Shown here piece by piece: positions 1 through 40,632 of a DNA stretch of 40,632 nt. The DNA is from Phycisphaerae bacterium (lineage in GTDB: Bacteria > Planctomycetota > Phycisphaerae > Phycisphaerales > SM1A02). The DNA lies in the NCBI GenBank assembly GCA_018656645.1, contig JABHZL010000040.1, positions 1 through 40,632 of the forward strand. The letters run 5' to 3'. The notes under the pieces were generated by a model. The model was not told the origin of the DNA and ran no database searches. It worked only from the letters and a program-made list of their open reading frames with translations. Position numbers and translations under genes: made by a program. Numbering within the stretch: position 1 is the stretch's first letter; each line of letters opens with the position of its first letter.

Positions 1-2
1 AA

Positions 3-152
3 GCACTAGATACAATCCGTGAAGCCGCACGCAACGACGAGAATGTCATGCAACCCCTTGTTGATGCTTCACTAGCCCGTTGCACCCTAGGAGAAATGGT
101 CCAAGCAATGGCTGATGTTTATGGCAGGTATAGCGGCGGGCCCGAGTGGTAA
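3..152 (+). CDS. Methylmalonyl-CoA mutase-type protein, C-terminal fragment
   Basis: Only the last 49 codons are in the window; the gene continues to the left. The visible tail begins ALDTIREAARNDENVM and ends in YSGGPEW before TAA. This matches the end of the catalytic (large or fused) subunit of B12-dependent acyl-CoA mutases, which close their TIM-barrel half with a run such as 'L..lR..Ar...N.m..ll.A..a.aT.GE....l..vfG.y'. Family knowledge: these enzymes isomerise (R)-methylmalonyl-CoA and succinyl-CoA, or related branched acyl-CoAs, in the cytoplasm. The substrate cannot be told from the tail, so methylmalonyl-, ethylmalonyl- and isobutyryl-CoA mutases all remain possible. Six bases separate its stop from hisS, so the two may be co-transcribed. 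Confidence 0.75.
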   Translation, partial: ALDTIREAARNDENVMQPLVDASLARCTLGEMVQAMADVYGRYSGGPEW

Positions 153-158
153 ATACTG

Positions 159-1403
159 ATGGCATGGCAATCACCAAAAGGCACTCGAGATTTTTTCCCT
201 GCAGACCTTGCAGCACTTCAACATATTGAAAAAGCTTGGCGCACTGCTTCTATCAACGCTGGTTTCGATGAAATCGAAGGCCCAATGTTTGAGCACCTTG
301 ACCTTTACACTGTAAAAAGTGGAGAAGGCATCGTAAACGAACTTTTTAGTTTTCGTCGATCGGGTGGAGATACCGATTACGCACTTCGACCTGAATTCAC
401 GCCAACGCTTGCGCGGATGGCTGCGGCAAAAGGAAGATCTCTTTCTATTCCAACGAAATGGTTTGGTATTCCAAACCACTTCCGTGCAGAACGACCTCAG
501 CGAGGAAGATTGCGAGAGTTCAAACAATGGAATGTGGATATGCTTGGCATCGACTCACCCTCTGCAGATGCTGAAGTAATAGCAACCGCAATTCGAGCCC
601 TCGCTAGTCTTGGTCTAACTCCAGATGATGTTGTTGTACGAATAAGTCACCGTGATGTGGTTGCAAAAATGCTACTCGATGGCGGACTTAAAGAAGACCA
701 GTTGCAGACAGCTCTTGGTTTGCTAGACAAGCGTGAAAAAATGTCACGCGATATTTTTGTCGAAAAAGCAAAAGAAGCAAATATAGACCCAGTTGTTTTT
801 TCCTCGTTCGATAGTGAAACAAATACTTCCCACCAAGACCTGGAAACACTTCAAGCCGAATTGTCTGCTTGGGGAATTGCACAATGGTGCAAATTTGACT
901 TTAGTATTGTTCGAGGGCTCGCCTATTACACCGGTGTTGTTTTTGAAATTCACGAATCTGGTGGGAACGAACGCGCAATTGCTGGCGGGGGACGGTATGA
1001 CGGACTCGTAGAAATGTTTGGCGGCCCTTCTATTCCAGCAGTGGGTTTTGGAATGGGAGATGTTGTTCTTTCCTTGGTGTTGCGTGACAAAGGTTTACTT
1101 GGTGATGGCAATGACCTGCTGCCTTCGCCAGATGTGTTTGTCATCAGCGCAGGAGGAGAGGGAGATGCTGCAATCGCAGAAACAGTTTCGCTTCTCCTAG
1201 ACTCGAACTTACACGCTCGGAGAAGTTACAAGGCAACAAAGAATGTCGGGAAATTGCTCACTGAAGCTGCGAAATCTAAAGCAAAATATGCAATTATTCT
1301 TGGCGAAGAGCTTTCCCGCGGTGAATACGTTGTTAAAAATCTTGAAACAAAAGATCAAGTGACGCTACTACGAGCAGAACTCATTGAACATTTAAAATCA
1401 TAA
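159..1403 (+). CDS. hisS: Histidine--tRNA ligase
   Basis: Class II aminoacyl-tRNA synthetase of 414 residues that charges tRNA-His in the cytoplasm. The start Met is followed by WQSPKGTRDFFP, the usual HisRS N-terminus. A TDYALRPEFTPTLAR segment (about residues 72-86) and motif 2 with FRAERPQRGRLREFKQ (108-123) bind ATP and the acceptor end. The histidine-specific segments RGLAYYTG (252-259) and GGGRYDGL (276-283) are intact, and motif 3 lies around AVGFGMG. The C-terminal 90 residues form the anticodon-binding domain (DVFVISAGGEGDAA onward). Length is normal for the family. The stop codon directly abuts the mqnB start, so the two genes probably share one transcript, perhaps with the upstream mutase gene. 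Confidence 0.96.
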   Translation: MAWQSPKGTRDFFPADLAALQHIEKAWRTASINAGFDEIEGPMFEHLDLYTVKSGEGIVNELFSFRRSGGDTDYALRPEFTPTLARMAAAKGRSLSIPTKWFGIPNHFRAERPQRGRLREFKQWNVDMLGIDSPSADAEVIATAIRALASLGLTPDDVVVRISHRDVVAKMLLDGGLKEDQLQTALGLLDKREKMSRDIFVEKAKEANIDPVVFSSFDSETNTSHQDLETLQAELSAWGIAQWCKFDFSIVRGLAYYTGVVFEIHESGGNERAIAGGGRYDGLVEMFGGPSIPAVGFGMGDVVLSLVLRDKGLLGDGNDLLPSPDVFVISAGGEGDAAIAETVSLLLDSNLHARRSYKATKNVGKLLTEAAKSKAKYAIILGEELSRGEYVVKNLETKDQVTLLRAELIEHLKS

Positions 1404-2042
1404 ATGTCTCACCGTCTTCTTATCGTAACTGCAGTGCAAGCCGAGGCAGATGCTATCGGAAAACCAAAGGGTGCAATCGTCATTGCAGGCGGTATTGGAC
1501 GAACCAACGCAGCAATTACAACAACAGCTTCAATTCTCACCGATGGACCATTTGACTGGATTATCAACGCTGGTGTTGCGGGCGCACTGCCAGAAAGTGA
1601 TTTGCAGATTGGAGATGTAGTCATAGCAAACAAGTGTGTGTATGCAGAGGAGGGCCTCATTACTCCTGATGGTTTTCAAACAATTGATACTGTGGGGTTT
1701 GTCCTAGGTAACTTTATACAAAACGAAGTCCCTGTCGATGCTTCTGTGTTAGAGCGTTTACAGTCCATTGGTACTGTGGGCGGAATTGCAACAGTGGCAA
1801 CATGCAGTGGAACAAATAAGCAAGCTTCGCTTATCAGGAACCGAACCGGTTGTATTTGTGAAGCGATGGAAGGGGCAGCGGTTGTTCACACCGCAAACAG
1901 GCTTGGAGCAAAAGCGATTGAAATACGTGCTATTTCCAACACAACTGGCGATCGGAGCTCGCAACAGTGGAACCTTGATCTTGCACTGAAAAATTTAGGA
2001 AACGCTCTGCGACAAGTGATCACCTCCTTAAGGGAGGTGTAG
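1404..2042 (+). CDS. mqnB: Futalosine hydrolase
   Basis: Protein of 212 residues in the nucleoside phosphorylase/hydrolase (PNP/MTAN) fold. The N-terminus LLIVTAVQAEADAIG, the GVAGALPESDLQIGDVVIA block and the late EGAAVVHTANRLG segment (whose Glu contacts the ribose) followed by EIRAISNTTGDR are typical of MqnB. Family knowledge: MqnB removes hypoxanthine from futalosine to give dehypoxanthinyl futalosine in the futalosine route to menaquinone. No other mqn gene is in the window. MTA/SAH nucleosidase is the main alternative, but the C-terminal block fits MqnB better. The ATG begins immediately after the hisS stop. The last 23 bases overlap the 3' end of the convergent minus-strand gene and contain a strong hairpin. 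Confidence 0.85.
   Translation: MSHRLLIVTAVQAEADAIGKPKGAIVIAGGIGRTNAAITTTASILTDGPFDWIINAGVAGALPESDLQIGDVVIANKCVYAEEGLITPDGFQTIDTVGFVLGNFIQNEVPVDASVLERLQSIGTVGGIATVATCSGTNKQASLIRNRTGCICEAMEGAAVVHTANRLGAKAIEIRAISNTTGDRSSQQWNLDLALKNLGNALRQVITSLREV
2018..2039. terminator. Hairpin in overlapping 3' ends of mqnB and the convergent gene
   Basis: CACCTCC (2021-2027) pairs with GGAGGTG (2033-2039), with a T-G wobble closing a three-base loop. It lies inside the last codons of mqnB and of the opposite gene, so it could stop or stabilise both transcripts. No T-tract follows on either strand, so an intrinsic terminator is only a possibility; 3'-end protection is an alternative. Confidence 0.4.
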
Positions 2043-3717
2043 TCAAAATCCTTCGCAATGTTGGTAGCTGGTTTTTAGCACGACGAAGTTTGTGTACAAA
2101 CGACTGTTCATGTTCGAACTCTGTGTGTAAAAGTATTTCTGGCATCAATTGGGTCACCGCTGCAAGAACGACAGTATCGTCGTCCGGAACACCGAGTGCA
2201 CTAACGAGTCTTTTCCAACTGTTTTCACAGGCTGCATCCATTTGATTTTCCTTTGCAATCGTAAGCGATGCTGCAAGGAGAGCCATTGGTGTTGGAATCC
2301 ATTCTTCACTAACCTGAGCCCATTCACCAAAACGTATTTTTTCGTCTTCGGTTGTAGCAAGAATTAAAAAAGCATCACTTGATGGGATTCGCCGAATTGC
2401 TTCAAGAACCCTTGGCGTATCTTCTTCGGAGAACACTGGGTCTAATTCAATCACTGATTGAACAATCATAGATGCGGCTACCGAAGCTGATAGCCTCTTC
2501 TGCTGACTTATGTGTCCTGCAACACGAAGTGCTGTAACAAAATCGTTCGTGGTTCCCCTCTCGAGCCCGTCGATTGTCATTGCGTACAAAGGTGCTAACC
2601 AAGCTGGGGTTGCGGGGTCGTTAGAAAGTGTGATTTCTGTGGGTTGCATCTCTGCCGCTGTTGCGAGTAAAACAAGAGATGGAGAAATTAATTCAAACTC
2701 CCCTTTTTCAGTTGCTTCAATTCGCTCTTTCGTGTCAATCGCGCAATACACATTCACTGCCTCTAAGAAGTACGCCGATGCACGTGGAGCACGAAGCGTC
2801 TCGATGCGTTGTTGCAACAAGGCTTGCATTTCGCGCACATCCTTGCTTGCCTCAAATGCTGTCTTTAACAAGTTATTCCCCTCTACAAAAAGTAGTTTGG
2901 TCAGGAATCCATATTCACCCAACTCCACTGCCTCTTGCAATTCAGAGAGTTTTTCTAATGCTTCTTTTTCATCTGGCATGGCAAAAACTTCTACCATCTG
3001 GTCCATCGCTTCATTGTATGAAGACACCTGCATTTGAATATCCAAGTTCTCATCATCACGGATGGCTTCCAAATCGTCGCTGTCGAAGTTCCCTTCTAAA
3101 TCGACTGCCGACAAGTCTGTTTCTAGCAGCCAATCAGAAACTATCTCTTGTTCGCCCGCAACACTTGACCTAATACCAAATGGATCAAATTGATTTAGTA
3201 AAGATATAACGCTCTGAAGCGAATCAAGTTGATCTACATCTTCTGAAGAATCAATAACAAAAGTAGTTTTTTTGTCCATTGCAAAAATTGAATAACTTAC
3301 AAGAGATGTAATGATTGTTCGCCCATCTGTTGCTTGCTGTGAAATGCCTATAAGTGATTCCATCCCTTGTAAGGCAGACGCATAATTGCCTATTTCTGCA
3401 TCTCCTTGAATGGAAAAAGCCATAAGTTGTGCCGCTTGTCGAATATCACCAAGATGCGGCAATTCCATTTCTAAACCTTGGGAATAATCTAAACCCCAAT
3501 CACAGGTTGGCATTTTTGCTATTTCGTTAATCTGCTTGATTAATGGCAAGAGCAACTTGTATTGTTCTTTCTCAATTACTGTCCATTCACTTTGCGTAGT
3601 CTGCGGAATTTCGACACCTTCAATTTGTACAAACAAATCATTCCACGCATCAGCAGCATTTTCTGGTGCATATATTGTTGCGTTCAATACACAAGATAGA
3701 ATCGTTGCGAGTACCAT
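2020..3717 (-). CDS. Unknown exported protein, 565 aa
   Basis: I do not recognise this protein. It starts MVLATILSCVLNATIYAPENAADAW, which reads as a signal peptide cleaved near residue 17, so it is probably periplasmic or secreted. The rest is acidic and largely helical in appearance (many Glu, Leu and Gln, for example EALEKLSELQEAVELGEYG), with no transmembrane segment, metal motif or P-loop that I can see. The in-frame codon just before the ATG is Lys and no strong ribosome-binding site precedes it, so the start is tentative. It converges on mqnB with a 23-base overlap and is divergent from the DUF456 gene across about 50 bp, which must hold promoters for both. Probably a lineage-restricted protein. 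Confidence 0.7.
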   Translation of the reverse strand: MVLATILSCVLNATIYAPENAADAWNDLFVQIEGVEIPQTTQSEWTVIEKEQYKLLLPLIKQINEIAKMPTCDWGLDYSQGLEMELPHLGDIRQAAQLMAFSIQGDAEIGNYASALQGMESLIGISQQATDGRTIITSLVSYSIFAMDKKTTFVIDSSEDVDQLDSLQSVISLLNQFDPFGIRSSVAGEQEIVSDWLLETDLSAVDLEGNFDSDDLEAIRDDENLDIQMQVSSYNEAMDQMVEVFAMPDEKEALEKLSELQEAVELGEYGFLTKLLFVEGNNLLKTAFEASKDVREMQALLQQRIETLRAPRASAYFLEAVNVYCAIDTKERIEATEKGEFELISPSLVLLATAAEMQPTEITLSNDPATPAWLAPLYAMTIDGLERGTTNDFVTALRVAGHISQQKRLSASVAASMIVQSVIELDPVFSEEDTPRVLEAIRRIPSSDAFLILATTEDEKIRFGEWAQVSEEWIPTPMALLAASLTIAKENQMDAACENSWKRLVSALGVPDDDTVVLAAVTQLMPEILLHTEFEHEQSFVHKLRRAKNQLPTLRRILTTPPLRR

Positions 3718-3767
3718 CTTTATGTAATACTTGCAGAATTATTCCCAATCATCAAGTAAGGAACCAT

Positions 3768-4304
3768 ATGGACTGGATTACTATTATTGTTATCGCGCTT
3801 TTTGCCCTTCTAGCCTCGGTCTGTGTACTGCTCGCATTGCTTGGACTAGCAGGAACTTGGATTATGATCGCCATAGCAATAGGCATCGAGTTACTCGATA
3901 CCTATTGGGGTGACGGCGAAACCTGGGGCTGGACAACACTTGGAATTTGTGTTGGTTTAGCAATTGTTGGTGAAATAATGGAGATAGGCGCTAGCGCCCT
4001 TGGTGTAAAAGTTGGGGGTGGGTCACGCCGAGGGATGATTGGTGCAATCATTGGTGGCATTGTTGGTGGCATTGTTCTAACACCTTTTATTCCAATTCCT
4101 GTAATCGGAACCCTCATCGGTGCAATCATTGGAACTTTCAGTGGTGCTGTCGTTGGCGAAATTACAAACAATGACAATGCGACTGCTGGGGGTATTGCGA
4201 AATCAGCTTCCGGCGCGACCTTTGGACGCATCCTAGGCGTACTAGGAAAAACCGGCGTTGCCGCCGTATGTTGGTGCATCTTGGTTATCACGCCGTTTGT
4301 TTGA
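3768..4304 (+). CDS. DUF456 family membrane protein
   Basis: Membrane protein of 178 residues. The ATG at 3768 is chosen over an upstream in-frame ATG because AAGGAA sits five bases before it and because the longer form would run far into the opposite gene. The N-terminal hydrophobic stretch (ITIIVIALFALLASVCVLLALLGLAGTW) gives one or two helices. A Gly-rich block follows, with SRRGMIGAIIGGIVGGI, then IGTLIGAIIGTFSGAVVGE: two glycine-zipper hairpins that are the hallmark of DUF456. A last hydrophobic segment is at VCWCILVITPFV. The function of the family is unknown; it acts in the inner membrane. The gene stands alone between divergent and convergent minus-strand neighbours. Confidence 0.82.
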   Translation: MDWITIIVIALFALLASVCVLLALLGLAGTWIMIAIAIGIELLDTYWGDGETWGWTTLGICVGLAIVGEIMEIGASALGVKVGGGSRRGMIGAIIGGIVGGIVLTPFIPIPVIGTLIGAIIGTFSGAVVGEITNNDNATAGGIAKSASGATFGRILGVLGKTGVAAVCWCILVITPFV

Positions 4305-4305
4305 G

Positions 4306-4328
4306 AAACTACCTACGAGGTAATTTTT
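4306..4328 (+). terminator. Probable intrinsic terminator after the DUF456 gene
   Basis: Directly after the TGA stop, TACCT-ACG-AGGTA forms a five-pair stem (extendable by AAA/TTT across a mismatch) followed by a run of six T. The same 14 bases at its left edge, aaactacctacgag, recur in the hairpin at 33761-33789. The remaining bases up to 4405 hold no gene. Confidence 0.55.
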
Positions 4329-4405
4329 TGCAAAACTACCGTGTGGATGAATGGCACCTTGGAGTAACAATATCAATTGTGAAATCGATTCGTGGGGTTT
4401 TTTAT

Positions 4406-6100
4406 TTACGTGAGTCGCAAAACTTCTTCGAGGGTTGTTAATCCTTCAGCTATTTTGGCGAAGCCGTCTATGCGGAGGTTTTGCATGCCCGTTTCAAGAC
4501 ACTTGTTGCGGAAGGTGGTAATTGTTGGATTCGATGCGATCAAGTCACGAAGTTCATCGTTCATCAACAGTAATTCGTATACTCCAAGTCGCCCGTTATA
4601 TCCACTATCACGACATTTACTGCACCCAATTGCATGCGGAATTTTTTCTGGTGTGAATCCATTAAGAAGTTCTATTTCTTCTGAAGTTGGCGCTTTGAAC
4701 TCGACGCAATGTTTGCAAACTCTTCTAGCCAAACGTTGTGCAAGAACTGCGTTTACGGCAGATGCAACTAAAAATGGTTCTACTCCAATATTGATTAACC
4801 TTGTCATCGAGGAAGGCGCGTCGTTTGTGTGCAGCGTGGATAACACCAGATGCCCCGTCATTGCTGCTTGTATAGCAACACCGGCGGTTTCTTTGTCTCG
4901 GATCTCACCTAGCAAAACTACATCGGGATCTTGTCTTAATAATGCACGAAGCGCTCTCGAAAAAGTCATGTCAATCTTGTCATGCACTTGTATCTGTGTA
5001 ATTCCATCCAATTCATACTCAACAGGGTCTTCGACCGTTGATATATTCAACCGTTTTCGGTCCATCGATTGCAAAGATGAATAGAGCGTTGTTGTTTTAC
5101 CACAACCAGTTGGACCAGTCACAAGAATAATTCCATTTGGCGCCACTATTTCTTTTTGCCAAGCATGGAGCACTTCTTTTCGAAACCCTAATTCATCTAG
5201 GCCAACACGAATGTTTCGATCGTCAAGCAAGCGCATCACAATTTTCTCACCCTTGGGTGTTGGCACTGTTGAAACACGTAAATCCAACGATCTTCCAAGA
5301 ATCATTGCACGAATTCGGCCATCTTGCGGCAACCGGCGTTCTGCAATATCTAAATTGGCAAGAATTTTTATGCGACTCACAACAGCAGCGTGCAACCGTT
5401 TCGGTGCGTCATCTAAATCATGCAACACACCATCAATTCTATACCTCACTTGAGATCTTCCATCAGATGGTTCGAAGTGAATATCCGAAGCATTTTCTCG
5501 TAAAGCAGTTGCAATCATGTTGCTTACAAAACTAACCACGGGAGACGAATCCGCTTCTGAAGAAGCGCTTTCGAGATCTAATGATAGTTCACTCCCCTCA
5601 CCACACTCTTCTTCTTGTACTTCAGGTTGAATTTTTTGTGTTTGGGAATCAAATAAGTCAACTGCGTTTTCCAAGTCTCGACGGAGTGCTATCGCATGAC
5701 CCATATTTGCACATTGTTCACTACAAATATCCTCAGCCAAAAATACTGCATCCGGAGATTGCGCTGCTAAATATCGTTTCCCGTCGATGCACACGGGAAC
5801 TATTCCATGTTCCCTGCACCACCCACTCCCTACGGTTTTAACAAATTCAAAATCAATAGTATCACTAGTTATATGAATGAAAAGCATCCCAAATAAGTCG
5901 GCAACGGCTTTTTGTACACTTTCCTCTGAAATACCTATGTCAATGAGTGTTTGTGCAATAGGTTGCCCCTGATTTTTCTTTTGTAATCGCTCAGCAACTT
6001 CTTGTTGTTCTGTATCAAGAACACCTTGTGAACGCAGTGAATCCAAAAGTTTGTCCGCGTAAGAAGTTGCGGGTTGTTTCAAGGTGTTTAATTGCTTCAT
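4406..6100 (-). CDS. gspE: GspE/PilB-type assembly ATPase
   Basis: Secretion or pilus-extension ATPase of 564 residues. An N-terminal MshEN/GspE-N region (about 15-150) precedes a low-complexity acidic linker (160-185) and the N2 and C-terminal ATPase domains. Walker A is GPTGCGKT (329-336). The Asp box contains ISTVEDPVEYELDGITQIQV, Walker B is DVVLLGEIRD (393-402), and the His box is TLHTNDA. A tetracysteine zinc site uses Cys462, Cys465, Cys493 and Cys496 (CxxC-27-CxxC), typical of GspE and PilB. It works as a cytoplasmic hexamer that powers pilin or pseudopilin polymerisation through the PilM-N-O or GspL-M platform encoded just upstream. Its ATG overlaps the preceding stop by 4 bp, so it is the last gene of the pil operon. 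PilB and GspE cannot be separated from sequence alone. Confidence 0.93.
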   Translation of the reverse strand: MKQLNTLKQPATSYADKLLDSLRSQGVLDTEQQEVAERLQKKNQGQPIAQTLIDIGISEESVQKAVADLFGMLFIHITSDTIDFEFVKTVGSGWCREHGIVPVCIDGKRYLAAQSPDAVFLAEDICSEQCANMGHAIALRRDLENAVDLFDSQTQKIQPEVQEEECGEGSELSLDLESASSEADSSPVVSFVSNMIATALRENASDIHFEPSDGRSQVRYRIDGVLHDLDDAPKRLHAAVVSRIKILANLDIAERRLPQDGRIRAMILGRSLDLRVSTVPTPKGEKIVMRLLDDRNIRVGLDELGFRKEVLHAWQKEIVAPNGIILVTGPTGCGKTTTLYSSLQSMDRKRLNISTVEDPVEYELDGITQIQVHDKIDMTFSRALRALLRQDPDVVLLGEIRDKETAGVAIQAAMTGHLVLSTLHTNDAPSSMTRLINIGVEPFLVASAVNAVLAQRLARRVCKHCVEFKAPTSEEIELLNGFTPEKIPHAIGCSKCRDSGYNGRLGVYELLLMNDELRDLIASNPTITTFRNKCLETGMQNLRIDGFAKIAEGLTTLEEVLRLT

Positions 6101-6762
6101 TGTTGTTTTCCAGCATCCACGTATGTGTTGTTTGTATTTGTGCTTCCGGCAATGAAAAGTATCCGCGTTATCTCACCGAATTCAGTTAACATTTTTTCAT
6201 CATCAATCACTAAGCGCAGAAGAACCGAGCCACTTCTCACTTCCTCAATAACAAATGCGCCAACAGCGTTAGGTAAAAGCAACGTGTCACCTTGTTGATA
6301 AATGCTACCGCTAATATTTGCCAATGAACTATTTCCCTTCATAACTGAAGTAAGTTCAAGTTCGAGAATCGCTCGATCTGCAATTTCTACCCAACGTCGA
6401 TGTAAAATTTTCGTTTGAGAAGGTTTTTCTGCAGTAATTACTTCTGCCTGTTCTACAATTTGTTTTTGATATGGATTTTTGACAACAAGTGGATGTTGCC
6501 AGCTTGCTGGATCATTATTCAACCTGTTTGAAACCATGCGTGTTTCAACTATGGCAGCAGAAACATCGTTGGATATTTTTACTTCACCATCTTCATCTAA
6601 TAAAGAATCCATAAGCATATCCTGTTGTGTCTTTAGCATGCCTCCTGAAGCTGGCACGACGACCCACATTACAGTTAGTTCGGAGATGGCAAACAGTGTA
6701 GAAATAATGATGAACAGAGGCGCTGCACCATAGAGTTCGGTCATTCGTTTTATAAAAGTCAT
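6097..6762 (-). CDS. GspC/PilP-like inner-membrane protein
   Basis: Bitopic protein of 221 residues. One transmembrane helix (APLFIIISTLFAISELTVMWVVV, about 14-36) is followed by a periplasmic part. Around residues 130-190, after LELELTSVMKGNSSLANISG, a compact beta-rich segment resembles the HR domain of GspC and PilP, including the pattern of a GDTL turn followed by VRSGSVLLR. In those families this domain contacts the outer-membrane secretin. The assignment rests on domain style plus position: it sits exactly where pilP or gspC would lie, between pilO and the ATPase gene, with 4-bp overlaps on both sides. No secretin gene is in the window. It could instead be a lineage-specific platform subunit. 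Confidence 0.6.
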   Translation of the reverse strand: MTFIKRMTELYGAAPLFIIISTLFAISELTVMWVVVPASGGMLKTQQDMLMDSLLDEDGEVKISNDVSAAIVETRMVSNRLNNDPASWQHPLVVKNPYQKQIVEQAEVITAEKPSQTKILHRRWVEIADRAILELELTSVMKGNSSLANISGSIYQQGDTLLLPNAVGAFVIEEVRSGSVLLRLVIDDEKMLTEFGEITRILFIAGSTNTNNTYVDAGKQQ

Positions 6763-7295
6763 CTTGAGCCACCCTCCTCGTCGTACAACAAGTGAAGAAC
6801 TAATGTCGCTTCAACTGTTGTTTCAGTTGCCCGTCGGATATTTAATTTGTTTATAGGAATCATGCGTTCCATCCGTTCAAATCGTTGTATAAGTTCATAC
6901 ACACCTGCAAACGAACCAGACACCTCCATGTTCACGGGTAGGATTCCTAGCTCGCTACCCGAACGATTACCGGTAATCGTCACACTTCGAACAGATAGCC
7001 CCGATTGCTCTGCAGCAATTGAAGCCTCACCAAGCCACTGTTCTGCTTGATGTTGGATTGGAATTCTAGAAGTCGCCACTTCTGAAGCTTCGTCCAAGTA
7101 ATCAATAGCATCTTCTAATTGATGATACTGGGCGTTTACTTCCGAAAATTGGCTAAGTTGTTTTGTTCTTGTTTTAATTTCGTTCGCAACATTTTCAACA
7201 GCAATGTTGGCTGGTCGATATACCGTCAACCACGATAAAACAGGGATAGCTACCAAAACAAGGACGAGTGCAAAATATCTTATTGGTACGTTCAC
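6759..7295 (-). CDS. pilO: PilO-like pilus assembly protein
   Basis: Protein of 178 residues with a short cytoplasmic N-terminus, one transmembrane helix (YFALVLVLVAIPVLSWLTVY) and a coiled-coil stretch (IKTRTKQLSQFSEVNAQYHQLEDAIDYL). A ferredoxin-like periplasmic domain ends it, with the strand VNMEVSGSFAGVYELIQRFERMERMI characteristic of PilO (NxxVxGxYxxxxxFl..le). Family knowledge: PilO dimerises with PilN in the inner-membrane platform of type IV pili. The start is GTG at 7295; it overlaps the pilN stop as GTGA and no ATG lies nearby. GspM is a more distant alternative. Confidence 0.8.
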   Translation of the reverse strand: MNVPIRYFALVLVLVAIPVLSWLTVYRPANIAVENVANEIKTRTKQLSQFSEVNAQYHQLEDAIDYLDEASEVATSRIPIQHQAEQWLGEASIAAEQSGLSVRSVTITGNRSGSELGILPVNMEVSGSFAGVYELIQRFERMERMIPINKLNIRRATETTVEATLVLHLLYDEEGGSR

Positions 7296-7897
7296 TGCTG
7301 AATTCCTGCCAATGTTCCCACAACCTCAGTGTGTACTTCCATCGTAATTGCAAAACCCCTAGCAGCCCCACCTTGTTTTTGTTGGGAGTATTGCAGGGAT
7401 ACGTTTTCAAAACATGACGATTTCATTAATCGCTCAACGAACATTGAAACTGTTGGGTCATCAGTTGCTTCTCCGGCTATTTGCACTCTGTCGAACGATA
7501 CAGAAACGCCTTCTTCATCTGTGCGAGTTCTAGTATCTACATGAATTGAGTTTATAAATGCATCCTCTGGTAGAACGGATGTCAATTCTGAGAGCAACAG
7601 AGATTTTGGAACAACATCAAGCAATGCACTGATTGCTTTAGCTTCCTCTAATTTTTTTCTTAACTTTTGCTCAGATTTTAAAAACCCCTGCACTCTCTGT
7701 TGTGCATCATCCCATTTAGCAGAAACTGCTTGTTGATTTTGAAAAACACTTCGCCAATGTGTCATTGTTGTTGCAAATGCAGAAAAAGTCATAATTACTA
7801 CTAGCCCAATGAGCAATAAACCGTAGCGGAACAATCTTCGGTCCCGCTTTTGATCGTGCCACCGTTGCGTTAAAAAGTCATCAAATGGGTGGTTCAT
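7292..7897 (-). CDS. pilN: PilN-like pilus assembly protein
   Basis: The ATG at 7897 has a good AGGAGG-like ribosome-binding site just upstream (AGGAGGTTCACA) and overlaps pilM as ATGA; the longer reading frame would run deep into pilM. The 201-residue product begins MNHPFDDFLTQRWHDQKRDRRL, has one transmembrane helix (YGLLLIGLVVIMTFSAFAT), then a coiled coil (QAVSAKWDDAQQRVQGFLKSE) and a ferredoxin-like domain. PLSLLLSELTSVLP-type wording (PKSLLLSELTSVLPEDAFI) is the usual PilN strand-helix. In the family it links cytoplasmic PilM to periplasmic PilO. The N-terminus lacks the classical IN-L motif seen in many PilN proteins, though NHPFDDFL may take its place. Confidence 0.8.
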   Translation of the reverse strand: MNHPFDDFLTQRWHDQKRDRRLFRYGLLLIGLVVIMTFSAFATTMTHWRSVFQNQQAVSAKWDDAQQRVQGFLKSEQKLRKKLEEAKAISALLDVVPKSLLLSELTSVLPEDAFINSIHVDTRTRTDEEGVSVSFDRVQIAGEATDDPTVSMFVERLMKSSCFENVSLQYSQQKQGGAARGFAITMEVHTEVVGTLAGIQQ

Positions 7898-8922
7898 TGT
7901 GAACCTCCTGCGTGGGCAAAACACAGTCCTGCAACTGTTGTCCAAGTTGGTCCACTCGCTAGTTCCTCTGCGCCTCTGATCCATGCAGATGGGTCTGCTA
8001 TATAACCTTCCAACCCCAGCGCGTTGGCGACCGAAGAACACAATTCTGTTTGTAGTGCTCCGCTACCGCAAAAAACTAAGCGATCAATTGCTCGCTCAGG
8101 AAACAATGTACTGTGATGACGAATACAACCACGAAGTTCTTCAACGAATGCGGTATCATTGAAATTTGCACCGGTTTGGCACGTTTCAGCCAAACCACGT
8201 GGCAAAATATTTTCTCGTCGTTCAAAATTACTGCCGTTGTCACCTGCCCGAATCAGCGCTGGTGTTGAAGACCACTGTTGTTTAGCAACAGGTGTTGGTT
8301 TGAATTGCAAAGAGCTAGCAACAACAAGATTCATGCCGTGTGCAATCATTGCAATGGTTTGTTTTTTATCCAAATCGACAACCATTGACGTTATCGTTTC
8401 ATCTCCATCGCGACGGTATAGTTTGTCGAATGCACGTAACGTTGCGTGTACTGGAACTGTAACTCTACGCACATCCATTCCTGCACGTTCAACAGTGGAT
8501 ACGCACCTGTCAATAATTCCATGAGAAACACCTACGCAAAGCAGTTCTTGTTGCAATTTTGCATTTGGCCCACCTCGAATACTTGTAAAAATGGGGAGCT
8601 GCCTGATTGAAGCACTGCTCCATGCTTCATTTTGTCCACAAAGTTTTTGCACCACCTCATCTTCGTTTGCATCGTAATCAACTCGAATGTGCCTAAGGAG
8701 TATTTCTGAAGAAGGAACTGAGACAACTGCAGCGCGAGAGTTAAAACACGCTGTTGCCTCCTTTAATCCGACATCATCTGTAGATAAAACTTCAAATGAG
8801 GCATCAAGAGCAAAATCATGTTCACCGCTTATTTGCATTAAACGAACGACATCATCATTGCCAAAATGAATCGCTACCGGTGGTTTGGTAGATCTAAGAG
8901 AACATCTATATTGAAATCCCAT
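7894..8922 (-). CDS. pilM: PilM-like actin-fold protein
   Basis: A cytoplasmic actin/HSP70-fold protein of 342 residues, recognised by SSEILLRHIRVDY near residue 75 (the PilM 'P...v..r.i..P' strand), a VVDLDKKQTIAMIAHGMNLV phosphate-binding-like hairpin (about 175-195) and a final VFCGSGALQTELCSSVANALG helix typical of PilM/FtsA folds. PilM binds the PilN N-terminus and couples the ATPase to the platform. ATG 8922 is preferred, but an in-frame GTG at 8940 would add six residues; neither has a clear ribosome-binding site. It is the first gene of a five-gene cluster with 4-bp overlaps throughout. Sequence divergence from model PilM proteins is large, so position supports the call as much as sequence does. 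Confidence 0.72.
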   Translation of the reverse strand: MGFQYRCSLRSTKPPVAIHFGNDDVVRLMQISGEHDFALDASFEVLSTDDVGLKEATACFNSRAAVVSVPSSEILLRHIRVDYDANEDEVVQKLCGQNEAWSSASIRQLPIFTSIRGGPNAKLQQELLCVGVSHGIIDRCVSTVERAGMDVRRVTVPVHATLRAFDKLYRRDGDETITSMVVDLDKKQTIAMIAHGMNLVVASSLQFKPTPVAKQQWSSTPALIRAGDNGSNFERRENILPRGLAETCQTGANFNDTAFVEELRGCIRHHSTLFPERAIDRLVFCGSGALQTELCSSVANALGLEGYIADPSAWIRGAEELASGPTWTTVAGLCFAHAGGSQ

Positions 8923-9023
8923 AGTGATTGCAATCGGCACCCGTATGGTCTATCTGAAGCCTTGGGCGTATTAACAGGTAGGATTATGTGGTTTATTGGG
9001 ATTCATCCGCTGCATATATAGAT

Positions 9024-10658
9024 CTACCGAATAAAGCGAACTGATCCAAAATCTGGAATGATCGGAAAGTTTCCTAACCGGAACGCTGATGGCCAATACA
9101 CACACCATGCCTTGCCTATCAGCAAATCTCGGTTCACTAAAAATGGCGCCGTATCGATTTGCGCAGCAACAAATTCATCAGGATTTCCCCAAAGCCGGCC
9201 ATCCGAGGAATATGTACTGTTATCACCGGCCATCATGAATTGATTAGGTCCCAAAACTGCGAGTTTATCTGGGTGCGTCCCAAAAGCTGGAGAACCAACC
9301 TCTACAAGTTTTTCATTTCCGGACATTGTTGGATTTTTTGTTGCGCTAGATTGAAGCAGATCGCTTCGATAATATAAATCATGATCAACTGACACCCTAC
9401 TCATCGTAAAGGGAGCATTTTTAAAATGCCACGATAATTTCGGTGCCGCGCCGCCACGACCAGCAATCTCTTCAATCGGTACAGACTTATCACTCTTTGT
9501 TACCAACCGTAGACGTTCTTCCGGACCGTAGTCATAGAGCATTTCTCCTACTCGTTGATTATCAATATACATGGCCAACATTTGATCCACATGCCAAAAC
9601 TCTACGCGTGTTGGCTTGCCTACACGAAAAGGATCAATGTCAAATTGCAATGTTGTGAGCGAAGACGGATCGCCATCAAGTTGTTTTGCCAAAGTTACTT
9701 TTGACCCAGCAATGCTCCACTCAAAAATATGCCCAACTGCATGAAGTTCAAGGCCTACAACCAATGCGTTTCCCTGTGGAATGATAGTTGCACCTACGCG
9801 AATGTCTGACATTGGTTCTTGTTCTTGACCTCTCCGAGATAACAACAAGTTATATGAAAGCCAATCATCAATTGGCATTTTCTGATTATCCCACAATAGC
9901 CTTGCTTCTCCCCCATCGCACTTCCACGTTCGTCCATCAATGTTCCAGTCTTTTTCTGGCAATGCACGCCATGGCGGCCCCTGCCAAGGGTGAGGTAACG
10001 CAAGTTTATCTGTGGGGATGGCATCACTATTTGAAACAGAACTCCAAATTGATTTTTGTACGTGTTCTGGTTTTCGCTGTATGGCAAACTGGCCGTCACC
10101 TTTTTTTGCAAAAATTTCTCCATCGGCAATCCATATCGTTTCGTTTGGCAAACCGATCAGCCGTTTAATGTAATTCGCTGCAAGCCCTTGTGTGTCTGTA
10201 GGATTTTTGAAGACAACAACATCGAACCGCTCAGGTTCAAAGAAGGGGTACAACATTTTTAATACCAACACTCGATCGCCACTACGAGGAATAATTTTTT
10301 TTGCCTCTGTAGTTGGCAACGGCATCGTTCTCCCCAACAGTGGATCGACAAAACGTTCTGGCCCAATATTGCGTTTGGTGGCAAAGCCGACAGGAAAATA
10401 CTTTCCCGTCTGATCGCTATGTTTTAGCAAGTGTTGTCCAAGCAGGGTTGGAGCCATTGATCCTGTTGGAATTACAAAACCCTCAACGACAAATCCTCGA
10501 AACACCATTGCCAAAACAAACGCCACAACTAACGATTGTGTGGTTTTTATAGCGCCAGTTTCTTCTTTTTTCTGCGTTGTATCTAGATGCGGCACATCGC
10601 TTGCGTTGTTTGGTTGTAACAAGCCAGTATTTTTTTCTTTAATGTCTTTCATTTGCAT
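9024..10658 (-). CDS. lepB: Signal peptidase I with a large internal insertion
   Basis: Inner-membrane Ser/Lys peptidase of 544 residues that removes signal peptides from Sec substrates. A transmembrane helix (QSLVVAFVLAMVFRGFVVEG, 41-60) leads into box B, IPTGSMAPTLLG, with the nucleophile Ser67. GDRVLVLKMLYPF and FDVVVFKNP precede box D, YIKRLIGLP, whose Lys165 is the general base. Box E, MAGDNSTYSSDGRLWG, lies near residue 495. Between residues of about 190 and 480 is an insertion of nearly 300 residues whose end (VEFWHVDQMLAMYIDNQRV) looks like a LamG/concanavalin-type beta-sandwich. The usual length is 200-330. Two start Met codons (10658, 10652) are possible. It follows the RicT-like gene by 12 bp and probably shares its transcript. 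Confidence 0.92.
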   Translation of the reverse strand: MQMKDIKEKNTGLLQPNNASDVPHLDTTQKKEETGAIKTTQSLVVAFVLAMVFRGFVVEGFVIPTGSMAPTLLGQHLLKHSDQTGKYFPVGFATKRNIGPERFVDPLLGRTMPLPTTEAKKIIPRSGDRVLVLKMLYPFFEPERFDVVVFKNPTDTQGLAANYIKRLIGLPNETIWIADGEIFAKKGDGQFAIQRKPEHVQKSIWSSVSNSDAIPTDKLALPHPWQGPPWRALPEKDWNIDGRTWKCDGGEARLLWDNQKMPIDDWLSYNLLLSRRGQEQEPMSDIRVGATIIPQGNALVVGLELHAVGHIFEWSIAGSKVTLAKQLDGDPSSLTTLQFDIDPFRVGKPTRVEFWHVDQMLAMYIDNQRVGEMLYDYGPEERLRLVTKSDKSVPIEEIAGRGGAAPKLSWHFKNAPFTMSRVSVDHDLYYRSDLLQSSATKNPTMSGNEKLVEVGSPAFGTHPDKLAVLGPNQFMMAGDNSTYSSDGRLWGNPDEFVAAQIDTAPFLVNRDLLIGKAWCVYWPSAFRLGNFPIIPDFGSVRFIR

Positions 10659-10670
10659 GCCGTGTGCAGT

Positions 10671-11948
10671 TTACCCTGAACCTTCACCGGAACTATTCTT
10701 CGTATTTCCGGAGTTCCCAGAGTTTTTGGTGGGTCCTGGGGCTTCGGGGGTTCCGGGGGTTCCGGGGGTTCCGGAGTTACCGCCCTTCTTTCGACGGCGT
10801 CGACGTCGTTTTTTCTTTTTTGGTGCAGAACCTTCTGATTTTTCTTGTGGTTGAGAACTCGGTTTCTTCGTACCATCCTTTTTTGCATTGCCTTTGCCAC
10901 GACGGCGACTGCGTTGCTTTCTATTTTTTTGCGGTTTTTCTGTTTTCTCGTAAACGGGTTTCTCAATTTCCTCCCAAGGACGGGGACAAGTCTCTGGATC
11001 GCTAAGTTCTTCGAGGGGAACTGCGATTTGTCTGTTGTCGTGTTCAAGGAGAACGAGCACCAACTGGGTAATAATTTTTCCGTCAAGAACAATGCCTGGA
11101 CCTTCTGCAGTGCCTACTCGAGTTTTTCTATGAGGAAGTTTCTTCTTTAACTCCCTATATGTTTGATCTTCATACCGCAAGCAGCACATCAATCTGCCAC
11201 ACCGCCCAGAAATTTTCTTTGGGTCCAATGTTTGTTTTTGCTGCTTTGCAGAACGCATTGAAACTGGGGTCAGAACTTTCAAAAAACTTTTGCAACAACA
11301 GTGTTGCCCACATTTTTCATAATCCGCAACCAATCTAGCTTCATCACGGGAGCCAACTTGACGCATTTCTATGCGAGTCGAATATTTTTTTGCAAGATCT
11401 TGCACAAGACTACGAAAATCTACGCGGTCTTCAGACTGATAGTAAAAAGTGAGCAACTCCTCCCCAAGTATTGGTTCAACTTCTACCATTTTCATAGCAA
11501 GTCGATGCTCTTCAATCATTTGCCTTACGGTTTTGAGGTATTCATTTACTTTGGCCTTCAACGTATCCATTCTTGATAGGTCTTCAGAAGTTGCGATACG
11601 CAGAACACGCCCGTTTGTATGAAATGGGAATTTGTTTCCACCAGAATTTTCAATATAACCCAACATCTCTTCTCTAGAAACTGATTTTCCACATCCTGCA
11701 TTCGAGCAAGTTGTTGTGAGGAGATCTACCAACTCTGTTCCTCGATGTGTGCGAGCAACTAGCTTTGAACCACAACCAGCGCGAATATCACTTGCTGGTT
11801 TGTACTCGCCGACCTCACGCATTGAACCAAATCGAACCACCATCGTTTCTGGTGCTTCGAGTGCCTCGAGTTGCTCTTCAAGAGTCAAGCCATCACGTTT
11901 AGATGGATCTTCATCTGCTTCAAAAATCGGCAATGGAAAAATAGACAT
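10671..11948 (-). CDS. PSP1 domain protein, RicT/YaaT-like
   Basis: Protein of 425 residues. The PSP1 core spans roughly residues 130-320: FYYQSEDRVDFRSLVQDLA, a cysteine cluster (Cys213, 217, 218, 219), then SGRCGRLMCCLRYE (Cys250, 255, 256) and PHRKTRVGT. In Bacillus, RicT forms a complex with RicA and RicF that carries Fe-S clusters and controls RNase Y-dependent mRNA processing and sporulation; no RicA or RicF homologue is visible here. Three extra cysteines (59, 81, 86) lie in an unusual N-terminal region that could bind a metal. The C-terminal 100 residues are a K/R-rich tail followed by GTPGTPGTP and NSG repeats encoded by 9-bp DNA repeats. RNA binding by the basic tail is an inference. 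Confidence 0.8.
   Translation of the reverse strand: MSIFPLPIFEADEDPSKRDGLTLEEQLEALEAPETMVVRFGSMREVGEYKPASDIRAGCGSKLVARTHRGTELVDLLTTTCSNAGCGKSVSREEMLGYIENSGGNKFPFHTNGRVLRIATSEDLSRMDTLKAKVNEYLKTVRQMIEEHRLAMKMVEVEPILGEELLTFYYQSEDRVDFRSLVQDLAKKYSTRIEMRQVGSRDEARLVADYEKCGQHCCCKSFLKVLTPVSMRSAKQQKQTLDPKKISGRCGRLMCCLRYEDQTYRELKKKLPHRKTRVGTAEGPGIVLDGKIITQLVLVLLEHDNRQIAVPLEELSDPETCPRPWEEIEKPVYEKTEKPQKNRKQRSRRRGKGNAKKDGTKKPSSQPQEKSEGSAPKKKKRRRRRRKKGGNSGTPGTPGTPEAPGPTKNSGNSGNTKNSSGEGSG
10742..10776. repeat. 9-bp in-frame tandem repeat in the RicT-like gene
   Basis: About three and a half copies of the unit ttccggggg, reading on the minus strand as GGA-ACC-CCC and coding for Gly-Thr-Pro. The tract is far more GC-rich than its surroundings and shares the 13-mer ggggttccggggg, in the same reading frame, with nusG near 18541-18580. 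Confidence 0.8.
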
Positions 11949-11972
11949 GTGTATTGGTACCGCGTTACAAAT

Positions 11973-12001
11973 TCACGAAACTACGTCAAATGAGTTCGTG
12001 A
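11973..12001 (-). terminator. Hairpin downstream of der
   Basis: TCACGAA (11973-11979) pairs with TTCGTGA (11995-12001), and two further pairs form across a bulge. It begins one base after the der stop codon on the minus strand, a position that suits transcription termination. The trailing sequence (AATTTG) is only weakly T-rich, so read-through into the RicT-like gene is possible. Confidence 0.45.
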
Positions 12002-13513
12002 TCAATCTTTAAAACTGTCGTCAGGGAGGGTTTCATCTCCATCAATCACCTGACCAACCGATGGGTTTGTACGCGTAAGCGATTCTATTGTAGCGGTTCG
12101 GCCATCTTGTTTGAGTTCTTCAAGCGTTTTTCGTTGCCGTTTTGTAAAGAGAAGCCGAATTGGCACTTCGCTAAAGGGCAATTCCTCGCGAAGACGGTTC
12201 ATCAAATATCGTTCATATTGCCCTTCAAACATGTCTGGTTCGTTTACTACTATGGCAATAGTTGGTGGAGAGACTGCGATTTGCGATACATACAAAAGTT
12301 TGGCAACTGATCCCAAGCGTGACGAAGGACCACGGTCTTTCAAAATGGTCCGCATGACAGCGTTTAGCTTGCCAGTCGATTCTCGATGTATGGACTGCGC
12401 CTTCAGATTAAATGCCATGGCGACAGTGTCTTCAACACCCTCTCCTTCGTGAGCGCTGATAAATACAATCGGTGCATAATCAAGCCCACGTAATTCTTTG
12501 GTGAGGTATTCCAAATAATCCTCAGGGGTAACACCTTCATCCACAAGGTCCCACTTGTTTACAACAATAACTGTTGGCTTGAATTGTCTTTGAAGTTCTG
12601 TTGAAAGTTTTTTATCAACTTGGGAAATTCGCTGTGTCGCATCAACCAACAACATTGCTACATCTGATCGACGGATTGAATTTAACATTCGTCTGTATGC
12701 GTAATATTCAATATCATCAGAAAAACTTTTTTGTTTTCGAACACCAGCCGTATCGATCGCTGTCAAAATTTTTCCATCTATTTCGAATTGCACATCGACA
12801 GCATCTCGAGTCGTTCCAGCGATTTCAGAGACAATCACTCGATTCTCGCCAGCGAGCGCATTTATAAATGAAGATTTGCCTGCATTTCGTTTTCCAACAA
12901 TTGACAGACGCATTTCGTCTTGTTGTTGGGGAGTTTCGCTAACCTCTCCAAGTCGTTCCCAAAGCGTGTTCGAAAGTGAAATGATTCCATGTCCACTTGT
13001 TGATGAAACACAAAGCACTTCTCCTAAACCAAGCGCGGCTGCTTCGTGTCCATGTGATTCCCAGCTTCGCGAGTCCACTTTATTTGCAACAACGATCGTT
13101 TTGGACGCAGCCCCAGATCGACGCAGCAATTTTGCAACAGTTTCATCAAGTGGTGTAATGCCTGATTGTGCATCAACCACAAACAGAATAAGTTCTGAAC
13201 GATCCATTGCCTCGCGAATTTGTGCTTCAATATCTTCAGTGAGTTCGCGAAGGTCGCATCCTGCATCGTCGATGTGTTGGCCCTCGACTACATATACACC
13301 CCAGCCACCTGTGTCGTGAATTTCAGCGAAACGGGCAGGTGTATCCTTAGGCGTCTTCTTAGGAGGGTCAATCTCAAGTACCACACTCACTCGATCGCGA
13401 GTGACACCTGGCGTTGGATCAACGATAGAAATACGCTTGCGGGCAAGGCGGTTCATAAGGCTGGATTTGCCAACATTTGGCCTTCCAACAATAGCTACTC
13501 TTGGCAGAGACAT
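12002..13513 (-). CDS. der: Ribosome-assembly GTPase Der (EngA)
   Basis: Protein of 503 residues with two tandem G domains and a C-terminal KH-like domain, acting in 50S subunit maturation. Domain 1: GRPNVGKSSLMNRL near residue 9, TPGVTRD, DTGGW and NKVD. Domain 2: GKRNAGKSSFINAL, AGTTRD, DTAGV and NKWD. The KH part ends with VPIRLLFTKRQRKTLEEL. The G1 loop of domain 2 reads GKRNAGKS rather than the common GRPNVGKS, but its Lys and Ser are kept. A 40-residue tail follows the KH domain. Start MSLPRVAIVG at 13513 is chosen because a longer frame adds 30 residues that no family member needs. The gene is divergent from gmk. Confidence 0.95.
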   Translation of the reverse strand: MSLPRVAIVGRPNVGKSSLMNRLARKRISIVDPTPGVTRDRVSVVLEIDPPKKTPKDTPARFAEIHDTGGWGVYVVEGQHIDDAGCDLRELTEDIEAQIREAMDRSELILFVVDAQSGITPLDETVAKLLRRSGAASKTIVVANKVDSRSWESHGHEAAALGLGEVLCVSSTSGHGIISLSNTLWERLGEVSETPQQQDEMRLSIVGKRNAGKSSFINALAGENRVIVSEIAGTTRDAVDVQFEIDGKILTAIDTAGVRKQKSFSDDIEYYAYRRMLNSIRRSDVAMLLVDATQRISQVDKKLSTELQRQFKPTVIVVNKWDLVDEGVTPEDYLEYLTKELRGLDYAPIVFISAHEGEGVEDTVAMAFNLKAQSIHRESTGKLNAVMRTILKDRGPSSRLGSVAKLLYVSQIAVSPPTIAIVVNEPDMFEGQYERYLMNRLREELPFSEVPIRLLFTKRQRKTLEELKQDGRTATIESLTRTNPSVGQVIDGDETLPDDSFKD

Positions 13514-13519
13514 TCCGCC

Positions 13520-13528
13520 ATTGTACCA
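13520..13528 (-). promoter_or_regulatory. Candidate extended -10 promoter for der
   Basis: TGGTACAAT on the minus strand fits an extended -10 box (TGn followed by TACAAT). It ends only six bases before the chosen ATG, so a transcript from it would be leaderless or nearly so. No good -35 hexamer is seen at 16-18 bp. Low confidence. Confidence 0.3.
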
Positions 13529-13595
13529 GAGCAGGAGTGTTCGATGCACCCTCATAGAAGGGTCATCCAATGGCAAACTGCGATACACTCTCCAA

Positions 13596-14195
13596 ATGCC
13601 CACAACGAGTACACGAGGTGCTTTGATCGTTATTTCTGGCCCATCAGGAGTTGGAAAGACGACGATCGTCCATAAAGTTAAAGAAGAACTTGACGCAATT
13701 TTTAGCGTTTCTGCAACAACTCGTCCAATAAGTGATCGAGAAACCGATGGGGTGGATTACTACTTTATTACTCCAACTCGTTTTGAAGAAATGGTGCAAA
13801 CTGGTGCATTTCTTGAGCATGCTGAAGTATTCCACTGTCATCGTTATGGCACGCTAAAAGAACCAGTAGAAAAAGTGCTCGAAGCTGGAAAATCGATGCT
13901 CCTTGATATTGATGTTCAGGGTGGAATGCAGGTGCACAAGAATATGCCAGAATCCTTACGGTTTTTTATTCTGCCTCCAAGTGAAGAAGAATTGTTCCGC
14001 AGGTTAACTGCAAGAGGCCGCGATGATGCAGATTCTATTGAACGTAGATTTTCTGAGGCCAAACAAGAAATCAAATTGGCAAGAGAAAGTAATGCGTATG
14101 ACTTTTTTATTGTGAATGACAATCTTGATCTAGCCGTTGCAGAAACTGTAGCTATTATCAAAAAGTGTCAAGATACTGCACAATCCACGCCATGA
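13596..14195 (+). CDS. gmk: Guanylate kinase
   Basis: Cytoplasmic enzyme of 199 residues that phosphorylates GMP to GDP with ATP. P-loop GPSGVGKTT (15-23). The GMP-binding segment is present: VSATTRPISDRETDGVDYYF, then FLEHAEVFHCHRYGT, with LLDIDVQGG as the Walker B-like strand. The lid RLTARGRDD follows. Start ATG 13596 gives MPTTSTRGALIVISG, the normal N-terminus; an upstream frame that would overlap der is rejected. A TACACT box at 13584-13589 lies just before the ATG and could be its -10. The last four bases overlap the next gene as ATGA, so translation of the secreted protein is probably coupled. Confidence 0.96.
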   Translation: MPTTSTRGALIVISGPSGVGKTTIVHKVKEELDAIFSVSATTRPISDRETDGVDYYFITPTRFEEMVQTGAFLEHAEVFHCHRYGTLKEPVEKVLEAGKSMLLDIDVQGGMQVHKNMPESLRFFILPPSEEELFRRLTARGRDDADSIERRFSEAKQEIKLARESNAYDFFIVNDNLDLAVAETVAIIKKCQDTAQSTP

Positions 14196-15826
14196 AATCT
14201 TTTTGTAAATGTTGTATTGCGGGTGTATGGCTATTTGTATCTTCTATTTCTTTTGCTATTCCTTTAGATTCAATCGTTCCGAAAAACACTTTTCCAATCG
14301 CCCCAAAAGGCGGTGTCCTTATGGTTCGATTGCTAAGCAATGAGCTTGGTGATGAATGGCCTCCAACAATACCTGTTGTTTTTGAAGATGGCACATCAAG
14401 CCAAGGAGTTGTTGGTTGGATTGAAACAAAAGAGTTTTCTACTGGGTGGACAGATGAACGTGTTTTTATTCGACCAATTGCTTCTGCAGATTCAACAGAG
14501 TCGATTCATCCAAGAGACACTATTACTGGGCCTGTTCTCTTGATCGAACTTCCTAGTAACGGAGATGGAGCAATATACTTTGGTGGTGGAAGCGTTGTGC
14601 CTAGGTGGATGGATCTTCCAGCAGAATTACCAAGTTTTGATTTTTCCAAATCAAACTCAACTACTGCATTAACATTCTCAATTGCAAATGATTTGCCTCC
14701 AACAAACGCTTTGCATTATTGGCGCTGGGTATTGCTTGCATCGAAGAACAACGCGGCCCCTCCTGCGATTCCACAAAGAACTCTTGTTGAAAAACTTGCT
14801 GCACAACATGGAGAGCATTTATGGAGAATTGCATTTCATAACATCTTCGCTGCTAGCCGAGGTGTTGGTGCAGAGTGTCTAGATCTTCTGACCGATACGT
14901 CTCAGGATAACGAGCACGCATTTTCCTGTTGGGTTGAAAGCCAAGCCGCACTAGAAGAATTGCTTGGCATTTTGCTTGATGAAGGTTTAACAAGTAAACA
15001 GTTAACGAGTCGATCGCTACGGTGGTGTGATGCGCAATCTCGATCATTGTTTTGGTTTACTTCGTTGTATGGCTCATCAGTAACAATGAAAGTTACGAAT
15101 AGCAATCCCGAAATCAGCCTTTGCCAACTCGCTTGGGATGGGGAAAACGAAGTGCCTCTAGCATTTGAAATACCTGCCCACGAAACTATACGGATGACTT
15201 TGGTAAGACCAAAAGCGTTGGACCTTTCTATTTTTGGACCGGTCGTCACCCCTCAAATGCAAAAACTGATCCTCAGCATGCCAAGTGGCATTACAGAAAT
15301 ACCAATAGAGAATGGTGTAACGAAAGCAAAACCACCGTGGATCAAACTTCCAACACTTATGCCAACGTGGACACTGTCCTCGCTTCGACACGGCCGTGCG
15401 AGGCGAGTTGCTCAACATCAACAAACTGATGTCGAAGTACGATATGTCATGGGCAACTGGGAGATTTTTATTACCTGCAAAGGTGGCAACACTCATTCAA
15501 GCAATGGTAAAGAGGCAATCGCTTTGCATTTTTCTGAGTTTGAAGAACCTGTTGCGATTTTGCCCACATCGGGTTTTCGATCTGATTTTCCAGTTTTTAC
15601 CAAAATAACTGATTCTGGGTGGAATGCTCGAGTCGTTGTTCCAGACTCACTCATTGTGGGTGGAAAACTTTCTTTCTCTGTAGTTCGCACGCACGGAGAA
15701 AACGATAACGTCGAAACATCTCCATTGCCCTGCGTACCGTGGGATATTCATCCAGCACCATTTGTTATTGATACAACACAATGGAACGCGATCGAAACCA
15801 TTCCTATTACCCCAGATCCCGAATAA
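14192..15826 (+). CDS. Unknown secreted protein, 544 aa
   Basis: I do not recognise this protein. From the ATG at 14192, overlapping the gmk stop, it starts MKSFCKCCIAGVWLFVSSIS followed by FA, a signal peptide with cleavage expected after SFA. The mature part is rich in beta-type sequence, Thr, Ser, Trp and Pro (for example PRWMDLPAELPSFDFSKSN and PLAFEIPAHETIRMTLVRP), with no transmembrane helix, catalytic motif or C-terminal aromatic of a barrel. Its middle (about 180-300) is more helical. It may be a periplasmic or surface protein specific to this lineage. Coupling to gmk probably reflects shared expression, not function. It ends 66 bp before the convergent outer-membrane gene; that gap contains the palindrome TGGCGCCA and nothing else I can name. 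Confidence 0.7.
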   Translation: MKSFCKCCIAGVWLFVSSISFAIPLDSIVPKNTFPIAPKGGVLMVRLLSNELGDEWPPTIPVVFEDGTSSQGVVGWIETKEFSTGWTDERVFIRPIASADSTESIHPRDTITGPVLLIELPSNGDGAIYFGGGSVVPRWMDLPAELPSFDFSKSNSTTALTFSIANDLPPTNALHYWRWVLLASKNNAAPPAIPQRTLVEKLAAQHGEHLWRIAFHNIFAASRGVGAECLDLLTDTSQDNEHAFSCWVESQAALEELLGILLDEGLTSKQLTSRSLRWCDAQSRSLFWFTSLYGSSVTMKVTNSNPEISLCQLAWDGENEVPLAFEIPAHETIRMTLVRPKALDLSIFGPVVTPQMQKLILSMPSGITEIPIENGVTKAKPPWIKLPTLMPTWTLSSLRHGRARRVAQHQQTDVEVRYVMGNWEIFITCKGGNTHSSNGKEAIALHFSEFEEPVAILPTSGFRSDFPVFTKITDSGWNARVVVPDSLIVGGKLSFSVVRTHGENDNVETSPLPCVPWDIHPAPFVIDTTQWNAIETIPITPDPE

Positions 15827-15892
15827 ATTTCACACAAATTGTAATCGTAGAAAAGCACAAGGTGGCTTGGCGCCAGATAATTACATCGATCT

Positions 15893-16774
15893 CTAAAAGC
15901 GTATACGTGCCATAATTCCAACCGCACCTGCAGAGTCGTAATTTTCTGATTGCATGGTTGTGCCCACAGAGTCATAAACAGAAAGTTCGCCACTAAACAC
16001 AACTCCGCCCAAGAGTGTGATAGAAACACTTTCTGATGGATGATATGTTGCTCGAACGTGGATTGGCAACGAGGTTGCTTCACCAACGCCATCAGGCGCG
16101 TACCCAGCATCGTCTAAACGGAAGCGCGTGTAATCATAGGAAATACCTGCACCAAGAGACCACTCTTTACGGGGCTTCCACACAAGTTCGACACCAATTC
16201 GACTTCCATAACGAGTAGTCAAATCACTTGTTAATGTCACTTCTTCCGCTATCTTCCAATCAAGGACAAGAATTGGAAACAAGCGATTTTCATCTTCGAG
16301 TGCCTCTATGACGCCGATTCCTCCACCAAATACAAGTGTGTCAGAATGCACATGTGTAAACCCAATCATGCCTCCAAAAACATCTGAATCAGATTGAGCC
16401 GCACCAGAATCTCCACTCCATTTAATAATTGGTCCGCCAAAAATTTGGGTTTTCTCTTCAAGTTGATGTGTCCATTGCAACGCAAGATCCATCGTTGTCA
16501 CAAGGTCCCACGGATCATCATTGCCCAAACCAGTTGTCCCGGAAAAATTCCAATCATCACGTTGATGCTGAAATCGAAATTGCAAGTCGTCTTCTTCGGT
16601 TGCTTTATAATGAACGCGCAGCTCTGCACCATATCTCGACACTTCTACTTTGCCGCCATTATCTATGGAACTGTCAAACTGCTTCGTAAGGTGAAAGTCT
16701 AAAATTGAATCAAGAGAATCTGCTTGAGCAGCAACATGAATCAGTAATGGAAAAGCAAAAAATATTTTTTTCAT
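15893..16774 (-). CDS. Outer-membrane beta-barrel protein (DUF6268-like)
   Basis: Protein of 293 residues with a signal peptide (MKKIFFAFPLLIHVAAQADS) and alternating polar/hydrophobic strands rich in Gly and aromatics (LQFRFQHQRDDW, FGGGIGVIEAL, WSLGAGISYDYTRF, VSITLLGGVVFSG). It ends in GIMARIRF, the C-terminal Phe expected by the BAM machinery. About a dozen strands can be counted by eye. The layout recalls DUF6268-type barrels found in Planctomycetota and other didermic phyla. Substrate unknown. ATG 16774 is preferred; an in-frame TTG at 16789 would overlap the MoxR stop and add five residues before the signal peptide. It follows the MoxR gene directly and probably belongs to the same transcript. 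Confidence 0.75.
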   Translation of the reverse strand: MKKIFFAFPLLIHVAAQADSLDSILDFHLTKQFDSSIDNGGKVEVSRYGAELRVHYKATEEDDLQFRFQHQRDDWNFSGTTGLGNDDPWDLVTTMDLALQWTHQLEEKTQIFGGPIIKWSGDSGAAQSDSDVFGGMIGFTHVHSDTLVFGGGIGVIEALEDENRLFPILVLDWKIAEEVTLTSDLTTRYGSRIGVELVWKPRKEWSLGAGISYDYTRFRLDDAGYAPDGVGEATSLPIHVRATYHPSESVSITLLGGVVFSGELSVYDSVGTTMQSENYDSAGAVGIMARIRF

Positions 16775-16785
16775 TTTTATTCCGT

Positions 16786-17787
16786 TCAAGAAATTGTCGT
16801 TGGAATAGTATCAACAAGATTCGTCAAAATATCATCGGTAGTCACGCCTTCGGCCTCCGCCTCAAAATTGAGAATACAACGGTGTCGTAACGCGGGGAGA
16901 ATCGAGCTTTGTATATCTTCTACTTGTACGCTTGATCTGCTAGCAAGTAGAGCTTTTACTTTTCCCGCAAGTGCAAGTGTTTGTGCTGCTCGTGGTGATG
17001 CGCCAAAGCGAAGAAACGACTTAACCTGCGGGGTTGCCACTTCTGCCTCTGGGTGTGTAGCAAGGACGCACCGAACAGCATAATCCTGCACTTCTTGTTT
17101 CAGTTCAACTTCTCTAATCATTGATTGATAGTGCACAATTTTTTCTGTGTCGAGAATTTTCTCGATTTTTGCCTGAAAACCACTCGTTGTCCTATCGATA
17201 ATTTCCATAAGTTGATCACGATCTGAATAACCAACCCGCAACTTGAAGAAGAACCGATCAAGTTGTGCTTCTGGAAGCGGGTACGTTCCCTCTTGTTCAA
17301 TTGGATTTTGGGTTGCCATCACAAAAAATGGCCGTTGCAACTGGTGCGTTTCGCCACCAACAGTCACAGATTTTTCTTGCATCGCTTCTAGGAGGGCAGA
17401 TTGTGTTTTTGGTGTAGCACGATTGATCTCATCTGCAAGCACCATTTGAGCAAAGAGCGGACCCTTGCGAAATTCAAATGATCGTCCCTCATCTGATTCA
17501 ACAACAACCGTTGTACCTGTAATGTCTGCGGGCATAAGGTCGGGAGTAAATTGAATTCGTGAAAAACATAAATCCAACGCTTCGCTCAATGTTCTGATCA
17601 ATAAGGTTTTACCTAACCCAGGAACACCCTCAAGGAGTGCATGCCCACCTGCGAACAAGCAGACGAGTACACCATCAACAATTTCGTCATGACCCACAAC
17701 TGCCTTGGCAATTTCTTCGCGAGTTCGCTGATAATCAAGACGGAAAGATTCTGCGGTTGCTTCTACTCGGGTTGCTGCTTGTGACAT
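16786..17787 (-). CDS. MoxR-family AAA+ ATPase
   Basis: Cytoplasmic AAA+ ATPase of 333 residues. Walker A GVPGLGKT (54-61), Walker B MVLADE (115-120) followed by INRATPKTQSALLEAMQE, sensor 1 ATQNPIEQEGTYPLPEAQLDRF and a C-terminal lid with FLRFGASPRAAQTLALAGKVKAL are all present, so it should hydrolyse ATP. Family members act as chaperones in metal or cofactor insertion and stress responses, usually beside DUF58 and von Willebrand factor A proteins. None of those partners is here; its only close neighbour is the barrel protein. It lies downstream of nusG after a 76-bp gap and could be read from the same long transcript or from its own promoter in that gap. Confidence 0.92.
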   Translation of the reverse strand: MSQAATRVEATAESFRLDYQRTREEIAKAVVGHDEIVDGVLVCLFAGGHALLEGVPGLGKTLLIRTLSEALDLCFSRIQFTPDLMPADITGTTVVVESDEGRSFEFRKGPLFAQMVLADEINRATPKTQSALLEAMQEKSVTVGGETHQLQRPFFVMATQNPIEQEGTYPLPEAQLDRFFFKLRVGYSDRDQLMEIIDRTTSGFQAKIEKILDTEKIVHYQSMIREVELKQEVQDYAVRCVLATHPEAEVATPQVKSFLRFGASPRAAQTLALAGKVKALLASRSSVQVEDIQSSILPALRHRCILNFEAEAEGVTTDDILTNLVDTIPTTIS

Positions 17788-17863
17788 ACGGAAACGATAC
17801 CATTATTTGGGATAATTCATGCTTCAAGGAGTTCGGGGTACACCCTGTGAACACCCTAGTGAA

Positions 17864-18634
17864 TTATTCCGCCTTCTCGATCATCCAGTATTCGATTTCG
17901 ATCTGGGTTTGGCGACCAAATACGGTAGCGAGCACCCTTACAACACCCTTATCAGGGAAGATTTCATCGACTGTACCCTCATAGCCCAGGAATGGACCTT
18001 CTTTGATATTGACATGATCGCCAACAGCAAATTCGAGCCGCACCTCTGTGACTTCATCTGGGGCTTGTGAGTCAAAGAGCATTTTGTCTACTTCGTCAGG
18101 AGACATCGGAGTTGGTTTGCCAGCCGTACCAACAAAATCGCCTACACCTGTTGTTTCTTTGATGAGGAAAAAGATATCTTGTGAAATTCGCTGCTCTTCC
18201 AGCTTCATCTCAACAAAGATGTACCCGGGGTAAAGTTTTGTTTCTGTTATTTTTGCTTTCCCTGTTTTAGAAAGCGTTTTTGTTTTTTCTGTTGGCACCA
18301 TGATGCGTCCAACAAGGTGTTGCATTGCCTCAATCTCGACCTTGCGGTCAAGCGCAGCTTTTACATAATCTTCTTTGTTTGATGCAACACGAAGGACAAA
18401 CCAATTCATACCGGCGCGTGTTTTGGGCTCTTCACCTTCGGGTTCCTCGGTTTTCTCCACTTCTTGAGAAACTTCTTGAGAAACTTCTGGCATCGTTTCT
18501 TGTGTTTCGATCACAGCGTTCTCGTGGACTTCTGGAACTTCTGGGGTTCCGGGGGATTCGGGGGATTCGGAGAACTCGGGAGTTTCAGTTGCAGGTGTTT
18601 CAATATTGTTTTCTGTATCAGTCATAGTATTCAT
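17864..18634 (-). CDS. nusG: Transcription elongation factor NusG with acidic N-terminal extension
   Basis: Protein of 256 residues. The NGN domain starts at about residue 76 (MNWFVLRVASNKEDYVKAAL) and runs through KLYPGYIFVEM to VDKML. The KOW domain (about 200-256) holds VGDHVNIKEGPFLGYEGTVDEI. NusG binds the RNA polymerase clamp, suppresses pausing and links to Rho or ribosomal protein uS10. The first 75 residues are an acidic Glu/Pro/Thr/Ser-rich extension that is absent from typical 175-185 residue NusG proteins and includes SESPESPGTPEVPE encoded by 9-bp repeats. The ATG at 18634 is kept because GAAGAAAGA lies upstream of it and none lies before the next Met at 18625. It follows secE closely as usual, but rplK does not follow it. 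Confidence 0.94.
   Translation of the reverse strand: MNTMTDTENNIETPATETPEFSESPESPGTPEVPEVHENAVIETQETMPEVSQEVSQEVEKTEEPEGEEPKTRAGMNWFVLRVASNKEDYVKAALDRKVEIEAMQHLVGRIMVPTEKTKTLSKTGKAKITETKLYPGYIFVEMKLEEQRISQDIFFLIKETTGVGDFVGTAGKPTPMSPDEVDKMLFDSQAPDEVTEVRLEFAVGDHVNIKEGPFLGYEGTVDEIFPDKGVVRVLATVFGRQTQIEIEYWMIEKAE
18541..18580. repeat. 9-bp in-frame repeat in nusG
   Basis: Two full units of gattcgggg plus a related ggttccggg unit, read on the minus strand as (GAA/GGA)-(TCC/ACC)-CCC and coding for Glu-Ser-Pro or Gly-Thr-Pro. Related in sequence and frame to the tract at 10742-10776. Confidence 0.7.
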
Positions 18635-18658
18635 TGCGTCTTTCTTCAGTGTCCCTCG

Positions 18659-19069
18659 TTAAGAAGATTGCAAAACATCAACCGCTTGGAAAAATGCGGA
18701 GAAACCAAGGTCAGCAAGTTGGCAAAACAAAGCAATAAACGCTGTTAATAAAATCACCAAAATAGTTGAACCTAATATTTCACGTTTTGTTGACCAGTTT
18801 ACTTTTTTCATTTCGCCTTCGGTTGCGATCATGAAATCTACCATCCTTGGCTTTCTACCAATGAGGTAATAGCCGATTGATCCACAAGCAAGCATAACAA
18901 CAACGGTCACAGTTGCAGAAACAAAGACTGGTTCAATATCTCCGATTTGAATACCGTTGACTTGATCCCACAGCCACGCAACGCCCATCAATGACAATAG
19001 TCCAAAGCCGATGGCTGACATCAACCGTACCCAATACCCTTGTCCCTGTTTGTAGATTCCTGCAGCCAT
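18659..19069 (-). CDS. secE: Preprotein translocase subunit SecE
   Basis: Inner-membrane subunit of the SecYEG channel, 136 residues, longer than the minimal single-helix SecE. Two N-terminal helices (WVRLMSAIGFGLLSLMGVAW and VSATVTVVVMLACGSIGYYL) precede the conserved part: the amphipathic cytoplasmic helix with EGEMKKVNWSTKREI and the last transmembrane helix (GSTILVILLTAFIALFCQ). The start at 19069 is chosen because AGAGG lies six bases upstream; ATG 19075 sits inside that spacer and anything further upstream would enter the tRNA-Trp gene. The gene lies between tRNA-Trp and nusG, the usual bacterial order. Confidence 0.9.
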   Translation of the reverse strand: MAAGIYKQGQGYWVRLMSAIGFGLLSLMGVAWLWDQVNGIQIGDIEPVFVSATVTVVVMLACGSIGYYLIGRKPRMVDFMIATEGEMKKVNWSTKREILGSTILVILLTAFIALFCQLADLGFSAFFQAVDVLQSS

Positions 19070-19120
19070 GTGCATCCTCTTAGTTACCGAAACCAAAATG
19101 GTTTCGTAGTGTCTTGCTAA

Positions 19121-19193
<73 letters not shown>

Positions 19194-19213
19194 CTTGCGC
19201 CAATCGGCGCGTG

Positions 19214-19393
19214 TTACTTTCGTTTAATCTTATGAAGCGTGTGTTTTCTTAGGCGTGGGCAATATTTTTTATAACCCTCTTTGACTTTTTCGTCAATACC
19301 GCCTTTTACGCGGATACTTGTGCGATAGTTTAGGTCGCCACTTTCCGTGCATTGAAGCCACACGTATTCTCGATCTGTTGCCTTCTTGGCCAT
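19214..19393 (-). CDS. rpmG: Large ribosomal subunit protein bL33
   Basis: Small basic protein of 59 residues: it starts MAKKATDREYVWLQC, continues ESGDLNYRTSIRVK and ends in KKYCPRLRKHTLHKIKRK. This is bL33 by length, by the NYRT strand and by the KKYCPR-RKHT ending. Family knowledge: zinc-binding bL33 has two CxxC pairs, while the zinc-free form has none. Here each pair keeps only its first Cys (Cys15 and Cys44), with Ser and Leu in the other places, so a zinc site is unlikely to form. The neighbours tuf and tRNA-Trp are the expected ones. Confidence 0.93.
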   Translation of the reverse strand: MAKKATDREYVWLQCTESGDLNYRTSIRVKGGIDEKVKEGYKKYCPRLRKHTLHKIKRK

Positions 19394-19417
19394 GATAAAC
19401 CTCTTTCATGAATAGGC

Positions 19418-19442
19418 TTGGGGGAGCAAGTTGCTCCCCCAA
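19418..19442. terminator. Strong hairpin between tuf and rpmG
   Basis: TTGGGGGAGC pairs with GCTCCCCCAA around the loop AAGTT, and the symmetry extends further into the loop. It is the most stable hairpin in the window by eye and lies 22 bases after the tuf stop. There is no T-tract on either side, so it more likely acts as a partial attenuator, processing site or 3'-end stabiliser that separates abundant tuf mRNA from rpmG than as a full intrinsic terminator. Confidence 0.5.
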
Positions 19443-19463
19443 AACCGATTCACATTAAAAACA

Positions 19464-20663
<1,200 letters not shown>

Positions 20664-20771
20664 CGTGAAATCTCCTGTTCCGTAGGACCGTGCAATGCAC
20701 TTTGTCCTGATAGCTTTTCCGTTCCTTCGTCGAGTTGGTTCACGCGAACCGTTCCGACATTTCTATTCAAA

Positions 20772-20794
20772 TTGTTGCAGAACATCTGCAACAA
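20772..20794 (-). terminator. Hairpin between tRNA-Thr and tuf
   Basis: TTGTTGCAGA pairs over ten bases with TCTGCAACAA around a three-base loop, followed on the minus strand by TTTGAAT. It begins 11 bases after the tRNA 3' end, so it could define the tRNA trailer, act as a leaky attenuator for tuf, or protect the processed mRNA. A second small stem, GGTTC/GAACC at 20737-20750, follows in the leader. Confidence 0.4.
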
Positions 20795-20804
20795 GGTTGT
20801 TTCA

Positions 20805-20876
20805 AGCCGCCGACGGGAGTTGAACCCGTGACCTCACCCTTACCAAGGGTGCGCTCTACCACTGAGCTACGGTGGC
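20805..20876 (-). tRNA. tRNA-Thr (GGT)
   Basis: A 72-base cloverleaf. D stem GCTC/GAGC; anticodon stem CACCC/GGGTG with loop TTGGTAA, anticodon GGT, reading ACC and ACT; T stem ACGGG/CCCGT with loop TTCAACT. The acceptor stem GCCACCG/CGGCGGC has one A-C mismatch at positions 4 and 69. Discriminator base U; CCA is not encoded. It is the first gene of the tuf transcription unit. Confidence 0.94.
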
Positions 20877-20972
20877 ACTCCTAACTTGGGCTTTTCTGTT
20901 GTATGTCATCCTGACAATTGCCCACGCCCTATGGTCGTTCCCATCCATGGGTGATCCGAACCAAGACCCCCT

Positions 20973-20978
20973 ATTATA
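20973..20978 (-). promoter_or_regulatory. Perfect -10 box (TATAAT) for tRNA-Thr/tuf, overlapping a terminator tail
   Basis: TATAAT on the minus strand lies about 100 bases before tRNA-Thr. Its first T is shared with the TTTT tract of the hairpin at 20982-20999. The -35 place falls inside that hairpin and shows no good hexamer, so the box may depend on an activator or be accidental. Confidence 0.4.
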
Positions 20979-20981
20979 AAA

Positions 20982-20999
20982 CCGCCCGGCGACGGGCGG
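20982..20999 (-). terminator. GC-rich hairpin with T-tract upstream of tRNA-Thr
   Basis: CCGCCCG pairs with CGGGCGG over seven bases around a four-base loop, followed on the minus strand by TTTTAT. It has all parts of an intrinsic terminator. It would stop transcripts from the prepilin-like gene, or, if the promoter at 21007-21034 is used, sit at the very 5' end of the tRNA-Thr/tuf RNA. Confidence 0.7.
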
Positions 21000-21006
21000 A
21001 AGGGAG

Positions 21007-21034
21007 AGTGTAGCGAAATCGCGAATAAAGGCAA
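21007..21034 (-). promoter_or_regulatory. Candidate sigma-70 promoter upstream of tRNA-Thr/tuf
   Basis: TTGCCT and TACACT, 16 bases apart on the minus strand, each match four of six consensus positions. Transcription would begin just before the hairpin at 20982-20999, so this promoter and the terminator would be in direct conflict unless the hairpin attenuates. The rest of the 20877-21108 stretch contains no gene. Confidence 0.4.
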
Positions 21035-21091
21035 GGGGTATCGCCTATTTTCTATCCTTTGATTTTGTTTTTTTTACCAAATTTGTGGTGT

Positions 21092-21122
21092 AAAAGGTCA
21101 ATAAACCGCTATCTGACCTTTT
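21092..21122 (-). terminator. Hairpin at the end of the prepilin-like gene
   Basis: AAAAGGTCA (21092-21100) pairs with TGACCTTTT (21114-21122) over nine bases. The hairpin spans the stop codon and its 3' arm ends in TTTT on the minus strand. Together with 20982-20999 it gives two terminators in a row after this gene. Confidence 0.55.
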
Positions 21123-22125
21123 TTGTCAAATTCCCCACTCGGACGCCTCTACCCTGCAAGGTTGTTTGGTCAGGAGTACCGCCAGATTGTGGATTATCGA
21201 GTCCAAGACGAACCCATGGAGTTTCCTGACCGATGTGACCGTCAAGAAGCAAAATAAGACACGAACCATCGTTAGAACCATATCGATAATCGATTTCACC
21301 AGTTGGCTCATTCGTCATCGAAGTTGAATCGTTTAAGGAAATTGTCGCTTTTCCAAAATCATACAACCAAGCAGACTCATCGTCCGCTCCAGAAATTGTT
21401 TTGTGTGCAATTGTTTCACCCGCAATCGAATCGACTAGGTACAACGATTTTGCAGGCGCATCGAGCATGCCATACGAATAATACCGATCAACTTTTGACG
21501 GTTCTGCATTCTGCCCGTCACCCGCATCGGGGTGACCATCTGCATCACTCCTCGCATCAAAAAAATCGTTCGCGGCAAAGTATCCCTGCATTTCAATTTC
21601 TTGAGCTCCACCTCCAAACGGAGTGGGTCTTGTATCACGGTCGGTAGAGTTCCGAGAGTTTGGCATTGTTGATCTAAATGGATTATCAAACGTTCTTCTT
21701 ACACTGTAAATGTCTGCACCTGGTGCATCTGTTTCCCATCGCAAGTGTTCACGGTCTTCTAGGTCTGTTTCGTGCAGACCATACGTTTTATACATGTCAT
21801 TATCTGTCCACAAAATATCAGCCCATGAACCAATGTACCGTCCATCGTCTAAATGCTCATCGCTTCGTACACGTATTGCGGAACCTGCAGCTGCTTCATC
21901 TGTGAAATTAAATTGACTTGGAAGAACGCGGCCATTATTGCTTCCGCTCCATCCCTGCATCAATGTGTGGATTTCACGCAAACGGTTTTGTGCCTCAGCT
22001 GTTTTGGCAGCGGAGAGGGATCTTGTCACAGCAGTAATCAACAAGGCTGAAAGGATTGCTATAACAGAAATAACAACCATCAATTCAACAATCGTAAAAC
22101 CTTGTGTTTTTCTGTAATTCTGCAT
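21109..22125 (-). CDS. Prepilin-type protein with long soluble domain
   Basis: Protein of 338 residues. The short basic leader MQNYRKTQG is followed by FTIVELMVVISVIAILSALLI, the class III prepilin signal: cleavage after Gly by a prepilin peptidase, methylation of Phe, and Glu at +5. The rest is an extracytoplasmic domain with Asp-rich loops (DNDMYKTYGLHETDLEDREH; DADGHPDAGDGQN) that may bind calcium, and a closing LLLDGHIGQETPW segment like the DGHV ending of planctomycete prepilin-like proteins. The start at 22125 is chosen for its GGAGAA site. It may be a pseudopilin used by the pil/gsp platform at 4406-8922, but it is not next to it. Its partners are unknown. Confidence 0.85.
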   Translation of the reverse strand: MQNYRKTQGFTIVELMVVISVIAILSALLITAVTRSLSAAKTAEAQNRLREIHTLMQGWSGSNNGRVLPSQFNFTDEAAAGSAIRVRSDEHLDDGRYIGSWADILWTDNDMYKTYGLHETDLEDREHLRWETDAPGADIYSVRRTFDNPFRSTMPNSRNSTDRDTRPTPFGGGAQEIEMQGYFAANDFFDARSDADGHPDAGDGQNAEPSKVDRYYSYGMLDAPAKSLYLVDSIAGETIAHKTISGADDESAWLYDFGKATISLNDSTSMTNEPTGEIDYRYGSNDGSCLILLLDGHIGQETPWVRLGLDNPQSGGTPDQTTLQGRGVRVGNLTKKVR

Positions 22126-22171
22126 GTGTTCTCCAAGAACTGTACGCACTGAGACTGTTTGTGTCTACTGT

Positions 22172-23608
22172 TTATCCCAAGTTCATTGTCATTAGAAATT
22201 CAGCGTTTGATTTGGTTTTTACCATTCTTGTTCGCAGCATTTCCATTGCCTCTACCGGACTCATATCGCTCACGACTTTACGCAATCTGCCAACAAGTTC
22301 GTGTTCCTTGGGGTCAAGCAGCAATTCTTCTCGTCGAGTACCTGATGCTGCAATATCGATAGCGGGCCAAATACGTTTTTCAACCAACTTACGAGTAAGG
22401 TGTAACTCTGAGTTGCCAGTACCTTTGAATTCTTCAAAAATGACTTCGTCAGCTTTTGAACCAGTATCAACAAGTGCTGTACCAATAATTGTGAGTGATC
22501 CACCGTCTTCAATGTTTCGTGCCGAACCAAAGAATTTCTTTGGACGAATCAACGCTTTAGAATCAACCCCACCCGTACCAATTTTGCCTGTTGATGGCAT
22601 ACCGTTGTTATATCCACGAGCAAGCCTTGTAATGGAATCCATCAAGATGACAACGTTTTCACCAAACTCAACCATACGGCGGGCTTTTTCCATCACCATT
22701 TCAGCAACCTGAATATGTCGTGTTGCTTCTTCATCAAACGTACTTGCTACGACTTCAACAGAATCAGGAGTGCTTCGTTTGAAATCAGTTACTTCTTCTG
22801 GACGCTCGTCAACAAGCAGCACGATGACGTGCGCCTCTGGGTGGTTTTTTGCAATTGCCGATGTCAACTTCTGAAGCAAAACAGTTTTACCTGTTCGAGG
22901 TGGTGCAACAATAAGTGCTCGCTGACCAAATCCCATTGGCGAAACTAAGTCAATGACTCGAGTTTCAATAACTTCACTTTCAGTTTCAAGGTGAATTCTT
23001 TCTTCTGGGTGTAATGGAGTTAAGTTTTCAAATGTTCCAAGGTCGTGTACATCTTTAGGATCTCGACCGTTAATCGCCTCGACACGCAAGAGTGCAAAAT
23101 ACGTTTCAGTTTCTTTTGGAGGACGGATAAGACCACGAATGATTTGCCCTTTTCGTAAACCAAATCGCCTAATTTGAGATGGACTCACATACACGTCGTC
23201 AGCTGAAGCAACGTAGGAATATTCTGGACTTCGAAGGAATCCATAGCCATCACTCATAACTTCAAGCGTGCCCTCGCCAATCATCAAGCCTTGGCGGTTC
23301 GCCTGTGCTTTAAGAATTTCGAATACCAATTTTTGTCGAGGCATTTCTGCCCAATTTTCAACTTTCTCTTTCTTTGCAACAACACTGAGTTCTTTGCCTT
23401 TCATGTGTTGTAAAGCAGCAAGATCGTACCCTTCCTTCTTCGCCTCGTCGTATTTTTTCTGCGCAGCTTTTGTCAACTTCTCATCAAGCGCTGCTACTTC
23501 GGCCTCAAGTTCCTCGTCAGTTGGAACTTCTCCTGGATTGAGTGTCATCGAACCAACGCCACCGCCACCGCTGCCTGATTTTTTTCGTCGTCTTCGTTTC
23601 TTAGCCAT
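22172..23608 (-). CDS. rho: Transcription termination factor Rho
   Basis: RNA helicase of 478 residues that ends untranslated transcripts. An N-terminal Rho-N helical part (about 60-105) and a cold-shock-type RNA-binding fold follow, with SDGYGFLRSPEYSYVASADD (119-138). The ATPase core has Walker A APPRTGKT (235-242), Walker B VIVLLVDERPEEV and the Q/R loops (RLARGYNNGMPSTGKI). The primary extension, MAKKRRRRKKSGSGGGG and on to about residue 60, is a basic/Gly-rich leader longer than in Escherichia coli Rho (419 residues). The gene lies 142 bp downstream of coaE in the same direction, and that gap has two hairpins. Confidence 0.97.
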   Translation of the reverse strand: MAKKRRRRKKSGSGGGGVGSMTLNPGEVPTDEELEAEVAALDEKLTKAAQKKYDEAKKEGYDLAALQHMKGKELSVVAKKEKVENWAEMPRQKLVFEILKAQANRQGLMIGEGTLEVMSDGYGFLRSPEYSYVASADDVYVSPSQIRRFGLRKGQIIRGLIRPPKETETYFALLRVEAINGRDPKDVHDLGTFENLTPLHPEERIHLETESEVIETRVIDLVSPMGFGQRALIVAPPRTGKTVLLQKLTSAIAKNHPEAHVIVLLVDERPEEVTDFKRSTPDSVEVVASTFDEEATRHIQVAEMVMEKARRMVEFGENVVILMDSITRLARGYNNGMPSTGKIGTGGVDSKALIRPKKFFGSARNIEDGGSLTIIGTALVDTGSKADEVIFEEFKGTGNSELHLTRKLVEKRIWPAIDIAASGTRREELLLDPKEHELVGRLRKVVSDMSPVEAMEMLRTRMVKTKSNAEFLMTMNLG

Positions 23609-23655
23609 GTAATTCTAACTCGCTTTTAATGATTCAATATCTAGTCAATGTGTAC

Positions 23656-23675
23656 TGTGTTTTAAGAAAAACACA
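23656..23675. terminator. Symmetric hairpin in the coaE-rho gap
   Basis: TGTGTTTT and AAAACACA pair over eight bases around a four-base loop. Being A/T-rich on both arms it could work in either direction; here it lies in the presumed leader of rho and could be regulatory. Confidence 0.35.
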
Positions 23676-23707
23676 TATTCAAAGTAAGAGGGGTTTAGTT
23701 TGTCTTA

Positions 23708-23726
23708 ACGAATACCGTTTATTCGT
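23708..23726 (-). terminator. Hairpin downstream of coaE
   Basis: ACGAATA pairs with TATTCGT over seven bases around a five-base loop, about 25 bases after the coaE stop on the minus strand. No long T-tract follows. A weak terminator or processing hairpin. Confidence 0.4.
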
Positions 23727-23750
23727 CACTACTACCGATTTGGTTTCGGG

Positions 23751-24347
23751 TCAATGTATCAATGCAAGGACTGACCTGATTTGCTGCTGCGTATTAGCAA
23801 TGTCCCCGTCATTGATAATGATATGGTCGGCGGAAGAGCGCTTCGTGTCAAGCCCTATTTGTGTTGATTCTCTACTTCTAAGTTGTTCTTCATTCCAACC
23901 ACGATTTTTTATCACTCGCGCAAGACGTGTTTCAAACGGTGAATCTACAAATATAAGTACGTCACACTGGTGATCTAATCCCGATTCTATTAATAATGGA
24001 GCATCAATCACCAACGCAATTGTGCCTTGTGGAGCGTGTAAAAACGCTATTTCTTGCAATTCTCGCACATATGGGTGGATCAGAGACTCAAGTTTTTCCC
24101 GTTCCTTTGCGTCCTTAAAAACAATTGAAGCAACGAACGCTCGATCAACAAGTTCATTTTCGTCAAGCACTTCATCTCCCCACCATGCTACGAGTTGTTG
24201 TTGTACTTCTTCCCTTGCTAACACTATTTTTGTGTTTTCATCTGCATCTGCTACAACGCAACCGTTTTCTCGCAAAATATTTGCTACTAGACTTTTTCCG
24301 GATCCTATACCTCCGGTGATGCCGATAATTGGAAGGCGAGAGCTCAT
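23751..24347 (-). CDS. coaE: Dephospho-CoA kinase
   Basis: Enzyme of 198 residues for the last step of coenzyme A synthesis, ATP-dependent 3'-phosphorylation of dephospho-CoA. P-loop GITGGIGSGKS (9-19), the CoA-domain segment VVADADENTKIVL, the LESLIHPYV helix and VIDAPLLIESGLDHQCD with FVDSPFETRLARV are all standard. ATG 24347 overlaps the cysS stop by 4 bp (ATGA), which fixes the start and implies translational coupling; a GTG six codons upstream is rejected. Normal family length. Confidence 0.95.
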   Translation of the reverse strand: MSSRLPIIGITGGIGSGKSLVANILRENGCVVADADENTKIVLAREEVQQQLVAWWGDEVLDENELVDRAFVASIVFKDAKEREKLESLIHPYVRELQEIAFLHAPQGTIALVIDAPLLIESGLDHQCDVLIFVDSPFETRLARVIKNRGWNEEQLRSRESTQIGLDTKRSSADHIIINDGDIANTQQQIRSVLALIH

Positions 24348-25876
24348 TGCACAATTCTCGACCACGTTGTTCCCTCAGGTCCATCCTTGATTGCTACACC
24401 CATCTCGAGTAACTCGTCGCGAATTTCATCTGCACGTGCCCACTCTTTTTCATCACGAGCTGTCAATCTTGCTTCAATGAGTGCATCAACTTTTGACACA
24501 TCAAGGTCACCAGATCCGCCCAGAGTATCGAGATCAAACACACCAAGCACTTGGTCCATCTCAAGTAACGCTTTTAACTCAAACTCAAGTGTGGAACTTC
24601 CGCTTCCTTCAGGAACTGCGTCGATTGCATATGCGTTCACTGCTTCATTGAGTGCGCCAATTGCGCCAGCAACATTGAGATCATCACACAGTGCCCCTAA
24701 AAATTGCTCTTTTGCGATTACAAGTGGGCCATGTAGATGTGCTGCAACATCTTTGTGCTTTGTAAGCCAATCTTTCAATCTTCGCCAACGATCAATTTGA
24801 CGTTGCGAATCTTTTAACCCTTGCATTGTAAAGTTAGCATTTGATCTGTAGTGTGTTTTGATGAGTTCAAGTCGAACAGCTGCTGCAGTCGCTCCTTTAT
24901 CAAACAGGTCGCGAAGCGTATAAAAGTTACCCTTGCTTTTACTCATTTTGGTGCCATCGACAAGTAAAAAGCGGGTGTGAAACCAGTATCGAGAAAATGC
25001 ATCGCATCCTGTTGCACAACGTGACTGTGCTATTTCACATTCATGGTGTGGAAAAATGTTATCTTCGCCGCCACTGTGCAAATCAATTTCTGCTCCGAGC
25101 AACGTGTTTGCCATGACAGAACATTCGAGGTGCCAGCCGGGATACCCCTCGCCCCAAGGACTTGGCCATCGCATCAAATGTGTTGCGTCTGGTTTCCAAA
25201 GCATAAAGTCTGCGGGGCTACGTTTGACAGCTTGGGTTTCCATATCAACTCTGCCCCCTTCACCACTACGAAGTGTTTCAACTGTGTTACCAGAAAGTTC
25301 ACCATACGCACTGAAGGATTGAACGGAAAAATACACGACTCCATCTGAAGCAACATATGCATGATTATTTTCGATCAGGGTTTCAACCATCGCAATCATT
25401 TCTTGTATGTATTGCGTCGGCCTTGGCATCAAAGATGGATCTCTTTTTGCGTCATCTACTATTCGCATTCCAAGTGCTGCGCTATCTTCCATGAATGCAG
25501 CGGCATAAAATTCAGCGACGGCCATTGGGTCACTTGGATCAACCGACGCACCTTCTGGTAGTTCACCTGATTTTTTTGCTTCAGCAAGTCTTGTTGCTGC
25601 AACTTCCATTTTGTCCTCACCGCCACCATCAGCAACTGCGTCGTCTGTCATGTGACCAACATCTGTAATGTTCATCACTTGATTAACTTTGTATCCGAGA
25701 ACCTCTAATGTCCGTCGTAATACATCAGCATTGAGAAATGCACGAAAGTTCCCTATGTGCGCAAAGTCATATACCGTTGGCCCACAAGAATAAAACGTGA
25801 CAGCTCTTCCGTCAGGGTCTATTGGTGTAAAACCTTCTGTTCGCTTTGTCAACGTATTATGAAGTTTCAATTGCAT
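24344..25876 (-). CDS. cysS: Cysteine--tRNA ligase
   Basis: Class I synthetase of 510 residues that charges tRNA-Cys. The HIGH-type motif is in CGPTVYDFAHIGNFR near residue 30, with the first zinc-binding Cys in it. GWHLECSVMA gives a further Cys, and HSGGEDNIFPHHECEIAQ supplies the remaining zinc ligands. KMSKSKGN is in GTKMSKSKGNFYTLRDL. The C-terminal part ends with the small domain ADEIRDELLEMGVAIKDGPEGTTW. The ATG at 25876 is chosen because the family begins MxLxLHNTL; the upstream frame would cross the whole intergenic gap into the epimerase gene. An insertion around residues 70-105 (VADGGGEDKMEVAATRLAEA) is like that of other planctomycete or Chlamydia-type CysRS. Confidence 0.96.
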   Translation of the reverse strand: MQLKLHNTLTKRTEGFTPIDPDGRAVTFYSCGPTVYDFAHIGNFRAFLNADVLRRTLEVLGYKVNQVMNITDVGHMTDDAVADGGGEDKMEVAATRLAEAKKSGELPEGASVDPSDPMAVAEFYAAAFMEDSAALGMRIVDDAKRDPSLMPRPTQYIQEMIAMVETLIENNHAYVASDGVVYFSVQSFSAYGELSGNTVETLRSGEGGRVDMETQAVKRSPADFMLWKPDATHLMRWPSPWGEGYPGWHLECSVMANTLLGAEIDLHSGGEDNIFPHHECEIAQSRCATGCDAFSRYWFHTRFLLVDGTKMSKSKGNFYTLRDLFDKGATAAAVRLELIKTHYRSNANFTMQGLKDSQRQIDRWRRLKDWLTKHKDVAAHLHGPLVIAKEQFLGALCDDLNVAGAIGALNEAVNAYAIDAVPEGSGSSTLEFELKALLEMDQVLGVFDLDTLGGSGDLDVSKVDALIEARLTARDEKEWARADEIRDELLEMGVAIKDGPEGTTWSRIVQ

Positions 25877-25885
25877 AGTTTGAGC

Positions 25886-25893
25886 AGTATAAA
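25886..25893. promoter_or_regulatory. Overlapping divergent -10 boxes between cysS and the epimerase gene
   Basis: AGTATAAA reads TATACT on the minus strand (toward cysS, nine bases before its ATG) and TATAAA on the plus strand (toward the epimerase). The two genes are only 36 bp apart, so both promoters must lie here. No strong -35 is seen for either. Confidence 0.4.
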
Positions 25894-25912
25894 TGGTAGG
25901 ATAGTGAATTGT

Positions 25913-26881
25913 ATGGAAACCAAAACGTACAACAACTTTTTCCACAATCGAACTCTACTCATTACAGGTGGGGCTGGATTTATTGGTTCCACATTAGCAA
26001 ACACGCTTATTTCACTTGGTGCACACGTTCGCATTCTTGACGATTTCAGTACAGGACACAAATCTAATGTACAGCACCTCGATGCTGAGGTGTTTGAGGG
26101 GTCAATTCTCGATGAAACGATGTTGAGAAAATCAATTTCTGGGTGCGATTGTGTTTTTCATTTGGCCGCAATGGTTTCAGTTCCTGCAAGCGTTGATAAT
26201 CCAACACGGTGCTTCAATATTAATACTAAGGGAACAGAGTTTGTGTTGCATCTTGCTTCAGAAGAAGGTGTTCGAAGAGTCGTGTTCGCGGCATCCTCTG
26301 CCGCCTATGGCCCACACGCCGCATTACCGAGTAATGAAACAATGCGTCCCGATCCTGCTTCACCTTACGCTGAAAGCAAAATTGCTGGTGAAGAAGCAGT
26401 TCGATTGTGCGCGACATCCACAGAAACAGATGCTGTTGCTCTCAGGTACTTCAACATCTTTGGTCCAGGACAAGATCCACACTCACAGTACGCTGCTGTC
26501 GTTGCGGCATTTATGCAAGCACTGCTCAATAAACAAAATCCGCAGATTTATGGTGACGGTTCTCAAACGAGGGACTTCACGTTTGTTGACAATGCTGTCC
26601 ATGCAAATTTGTTGGCTGCATCAAATGACGCGTCGCTAGGTGGTGAAGTTTTCAACATTGGCACAGGCGCTTCTTACAGTTTGCTCGAAATGTTAGACGC
26701 CATGGCAAGCACGCTGAATGTCTCTCCCGTGATTGACTTTCACCCAATGCGGGATGGAGATGTACCACATTCAAGAGCAGATATTACTAAAGCAACCGGT
26801 GCGTTTGGCTACAAACCGATTGTTCCGTTCTATGAAGGAATTTCACGGCTTTTCACTGGTTTAGCTGGGTTGCCTACATAA
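25913..26881 (+). CDS. NAD-dependent nucleotide-sugar 4-epimerase (extended SDR)
   Basis: Enzyme of 322 residues. The NAD-binding motif GGAGFIG (19-25), AASSAAYG (126-133) and the catalytic YAESK pair Tyr152/Lys156 mark an extended SDR. RYFNIFGPGQDPHSQYAAVV and IYGDGSQTRDFTFVDNAVHANL match the WbpP/GalE branch, which interconverts UDP-GlcNAc and UDP-GalNAc or UDP-Glc and UDP-Gal. Which sugar is used cannot be decided by eye, and a dehydratase is less likely. ATG 25913 is chosen; AGGA lies 11 bases upstream, and an in-frame GTG at 25904 is an alternative. It is on the opposite strand from the acyltransferase/glycosyltransferase genes but converges with them (52-bp overlap), consistent with one surface-glycan locus. 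Confidence 0.88.
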   Translation: METKTYNNFFHNRTLLITGGAGFIGSTLANTLISLGAHVRILDDFSTGHKSNVQHLDAEVFEGSILDETMLRKSISGCDCVFHLAAMVSVPASVDNPTRCFNINTKGTEFVLHLASEEGVRRVVFAASSAAYGPHAALPSNETMRPDPASPYAESKIAGEEAVRLCATSTETDAVALRYFNIFGPGQDPHSQYAAVVAAFMQALLNKQNPQIYGDGSQTRDFTFVDNAVHANLLAASNDASLGGEVFNIGTGASYSLLEMLDAMASTLNVSPVIDFHPMRDGDVPHSRADITKATGAFGYKPIVPFYEGISRLFTGLAGLPT

Positions 26882-27372
26882 ATAGTCCATGCGTCTAACG
26901 ATTTCATTGCAACTGCTCGGGCGCCTAAAATTGCACCTTCACCAATAACTACATTTGGGCCAACAAATGCATCTGCAGCGACCCACACATCGTTATTCAA
27001 TGTGATTGGTGGACGTAAAAGCGGAAGTTCTTGTTTTGTGTAATCGTGTGACCCAGCACAAAGATGTGCGTGCTGTGAAACAGAAACACGCTCGCCAATT
27101 GTCATCGTTCCTAAACAATACGCAATCACCTCATCTCCTAAGCAACTGTTGCGACCCATTGATAGATTCCATGGGCACGTAACACGTACAGATCTTCGAA
27201 TGATGCACGAGCTGTGCACCTTAGCCCCAAATACATTCAATAGAAATATTCTCCATCGATTGCAGGTGTGAAATGAAAAGCGAAAAACCGTAGCTTGTAC
27301 AACAGCCCATAGAAGGCGTCCAGTTTTTTCCTTCGTAGAGTATGGGCTGACATGTCTATTTTCAGGCGGCAT
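26830..27372 (-). CDS. WcaF-like left-handed beta-helix acyltransferase
   Basis: Protein of 180 residues with hexapeptide repeats, the fold of WcaF/NodL-type O-acetyltransferases. CPWNLSMGRNSCLGDEVIAY, MTIGERVSVSQHAHLCAGSHD with the expected catalytic His109, then PPITLNNDVWVAADAFVGPN and GEGAILGARAV are typical, and IYVGNPAKPV ends the family domain. It would transfer acetyl or another acyl group from acyl-CoA to a sugar in the cytoplasm. It starts 11 bases before the end of the fusion gene, so it is translationally linked to it. Its final 52 bases overlap the 3' end of the epimerase on the other strand. Confidence 0.85.
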   Translation of the reverse strand: MPPENRHVSPYSTKEKTGRLLWAVVQATVFRFSFHTCNRWRIFLLNVFGAKVHSSCIIRRSVRVTCPWNLSMGRNSCLGDEVIAYCLGTMTIGERVSVSQHAHLCAGSHDYTKQELPLLRPPITLNNDVWVAADAFVGPNVVIGEGAILGARAVAMKSLDAWTIYVGNPAKPVKSREIPS

Positions 27373-28732
27373 CTTTTTTTGCTTCTTGTGCTTCTTCTTG
27401 TAATATTTCTGCCGTTTTCAGTGAAATCAATAATTCTCGTGATGAAATAAACATACAGAATTTAAAACCTGTGCGTCCGTCTAGGAAACCAAATTGGAGG
27501 AAATACATCCATAAGAATCTAAACAACCAGCGAGCGGGAAGCCTTGGATAAATATGTCGTTTGATCCAACGACGGCGCTGGATGGTTGATCCAAAAAGTG
27601 TCATACCCACAGGGTCATCGTTGGACCTACTTTCTCGTAAAATCTCCTTGGCTTCAAGCATGCAGTACTGGTTATGTTTTTGAATGTAGATATCTAAACC
27701 ACGACGATCAAAGTGTTCCATATTCCCACTGAGATATCCTTGTTGACCCTCAACCACCATGTGCTCATGCACCTCACGCTCTTCATATCGAGCAGCGCCA
27801 CGTTTAAAGAATCGCACGTTCCAACTTGGGTAATAACCGCAATGTCGAATACGCTTGCCGAGGAAAATAAAATACCTGTTGATGTTGTAGGCGGAAATTG
27901 GGTTATGTTCAGCGGGCTCGGCAGCAATTTTTAACATTTCATCACGAAGGTCTGGAAGAATAACTTCATCTGCATCAAGAATAAAAACCCAATCGGATTC
28001 GATTGGTAAATTATCAAGTGCCCAGTTCTTTTGTTTTGCATAGCCAAGCCACGGTTGCACTATCACTTCTGCGCCAAACTCTTTTGCAATTTCACGAGTT
28101 TTATCTGTTGATTCTGAATCGACTACCCAAATTTTATCCGCCCATTTGTAAATACTCTTCAGTGTATAGGGCAAATTAATTTCTTCGTTTTTAACTGGAA
28201 TAACAATTTCAATGTTGGAATTTTTTGCTTGTCCCCAAAGTATTCGTTCACCGCGTGAAACTGCTGGCTCACCCGTACAAATTGACCACTTTGGAAGATG
28301 CCCATCAACCATACCCCTCGCACCAACAACAACACCTTGTTCAATGTGTGATCCGGGCATCACAATAATATCTGTTGCTATCCAACAATCATCTTCGATA
28401 TTGATCGATCCTGTTCGATCGGTTTTACCTTTTGTTGCTGGGTCCCCCGCCGTTGTAATCAACATTGCGTGCTGGCTCACAACACATCGCTTACCAACGC
28501 GAATTGGCTGATCAGCATTTATGCGAACATTATCGCCAAACAGGCTTAGATCATCTGCTGTTACATTCCATGGCTTATCAATTGAAACAGTTCGCCGCAC
28601 TCTTACTGCTCGACCGCATCGCATTCCAAAACATCGAAGCAATAACGCACGATATCGGTAAGAGTTGTGCATTGAACAGCGGACTAGTGGTTGCCCGATG
28701 GTTTTCCAAAGTGCCCGGCGAAACGAACTCAT
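27362..28732 (-). CDS. Fusion of a degenerate WcaF-like domain and a family 2 glycosyltransferase
   Basis: Protein of 456 residues. Residues 1-165 are a left-handed beta-helix acyltransferase like its two neighbours, but at the active-site turn they read LITTAGD where the neighbours read LCAGSHD or LCAGTHD, so Gly96 stands where the catalytic His should be. Residues 173-456 are a GT-A glycosyltransferase of the WaaE/KdtX type: IEIVIPVKNEEINLPYTLKS, VVDSESTDKTREIAKEFGA, WLGYAKQKNWAL, the metal-binding DADE near 253 and VRFFKRGAARYEEREVHEH. That group adds a glucose or similar sugar to lipopolysaccharide core or capsule. The ATG overlaps the upstream acyltransferase stop by 4 bp. The protein is cytoplasmic or membrane-associated. 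The sugar donor and acceptor are unknown. Confidence 0.88.
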   Translation of the reverse strand: MSSFRRALWKTIGQPLVRCSMHNSYRYRALLLRCFGMRCGRAVRVRRTVSIDKPWNVTADDLSLFGDNVRINADQPIRVGKRCVVSQHAMLITTAGDPATKGKTDRTGSINIEDDCWIATDIIVMPGSHIEQGVVVGARGMVDGHLPKWSICTGEPAVSRGERILWGQAKNSNIEIVIPVKNEEINLPYTLKSIYKWADKIWVVDSESTDKTREIAKEFGAEVIVQPWLGYAKQKNWALDNLPIESDWVFILDADEVILPDLRDEMLKIAAEPAEHNPISAYNINRYFIFLGKRIRHCGYYPSWNVRFFKRGAARYEEREVHEHMVVEGQQGYLSGNMEHFDRRGLDIYIQKHNQYCMLEAKEILRESRSNDDPVGMTLFGSTIQRRRWIKRHIYPRLPARWLFRFLWMYFLQFGFLDGRTGFKFCMFISSRELLISLKTAEILQEEAQEAKKDAA

Positions 28733-29310
28733 GCGACTGCTCTTGCAGGATTACCAGACAACTCTGCATTGTCTTCAACACTTTTAAAAACACTTGTGCG
28801 AGGCCAAATCGTACAATTTGAACCCACTTGTACGTTTGGTGCAATGTAAGAATCAACACCGATAAACGTACCATTTCCAATGACAATTGGAGGGCGTAAT
28901 AGCGGAAAGGTTGTGTCCTTCATGTCGTGCGTTCCAGCGCAGAGATGCGCCCGAGTATCTATTCGAACATCGTCGCCAATAGTAATAGGTCCAAGAGAGT
29001 ACAGGATGACATCTTCTGCGAAACAACAGTTATTGCCGATGTTGAGATTCCAAGGAATAATGATGTCAACGGATCTGGCAAATTTGCACTTAGACCCGAT
29101 TTTCGCACCAAACAATCGAAGCAGTAATGATCGGAATGGAGGGAATATCACCCAAACAATTCTGGCGAGGGTTGACCAGATAATTCGAATTAAAAGTTCT
29201 ATTGGGGACCAAACCGTTCGGCGGGTTGGAGGCGCGGCCTCCATTGCCTTTGATTGATCCGCACCACGCGAACTTGATCCATGTATTTGTTGTCCTGTAT
29301 TTTTACTCAT
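28729..29310 (-). CDS. WcaF-like left-handed beta-helix acyltransferase
   Basis: Protein of 193 residues, paralogous to the two genes that follow it. A polar leader of about 30 residues precedes a hydrophobic segment (LLIRIIWSTLARIVWVIFPP) and the hexapeptide domain: IPWNLNIGNNCCFAEDVILY, ITIGDDVRIDTRAHLCAGTHD with His128 as expected catalytic base, FPLLRPPIVIGNGTFIGVDS and ELSGNPARAV at the end. It probably acetylates a nucleotide sugar or lipid-linked glycan. First gene of a three-gene overlapping cluster. The 267-bp stretch upstream contains the tandem palindromes at 29477-29561. Confidence 0.85.
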   Translation of the reverse strand: MSKNTGQQIHGSSSRGADQSKAMEAAPPTRRTVWSPIELLIRIIWSTLARIVWVIFPPFRSLLLRLFGAKIGSKCKFARSVDIIIPWNLNIGNNCCFAEDVILYSLGPITIGDDVRIDTRAHLCAGTHDMKDTTFPLLRPPIVIGNGTFIGVDSYIAPNVQVGSNCTIWPRTSVFKSVEDNAELSGNPARAVA

Positions 29311-29460
29311 ATATGTTGCTAAGTATCGGACACAGCATCATGGAAACTGAGCAGAATCAATGAACGAGTGCCAAAATCGCACTTTTCTGTGTTATAGGGC
29401 TTCTTTCTTCCCTCAATACGCCAAGCCAATCAAATTGTTCATGTTACTTCTAATTCTGTT

Positions 29461-29470
29461 AAGCATGCTT
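29461..29470. repeat. Short perfect palindrome
   Basis: AAGCATGCTT is a ten-base perfect palindrome 27 bases left of the centre of the first tandem palindrome. It may be a fourth, different half of the same regulatory region, or chance. Confidence 0.3.
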
Positions 29471-29476
29471 TATAAC

Positions 29477-29561
29477 CCGGTAAAGCGTACTAAGTACGTT
29501 TTTTGACCCCATAAGGCGTACCTCGTACGTTTATTGACCCGTTAAGGGATATCGCCCCGAT
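29477..29561. repeat. Tandem palindromes, about 31-bp period
   Basis: Two clear units and one degenerate one. Each starts with CC-rich sequence followed by TAAg, then the palindromes CGTAC-TAA-GTACG (29486-29498), CGTAC-CTC-GTACG (29517-29529) and the shorter ATCG-CCC-CGAT (29551-29561). The first two are followed by TTTnTTGACC. Centre spacings are 31 and 33 bases, about three helical turns. The block lies between a prepilin-like gene and the acyltransferase operon. It may be operators for that operon, tandem terminators on the plus strand, or an RNA element. The rest of 29311-29577 has no gene that I can support. Confidence 0.65.
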
Positions 29562-29577
29562 GGGAATAAATAAGAAG

Positions 29578-30501
29578 TTAATCCCAAATTGGGACGGTTT
29601 CGTTTTCAGTAAATGTAGTTGTATCGTTGGATGTCACGATAATCCAATTGTCACCCGAAGCCATTGCATTATCTGGATCTACATCACCAAATTCTGCTGA
29701 AAACAGAATGTCCGGTCTAAGCGGAGAACCATCGAGTGGGGAATATGTAATATCAGTGTTGATATATGAAGGAAGCATCTTCGCAGACCCGTCACCTGTC
29801 ACCCCAGCCCCTTCCCACTGTTCGTGCGGTCCATGAAAACCAAATGTATATGTTTTTCTAATGCCATCTTGAAATTGATCAACGACTGTCAATTCTGTTG
29901 GAGAAACCACAAGTTCTGGTCCTCGGTTACAAATAATGACGTCGGTGGCACCAGAGCCAGAGTGCCATTTCAAGCGGTTACGTTGTCCAACAAGCGCCTG
30001 GTGTGCATATGAATTATGCGCAACACTTTGTGTAAAATCGGCATTGAAATCTGGATCCCAGTGATAAAGTGAACCATCATAAATATCGAAGTTATATGGA
30101 AAATCACTATCTGTACCATTGATTCCGTCTCCACCAGAAATCACACGAATGTTTGGGTTGGTTTCAACTGGACTGAAAGTATTAGAAAAATCAAAAAACC
30201 TTTGCATCACCATCCATGACATCAACGCACTTGTTGTATTGATAGATGCATCTGGATTTTTCTCATCAACAATCTCACTCGGCAGTGGAAATTTTCCGTC
30301 ATTTCCTGTCGAATAAAGCACCATCGATTGATAAATTCCACGTTGCTGGGTCAAATCTTTCTTTGACCGAGCGGCACGAAACGCTGATGAAACCGTTGGA
30401 ATCAGAATACTCGCAAGAATAATAAGGATTCCTACTACCACCATCAACTCAATAAGAGTAAAACCAGATCGCAGCCGCTTGTTGCTTATACATGTTTGCA
30501 T
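29578..30501 (-). CDS. Prepilin-type protein with long soluble domain
   Basis: Protein of 307 residues. The leader MQTCISNKRLRSG precedes FTLIELMVVVGILIILASILI, a class III prepilin signal with Glu at +5 after the predicted Gly/Phe cleavage. The exported part has a helix (AARSKKDLTQQRGIYQSMVLY), then loops rich in Asp, Asn and Gly (SGGDGINGTDSDFPYN), and ends TFTENETVPIWD. It differs from the 338-residue protein at 21109-22125 outside the signal, so these are separate families of minor pilin or prepilin-like proteins. The start at 30501 is taken for the short leader, although no good ribosome-binding site is seen. It lies 59 bp after murJ on the same strand and may be read with it. Confidence 0.82.
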   Translation of the reverse strand: MQTCISNKRLRSGFTLIELMVVVGILIILASILIPTVSSAFRAARSKKDLTQQRGIYQSMVLYSTGNDGKFPLPSEIVDEKNPDASINTTSALMSWMVMQRFFDFSNTFSPVETNPNIRVISGGDGINGTDSDFPYNFDIYDGSLYHWDPDFNADFTQSVAHNSYAHQALVGQRNRLKWHSGSGATDVIICNRGPELVVSPTELTVVDQFQDGIRKTYTFGFHGPHEQWEGAGVTGDGSAKMLPSYINTDITYSPLDGSPLRPDILFSAEFGDVDPDNAMASGDNWIIVTSNDTTTFTENETVPIWD

Positions 30502-30560
30502 ATGTTTAGGATACGCACTTCTAGGGTCTTTTGAACGACAAAAATTCAATTTTTGCAAAT

Positions 30561-32129
30561 CTATCCTCGCCCACCCAAAATCCATTTGCGTTCTTCCATC
30601 TTTAAGAGATGAGCACATATTCCAAAAATCGCAATACCCACACCAACACACACCGCTAAAACGCGTAATGACTGCAACCAAGAGAAGTTAGAATCTAGTT
30701 GAAAGAATTCGAGTGCAAATATAACACCAACTGACATCACTAATGAGGCGATCAAAGTTTTAATCCACGATGCCACAACAGTTTTATCTGCGGGAACATC
30801 AACATGTTTTCGAATGAGTCGCATCAGAATACCAACTTGTACCACTGCGCAAAACGCTGTTGACCACGCTAATCCCGCTGTGCCTAGCGGCGTCCAAATT
30901 AAAATTACATTCAACGTAACATTGAGAGCAATCATTCTTACTGCTATTTTCACAGGGGTTTTCATGTCATCAACTGCATAAAATGCACGCGTTAGAACTT
31001 GGGTCATTGAGTATGCCCAAATTGCAGTGCTGTACCCAAGCAAGATAAAACCAACCTCAGCAGTGTCGCTGCTTGTAAAAAGGCCGCCTTGAAACACTAC
31101 ACCCGAAAGTAAATCTCGGATGATCATCAACCCAGCGCTTGCCGGCAAACCAATAAATACAACCAATCTTAATCCTCGCCGAACCGTACTGCCAAACGCA
31201 TCACGTGTTGATGCTTGTGATGCAAGCAACGGAAAAATAGCAGTACCCACTGCAATACCAAATACACCAAGTGGGAATTGAAACAAGCGCGACGCAAAGT
31301 TAAGTGAAGCGTTTGCGCCTTCATCAAGAGGATAAGTGATACCAAATATAGTTGAGCCAACAATAACGGGGTAACTTGCAATTAAACCGTCAAGGAGCGT
31401 GTTAAGCTGCATGGTTCCAAGCCCAATGATGGTTGGAATCAACTTCCTAGTCATTACACCTAGATCTTCTGTTCCACACGTTGTTTTTCGTGTCCACCAG
31501 TCAACTCGGCGAAGCGCGTGCAATGACCATGCAACCTGTAATAGTCCTGCAATGACAACTGCAACACCAACTGTCATCATGTGCTTTTCAACTGAAGAAA
31601 AAACGTCTGTAAACAAAAGTGTTGCTGCAATCATGCAAGCGTTCAGAAGAATTGGAGCTGCTGCGGTTGGGCCAAACCTTCCGTGCGTTTGCAAAATGCC
31701 ACCAAGGACTGCAACTACACAAACAAGCGGCATATAGGGCAACATGGTCATCATCAACCCAAAGGTTCCATCAGGCTGAGGTGCCCAAGTCATGAGCCCC
31801 CACAACAATAATTCGCCTAGGACTACAACCAATCCGAGATAGATAATTAGTTTTGCAATTGTGAGTGAAGCAAGCGCTTTTGCCCGTTTGGGATCTTCTT
31901 GCAATAATTTGGAATACGCTGGAAGAAATGCTGCAGAAAGTGCACCTTCACCAAAAAGTCTTCTGGCTAAATTTGGTATTAAAAATGCAAAGAAAAAAGC
32001 AGAAGAAATACCGCCCGCACCAAAAGTTCGACTGATCGCGGCATCACGACCAAGACCTGCGATGCGGCTCAGTAATGTAATCGACCAAACCGTACGAGTA
32101 TTCTTTTCAAGACTGTCTTTGTGTGGCAC
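30561..32129 (-). CDS. murJ: Lipid II flippase MurJ
   Basis: Polytopic membrane protein of 522 residues in the MOP superfamily, with about 14 transmembrane helices. The N-terminus is diagnostic: SRIAGLGRDAAISRTFGAG, AFFFAFLIPNLARRLFGEGA and LSAAFLPAYSK. Later PLDEGANASLNFASRLFQFPLG contributes the cavity and AVDDMKTPVKIAV the second half. It flips lipid II across the inner membrane for peptidoglycan synthesis, or exports a related polyprenyl-linked precursor. The start is GTG at 32129, five bases after the VanZ-like stop; no ATG lies in the conserved N-terminal region. Confidence 0.95.
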   Translation of the reverse strand: MPHKDSLEKNTRTVWSITLLSRIAGLGRDAAISRTFGAGGISSAFFFAFLIPNLARRLFGEGALSAAFLPAYSKLLQEDPKRAKALASLTIAKLIIYLGLVVVLGELLLWGLMTWAPQPDGTFGLMMTMLPYMPLVCVVAVLGGILQTHGRFGPTAAAPILLNACMIAATLLFTDVFSSVEKHMMTVGVAVVIAGLLQVAWSLHALRRVDWWTRKTTCGTEDLGVMTRKLIPTIIGLGTMQLNTLLDGLIASYPVIVGSTIFGITYPLDEGANASLNFASRLFQFPLGVFGIAVGTAIFPLLASQASTRDAFGSTVRRGLRLVVFIGLPASAGLMIIRDLLSGVVFQGGLFTSSDTAEVGFILLGYSTAIWAYSMTQVLTRAFYAVDDMKTPVKIAVRMIALNVTLNVILIWTPLGTAGLAWSTAFCAVVQVGILMRLIRKHVDVPADKTVVASWIKTLIASLVMSVGVIFALEFFQLDSNFSWLQSLRVLAVCVGVGIAIFGICAHLLKMEERKWILGGRG

Positions 32130-32134
32130 TACCT

Positions 32135-32902
32135 TTACATCGTCCCCTCAACAGATAAGTCCGTAATTGTTGCTCGCCAAACGCTTGCAAAACCGATTGT
32201 GAAAAACGCAAGACCAATCGTATATGGTCCTACCTCGACTCTCGATGTAGCAAAACCCATGATGATTGAAATAATTCCAAGAAAGAAAACTTTTGGTAGT
32301 AATGCTTTTACAACATCCTTTTCTAAACACTGAGCCCAAAAGGAAATAATCATCAATAGCACCACTGCGGTCAAAAGTAATCCTATGCACAATGAAAATG
32401 GCGCATAACTCACCTGATATGTCTTCCAAATATACAGCCACATTACTGCGCTTGAACCAACAGTTCCAATAATTGCAACGGGGCATAACACAAACCACGT
32501 TATCGTTTTCGAGAAAAGTGTGTCAATTTTTTTTCGCAGGTTTTGCAACTGCGGCATCGAGAGGGATCCCATCCAACTTGCAGCAGCAATTACACCGAGC
32601 ATGCTTGCGAATAAATCTGCAAAACTAAACGGGCGATCAAGGGGTAACATTGCTTGGGTTACTTCGTCAACAAGCGACCAAAGAAGGAATAACAAGAGTG
32701 TTATTCTTTTTTGTTTCACCCATCCCGCGCACCAAAACAACATCGCCAAGACGCCAAACGAAACAAAGTGGAATAATTTGTCTGGGGAAACAAACGTTTG
32801 GGTTTCGGACTCCTGCATTGCGGGTGTGTGCGTTGCAACCGTAACAACAACCAACCAAATACAAAACGCAATTTTCCAGTGTAACTGCGTTCTGCTATTC
32901 AT
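32135..32902 (-). CDS. VanZ-like membrane protein
   Basis: Membrane protein of 255 residues. The first half carries the VanZ signature: PDKLFHFVSFGVLAMLFWCA, then SLVDEVTQAMLPLDRPFSFAD with the DExxQ and FxxxD positions. The second half adds about four helices (WFVLCPVAIIGTVGSSAVMWL, LCIGLLLTAVVLLMIISFW, VFFLGIISIIMGFA, TIGLAFFTIGFASV) that are not part of VanZ and are unknown to me. VanZ homologues affect glycopeptide or lipoglycopeptide resistance in some Gram-positive bacteria, but most are of unknown role. ATG 32902 overlaps the parA 3' end by eight bases, and murJ follows, so a cell-envelope role is plausible. Confidence 0.75.
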   Translation of the reverse strand: MNSRTQLHWKIAFCIWLVVVTVATHTPAMQESETQTFVSPDKLFHFVSFGVLAMLFWCAGWVKQKRITLLLFLLWSLVDEVTQAMLPLDRPFSFADLFASMLGVIAAASWMGSLSMPQLQNLRKKIDTLFSKTITWFVLCPVAIIGTVGSSAVMWLYIWKTYQVSYAPFSLCIGLLLTAVVLLMIISFWAQCLEKDVVKALLPKVFFLGIISIIMGFATSRVEVGPYTIGLAFFTIGFASVWRATITDLSVEGTM

Positions 32903-33737
32903 TGCCAAGTGGTTGTGGTTCAGGCTCTTCAACAGATTGTGTATTTTGCATTTCGCAAGCCACAACGCTTTCGGCTAGTTTTTTGTAATCTTGCGCACCC
33001 GCGCAGTCTGGCTCGTAATCAAAAATTGTTTGACCAAAACTTGGCGCTTCTGCAAGTTTGACGTTACGGCGAATTGGTGGATCTAAAATAACACAGTTTT
33101 TCCAAGGCACATCGTTTTCACGAGATGAATCAAAGAAACCCTGCAAATCATCAACTACTTCGCGAGCAAGTTTTGTGTTTCGCTCGTGCATACAAAGCAC
33201 AACACCGCTCACACGAAGTTTAGGGTTTAGCCCGCCAACGAGCATTTGCACTGTTTCGAACAAACGGCTCACTCCTTGCAAAGCAAGGAAGTGTGTTTGC
33301 ATTGGGACGATCAATTCTTCGGCTGCTGCAAGCGCGTTGATTGTTAACAGGCCAAGGCTTGGCGGGCAGTCGATAATCACAAAATCATATTCGTGTAAGA
33401 CTGGGGCAAGTTTTTTTGCAAGCAGATCGTGCCGATCTGTTTTTGAAACAAGTTCAGATTCAGCAGCGGCAAGGTCGACTTCGCTTGTAACAAGGTCAAT
33501 TCTTTTTCGTGCTTTAATACGAGCATCTGTAATTGGAACCTCGTCATCAATGAGCAAGTCATAGACTGAAGTCGCTGCATCCTCCACACCAAAGTGCAAG
33601 CCAAGGTGGGTTTGAGGATCGAGATCGATCACCAAAATCCGTTTCCCCATTTCAGCAAGCGCTGCAGCAAGGTTCACCGTCGTGGTCGTTTTACCAACGC
33701 CCCCCTTCTGATTCAAAATTGCAATTACTCTCGTCAC
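32895..33737 (-). CDS. ParA/Soj-type ATPase without adjacent parB
   Basis: Cytoplasmic deviant Walker ATPase of 280 residues. The motif KGGVGKTT (11-18) has the signature first Lys, followed by VIDLDPQ and the switch DCPPSLG; a QTHFLALQG segment and NVKLAEAPSFG close the domain. These match chromosomal ParA/Soj proteins that bind DNA non-specifically and move ParB-parS complexes or other cargo. Between recO and a VanZ-like gene it has no ParB neighbour, whereas true chromosomal parA is normally next to parB, often by rsmG/mnmG. It could be the main ParA with parB elsewhere, or a positioning ATPase for another cargo. A 20-residue acidic tail (VEEPEPQPLGNE) ends it. Confidence 0.88.
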   Translation of the reverse strand: MTRVIAILNQKGGVGKTTTTVNLAAALAEMGKRILVIDLDPQTHLGLHFGVEDAATSVYDLLIDDEVPITDARIKARKRIDLVTSEVDLAAAESELVSKTDRHDLLAKKLAPVLHEYDFVIIDCPPSLGLLTINALAAAEELIVPMQTHFLALQGVSRLFETVQMLVGGLNPKLRVSGVVLCMHERNTKLAREVVDDLQGFFDSSRENDVPWKNCVILDPPIRRNVKLAEAPSFGQTIFDYEPDCAGAQDYKKLAESVVACEMQNTQSVEEPEPQPLGNE

Positions 33738-33760
33738 ACTGTGAAGTATAACTGCCTCGT

Positions 33761-33789
33761 AAATAAACTACCTACGAGATAGTTTATTT
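33761..33789 (-). terminator. Hairpin at the recO-parA junction
   Basis: AAATAAACTA pairs perfectly over ten bases with TAGTTTATTT around a nine-base loop. It spans the recO stop codon and lies 24 bases before parA. It may end or attenuate the lpdA-recO transcript. Its left part carries the 14-mer aaactacctacgag also found at 4306-4319. Confidence 0.5.
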
Positions 33790-34497
33790 GTTCCACATCC
33801 AGCGCATAGCGGAGGTTTCTTTGCCAATGAGATCTCGGAGATAATGTGCCAAAAGGCGGTTCGCGCGTTCCATCGCTTTGGGTTCGACGGGCTGCATGTT
33901 CTGATTATTACTAAGCATTTGCAACAAATCAATCGTTTCGCGGCGAACTCGGACTCGATCTACTTCACCAGTGTCGGGAACCACGCCCCCTGTTATAGAA
34001 CTAAATGCAAGAATTTCATCCCCATCGCAATCATGATTCACAAGATTTGGCTTGTAGCCTGTTTCAACTAACAGTGTCCATTGGAATTGTAAAAGTGGCC
34101 AATCAATATCGTGTCCATCATCGACACGATCTAATGTCACACAAAGGGCATCAAATACTTTTTCATGCGGATCGTGATCAGTAATCAACCTGCCAACAAG
34201 GTCTATTGCGTAGATCGCTGCCTTATTCACCTGCAAATCATTTCGTACTTGCCACCACACTTGTTCAAGTCGCCACTCTGTTAGCAGAGCAAGATCTGTT
34301 GTTGGTTTAATTCGCGCAACAATATTTCCACGCGTTGCAGGATCGAAGCCACCGGAGAAGGAACCCTTGTCACGTTTAGATCCTTTTGCTAACCCACGAA
34401 TAATCCCGTGCTCTCTTGTCAACAAACTTACTGTTTGACTGGTTTCAGAAAAATCCCAGCACCGCAAGCAAATTGCTGTGTCAGAAAGAATCGCCAT
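33784..34497 (-). CDS. recO: DNA repair protein RecO
   Basis: Protein of 237 residues. The N-terminal OB fold (AICLRCWDFSETSQTVSLLT, REHGIIRGLAKGSKRDKGSFSGGFDP) is characteristic, followed by a helical part (RRETIDLLQMLSNNQ, RANRLLAHYLRDLIGKE). RecO anneals SSB-coated single strands and loads RecA with RecR. The four-Cys zinc finger seen in many RecO proteins is absent; only one Cys remains in the NHDCDGDE region. ATG 34497 follows the M16 peptidase stop by three bases; a TTG just upstream is ignored. Confidence 0.88.
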   Translation of the reverse strand: MAILSDTAICLRCWDFSETSQTVSLLTREHGIIRGLAKGSKRDKGSFSGGFDPATRGNIVARIKPTTDLALLTEWRLEQVWWQVRNDLQVNKAAIYAIDLVGRLITDHDPHEKVFDALCVTLDRVDDGHDIDWPLLQFQWTLLVETGYKPNLVNHDCDGDEILAFSSITGGVVPDTGEVDRVRVRRETIDLLQMLSNNQNMQPVEPKAMERANRLLAHYLRDLIGKETSAMRWMWNK

Positions 34498-34500
34498 CAA

Positions 34501-35718
34501 TTAGCTTTTCGTGGATGCAACAAGAAGTGGTTCCCATGGAAATGCTTCTGCTGCTTCTTTTAAATTACTAAGGGTGAGTGATTCTAATTTCTGCAACTCT
34601 TCTTCAAGTGAACTATACACACCAGTTGTTGTTAGCAAACTGCCAAGCCTTTGCATCCGGCCTGCGGGAAGTTCAGACCCAACCGCTGCTGCAGTTGCAG
34701 CTTTTGCAACTACGCGCGTAAGGTCCGCTTCTGTAAGAGCAGATGTAATATTAGACAGTTCCTCTTGTAAAATTTCAGTAACTTGGGATGCGTTTTCTGG
34801 CGCACACACCGCGTACGCCAACTGTTCACCATATCCGTCACTCGGGTCGACGCTTGCGCCAGCTTCTTCTGCAAGCCCTTTATCAACCAAAGACCAATAC
34901 AAACGAGATCCATCGCCACCTCCAAGAATTGAAGCAAGTGCGGCAGATGCGTACCGAAGTTCATCTTGTGCAGTCACGCCTTGCATTGCCATAATGACGT
35001 AATGTTGGCGAAGGTCGGGAATAACAACCTCGCAATTACCTGCGTTTCGTGCAACATGCACAGGACCGCGTGTTGCGCCAGTTTTTTCCCACGTGCCACT
35101 TTGGGATGAAACAGTTTCAACCATCGCGTCAAAATCTATGTTTCCCGTCATTGCAACAATTGTGTTGTCTGCGCTATATCTGTGATCAAAATATGCTTGC
35201 ATAGAATCGCGCTGCATGTTTTGAATTGTTTCCGGTGTTCCAAGAACTCGAAAACCAAGCGGGTGATCGCCGTAGTACCGCTCCATTGCCTGTTCGTACA
35301 ACACCCAAAATGGTTGGTCGTCATACATTGCAATTTCTTCAAGAATCACATTTTTTTCTGCATCGAAATCTTCTTGTCGAAGGGCCGGTCTTAAAATATC
35401 AGCAAGAATGTCATGTACTTCAACAATTGATTCTGGCAACGATGCACCCCAAAATGCAGTCATTTCACTTGATGTAAATGCGTTGTGCTGCGCACCAAGA
35501 TCGTCGAACGCCAAATCCACTTGCTCTGCACTGCGCGAATCTGTCCCCTTGAACATCATGTGTTCAAGAAAATGACTTACGCCCATAAGTGGAGCTTCTT
35601 CATCACGTGCACCCGTCTTTACAAAAAAACCAATGGCTGCACTTGCGGCACTCTCTGATACCTCGGCAACTAGGCGAAGCCCATTATCAAGTGTTGTTTC
35701 TTTGTAAACTGAGCTCAA
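34501..35718 (-). CDS. M16 family zinc metallopeptidase
   Basis: Peptidase of 405 residues, single-domain-pair size, similar to the bacterial processing-peptidase/YmxG group. The inverted zinc site HFLEH (His49, Glu52, His53) is intact, with the third ligand Glu near residue 127 in EKNVILEEIAMYDD. The C-terminal half (LYWSLVDKGLAEEAGASVDP) is the second M16 domain with its R/Y-type segment weakly visible. It probably degrades peptides in the cytoplasm. The start must be TTG at 35718, overlapping the lpdA stop as TTGA, because the first internal Met lies only four residues before the catalytic His. The overlap implies coupled translation with lpdA. Confidence 0.9.
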   Translation of the reverse strand: MSSVYKETTLDNGLRLVAEVSESAASAAIGFFVKTGARDEEAPLMGVSHFLEHMMFKGTDSRSAEQVDLAFDDLGAQHNAFTSSEMTAFWGASLPESIVEVHDILADILRPALRQEDFDAEKNVILEEIAMYDDQPFWVLYEQAMERYYGDHPLGFRVLGTPETIQNMQRDSMQAYFDHRYSADNTIVAMTGNIDFDAMVETVSSQSGTWEKTGATRGPVHVARNAGNCEVVIPDLRQHYVIMAMQGVTAQDELRYASAALASILGGGDGSRLYWSLVDKGLAEEAGASVDPSDGYGEQLAYAVCAPENASQVTEILQEELSNITSALTEADLTRVVAKAATAAAVGSELPAGRMQRLGSLLTTTGVYSSLEEELQKLESLTLSNLKEAAEAFPWEPLLVASTKS

Positions 35719-37181
35719 TTGTGAATCATTCTTCCTTCCGTTCCCATTGCAGCTTCGTGAATCGATTCTGCCATGGTCGGATGAGCGTGCATTGTCGAAA
35801 TGATATCTTCAACAGTTGCTTCAAGACGAATCGCTAAACCTATTTCAGCAATCAATTCGCTTGCATCTTTTCCAATAATATGCGCGCCCAAAATTTCACC
35901 GTATTTTTTACTTGCAAGCAATTTTACAAATCCATCTGCTGCTCCAACAGCAATCGCTTTGCCGTGCGCTTTTAAAGAATACACACCTTTTGTATATTCG
36001 ATTCCTTCATCTTTAAGCTGCGCTTCTGTTTTACCAATTGAAGCAACCTGTGGGTTTGTATACGTGCAACCTGGAATGGAGCTGTAATCAACGCCAAGGG
36101 TGTGATGACCTGCCATTCGTTCTACACATGTCACTGCTTCTTCTGATGCAACGTGTGCAAGAAGTGGAGGGCCAATAATGTCACCAACAGCATAAATACC
36201 GGGAATGTTGGTTGCGTATGTTGGTTGTACACTTTCCTTTGCATCTGTTTTTATATAACCACGATGCAATTCTAGCCCAAGTGAATCATCGAATAAGCCG
36301 TCTGTTCGTGGTCCAACACCAATTGCAATCAACACCTTCTGCGATTGCACTGAGGTTTCCTTATCGTCTTTCGTAAACGTCACAATTGCGCCGTTTTCAT
36401 TTCGGTCAACTGATTGCACTGCTGAAGATGTATGAATTTTCATCCCCTGCTTTTTGAATGCCCTGAGTGCGTGTTTGCTAACCTCTTCGTCTTCAAGTGG
36501 AAGAATTCGATCTAGCATTTCAACAATTGTGACTTCTGCACCAAAAGCGTTATATACGTATGCGAATTCCATACCAATTGCACCTGAGCCAATCACAACA
36601 ACAGATTCTGGCTTTTCATCAAGTGTCATCGCTTTGGATGAATTCACAATCACTTCTTGATCACATGGAGCGAAAGGGAGTTCACGAGGTTTTGCGCCGG
36701 TCGCAACCATTACTCGATCAGCGGTTATCGTTTCTATAATTTCACTACCGGTACCGTTGTAGTAGTCACCCTTTGGTGAAAGAATTTCAACTTTACAGGG
36801 CGAGCCATTCATTGCACCAGAAACAATGTGTGCATGCCCCTGTACATGTTCAATACCATTTTTCTTGAACAAATAGCCTACACCGTTGTTGAGTTGCTCT
36901 GTTATTTTTCGTGAGCGTCCAATATATGTTTTCCAATCTACGGAGACCTCTTTTGCTGTTATCCCCCAAGAATCTCCGTGATTAACAAGTTCGCTGTACA
37001 TTTCAGCACCGTGTAAAAGTGCTTTTGAGGGAATACACCCCCAGTTCAGGCACACGCCACCTAGCTTGTCCCGATCTACACAAGCAACCTTCATTCCAAG
37101 TTGTGCTCCGCGGATTGCCCCAACATACCCGCCGGGGCCAGCACCAATCACAATTAAATCAAAATGTCGTTGATCGCTCAC
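35715..37181 (-). CDS. lpdA: Dihydrolipoyl dehydrogenase
   Basis: FAD/NAD disulfide oxidoreductase of 488 residues, the E3 subunit of 2-oxo acid dehydrogenase complexes and the glycine cleavage system. FAD motif GAGPGG (13-18), redox-active disulfide GGVCLNWGC with Cys44 and Cys49, NAD motif VVIGSGAIGMEFA, and the C-terminal HAHPTMAESIHEAAM with the His-Glu pair are complete. GTG at 37181 has AGGA seven bases upstream and yields the usual short N-terminus; the longer frame starting at 37250 is rejected. No E1 or E2 gene is in the window. First gene of a run with the M16 peptidase and recO. Confidence 0.94.
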   Translation of the reverse strand: MSDQRHFDLIVIGAGPGGYVGAIRGAQLGMKVACVDRDKLGGVCLNWGCIPSKALLHGAEMYSELVNHGDSWGITAKEVSVDWKTYIGRSRKITEQLNNGVGYLFKKNGIEHVQGHAHIVSGAMNGSPCKVEILSPKGDYYNGTGSEIIETITADRVMVATGAKPRELPFAPCDQEVIVNSSKAMTLDEKPESVVVIGSGAIGMEFAYVYNAFGAEVTIVEMLDRILPLEDEEVSKHALRAFKKQGMKIHTSSAVQSVDRNENGAIVTFTKDDKETSVQSQKVLIAIGVGPRTDGLFDDSLGLELHRGYIKTDAKESVQPTYATNIPGIYAVGDIIGPPLLAHVASEEAVTCVERMAGHHTLGVDYSSIPGCTYTNPQVASIGKTEAQLKDEGIEYTKGVYSLKAHGKAIAVGAADGFVKLLASKKYGEILGAHIIGKDASELIAEIGLAIRLEATVEDIISTMHAHPTMAESIHEAAMGTEGRMIHN

Positions 37182-37306
37182 AAAAGCGTCCTTTCTTTTC
37201 CTAAAAACAAGTACGAGAAGTGGGTATTCTACCAAGCCAAGATACGGCAAGGTTGCTCCGCTACGCGTATCATGCCCAAATTAGGCTTTAACCACAGGAA
37301 GATTTA

Positions 37307-38071
37307 GTGCGAACTGCAATTATTAGCGACATCCATGGAAACCTCGAAGCACTCACGACAGTGCTCGACGATATTGACCAACGTTCTGTTGATCAAATTA
37401 TCTCATTAGGTGATATTCTTGGGTACGGACCCAACCCTAAGCAGTGCGTTGATCTTGTTTCTGCGCGTTGTGAGTGGTCGCTTCTTGGAAACCATGACTA
37501 CGGTGCTCTTTACGAACCGACAAACTTCAATAAAGCTGCCGAAGATGCTGCCTATTGGACGCGTGCTCAATTCGATGCTGAAGAAGATAAAGAAATTGCT
37601 AAAAAACGCTGGGAATTTCTTGGTGGGCTTCGGGTTCGCACGTGCCTTGGGGATTTTCTTTGCGTACATGGAACGCCTCGCAAGCCAATCAATGAATATC
37701 TTTTTCCTGATGATGCGATCAATTCTCCTGTCAAAATGAAGCAAATATTTGATCGAATTCCCAAATACGCAATGTCTGGGCACACGCATGTGCCAGGTAT
37801 TTTTACTGATGAACCTGATTTTTATCCACCTGATGATCTTGATGAATTTTCATTCCAATACACAGATGATGACCACTTCATCATCAATCCTGGCTCAGTT
37901 GGGCAACCCCGTGATTTCAATCCACGGAGCAGTTACGCAATTCTTGATGACGAAAAATTTGCGGTTGAATTTTTCCGCCTTGATTATGACATCGAAGCCG
38001 TCCGTGAAAAAATTCATGCAATTCCAGAACTCAGTAACTGGCTCGGGGATCGGCTCCTCGAAGGACGGTAA
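37307..38071 (+). CDS. Calcineurin-like metallophosphoesterase
   Basis: Cytoplasmic protein of 254 residues with every metal-binding motif of the YfcE/MJ0936-like group: DIH (Asp8, His10), GD (Asp36), GNHD (61-64), HG (His121) and GHTH (158-161). Such enzymes hydrolyse phosphodiesters; the physiological substrate is not known. The start is GTG 37307, supported by AGGA eight bases upstream. It is transcribed away from lpdA across 125 bp, which contain no gene, and ends 30 bp before yidC. Confidence 0.88.
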   Translation: MRTAIISDIHGNLEALTTVLDDIDQRSVDQIISLGDILGYGPNPKQCVDLVSARCEWSLLGNHDYGALYEPTNFNKAAEDAAYWTRAQFDAEEDKEIAKKRWEFLGGLRVRTCLGDFLCVHGTPRKPINEYLFPDDAINSPVKMKQIFDRIPKYAMSGHTHVPGIFTDEPDFYPPDDLDEFSFQYTDDDHFIINPGSVGQPRDFNPRSSYAILDDEKFAVEFFRLDYDIEAVREKIHAIPELSNWLGDRLLEGR

Positions 38072-38101
38072 ATAAATCCCTTTCTATAGAAGAAACGCAC
38101 T

Positions 38102-40303
38102 ATGACGAAGCAAGCAAAACGTCGTTTGATTCCCCTTATCGTAACGGTCGCTGCAGCAGGCGTTCTTGCTGCTGTTATTTTTGGTCCAGGCAAACCTAAG
38201 CCTACTGCTGAGGAAACTATCACTCCTCCTGCAGAAGTTGCTACAAAAGCAGAAAAACCCGTTCAGGATGCAATAACAACTGTTTCTAAGCCTGAACCAA
38301 CTTTTGACCCGAAAATCGAAGCTGAGCCCGAGGTGAAGTCAAAGCCCGTAACCGGGAAACTATCCCTTCTTCTATATAAAGATGAAACAACTCCTACACC
38401 TCTTGGATCATTGGGAGATGTAGAAGCAGCAAAAATGAAAGTTTCGTTCACTCGGGCTGGTGCGGGTATCAGTTCAATTCGTTTTTCTAATATTTTTGAA
38501 ACGGTTGACGGCAAACTTGCGTGGAATAAATATCGATCTGATGGCGGTGAGCAGCCACCTATCGATGACATGTACTTACTTTCGACAACCCACGAACTTG
38601 CATACAACACAGATCTGGGTGTGCAAACTGCAGCTATTTCAGTTCTTGGCGCAAGTCAAATTATTATCAACAATGAACTCCTTCACCTTACATCACCAAC
38701 TGTATGGAACGTTACGGGTACAGGAAGTTTTGAAGCAACGGTCGTTGATGAAACGAACAACGTAGTTGCAAAAATTACACGTGTGTGGACAATGGACAAT
38801 GATTTCGGTTTACTCCTTGATCAAAAAGTACAGAACCTAACTACTTCAAAACTTGAAGTTGAGTGGTTGCAGTATGGACCCCCTAGTCTTCGTGTTGACC
38901 GATCGCGTTACATGGATCGTCGCCGTTTCCGTTTTGGTTGGGAACTCAGTGATGAATATGACCCAAACCAAGCAGCTCCAATTCAATCAAGTGATTTTTT
39001 ATATGAATATGCAGACGCAGCAAAAGTTGGAAGCGAACCGCTTTGGCCAACACCTGAAACCACAGAAGACGGTTTAAAACTTTCTTGGTTTGCTTCAACT
39101 AATAGGTATTTTGCGATAGCGGTGTTTCCAAACCTTGGGGAAAACAGAAACGATTCAAGGCTCCTTAAAAACACTGTTCAAGTGATTACCGCGCAAACTT
39201 CCGGCGTCGATGATAAGGAATTTATATTAACTGCACTTTGGGCTCCAAAGAAAACAATTGAAGCGTCAGGTACGCTTGATTTAACAATGGGTGTATACGC
39301 AGGACCGCTCAAGCGTTCCATTCTTGATAATGATCAACCCTATGTTTCCCTGTCTATGCGTGGCATGGTGCTGTATCAAATGTCGAGCATGTGCGCAATT
39401 TGTACATTCCAATGGCTTGCTGATTTTTTAGCAATGGTCCTCACTACTCTTGACCAGTACGTTGTGTTTGATTGGGGACTTGCAATTATATTATTGGTGC
39501 TAATCGTACGAACACTGCTACACCCTATTACGAAAAAATCACAAGTAAATATGCAACGCTTTGGCAAAGTAATGCAAAATCTGAAGCCAGAGATTGATAA
39601 ATTAAAATCGAAATACCCAAATGATCCCAAAAAAGTGCAAAGCGAACAGATGAAGCTTATGCAAACACATGGAGTCAATCCTTTTCAAATGCTTGGGTGC
39701 TTGCCAATGTTTTTACAAATGCCAATTTGGGTTGCACTTTATGCCCTTTTATATTTTATGTTTGACATTCGCCAAGAGCCTGCTTTCTTTGGCGTGTTTC
39801 AAATGTTTGGAGATTGGCCGTTCCTTGCTGATTTAAGTGCCTCCGACCATTTCTTTGGCGCGTTTGCAGAGCCCAAACAATTTCTCATGTGGAACATGAC
39901 TGGTATCAACTTGTTGCCAATTCTCATGGGTGGTATTTTCTTTGTTCAACAGAAATATATGTCTCCACAAACCGGCGCTGCAATGACATCAGAGCAACAA
40001 TCGCAGCAAAAAATTATGCGAATCATGATGGTCGTGTTATTCCCTGTAATGTTATACAGTGCGCCTTCTGGGTTAACTTTATATATCTTGACTTCAAGTA
40101 CTGTTGGTATTCTTGAAAGCCGACACATCCGTAAACATGTCGATCAAATGGATTTATCACCAAAGGCAGCTCCAGTAGATGCTGTTGGAAAACGTAAAAA
40201 GCCGAAAGACAAGCAGGGTCGGGCGTGGGCAGATGCCATGGAAGCTCGCAAAAAGAAGGTAAAGAACAAGGCTGGTAAACGTTCCTTCAAAAAGAAGGGT
40301 TAG
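38102..40303 (+). CDS. yidC: Membrane protein insertase YidC
   Basis: Inner-membrane insertase of 733 residues, of the long didermic type. A first transmembrane helix (LIPLIVTVAAAGVLAAVIFG), a Pro/Glu/Lys-rich linker (about 28-80), a large periplasmic beta-supersandwich domain (about 90-410) and then the conserved core follow: YVVFDWGLAIILLVLIVRTLLHP with the groove Arg, KSQVNMQRFGKVMQNLKPEI as the cytoplasmic coiled hairpin, NPFQMLGCLPMFLQMPIWVAL, and the final helices with GIFFVQQKYM. The tail is Lys-rich (EARKKKVKNKAGKRSFKKKG), suited to ribosome contact. It is longer than E. coli YidC (548 residues). mnmE follows, the usual yidC-mnmE order. Confidence 0.96.
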   Translation: MTKQAKRRLIPLIVTVAAAGVLAAVIFGPGKPKPTAEETITPPAEVATKAEKPVQDAITTVSKPEPTFDPKIEAEPEVKSKPVTGKLSLLLYKDETTPTPLGSLGDVEAAKMKVSFTRAGAGISSIRFSNIFETVDGKLAWNKYRSDGGEQPPIDDMYLLSTTHELAYNTDLGVQTAAISVLGASQIIINNELLHLTSPTVWNVTGTGSFEATVVDETNNVVAKITRVWTMDNDFGLLLDQKVQNLTTSKLEVEWLQYGPPSLRVDRSRYMDRRRFRFGWELSDEYDPNQAAPIQSSDFLYEYADAAKVGSEPLWPTPETTEDGLKLSWFASTNRYFAIAVFPNLGENRNDSRLLKNTVQVITAQTSGVDDKEFILTALWAPKKTIEASGTLDLTMGVYAGPLKRSILDNDQPYVSLSMRGMVLYQMSSMCAICTFQWLADFLAMVLTTLDQYVVFDWGLAIILLVLIVRTLLHPITKKSQVNMQRFGKVMQNLKPEIDKLKSKYPNDPKKVQSEQMKLMQTHGVNPFQMLGCLPMFLQMPIWVALYALLYFMFDIRQEPAFFGVFQMFGDWPFLADLSASDHFFGAFAEPKQFLMWNMTGINLLPILMGGIFFVQQKYMSPQTGAAMTSEQQSQQKIMRIMMVVLFPVMLYSAPSGLTLYILTSSTVGILESRHIRKHVDQMDLSPKAAPVDAVGKRKKPKDKQGRAWADAMEARKKKVKNKAGKRSFKKKG

Positions 40304-40315
40304 GTTCACGGAATT

Positions 40316-40632
40316 TTGGATCTTGACTCAACCATTGTTTCAATTAGTTCTGCTCAGGGCTATGCAAAAAAGTCGCTAGTTCGCATAAGTGGCTCTGGTG
40401 CCAAACATGGCATACTTAAATTAGGCCTCAAGCCAGAGTTTGGATCCATTGTCAGCGGGTATATCAATATTGAAAATAACAAACTTCCGGTTCTTGTTGG
40501 TGCTTTTCCAAAACATGCGTCGTACACGGGAGACGATCTTGTTGAAATTCAATTCACAGGGAATCCCCACCTTGCAAGAAGATTGGTTTCTTTATGTATA
40601 GAGGTCACAAATGGCCGCGAAGCAACGGCTGG
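40316..40632 (+). CDS. mnmE: tRNA modification GTPase MnmE, N-terminal fragment
   Basis: The first 105 codons of a gene that runs off the window. The reading frame gives LDLDSTIVSISSAQGYAKK, then SLVRISGSGA and KHASYTGDDLVEIQFTGNPHLARRL, matching the TrmE N-terminal folate-binding domain (DTI.a.at..g....iVRiSG; R.yTGED.vEi..HG). With MnmG it modifies U34 of several tRNAs. The likely start is TTG 40316 with GGA just upstream, 12 bases after the yidC stop; no ATG or GTG fits. The domain keeps YTGDD where YTGED is common and lacks the usual His of the ChG motif. Confidence 0.88.
   Translation, partial: MDLDSTIVSISSAQGYAKKSLVRISGSGAKHGILKLGLKPEFGSIVSGYINIENNKLPVLVGAFPKHASYTGDDLVEIQFTGNPHLARRLVSLCIEVTNGREATA

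Follow-up and report, generated by a model that had tools for sequence, protein, structure and literature searches.

Genes A and B, adjacent paralogs in a planctomycete genome, probably encode obligate partners in a heteromeric, and probably trimeric, acetyltransferase, whose live sites would pair an intact His face on one subunit with an intact Trp face on another; the assembly itself is one that we infer, and our confidence in this reading is moderate. Accordingly, A, B, and usually a third paralog, C, would be subunits of one left-handed beta-helix (LbH) acetyltransferase, most likely a trimer, which would O-acetylate a sugar during exopolysaccharide assembly, with acetyl-CoA as the presumed donor and the sugar as the presumed acceptor. 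The genes were studied in a 40,632-nucleotide stretch of one contig (hereafter the window, meaning the whole stretch of DNA analyzed) from a Phycisphaerae bacterium genome of 2.0 Mb in 137 contigs.

Three WcaF-like genes and their surroundings

The features of the locus are as follows.
28729..29310, minus strand: gene A, WcaF-like LbH protein (193 aa)
28226..28732, minus strand: gene B, LbH domain (N-terminal, aa 1-169)
27362..28225, minus strand: gene B, GT2 domain (C-terminal, aa 170-456), with an intact DADE motif and a low-confidence linker at ~aa 166-168
27362..28732, minus strand: gene B, whole ORF (LbH + GT2)
26830..27372, minus strand: gene C, WcaF-like LbH protein (180 aa)
25757..26881, plus strand: NAD-dependent sugar epimerase/dehydratase ORF (PF01370, 193 bits), given for context only

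The original prediction of three overlapping WcaF-like genes is borne out by the ORFs in the window, which overlap by 4 bp (A/B) and 11 bp (B/C), and by matches of A, B, and C to the NCBIfam WcaF-family model NF007797 (E values of 3e-38, 5e-40, and 9e-55), all of which score below the curated cut-off of 192 bits (131, 137, and 185 bits, C being close). The hexapeptide model PF00132 is above cut-off in A and C and below it in B. The predicted fusion of the middle gene to a glycosyltransferase was likewise confirmed, with a GT2 domain (PF00535) scoring 64.1 bits against a gathering cut-off of 23.3 and a DxD-type DADE motif in the sequence. AlphaFold2 models and matches to maltose and galactoside acetyltransferases assign A and B to the LbH fold with hexapeptide repeats; these models are single chains and say nothing on relative domain placement or oligomers. 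A is modeled as an LbH protein (pLDDT 83; VIA Z of ~21 to maltose and galactoside acetyltransferases) and B with complete LbH and GT2 domains (pLDDT 87.5, pTM 0.60, weak linker at 166-168), the latter domain having Foldseek matches to SunS and WrtF. Pairwise identities of 26% (A-B), 31% (B-C), and 40% (A-C), together with the phylogeny, indicate that the three genes are ancient paralogs; a recent tandem duplication was accordingly rejected.

The epimerase ORF, whose true start probably lies near 25913 judging from the reading frame, is convergent with gene C, their 3' ends overlapping by ~52 bp, and is a syntenic, convergent neighbor of the cassette in several congeners. It had been suggested to supply the nucleotide sugar, but nothing links it specifically to this reaction. 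As cysS lies close to the cassette both in the window (24344-25945) and in another genus (L062:8014-9558), the position of the locus looks ancestral. In the window, the region is flanked by proteins with prepilin-type N-terminal methylation motifs (GFTLIELMVV and GFTIVELMVV, at 29578-30681 and 21109-22149), the former of which had no NCBIfam match. Genes near the cassette in two relatives favor a role in exopolysaccharide assembly: L062 combines the cassette with GT4 transferases, a methyltransferase, and an XrtA-system polysaccharide deacetylase (TIGR03006, above cut-off), and L076 has sulfotransferase-like and formyltransferase-like genes beside it.

Reciprocal loss of active-site faces in A and B

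The His turn reads LCAGTHD in A, LCAGSHD in C, and LITTAGD in B, and alignment upheld the predicted replacement of the catalytic His in B by Gly96 (codon 28447-28445), with the turns of A and C intact. In A, His128 (codon 28929-28927) is kept and aligns with the His of Escherichia coli maltose acetyltransferase, while the position falling on the Trp of that enzyme is Phe149 (28866-28864), and the Gly-Ala of the CoA groove is replaced by Trp169-Pro170. B keeps Trp117 (28384-28382), Ser86-Gln87, Gly137-Ala138-Arg139, Trp149, and Arg163, and C has both His109 (27048-27046) and Trp130 (26985-26983). His22 of B was considered as a substitute for the lost His and set aside; it is conserved, but C has a similar N-terminal His in addition to its catalytic His, so that His22 is more likely structural.

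Comparison of conserved columns in 29 A, 29 B, and 23 C sequences gave two sets. The first comprises Tyr, Cys, the catalytic His, and Leu, which never vary in A and C but have been lost from B. The second comprises Ser-Gln, Trp, Gly-Ala, and a C-terminal Arg, which show little or no variation in B and C but have been lost from A, the Ala of the Gly-Ala pair being mostly Pro there. We take the Gly-Ala columns to be G159-A160 of galactoside acetyltransferase; columns beyond His and Trp were provisionally assigned to faces by co-segregation and galactoside-acetyltransferase contacts. In LbH enzymes using acetyl-CoA, each catalytic His lies opposite a conserved Trp donated by the adjacent subunit, as described with the NeuO structure (PMC3046976). 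Because these two residues come from adjacent subunits, the column pattern means that A kept one half of an interfacial site and B the other.

Across the 37 loci with full-length B, A has the His in 38/38 copies (the 38th being an extra A from L119) and the Trp in 0/38, B has the His in 3/37 and the Trp in 37/37, and all 35 C proteins have both. Nine further A-clade loci were looked at after the pattern had been seen; eight agree in both A and B, and in the ninth (L119), B has the His and is cut by the contig end before the Trp. Pooled, the His is present in 52/52 A and 5/51 B copies, and the Trp in 4/52 A and 51/51 B copies. The loci share ancestry, so these counts are not independent events, and the stronger point is the contrast between lost positions, which vary freely (the His column in B and the Trp column in A have each changed residue at least eight times), and kept positions, which are invariant. 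Among 20 other WcaF-like matches taken as a control, 13 proteins were canonical and 7 were A-like (with His, without Trp). Flanks were then read, after the pattern had been seen, for these and 13 more matches: all 14 further A-like loci have an adjacent B-like paralog (His in 2/14, Trp in 14/14), and the six loci lacking an A-like gene all lack a B-like gene as well, their 10 WcaF-like proteins keeping both residues.

The A-B pair, usually followed by C, was found in ~50 Phycisphaerales genomes, the order A-B then C, or A-B-GT2 then C, recurring in two or more families of Phycisphaerales; the relatives that carry names are Phycisphaerales MAGs, several with isolate names that indicate a marine source. 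A high-stringency A-profile search, which could miss more diverged A-like genes, detected no A outside Phycisphaerales in the sampled genomes. In a joint tree, all A form one clade and all B another (99 for both), and the two genes are adjacent on the same strand in every locus, which points to a single old pair that has been co-inherited and remains adjacent. Gene B is under purifying selection, with a dN/dS of 0.08-0.10 (~0.09), compared with 0.03-0.10 for A and 0.08-0.12 for C, and its LbH domain is open in all loci read. The first set of loci was searched for an ORF joining two LbH paralogs, and none was found. At two other loci (L047:8009-9117 and L048:10544-11637), two canonical WcaF-like genes lie in tandem after a GT2 gene, without A or B.

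It has been shown that QdtC works without a protein base (PMC2943079) and that the H135A variant of ApmA is still active (PMC7885111). B could accordingly be a working base-free sugar N-acetyltransferase forming its own homotrimer, the amine attacking acetyl-CoA directly, with A using a different acyl donor. We consider this unlikely, although B keeps the Trp/CoA face, its best PDB sequence match among LbH proteins is QdtC, and the formyltransferase-like gene in L076 hints at amino sugars. QdtC and ApmA resemble B as LbH acetyltransferases tolerating His loss, but both are single-gene homotrimers acting on amines. Activity could survive either loss by itself, given that among LbH N-acyltransferases there are some without the Trp and some for which the His is dispensable; nonetheless, a base-free B leaves unexplained both the loss of the opposite face in A and the constant co-occurrence of A and B. 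Moreover, variation or deletion affects the entire His face of B (Tyr, Cys, Leu, and loop), and Gly or Arg usually occupies the position of the CoA-phosphate Lys. The original prediction also had active acyltransferases beside B, which does not fit A, since A has lost the Trp-bearing half and cannot simply be counted as intact. The reciprocal loss in A points to a composite A/B(/C) enzyme and away from a dead scaffold flanked by independent ones.

Gene C, a possible order of subunits, and related systems

Each site of an LbH trimer lies between two subunits, the catalytic His face coming from one and the Trp/CoA face from the next. A would supply the His face only, B the Trp face only, and C both; in a ring of His(A)-Trp(C), His(C)-Trp(B), and a dead B-A pair, every conserved residue would be used and both lost faces would meet at one dead interface, the stoichiometry and ring order being what we infer from this fit. 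We tentatively propose, as a possibility short of an even chance, such a 1:1:1 A-C-B LbH heterotrimer, with two composite sites, one dead interface at which both half-sites have decayed, and one glycosyltransferase arm on one subunit, its order legible from the lost half-sites. A simpler alternative would be an A-B enzyme without C.

In the first set, C lies alongside A-B at 35 of 37 loci, the exceptions being L036, in which the contig is cut inside C, and L133, in which no C is adjacent; C is also missing beside A-B in L154, L155, L161, L163, L164, L167, and L168. A single origin for all C genes found no support (AU p = 0.045), and C does not form one clade in these loci. For this reason, and because it is missing beside several A-B pairs, C may instead be a separate homotrimer. 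On the other hand, the four A copies that keep the Trp fall in one clade, whose fifth member has Phe, and all four are without a neighboring C, which would fit C having taken over the Trp role for A; this is suggestive and amounts to about one evolutionary event. The A-like genes with Trp in L161, L163, L164, and L167 have altered Ser-Gln and Gly-Ala positions, and in their B-like partners, which have no C nearby, the His is replaced or deleted. These four loci are possible intermediates in the division of the active site.

To our knowledge, LbH acetyltransferases have been described as homotrimers, and no described example of a bacterial LbH heterotrimer or a WcaF-GT fusion was found in the open-licence literature. 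A, B, and C are most similar to the WcaF/HpsU LbH O-acetyltransferases (NF007797, TIGR04008, and NF038307) in domain, length, exopolysaccharide setting, and, for A and C, the LCAGTHD-type turn, but fall below the family cut-off, with A lacking the Trp face, B lacking the His, three paralogs in one operon, and a GT2 domain fused to B. The polysialic acid O-acetyltransferases NeuO and OatWY, from which the adjacent-subunit rule for His and Trp is drawn, are also LbH trimers that O-acetylate a polysaccharide (PMC3046976), but are homotrimers with both residues in each subunit. In plant mitochondrial complex I, the gamma-carbonic anhydrases CA1/CA2/CAL2 form an LbH heterotrimer with intersubunit sites, in which one paralog lacks active-site residues and only some interfaces work (PMC7447434). 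The likeness is one of architecture only, as that is a different enzyme in a eukaryotic respiratory complex, and hetero-assembly, proven there, is our interpretation here. Similarly, impaired and dead paralogs of trypanosomatid deoxyhypusine synthase are fully active only as a complex (PMC3663545), in an unrelated fold and reaction. If the A-B partnership is real, it would constitute a clear bacterial case of complementary degeneration, from homomer to obligate heteromer, with many natural variants. It would also be a warning for annotation: a check of the His alone calls B dead and A intact, while each may supply a half-site.

Fusion of B to GT2

Five MAGs of the genus encode B and GT2 as one fused protein, and in others the two are adjacent, separate genes. 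Six split copies from the genus were inspected; in these, the stop codon of B overlaps or abuts the start of GT2, which is in another frame. The fusion thus arose by a frame change at this junction, and it may have arisen twice, since linkers differ between the two fused groups. Within the genus, Gly occupies the His column of every B copy, fused and split alike (11/11); outside the genus, that column holds Arg, Leu, Glu, or Asp, and His in a few. The His is absent from 5/5 fusions and kept in 5/51 B copies overall, such that its predicted loss from the fused paralog is real and general among B copies, and it is never lost in A or C. Loss of the His is older than fusion to GT2. A link between inactivation and fusion was not supported, and the fusion was rejected as the driver of His loss because split B genes also lack the His. 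The five fused MAGs, the fixation of Gly in the genus, and purifying selection show that neither Gly96 nor the fusion is due to chance or assembly error.

The general loss of the His, in a domain kept under purifying selection, makes a structural or partner role of B in an LbH trimer likely. This part of the scaffold originally envisaged stands; three glycosyltransferase domains on a homotrimer are not supported, as the favored 1:1:1 model gives one per trimer. It is improbable, in our view, that B is solely a non-catalytic scaffold or lectin-like module that tethers GT2 or binds glycan, with A and C as independent homotrimeric enzymes, a reading that comes near to the original one. The loss of the His from a retained fold under purifying selection would suit such a module, as would fusion to GT2 in five genomes and the overlapping or abutting junction in six split congeners. 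However, a pure scaffold would have no use for the Trp/CoA face, which never varies in B (37/37 and 14/14), an A homotrimer would have no complete site after losing its Trp face, and in several lineages no GT2 adjoins B. That B is a decaying tandem-duplication remnant, functionless except for its linkage to GT2, is very improbable: its His-face columns are unconstrained, but decay was rejected on dN/dS, and B is kept in ~50 genomes with an invariant Trp face and an open LbH domain.

Under the favored reading of B as a partner of A, its fusion to, or position beside, GT2 in many relatives would place acetylation next to glycosyl transfer. The fusion and the overlapping genes suggest that glycosylation and acetylation are physically coupled when planctomycetes assemble exopolysaccharide. 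Three genomes of the same genus (G002, G008, and G009) gave no detectable A-B-C cassette, so that the locus may be accessory in the genus, or may be missing from these assemblies. Another genome of the genus, G001, carries two A-B-GT-C cassettes (L035:8591-11045 and L036:1-2120), one fused and one split.
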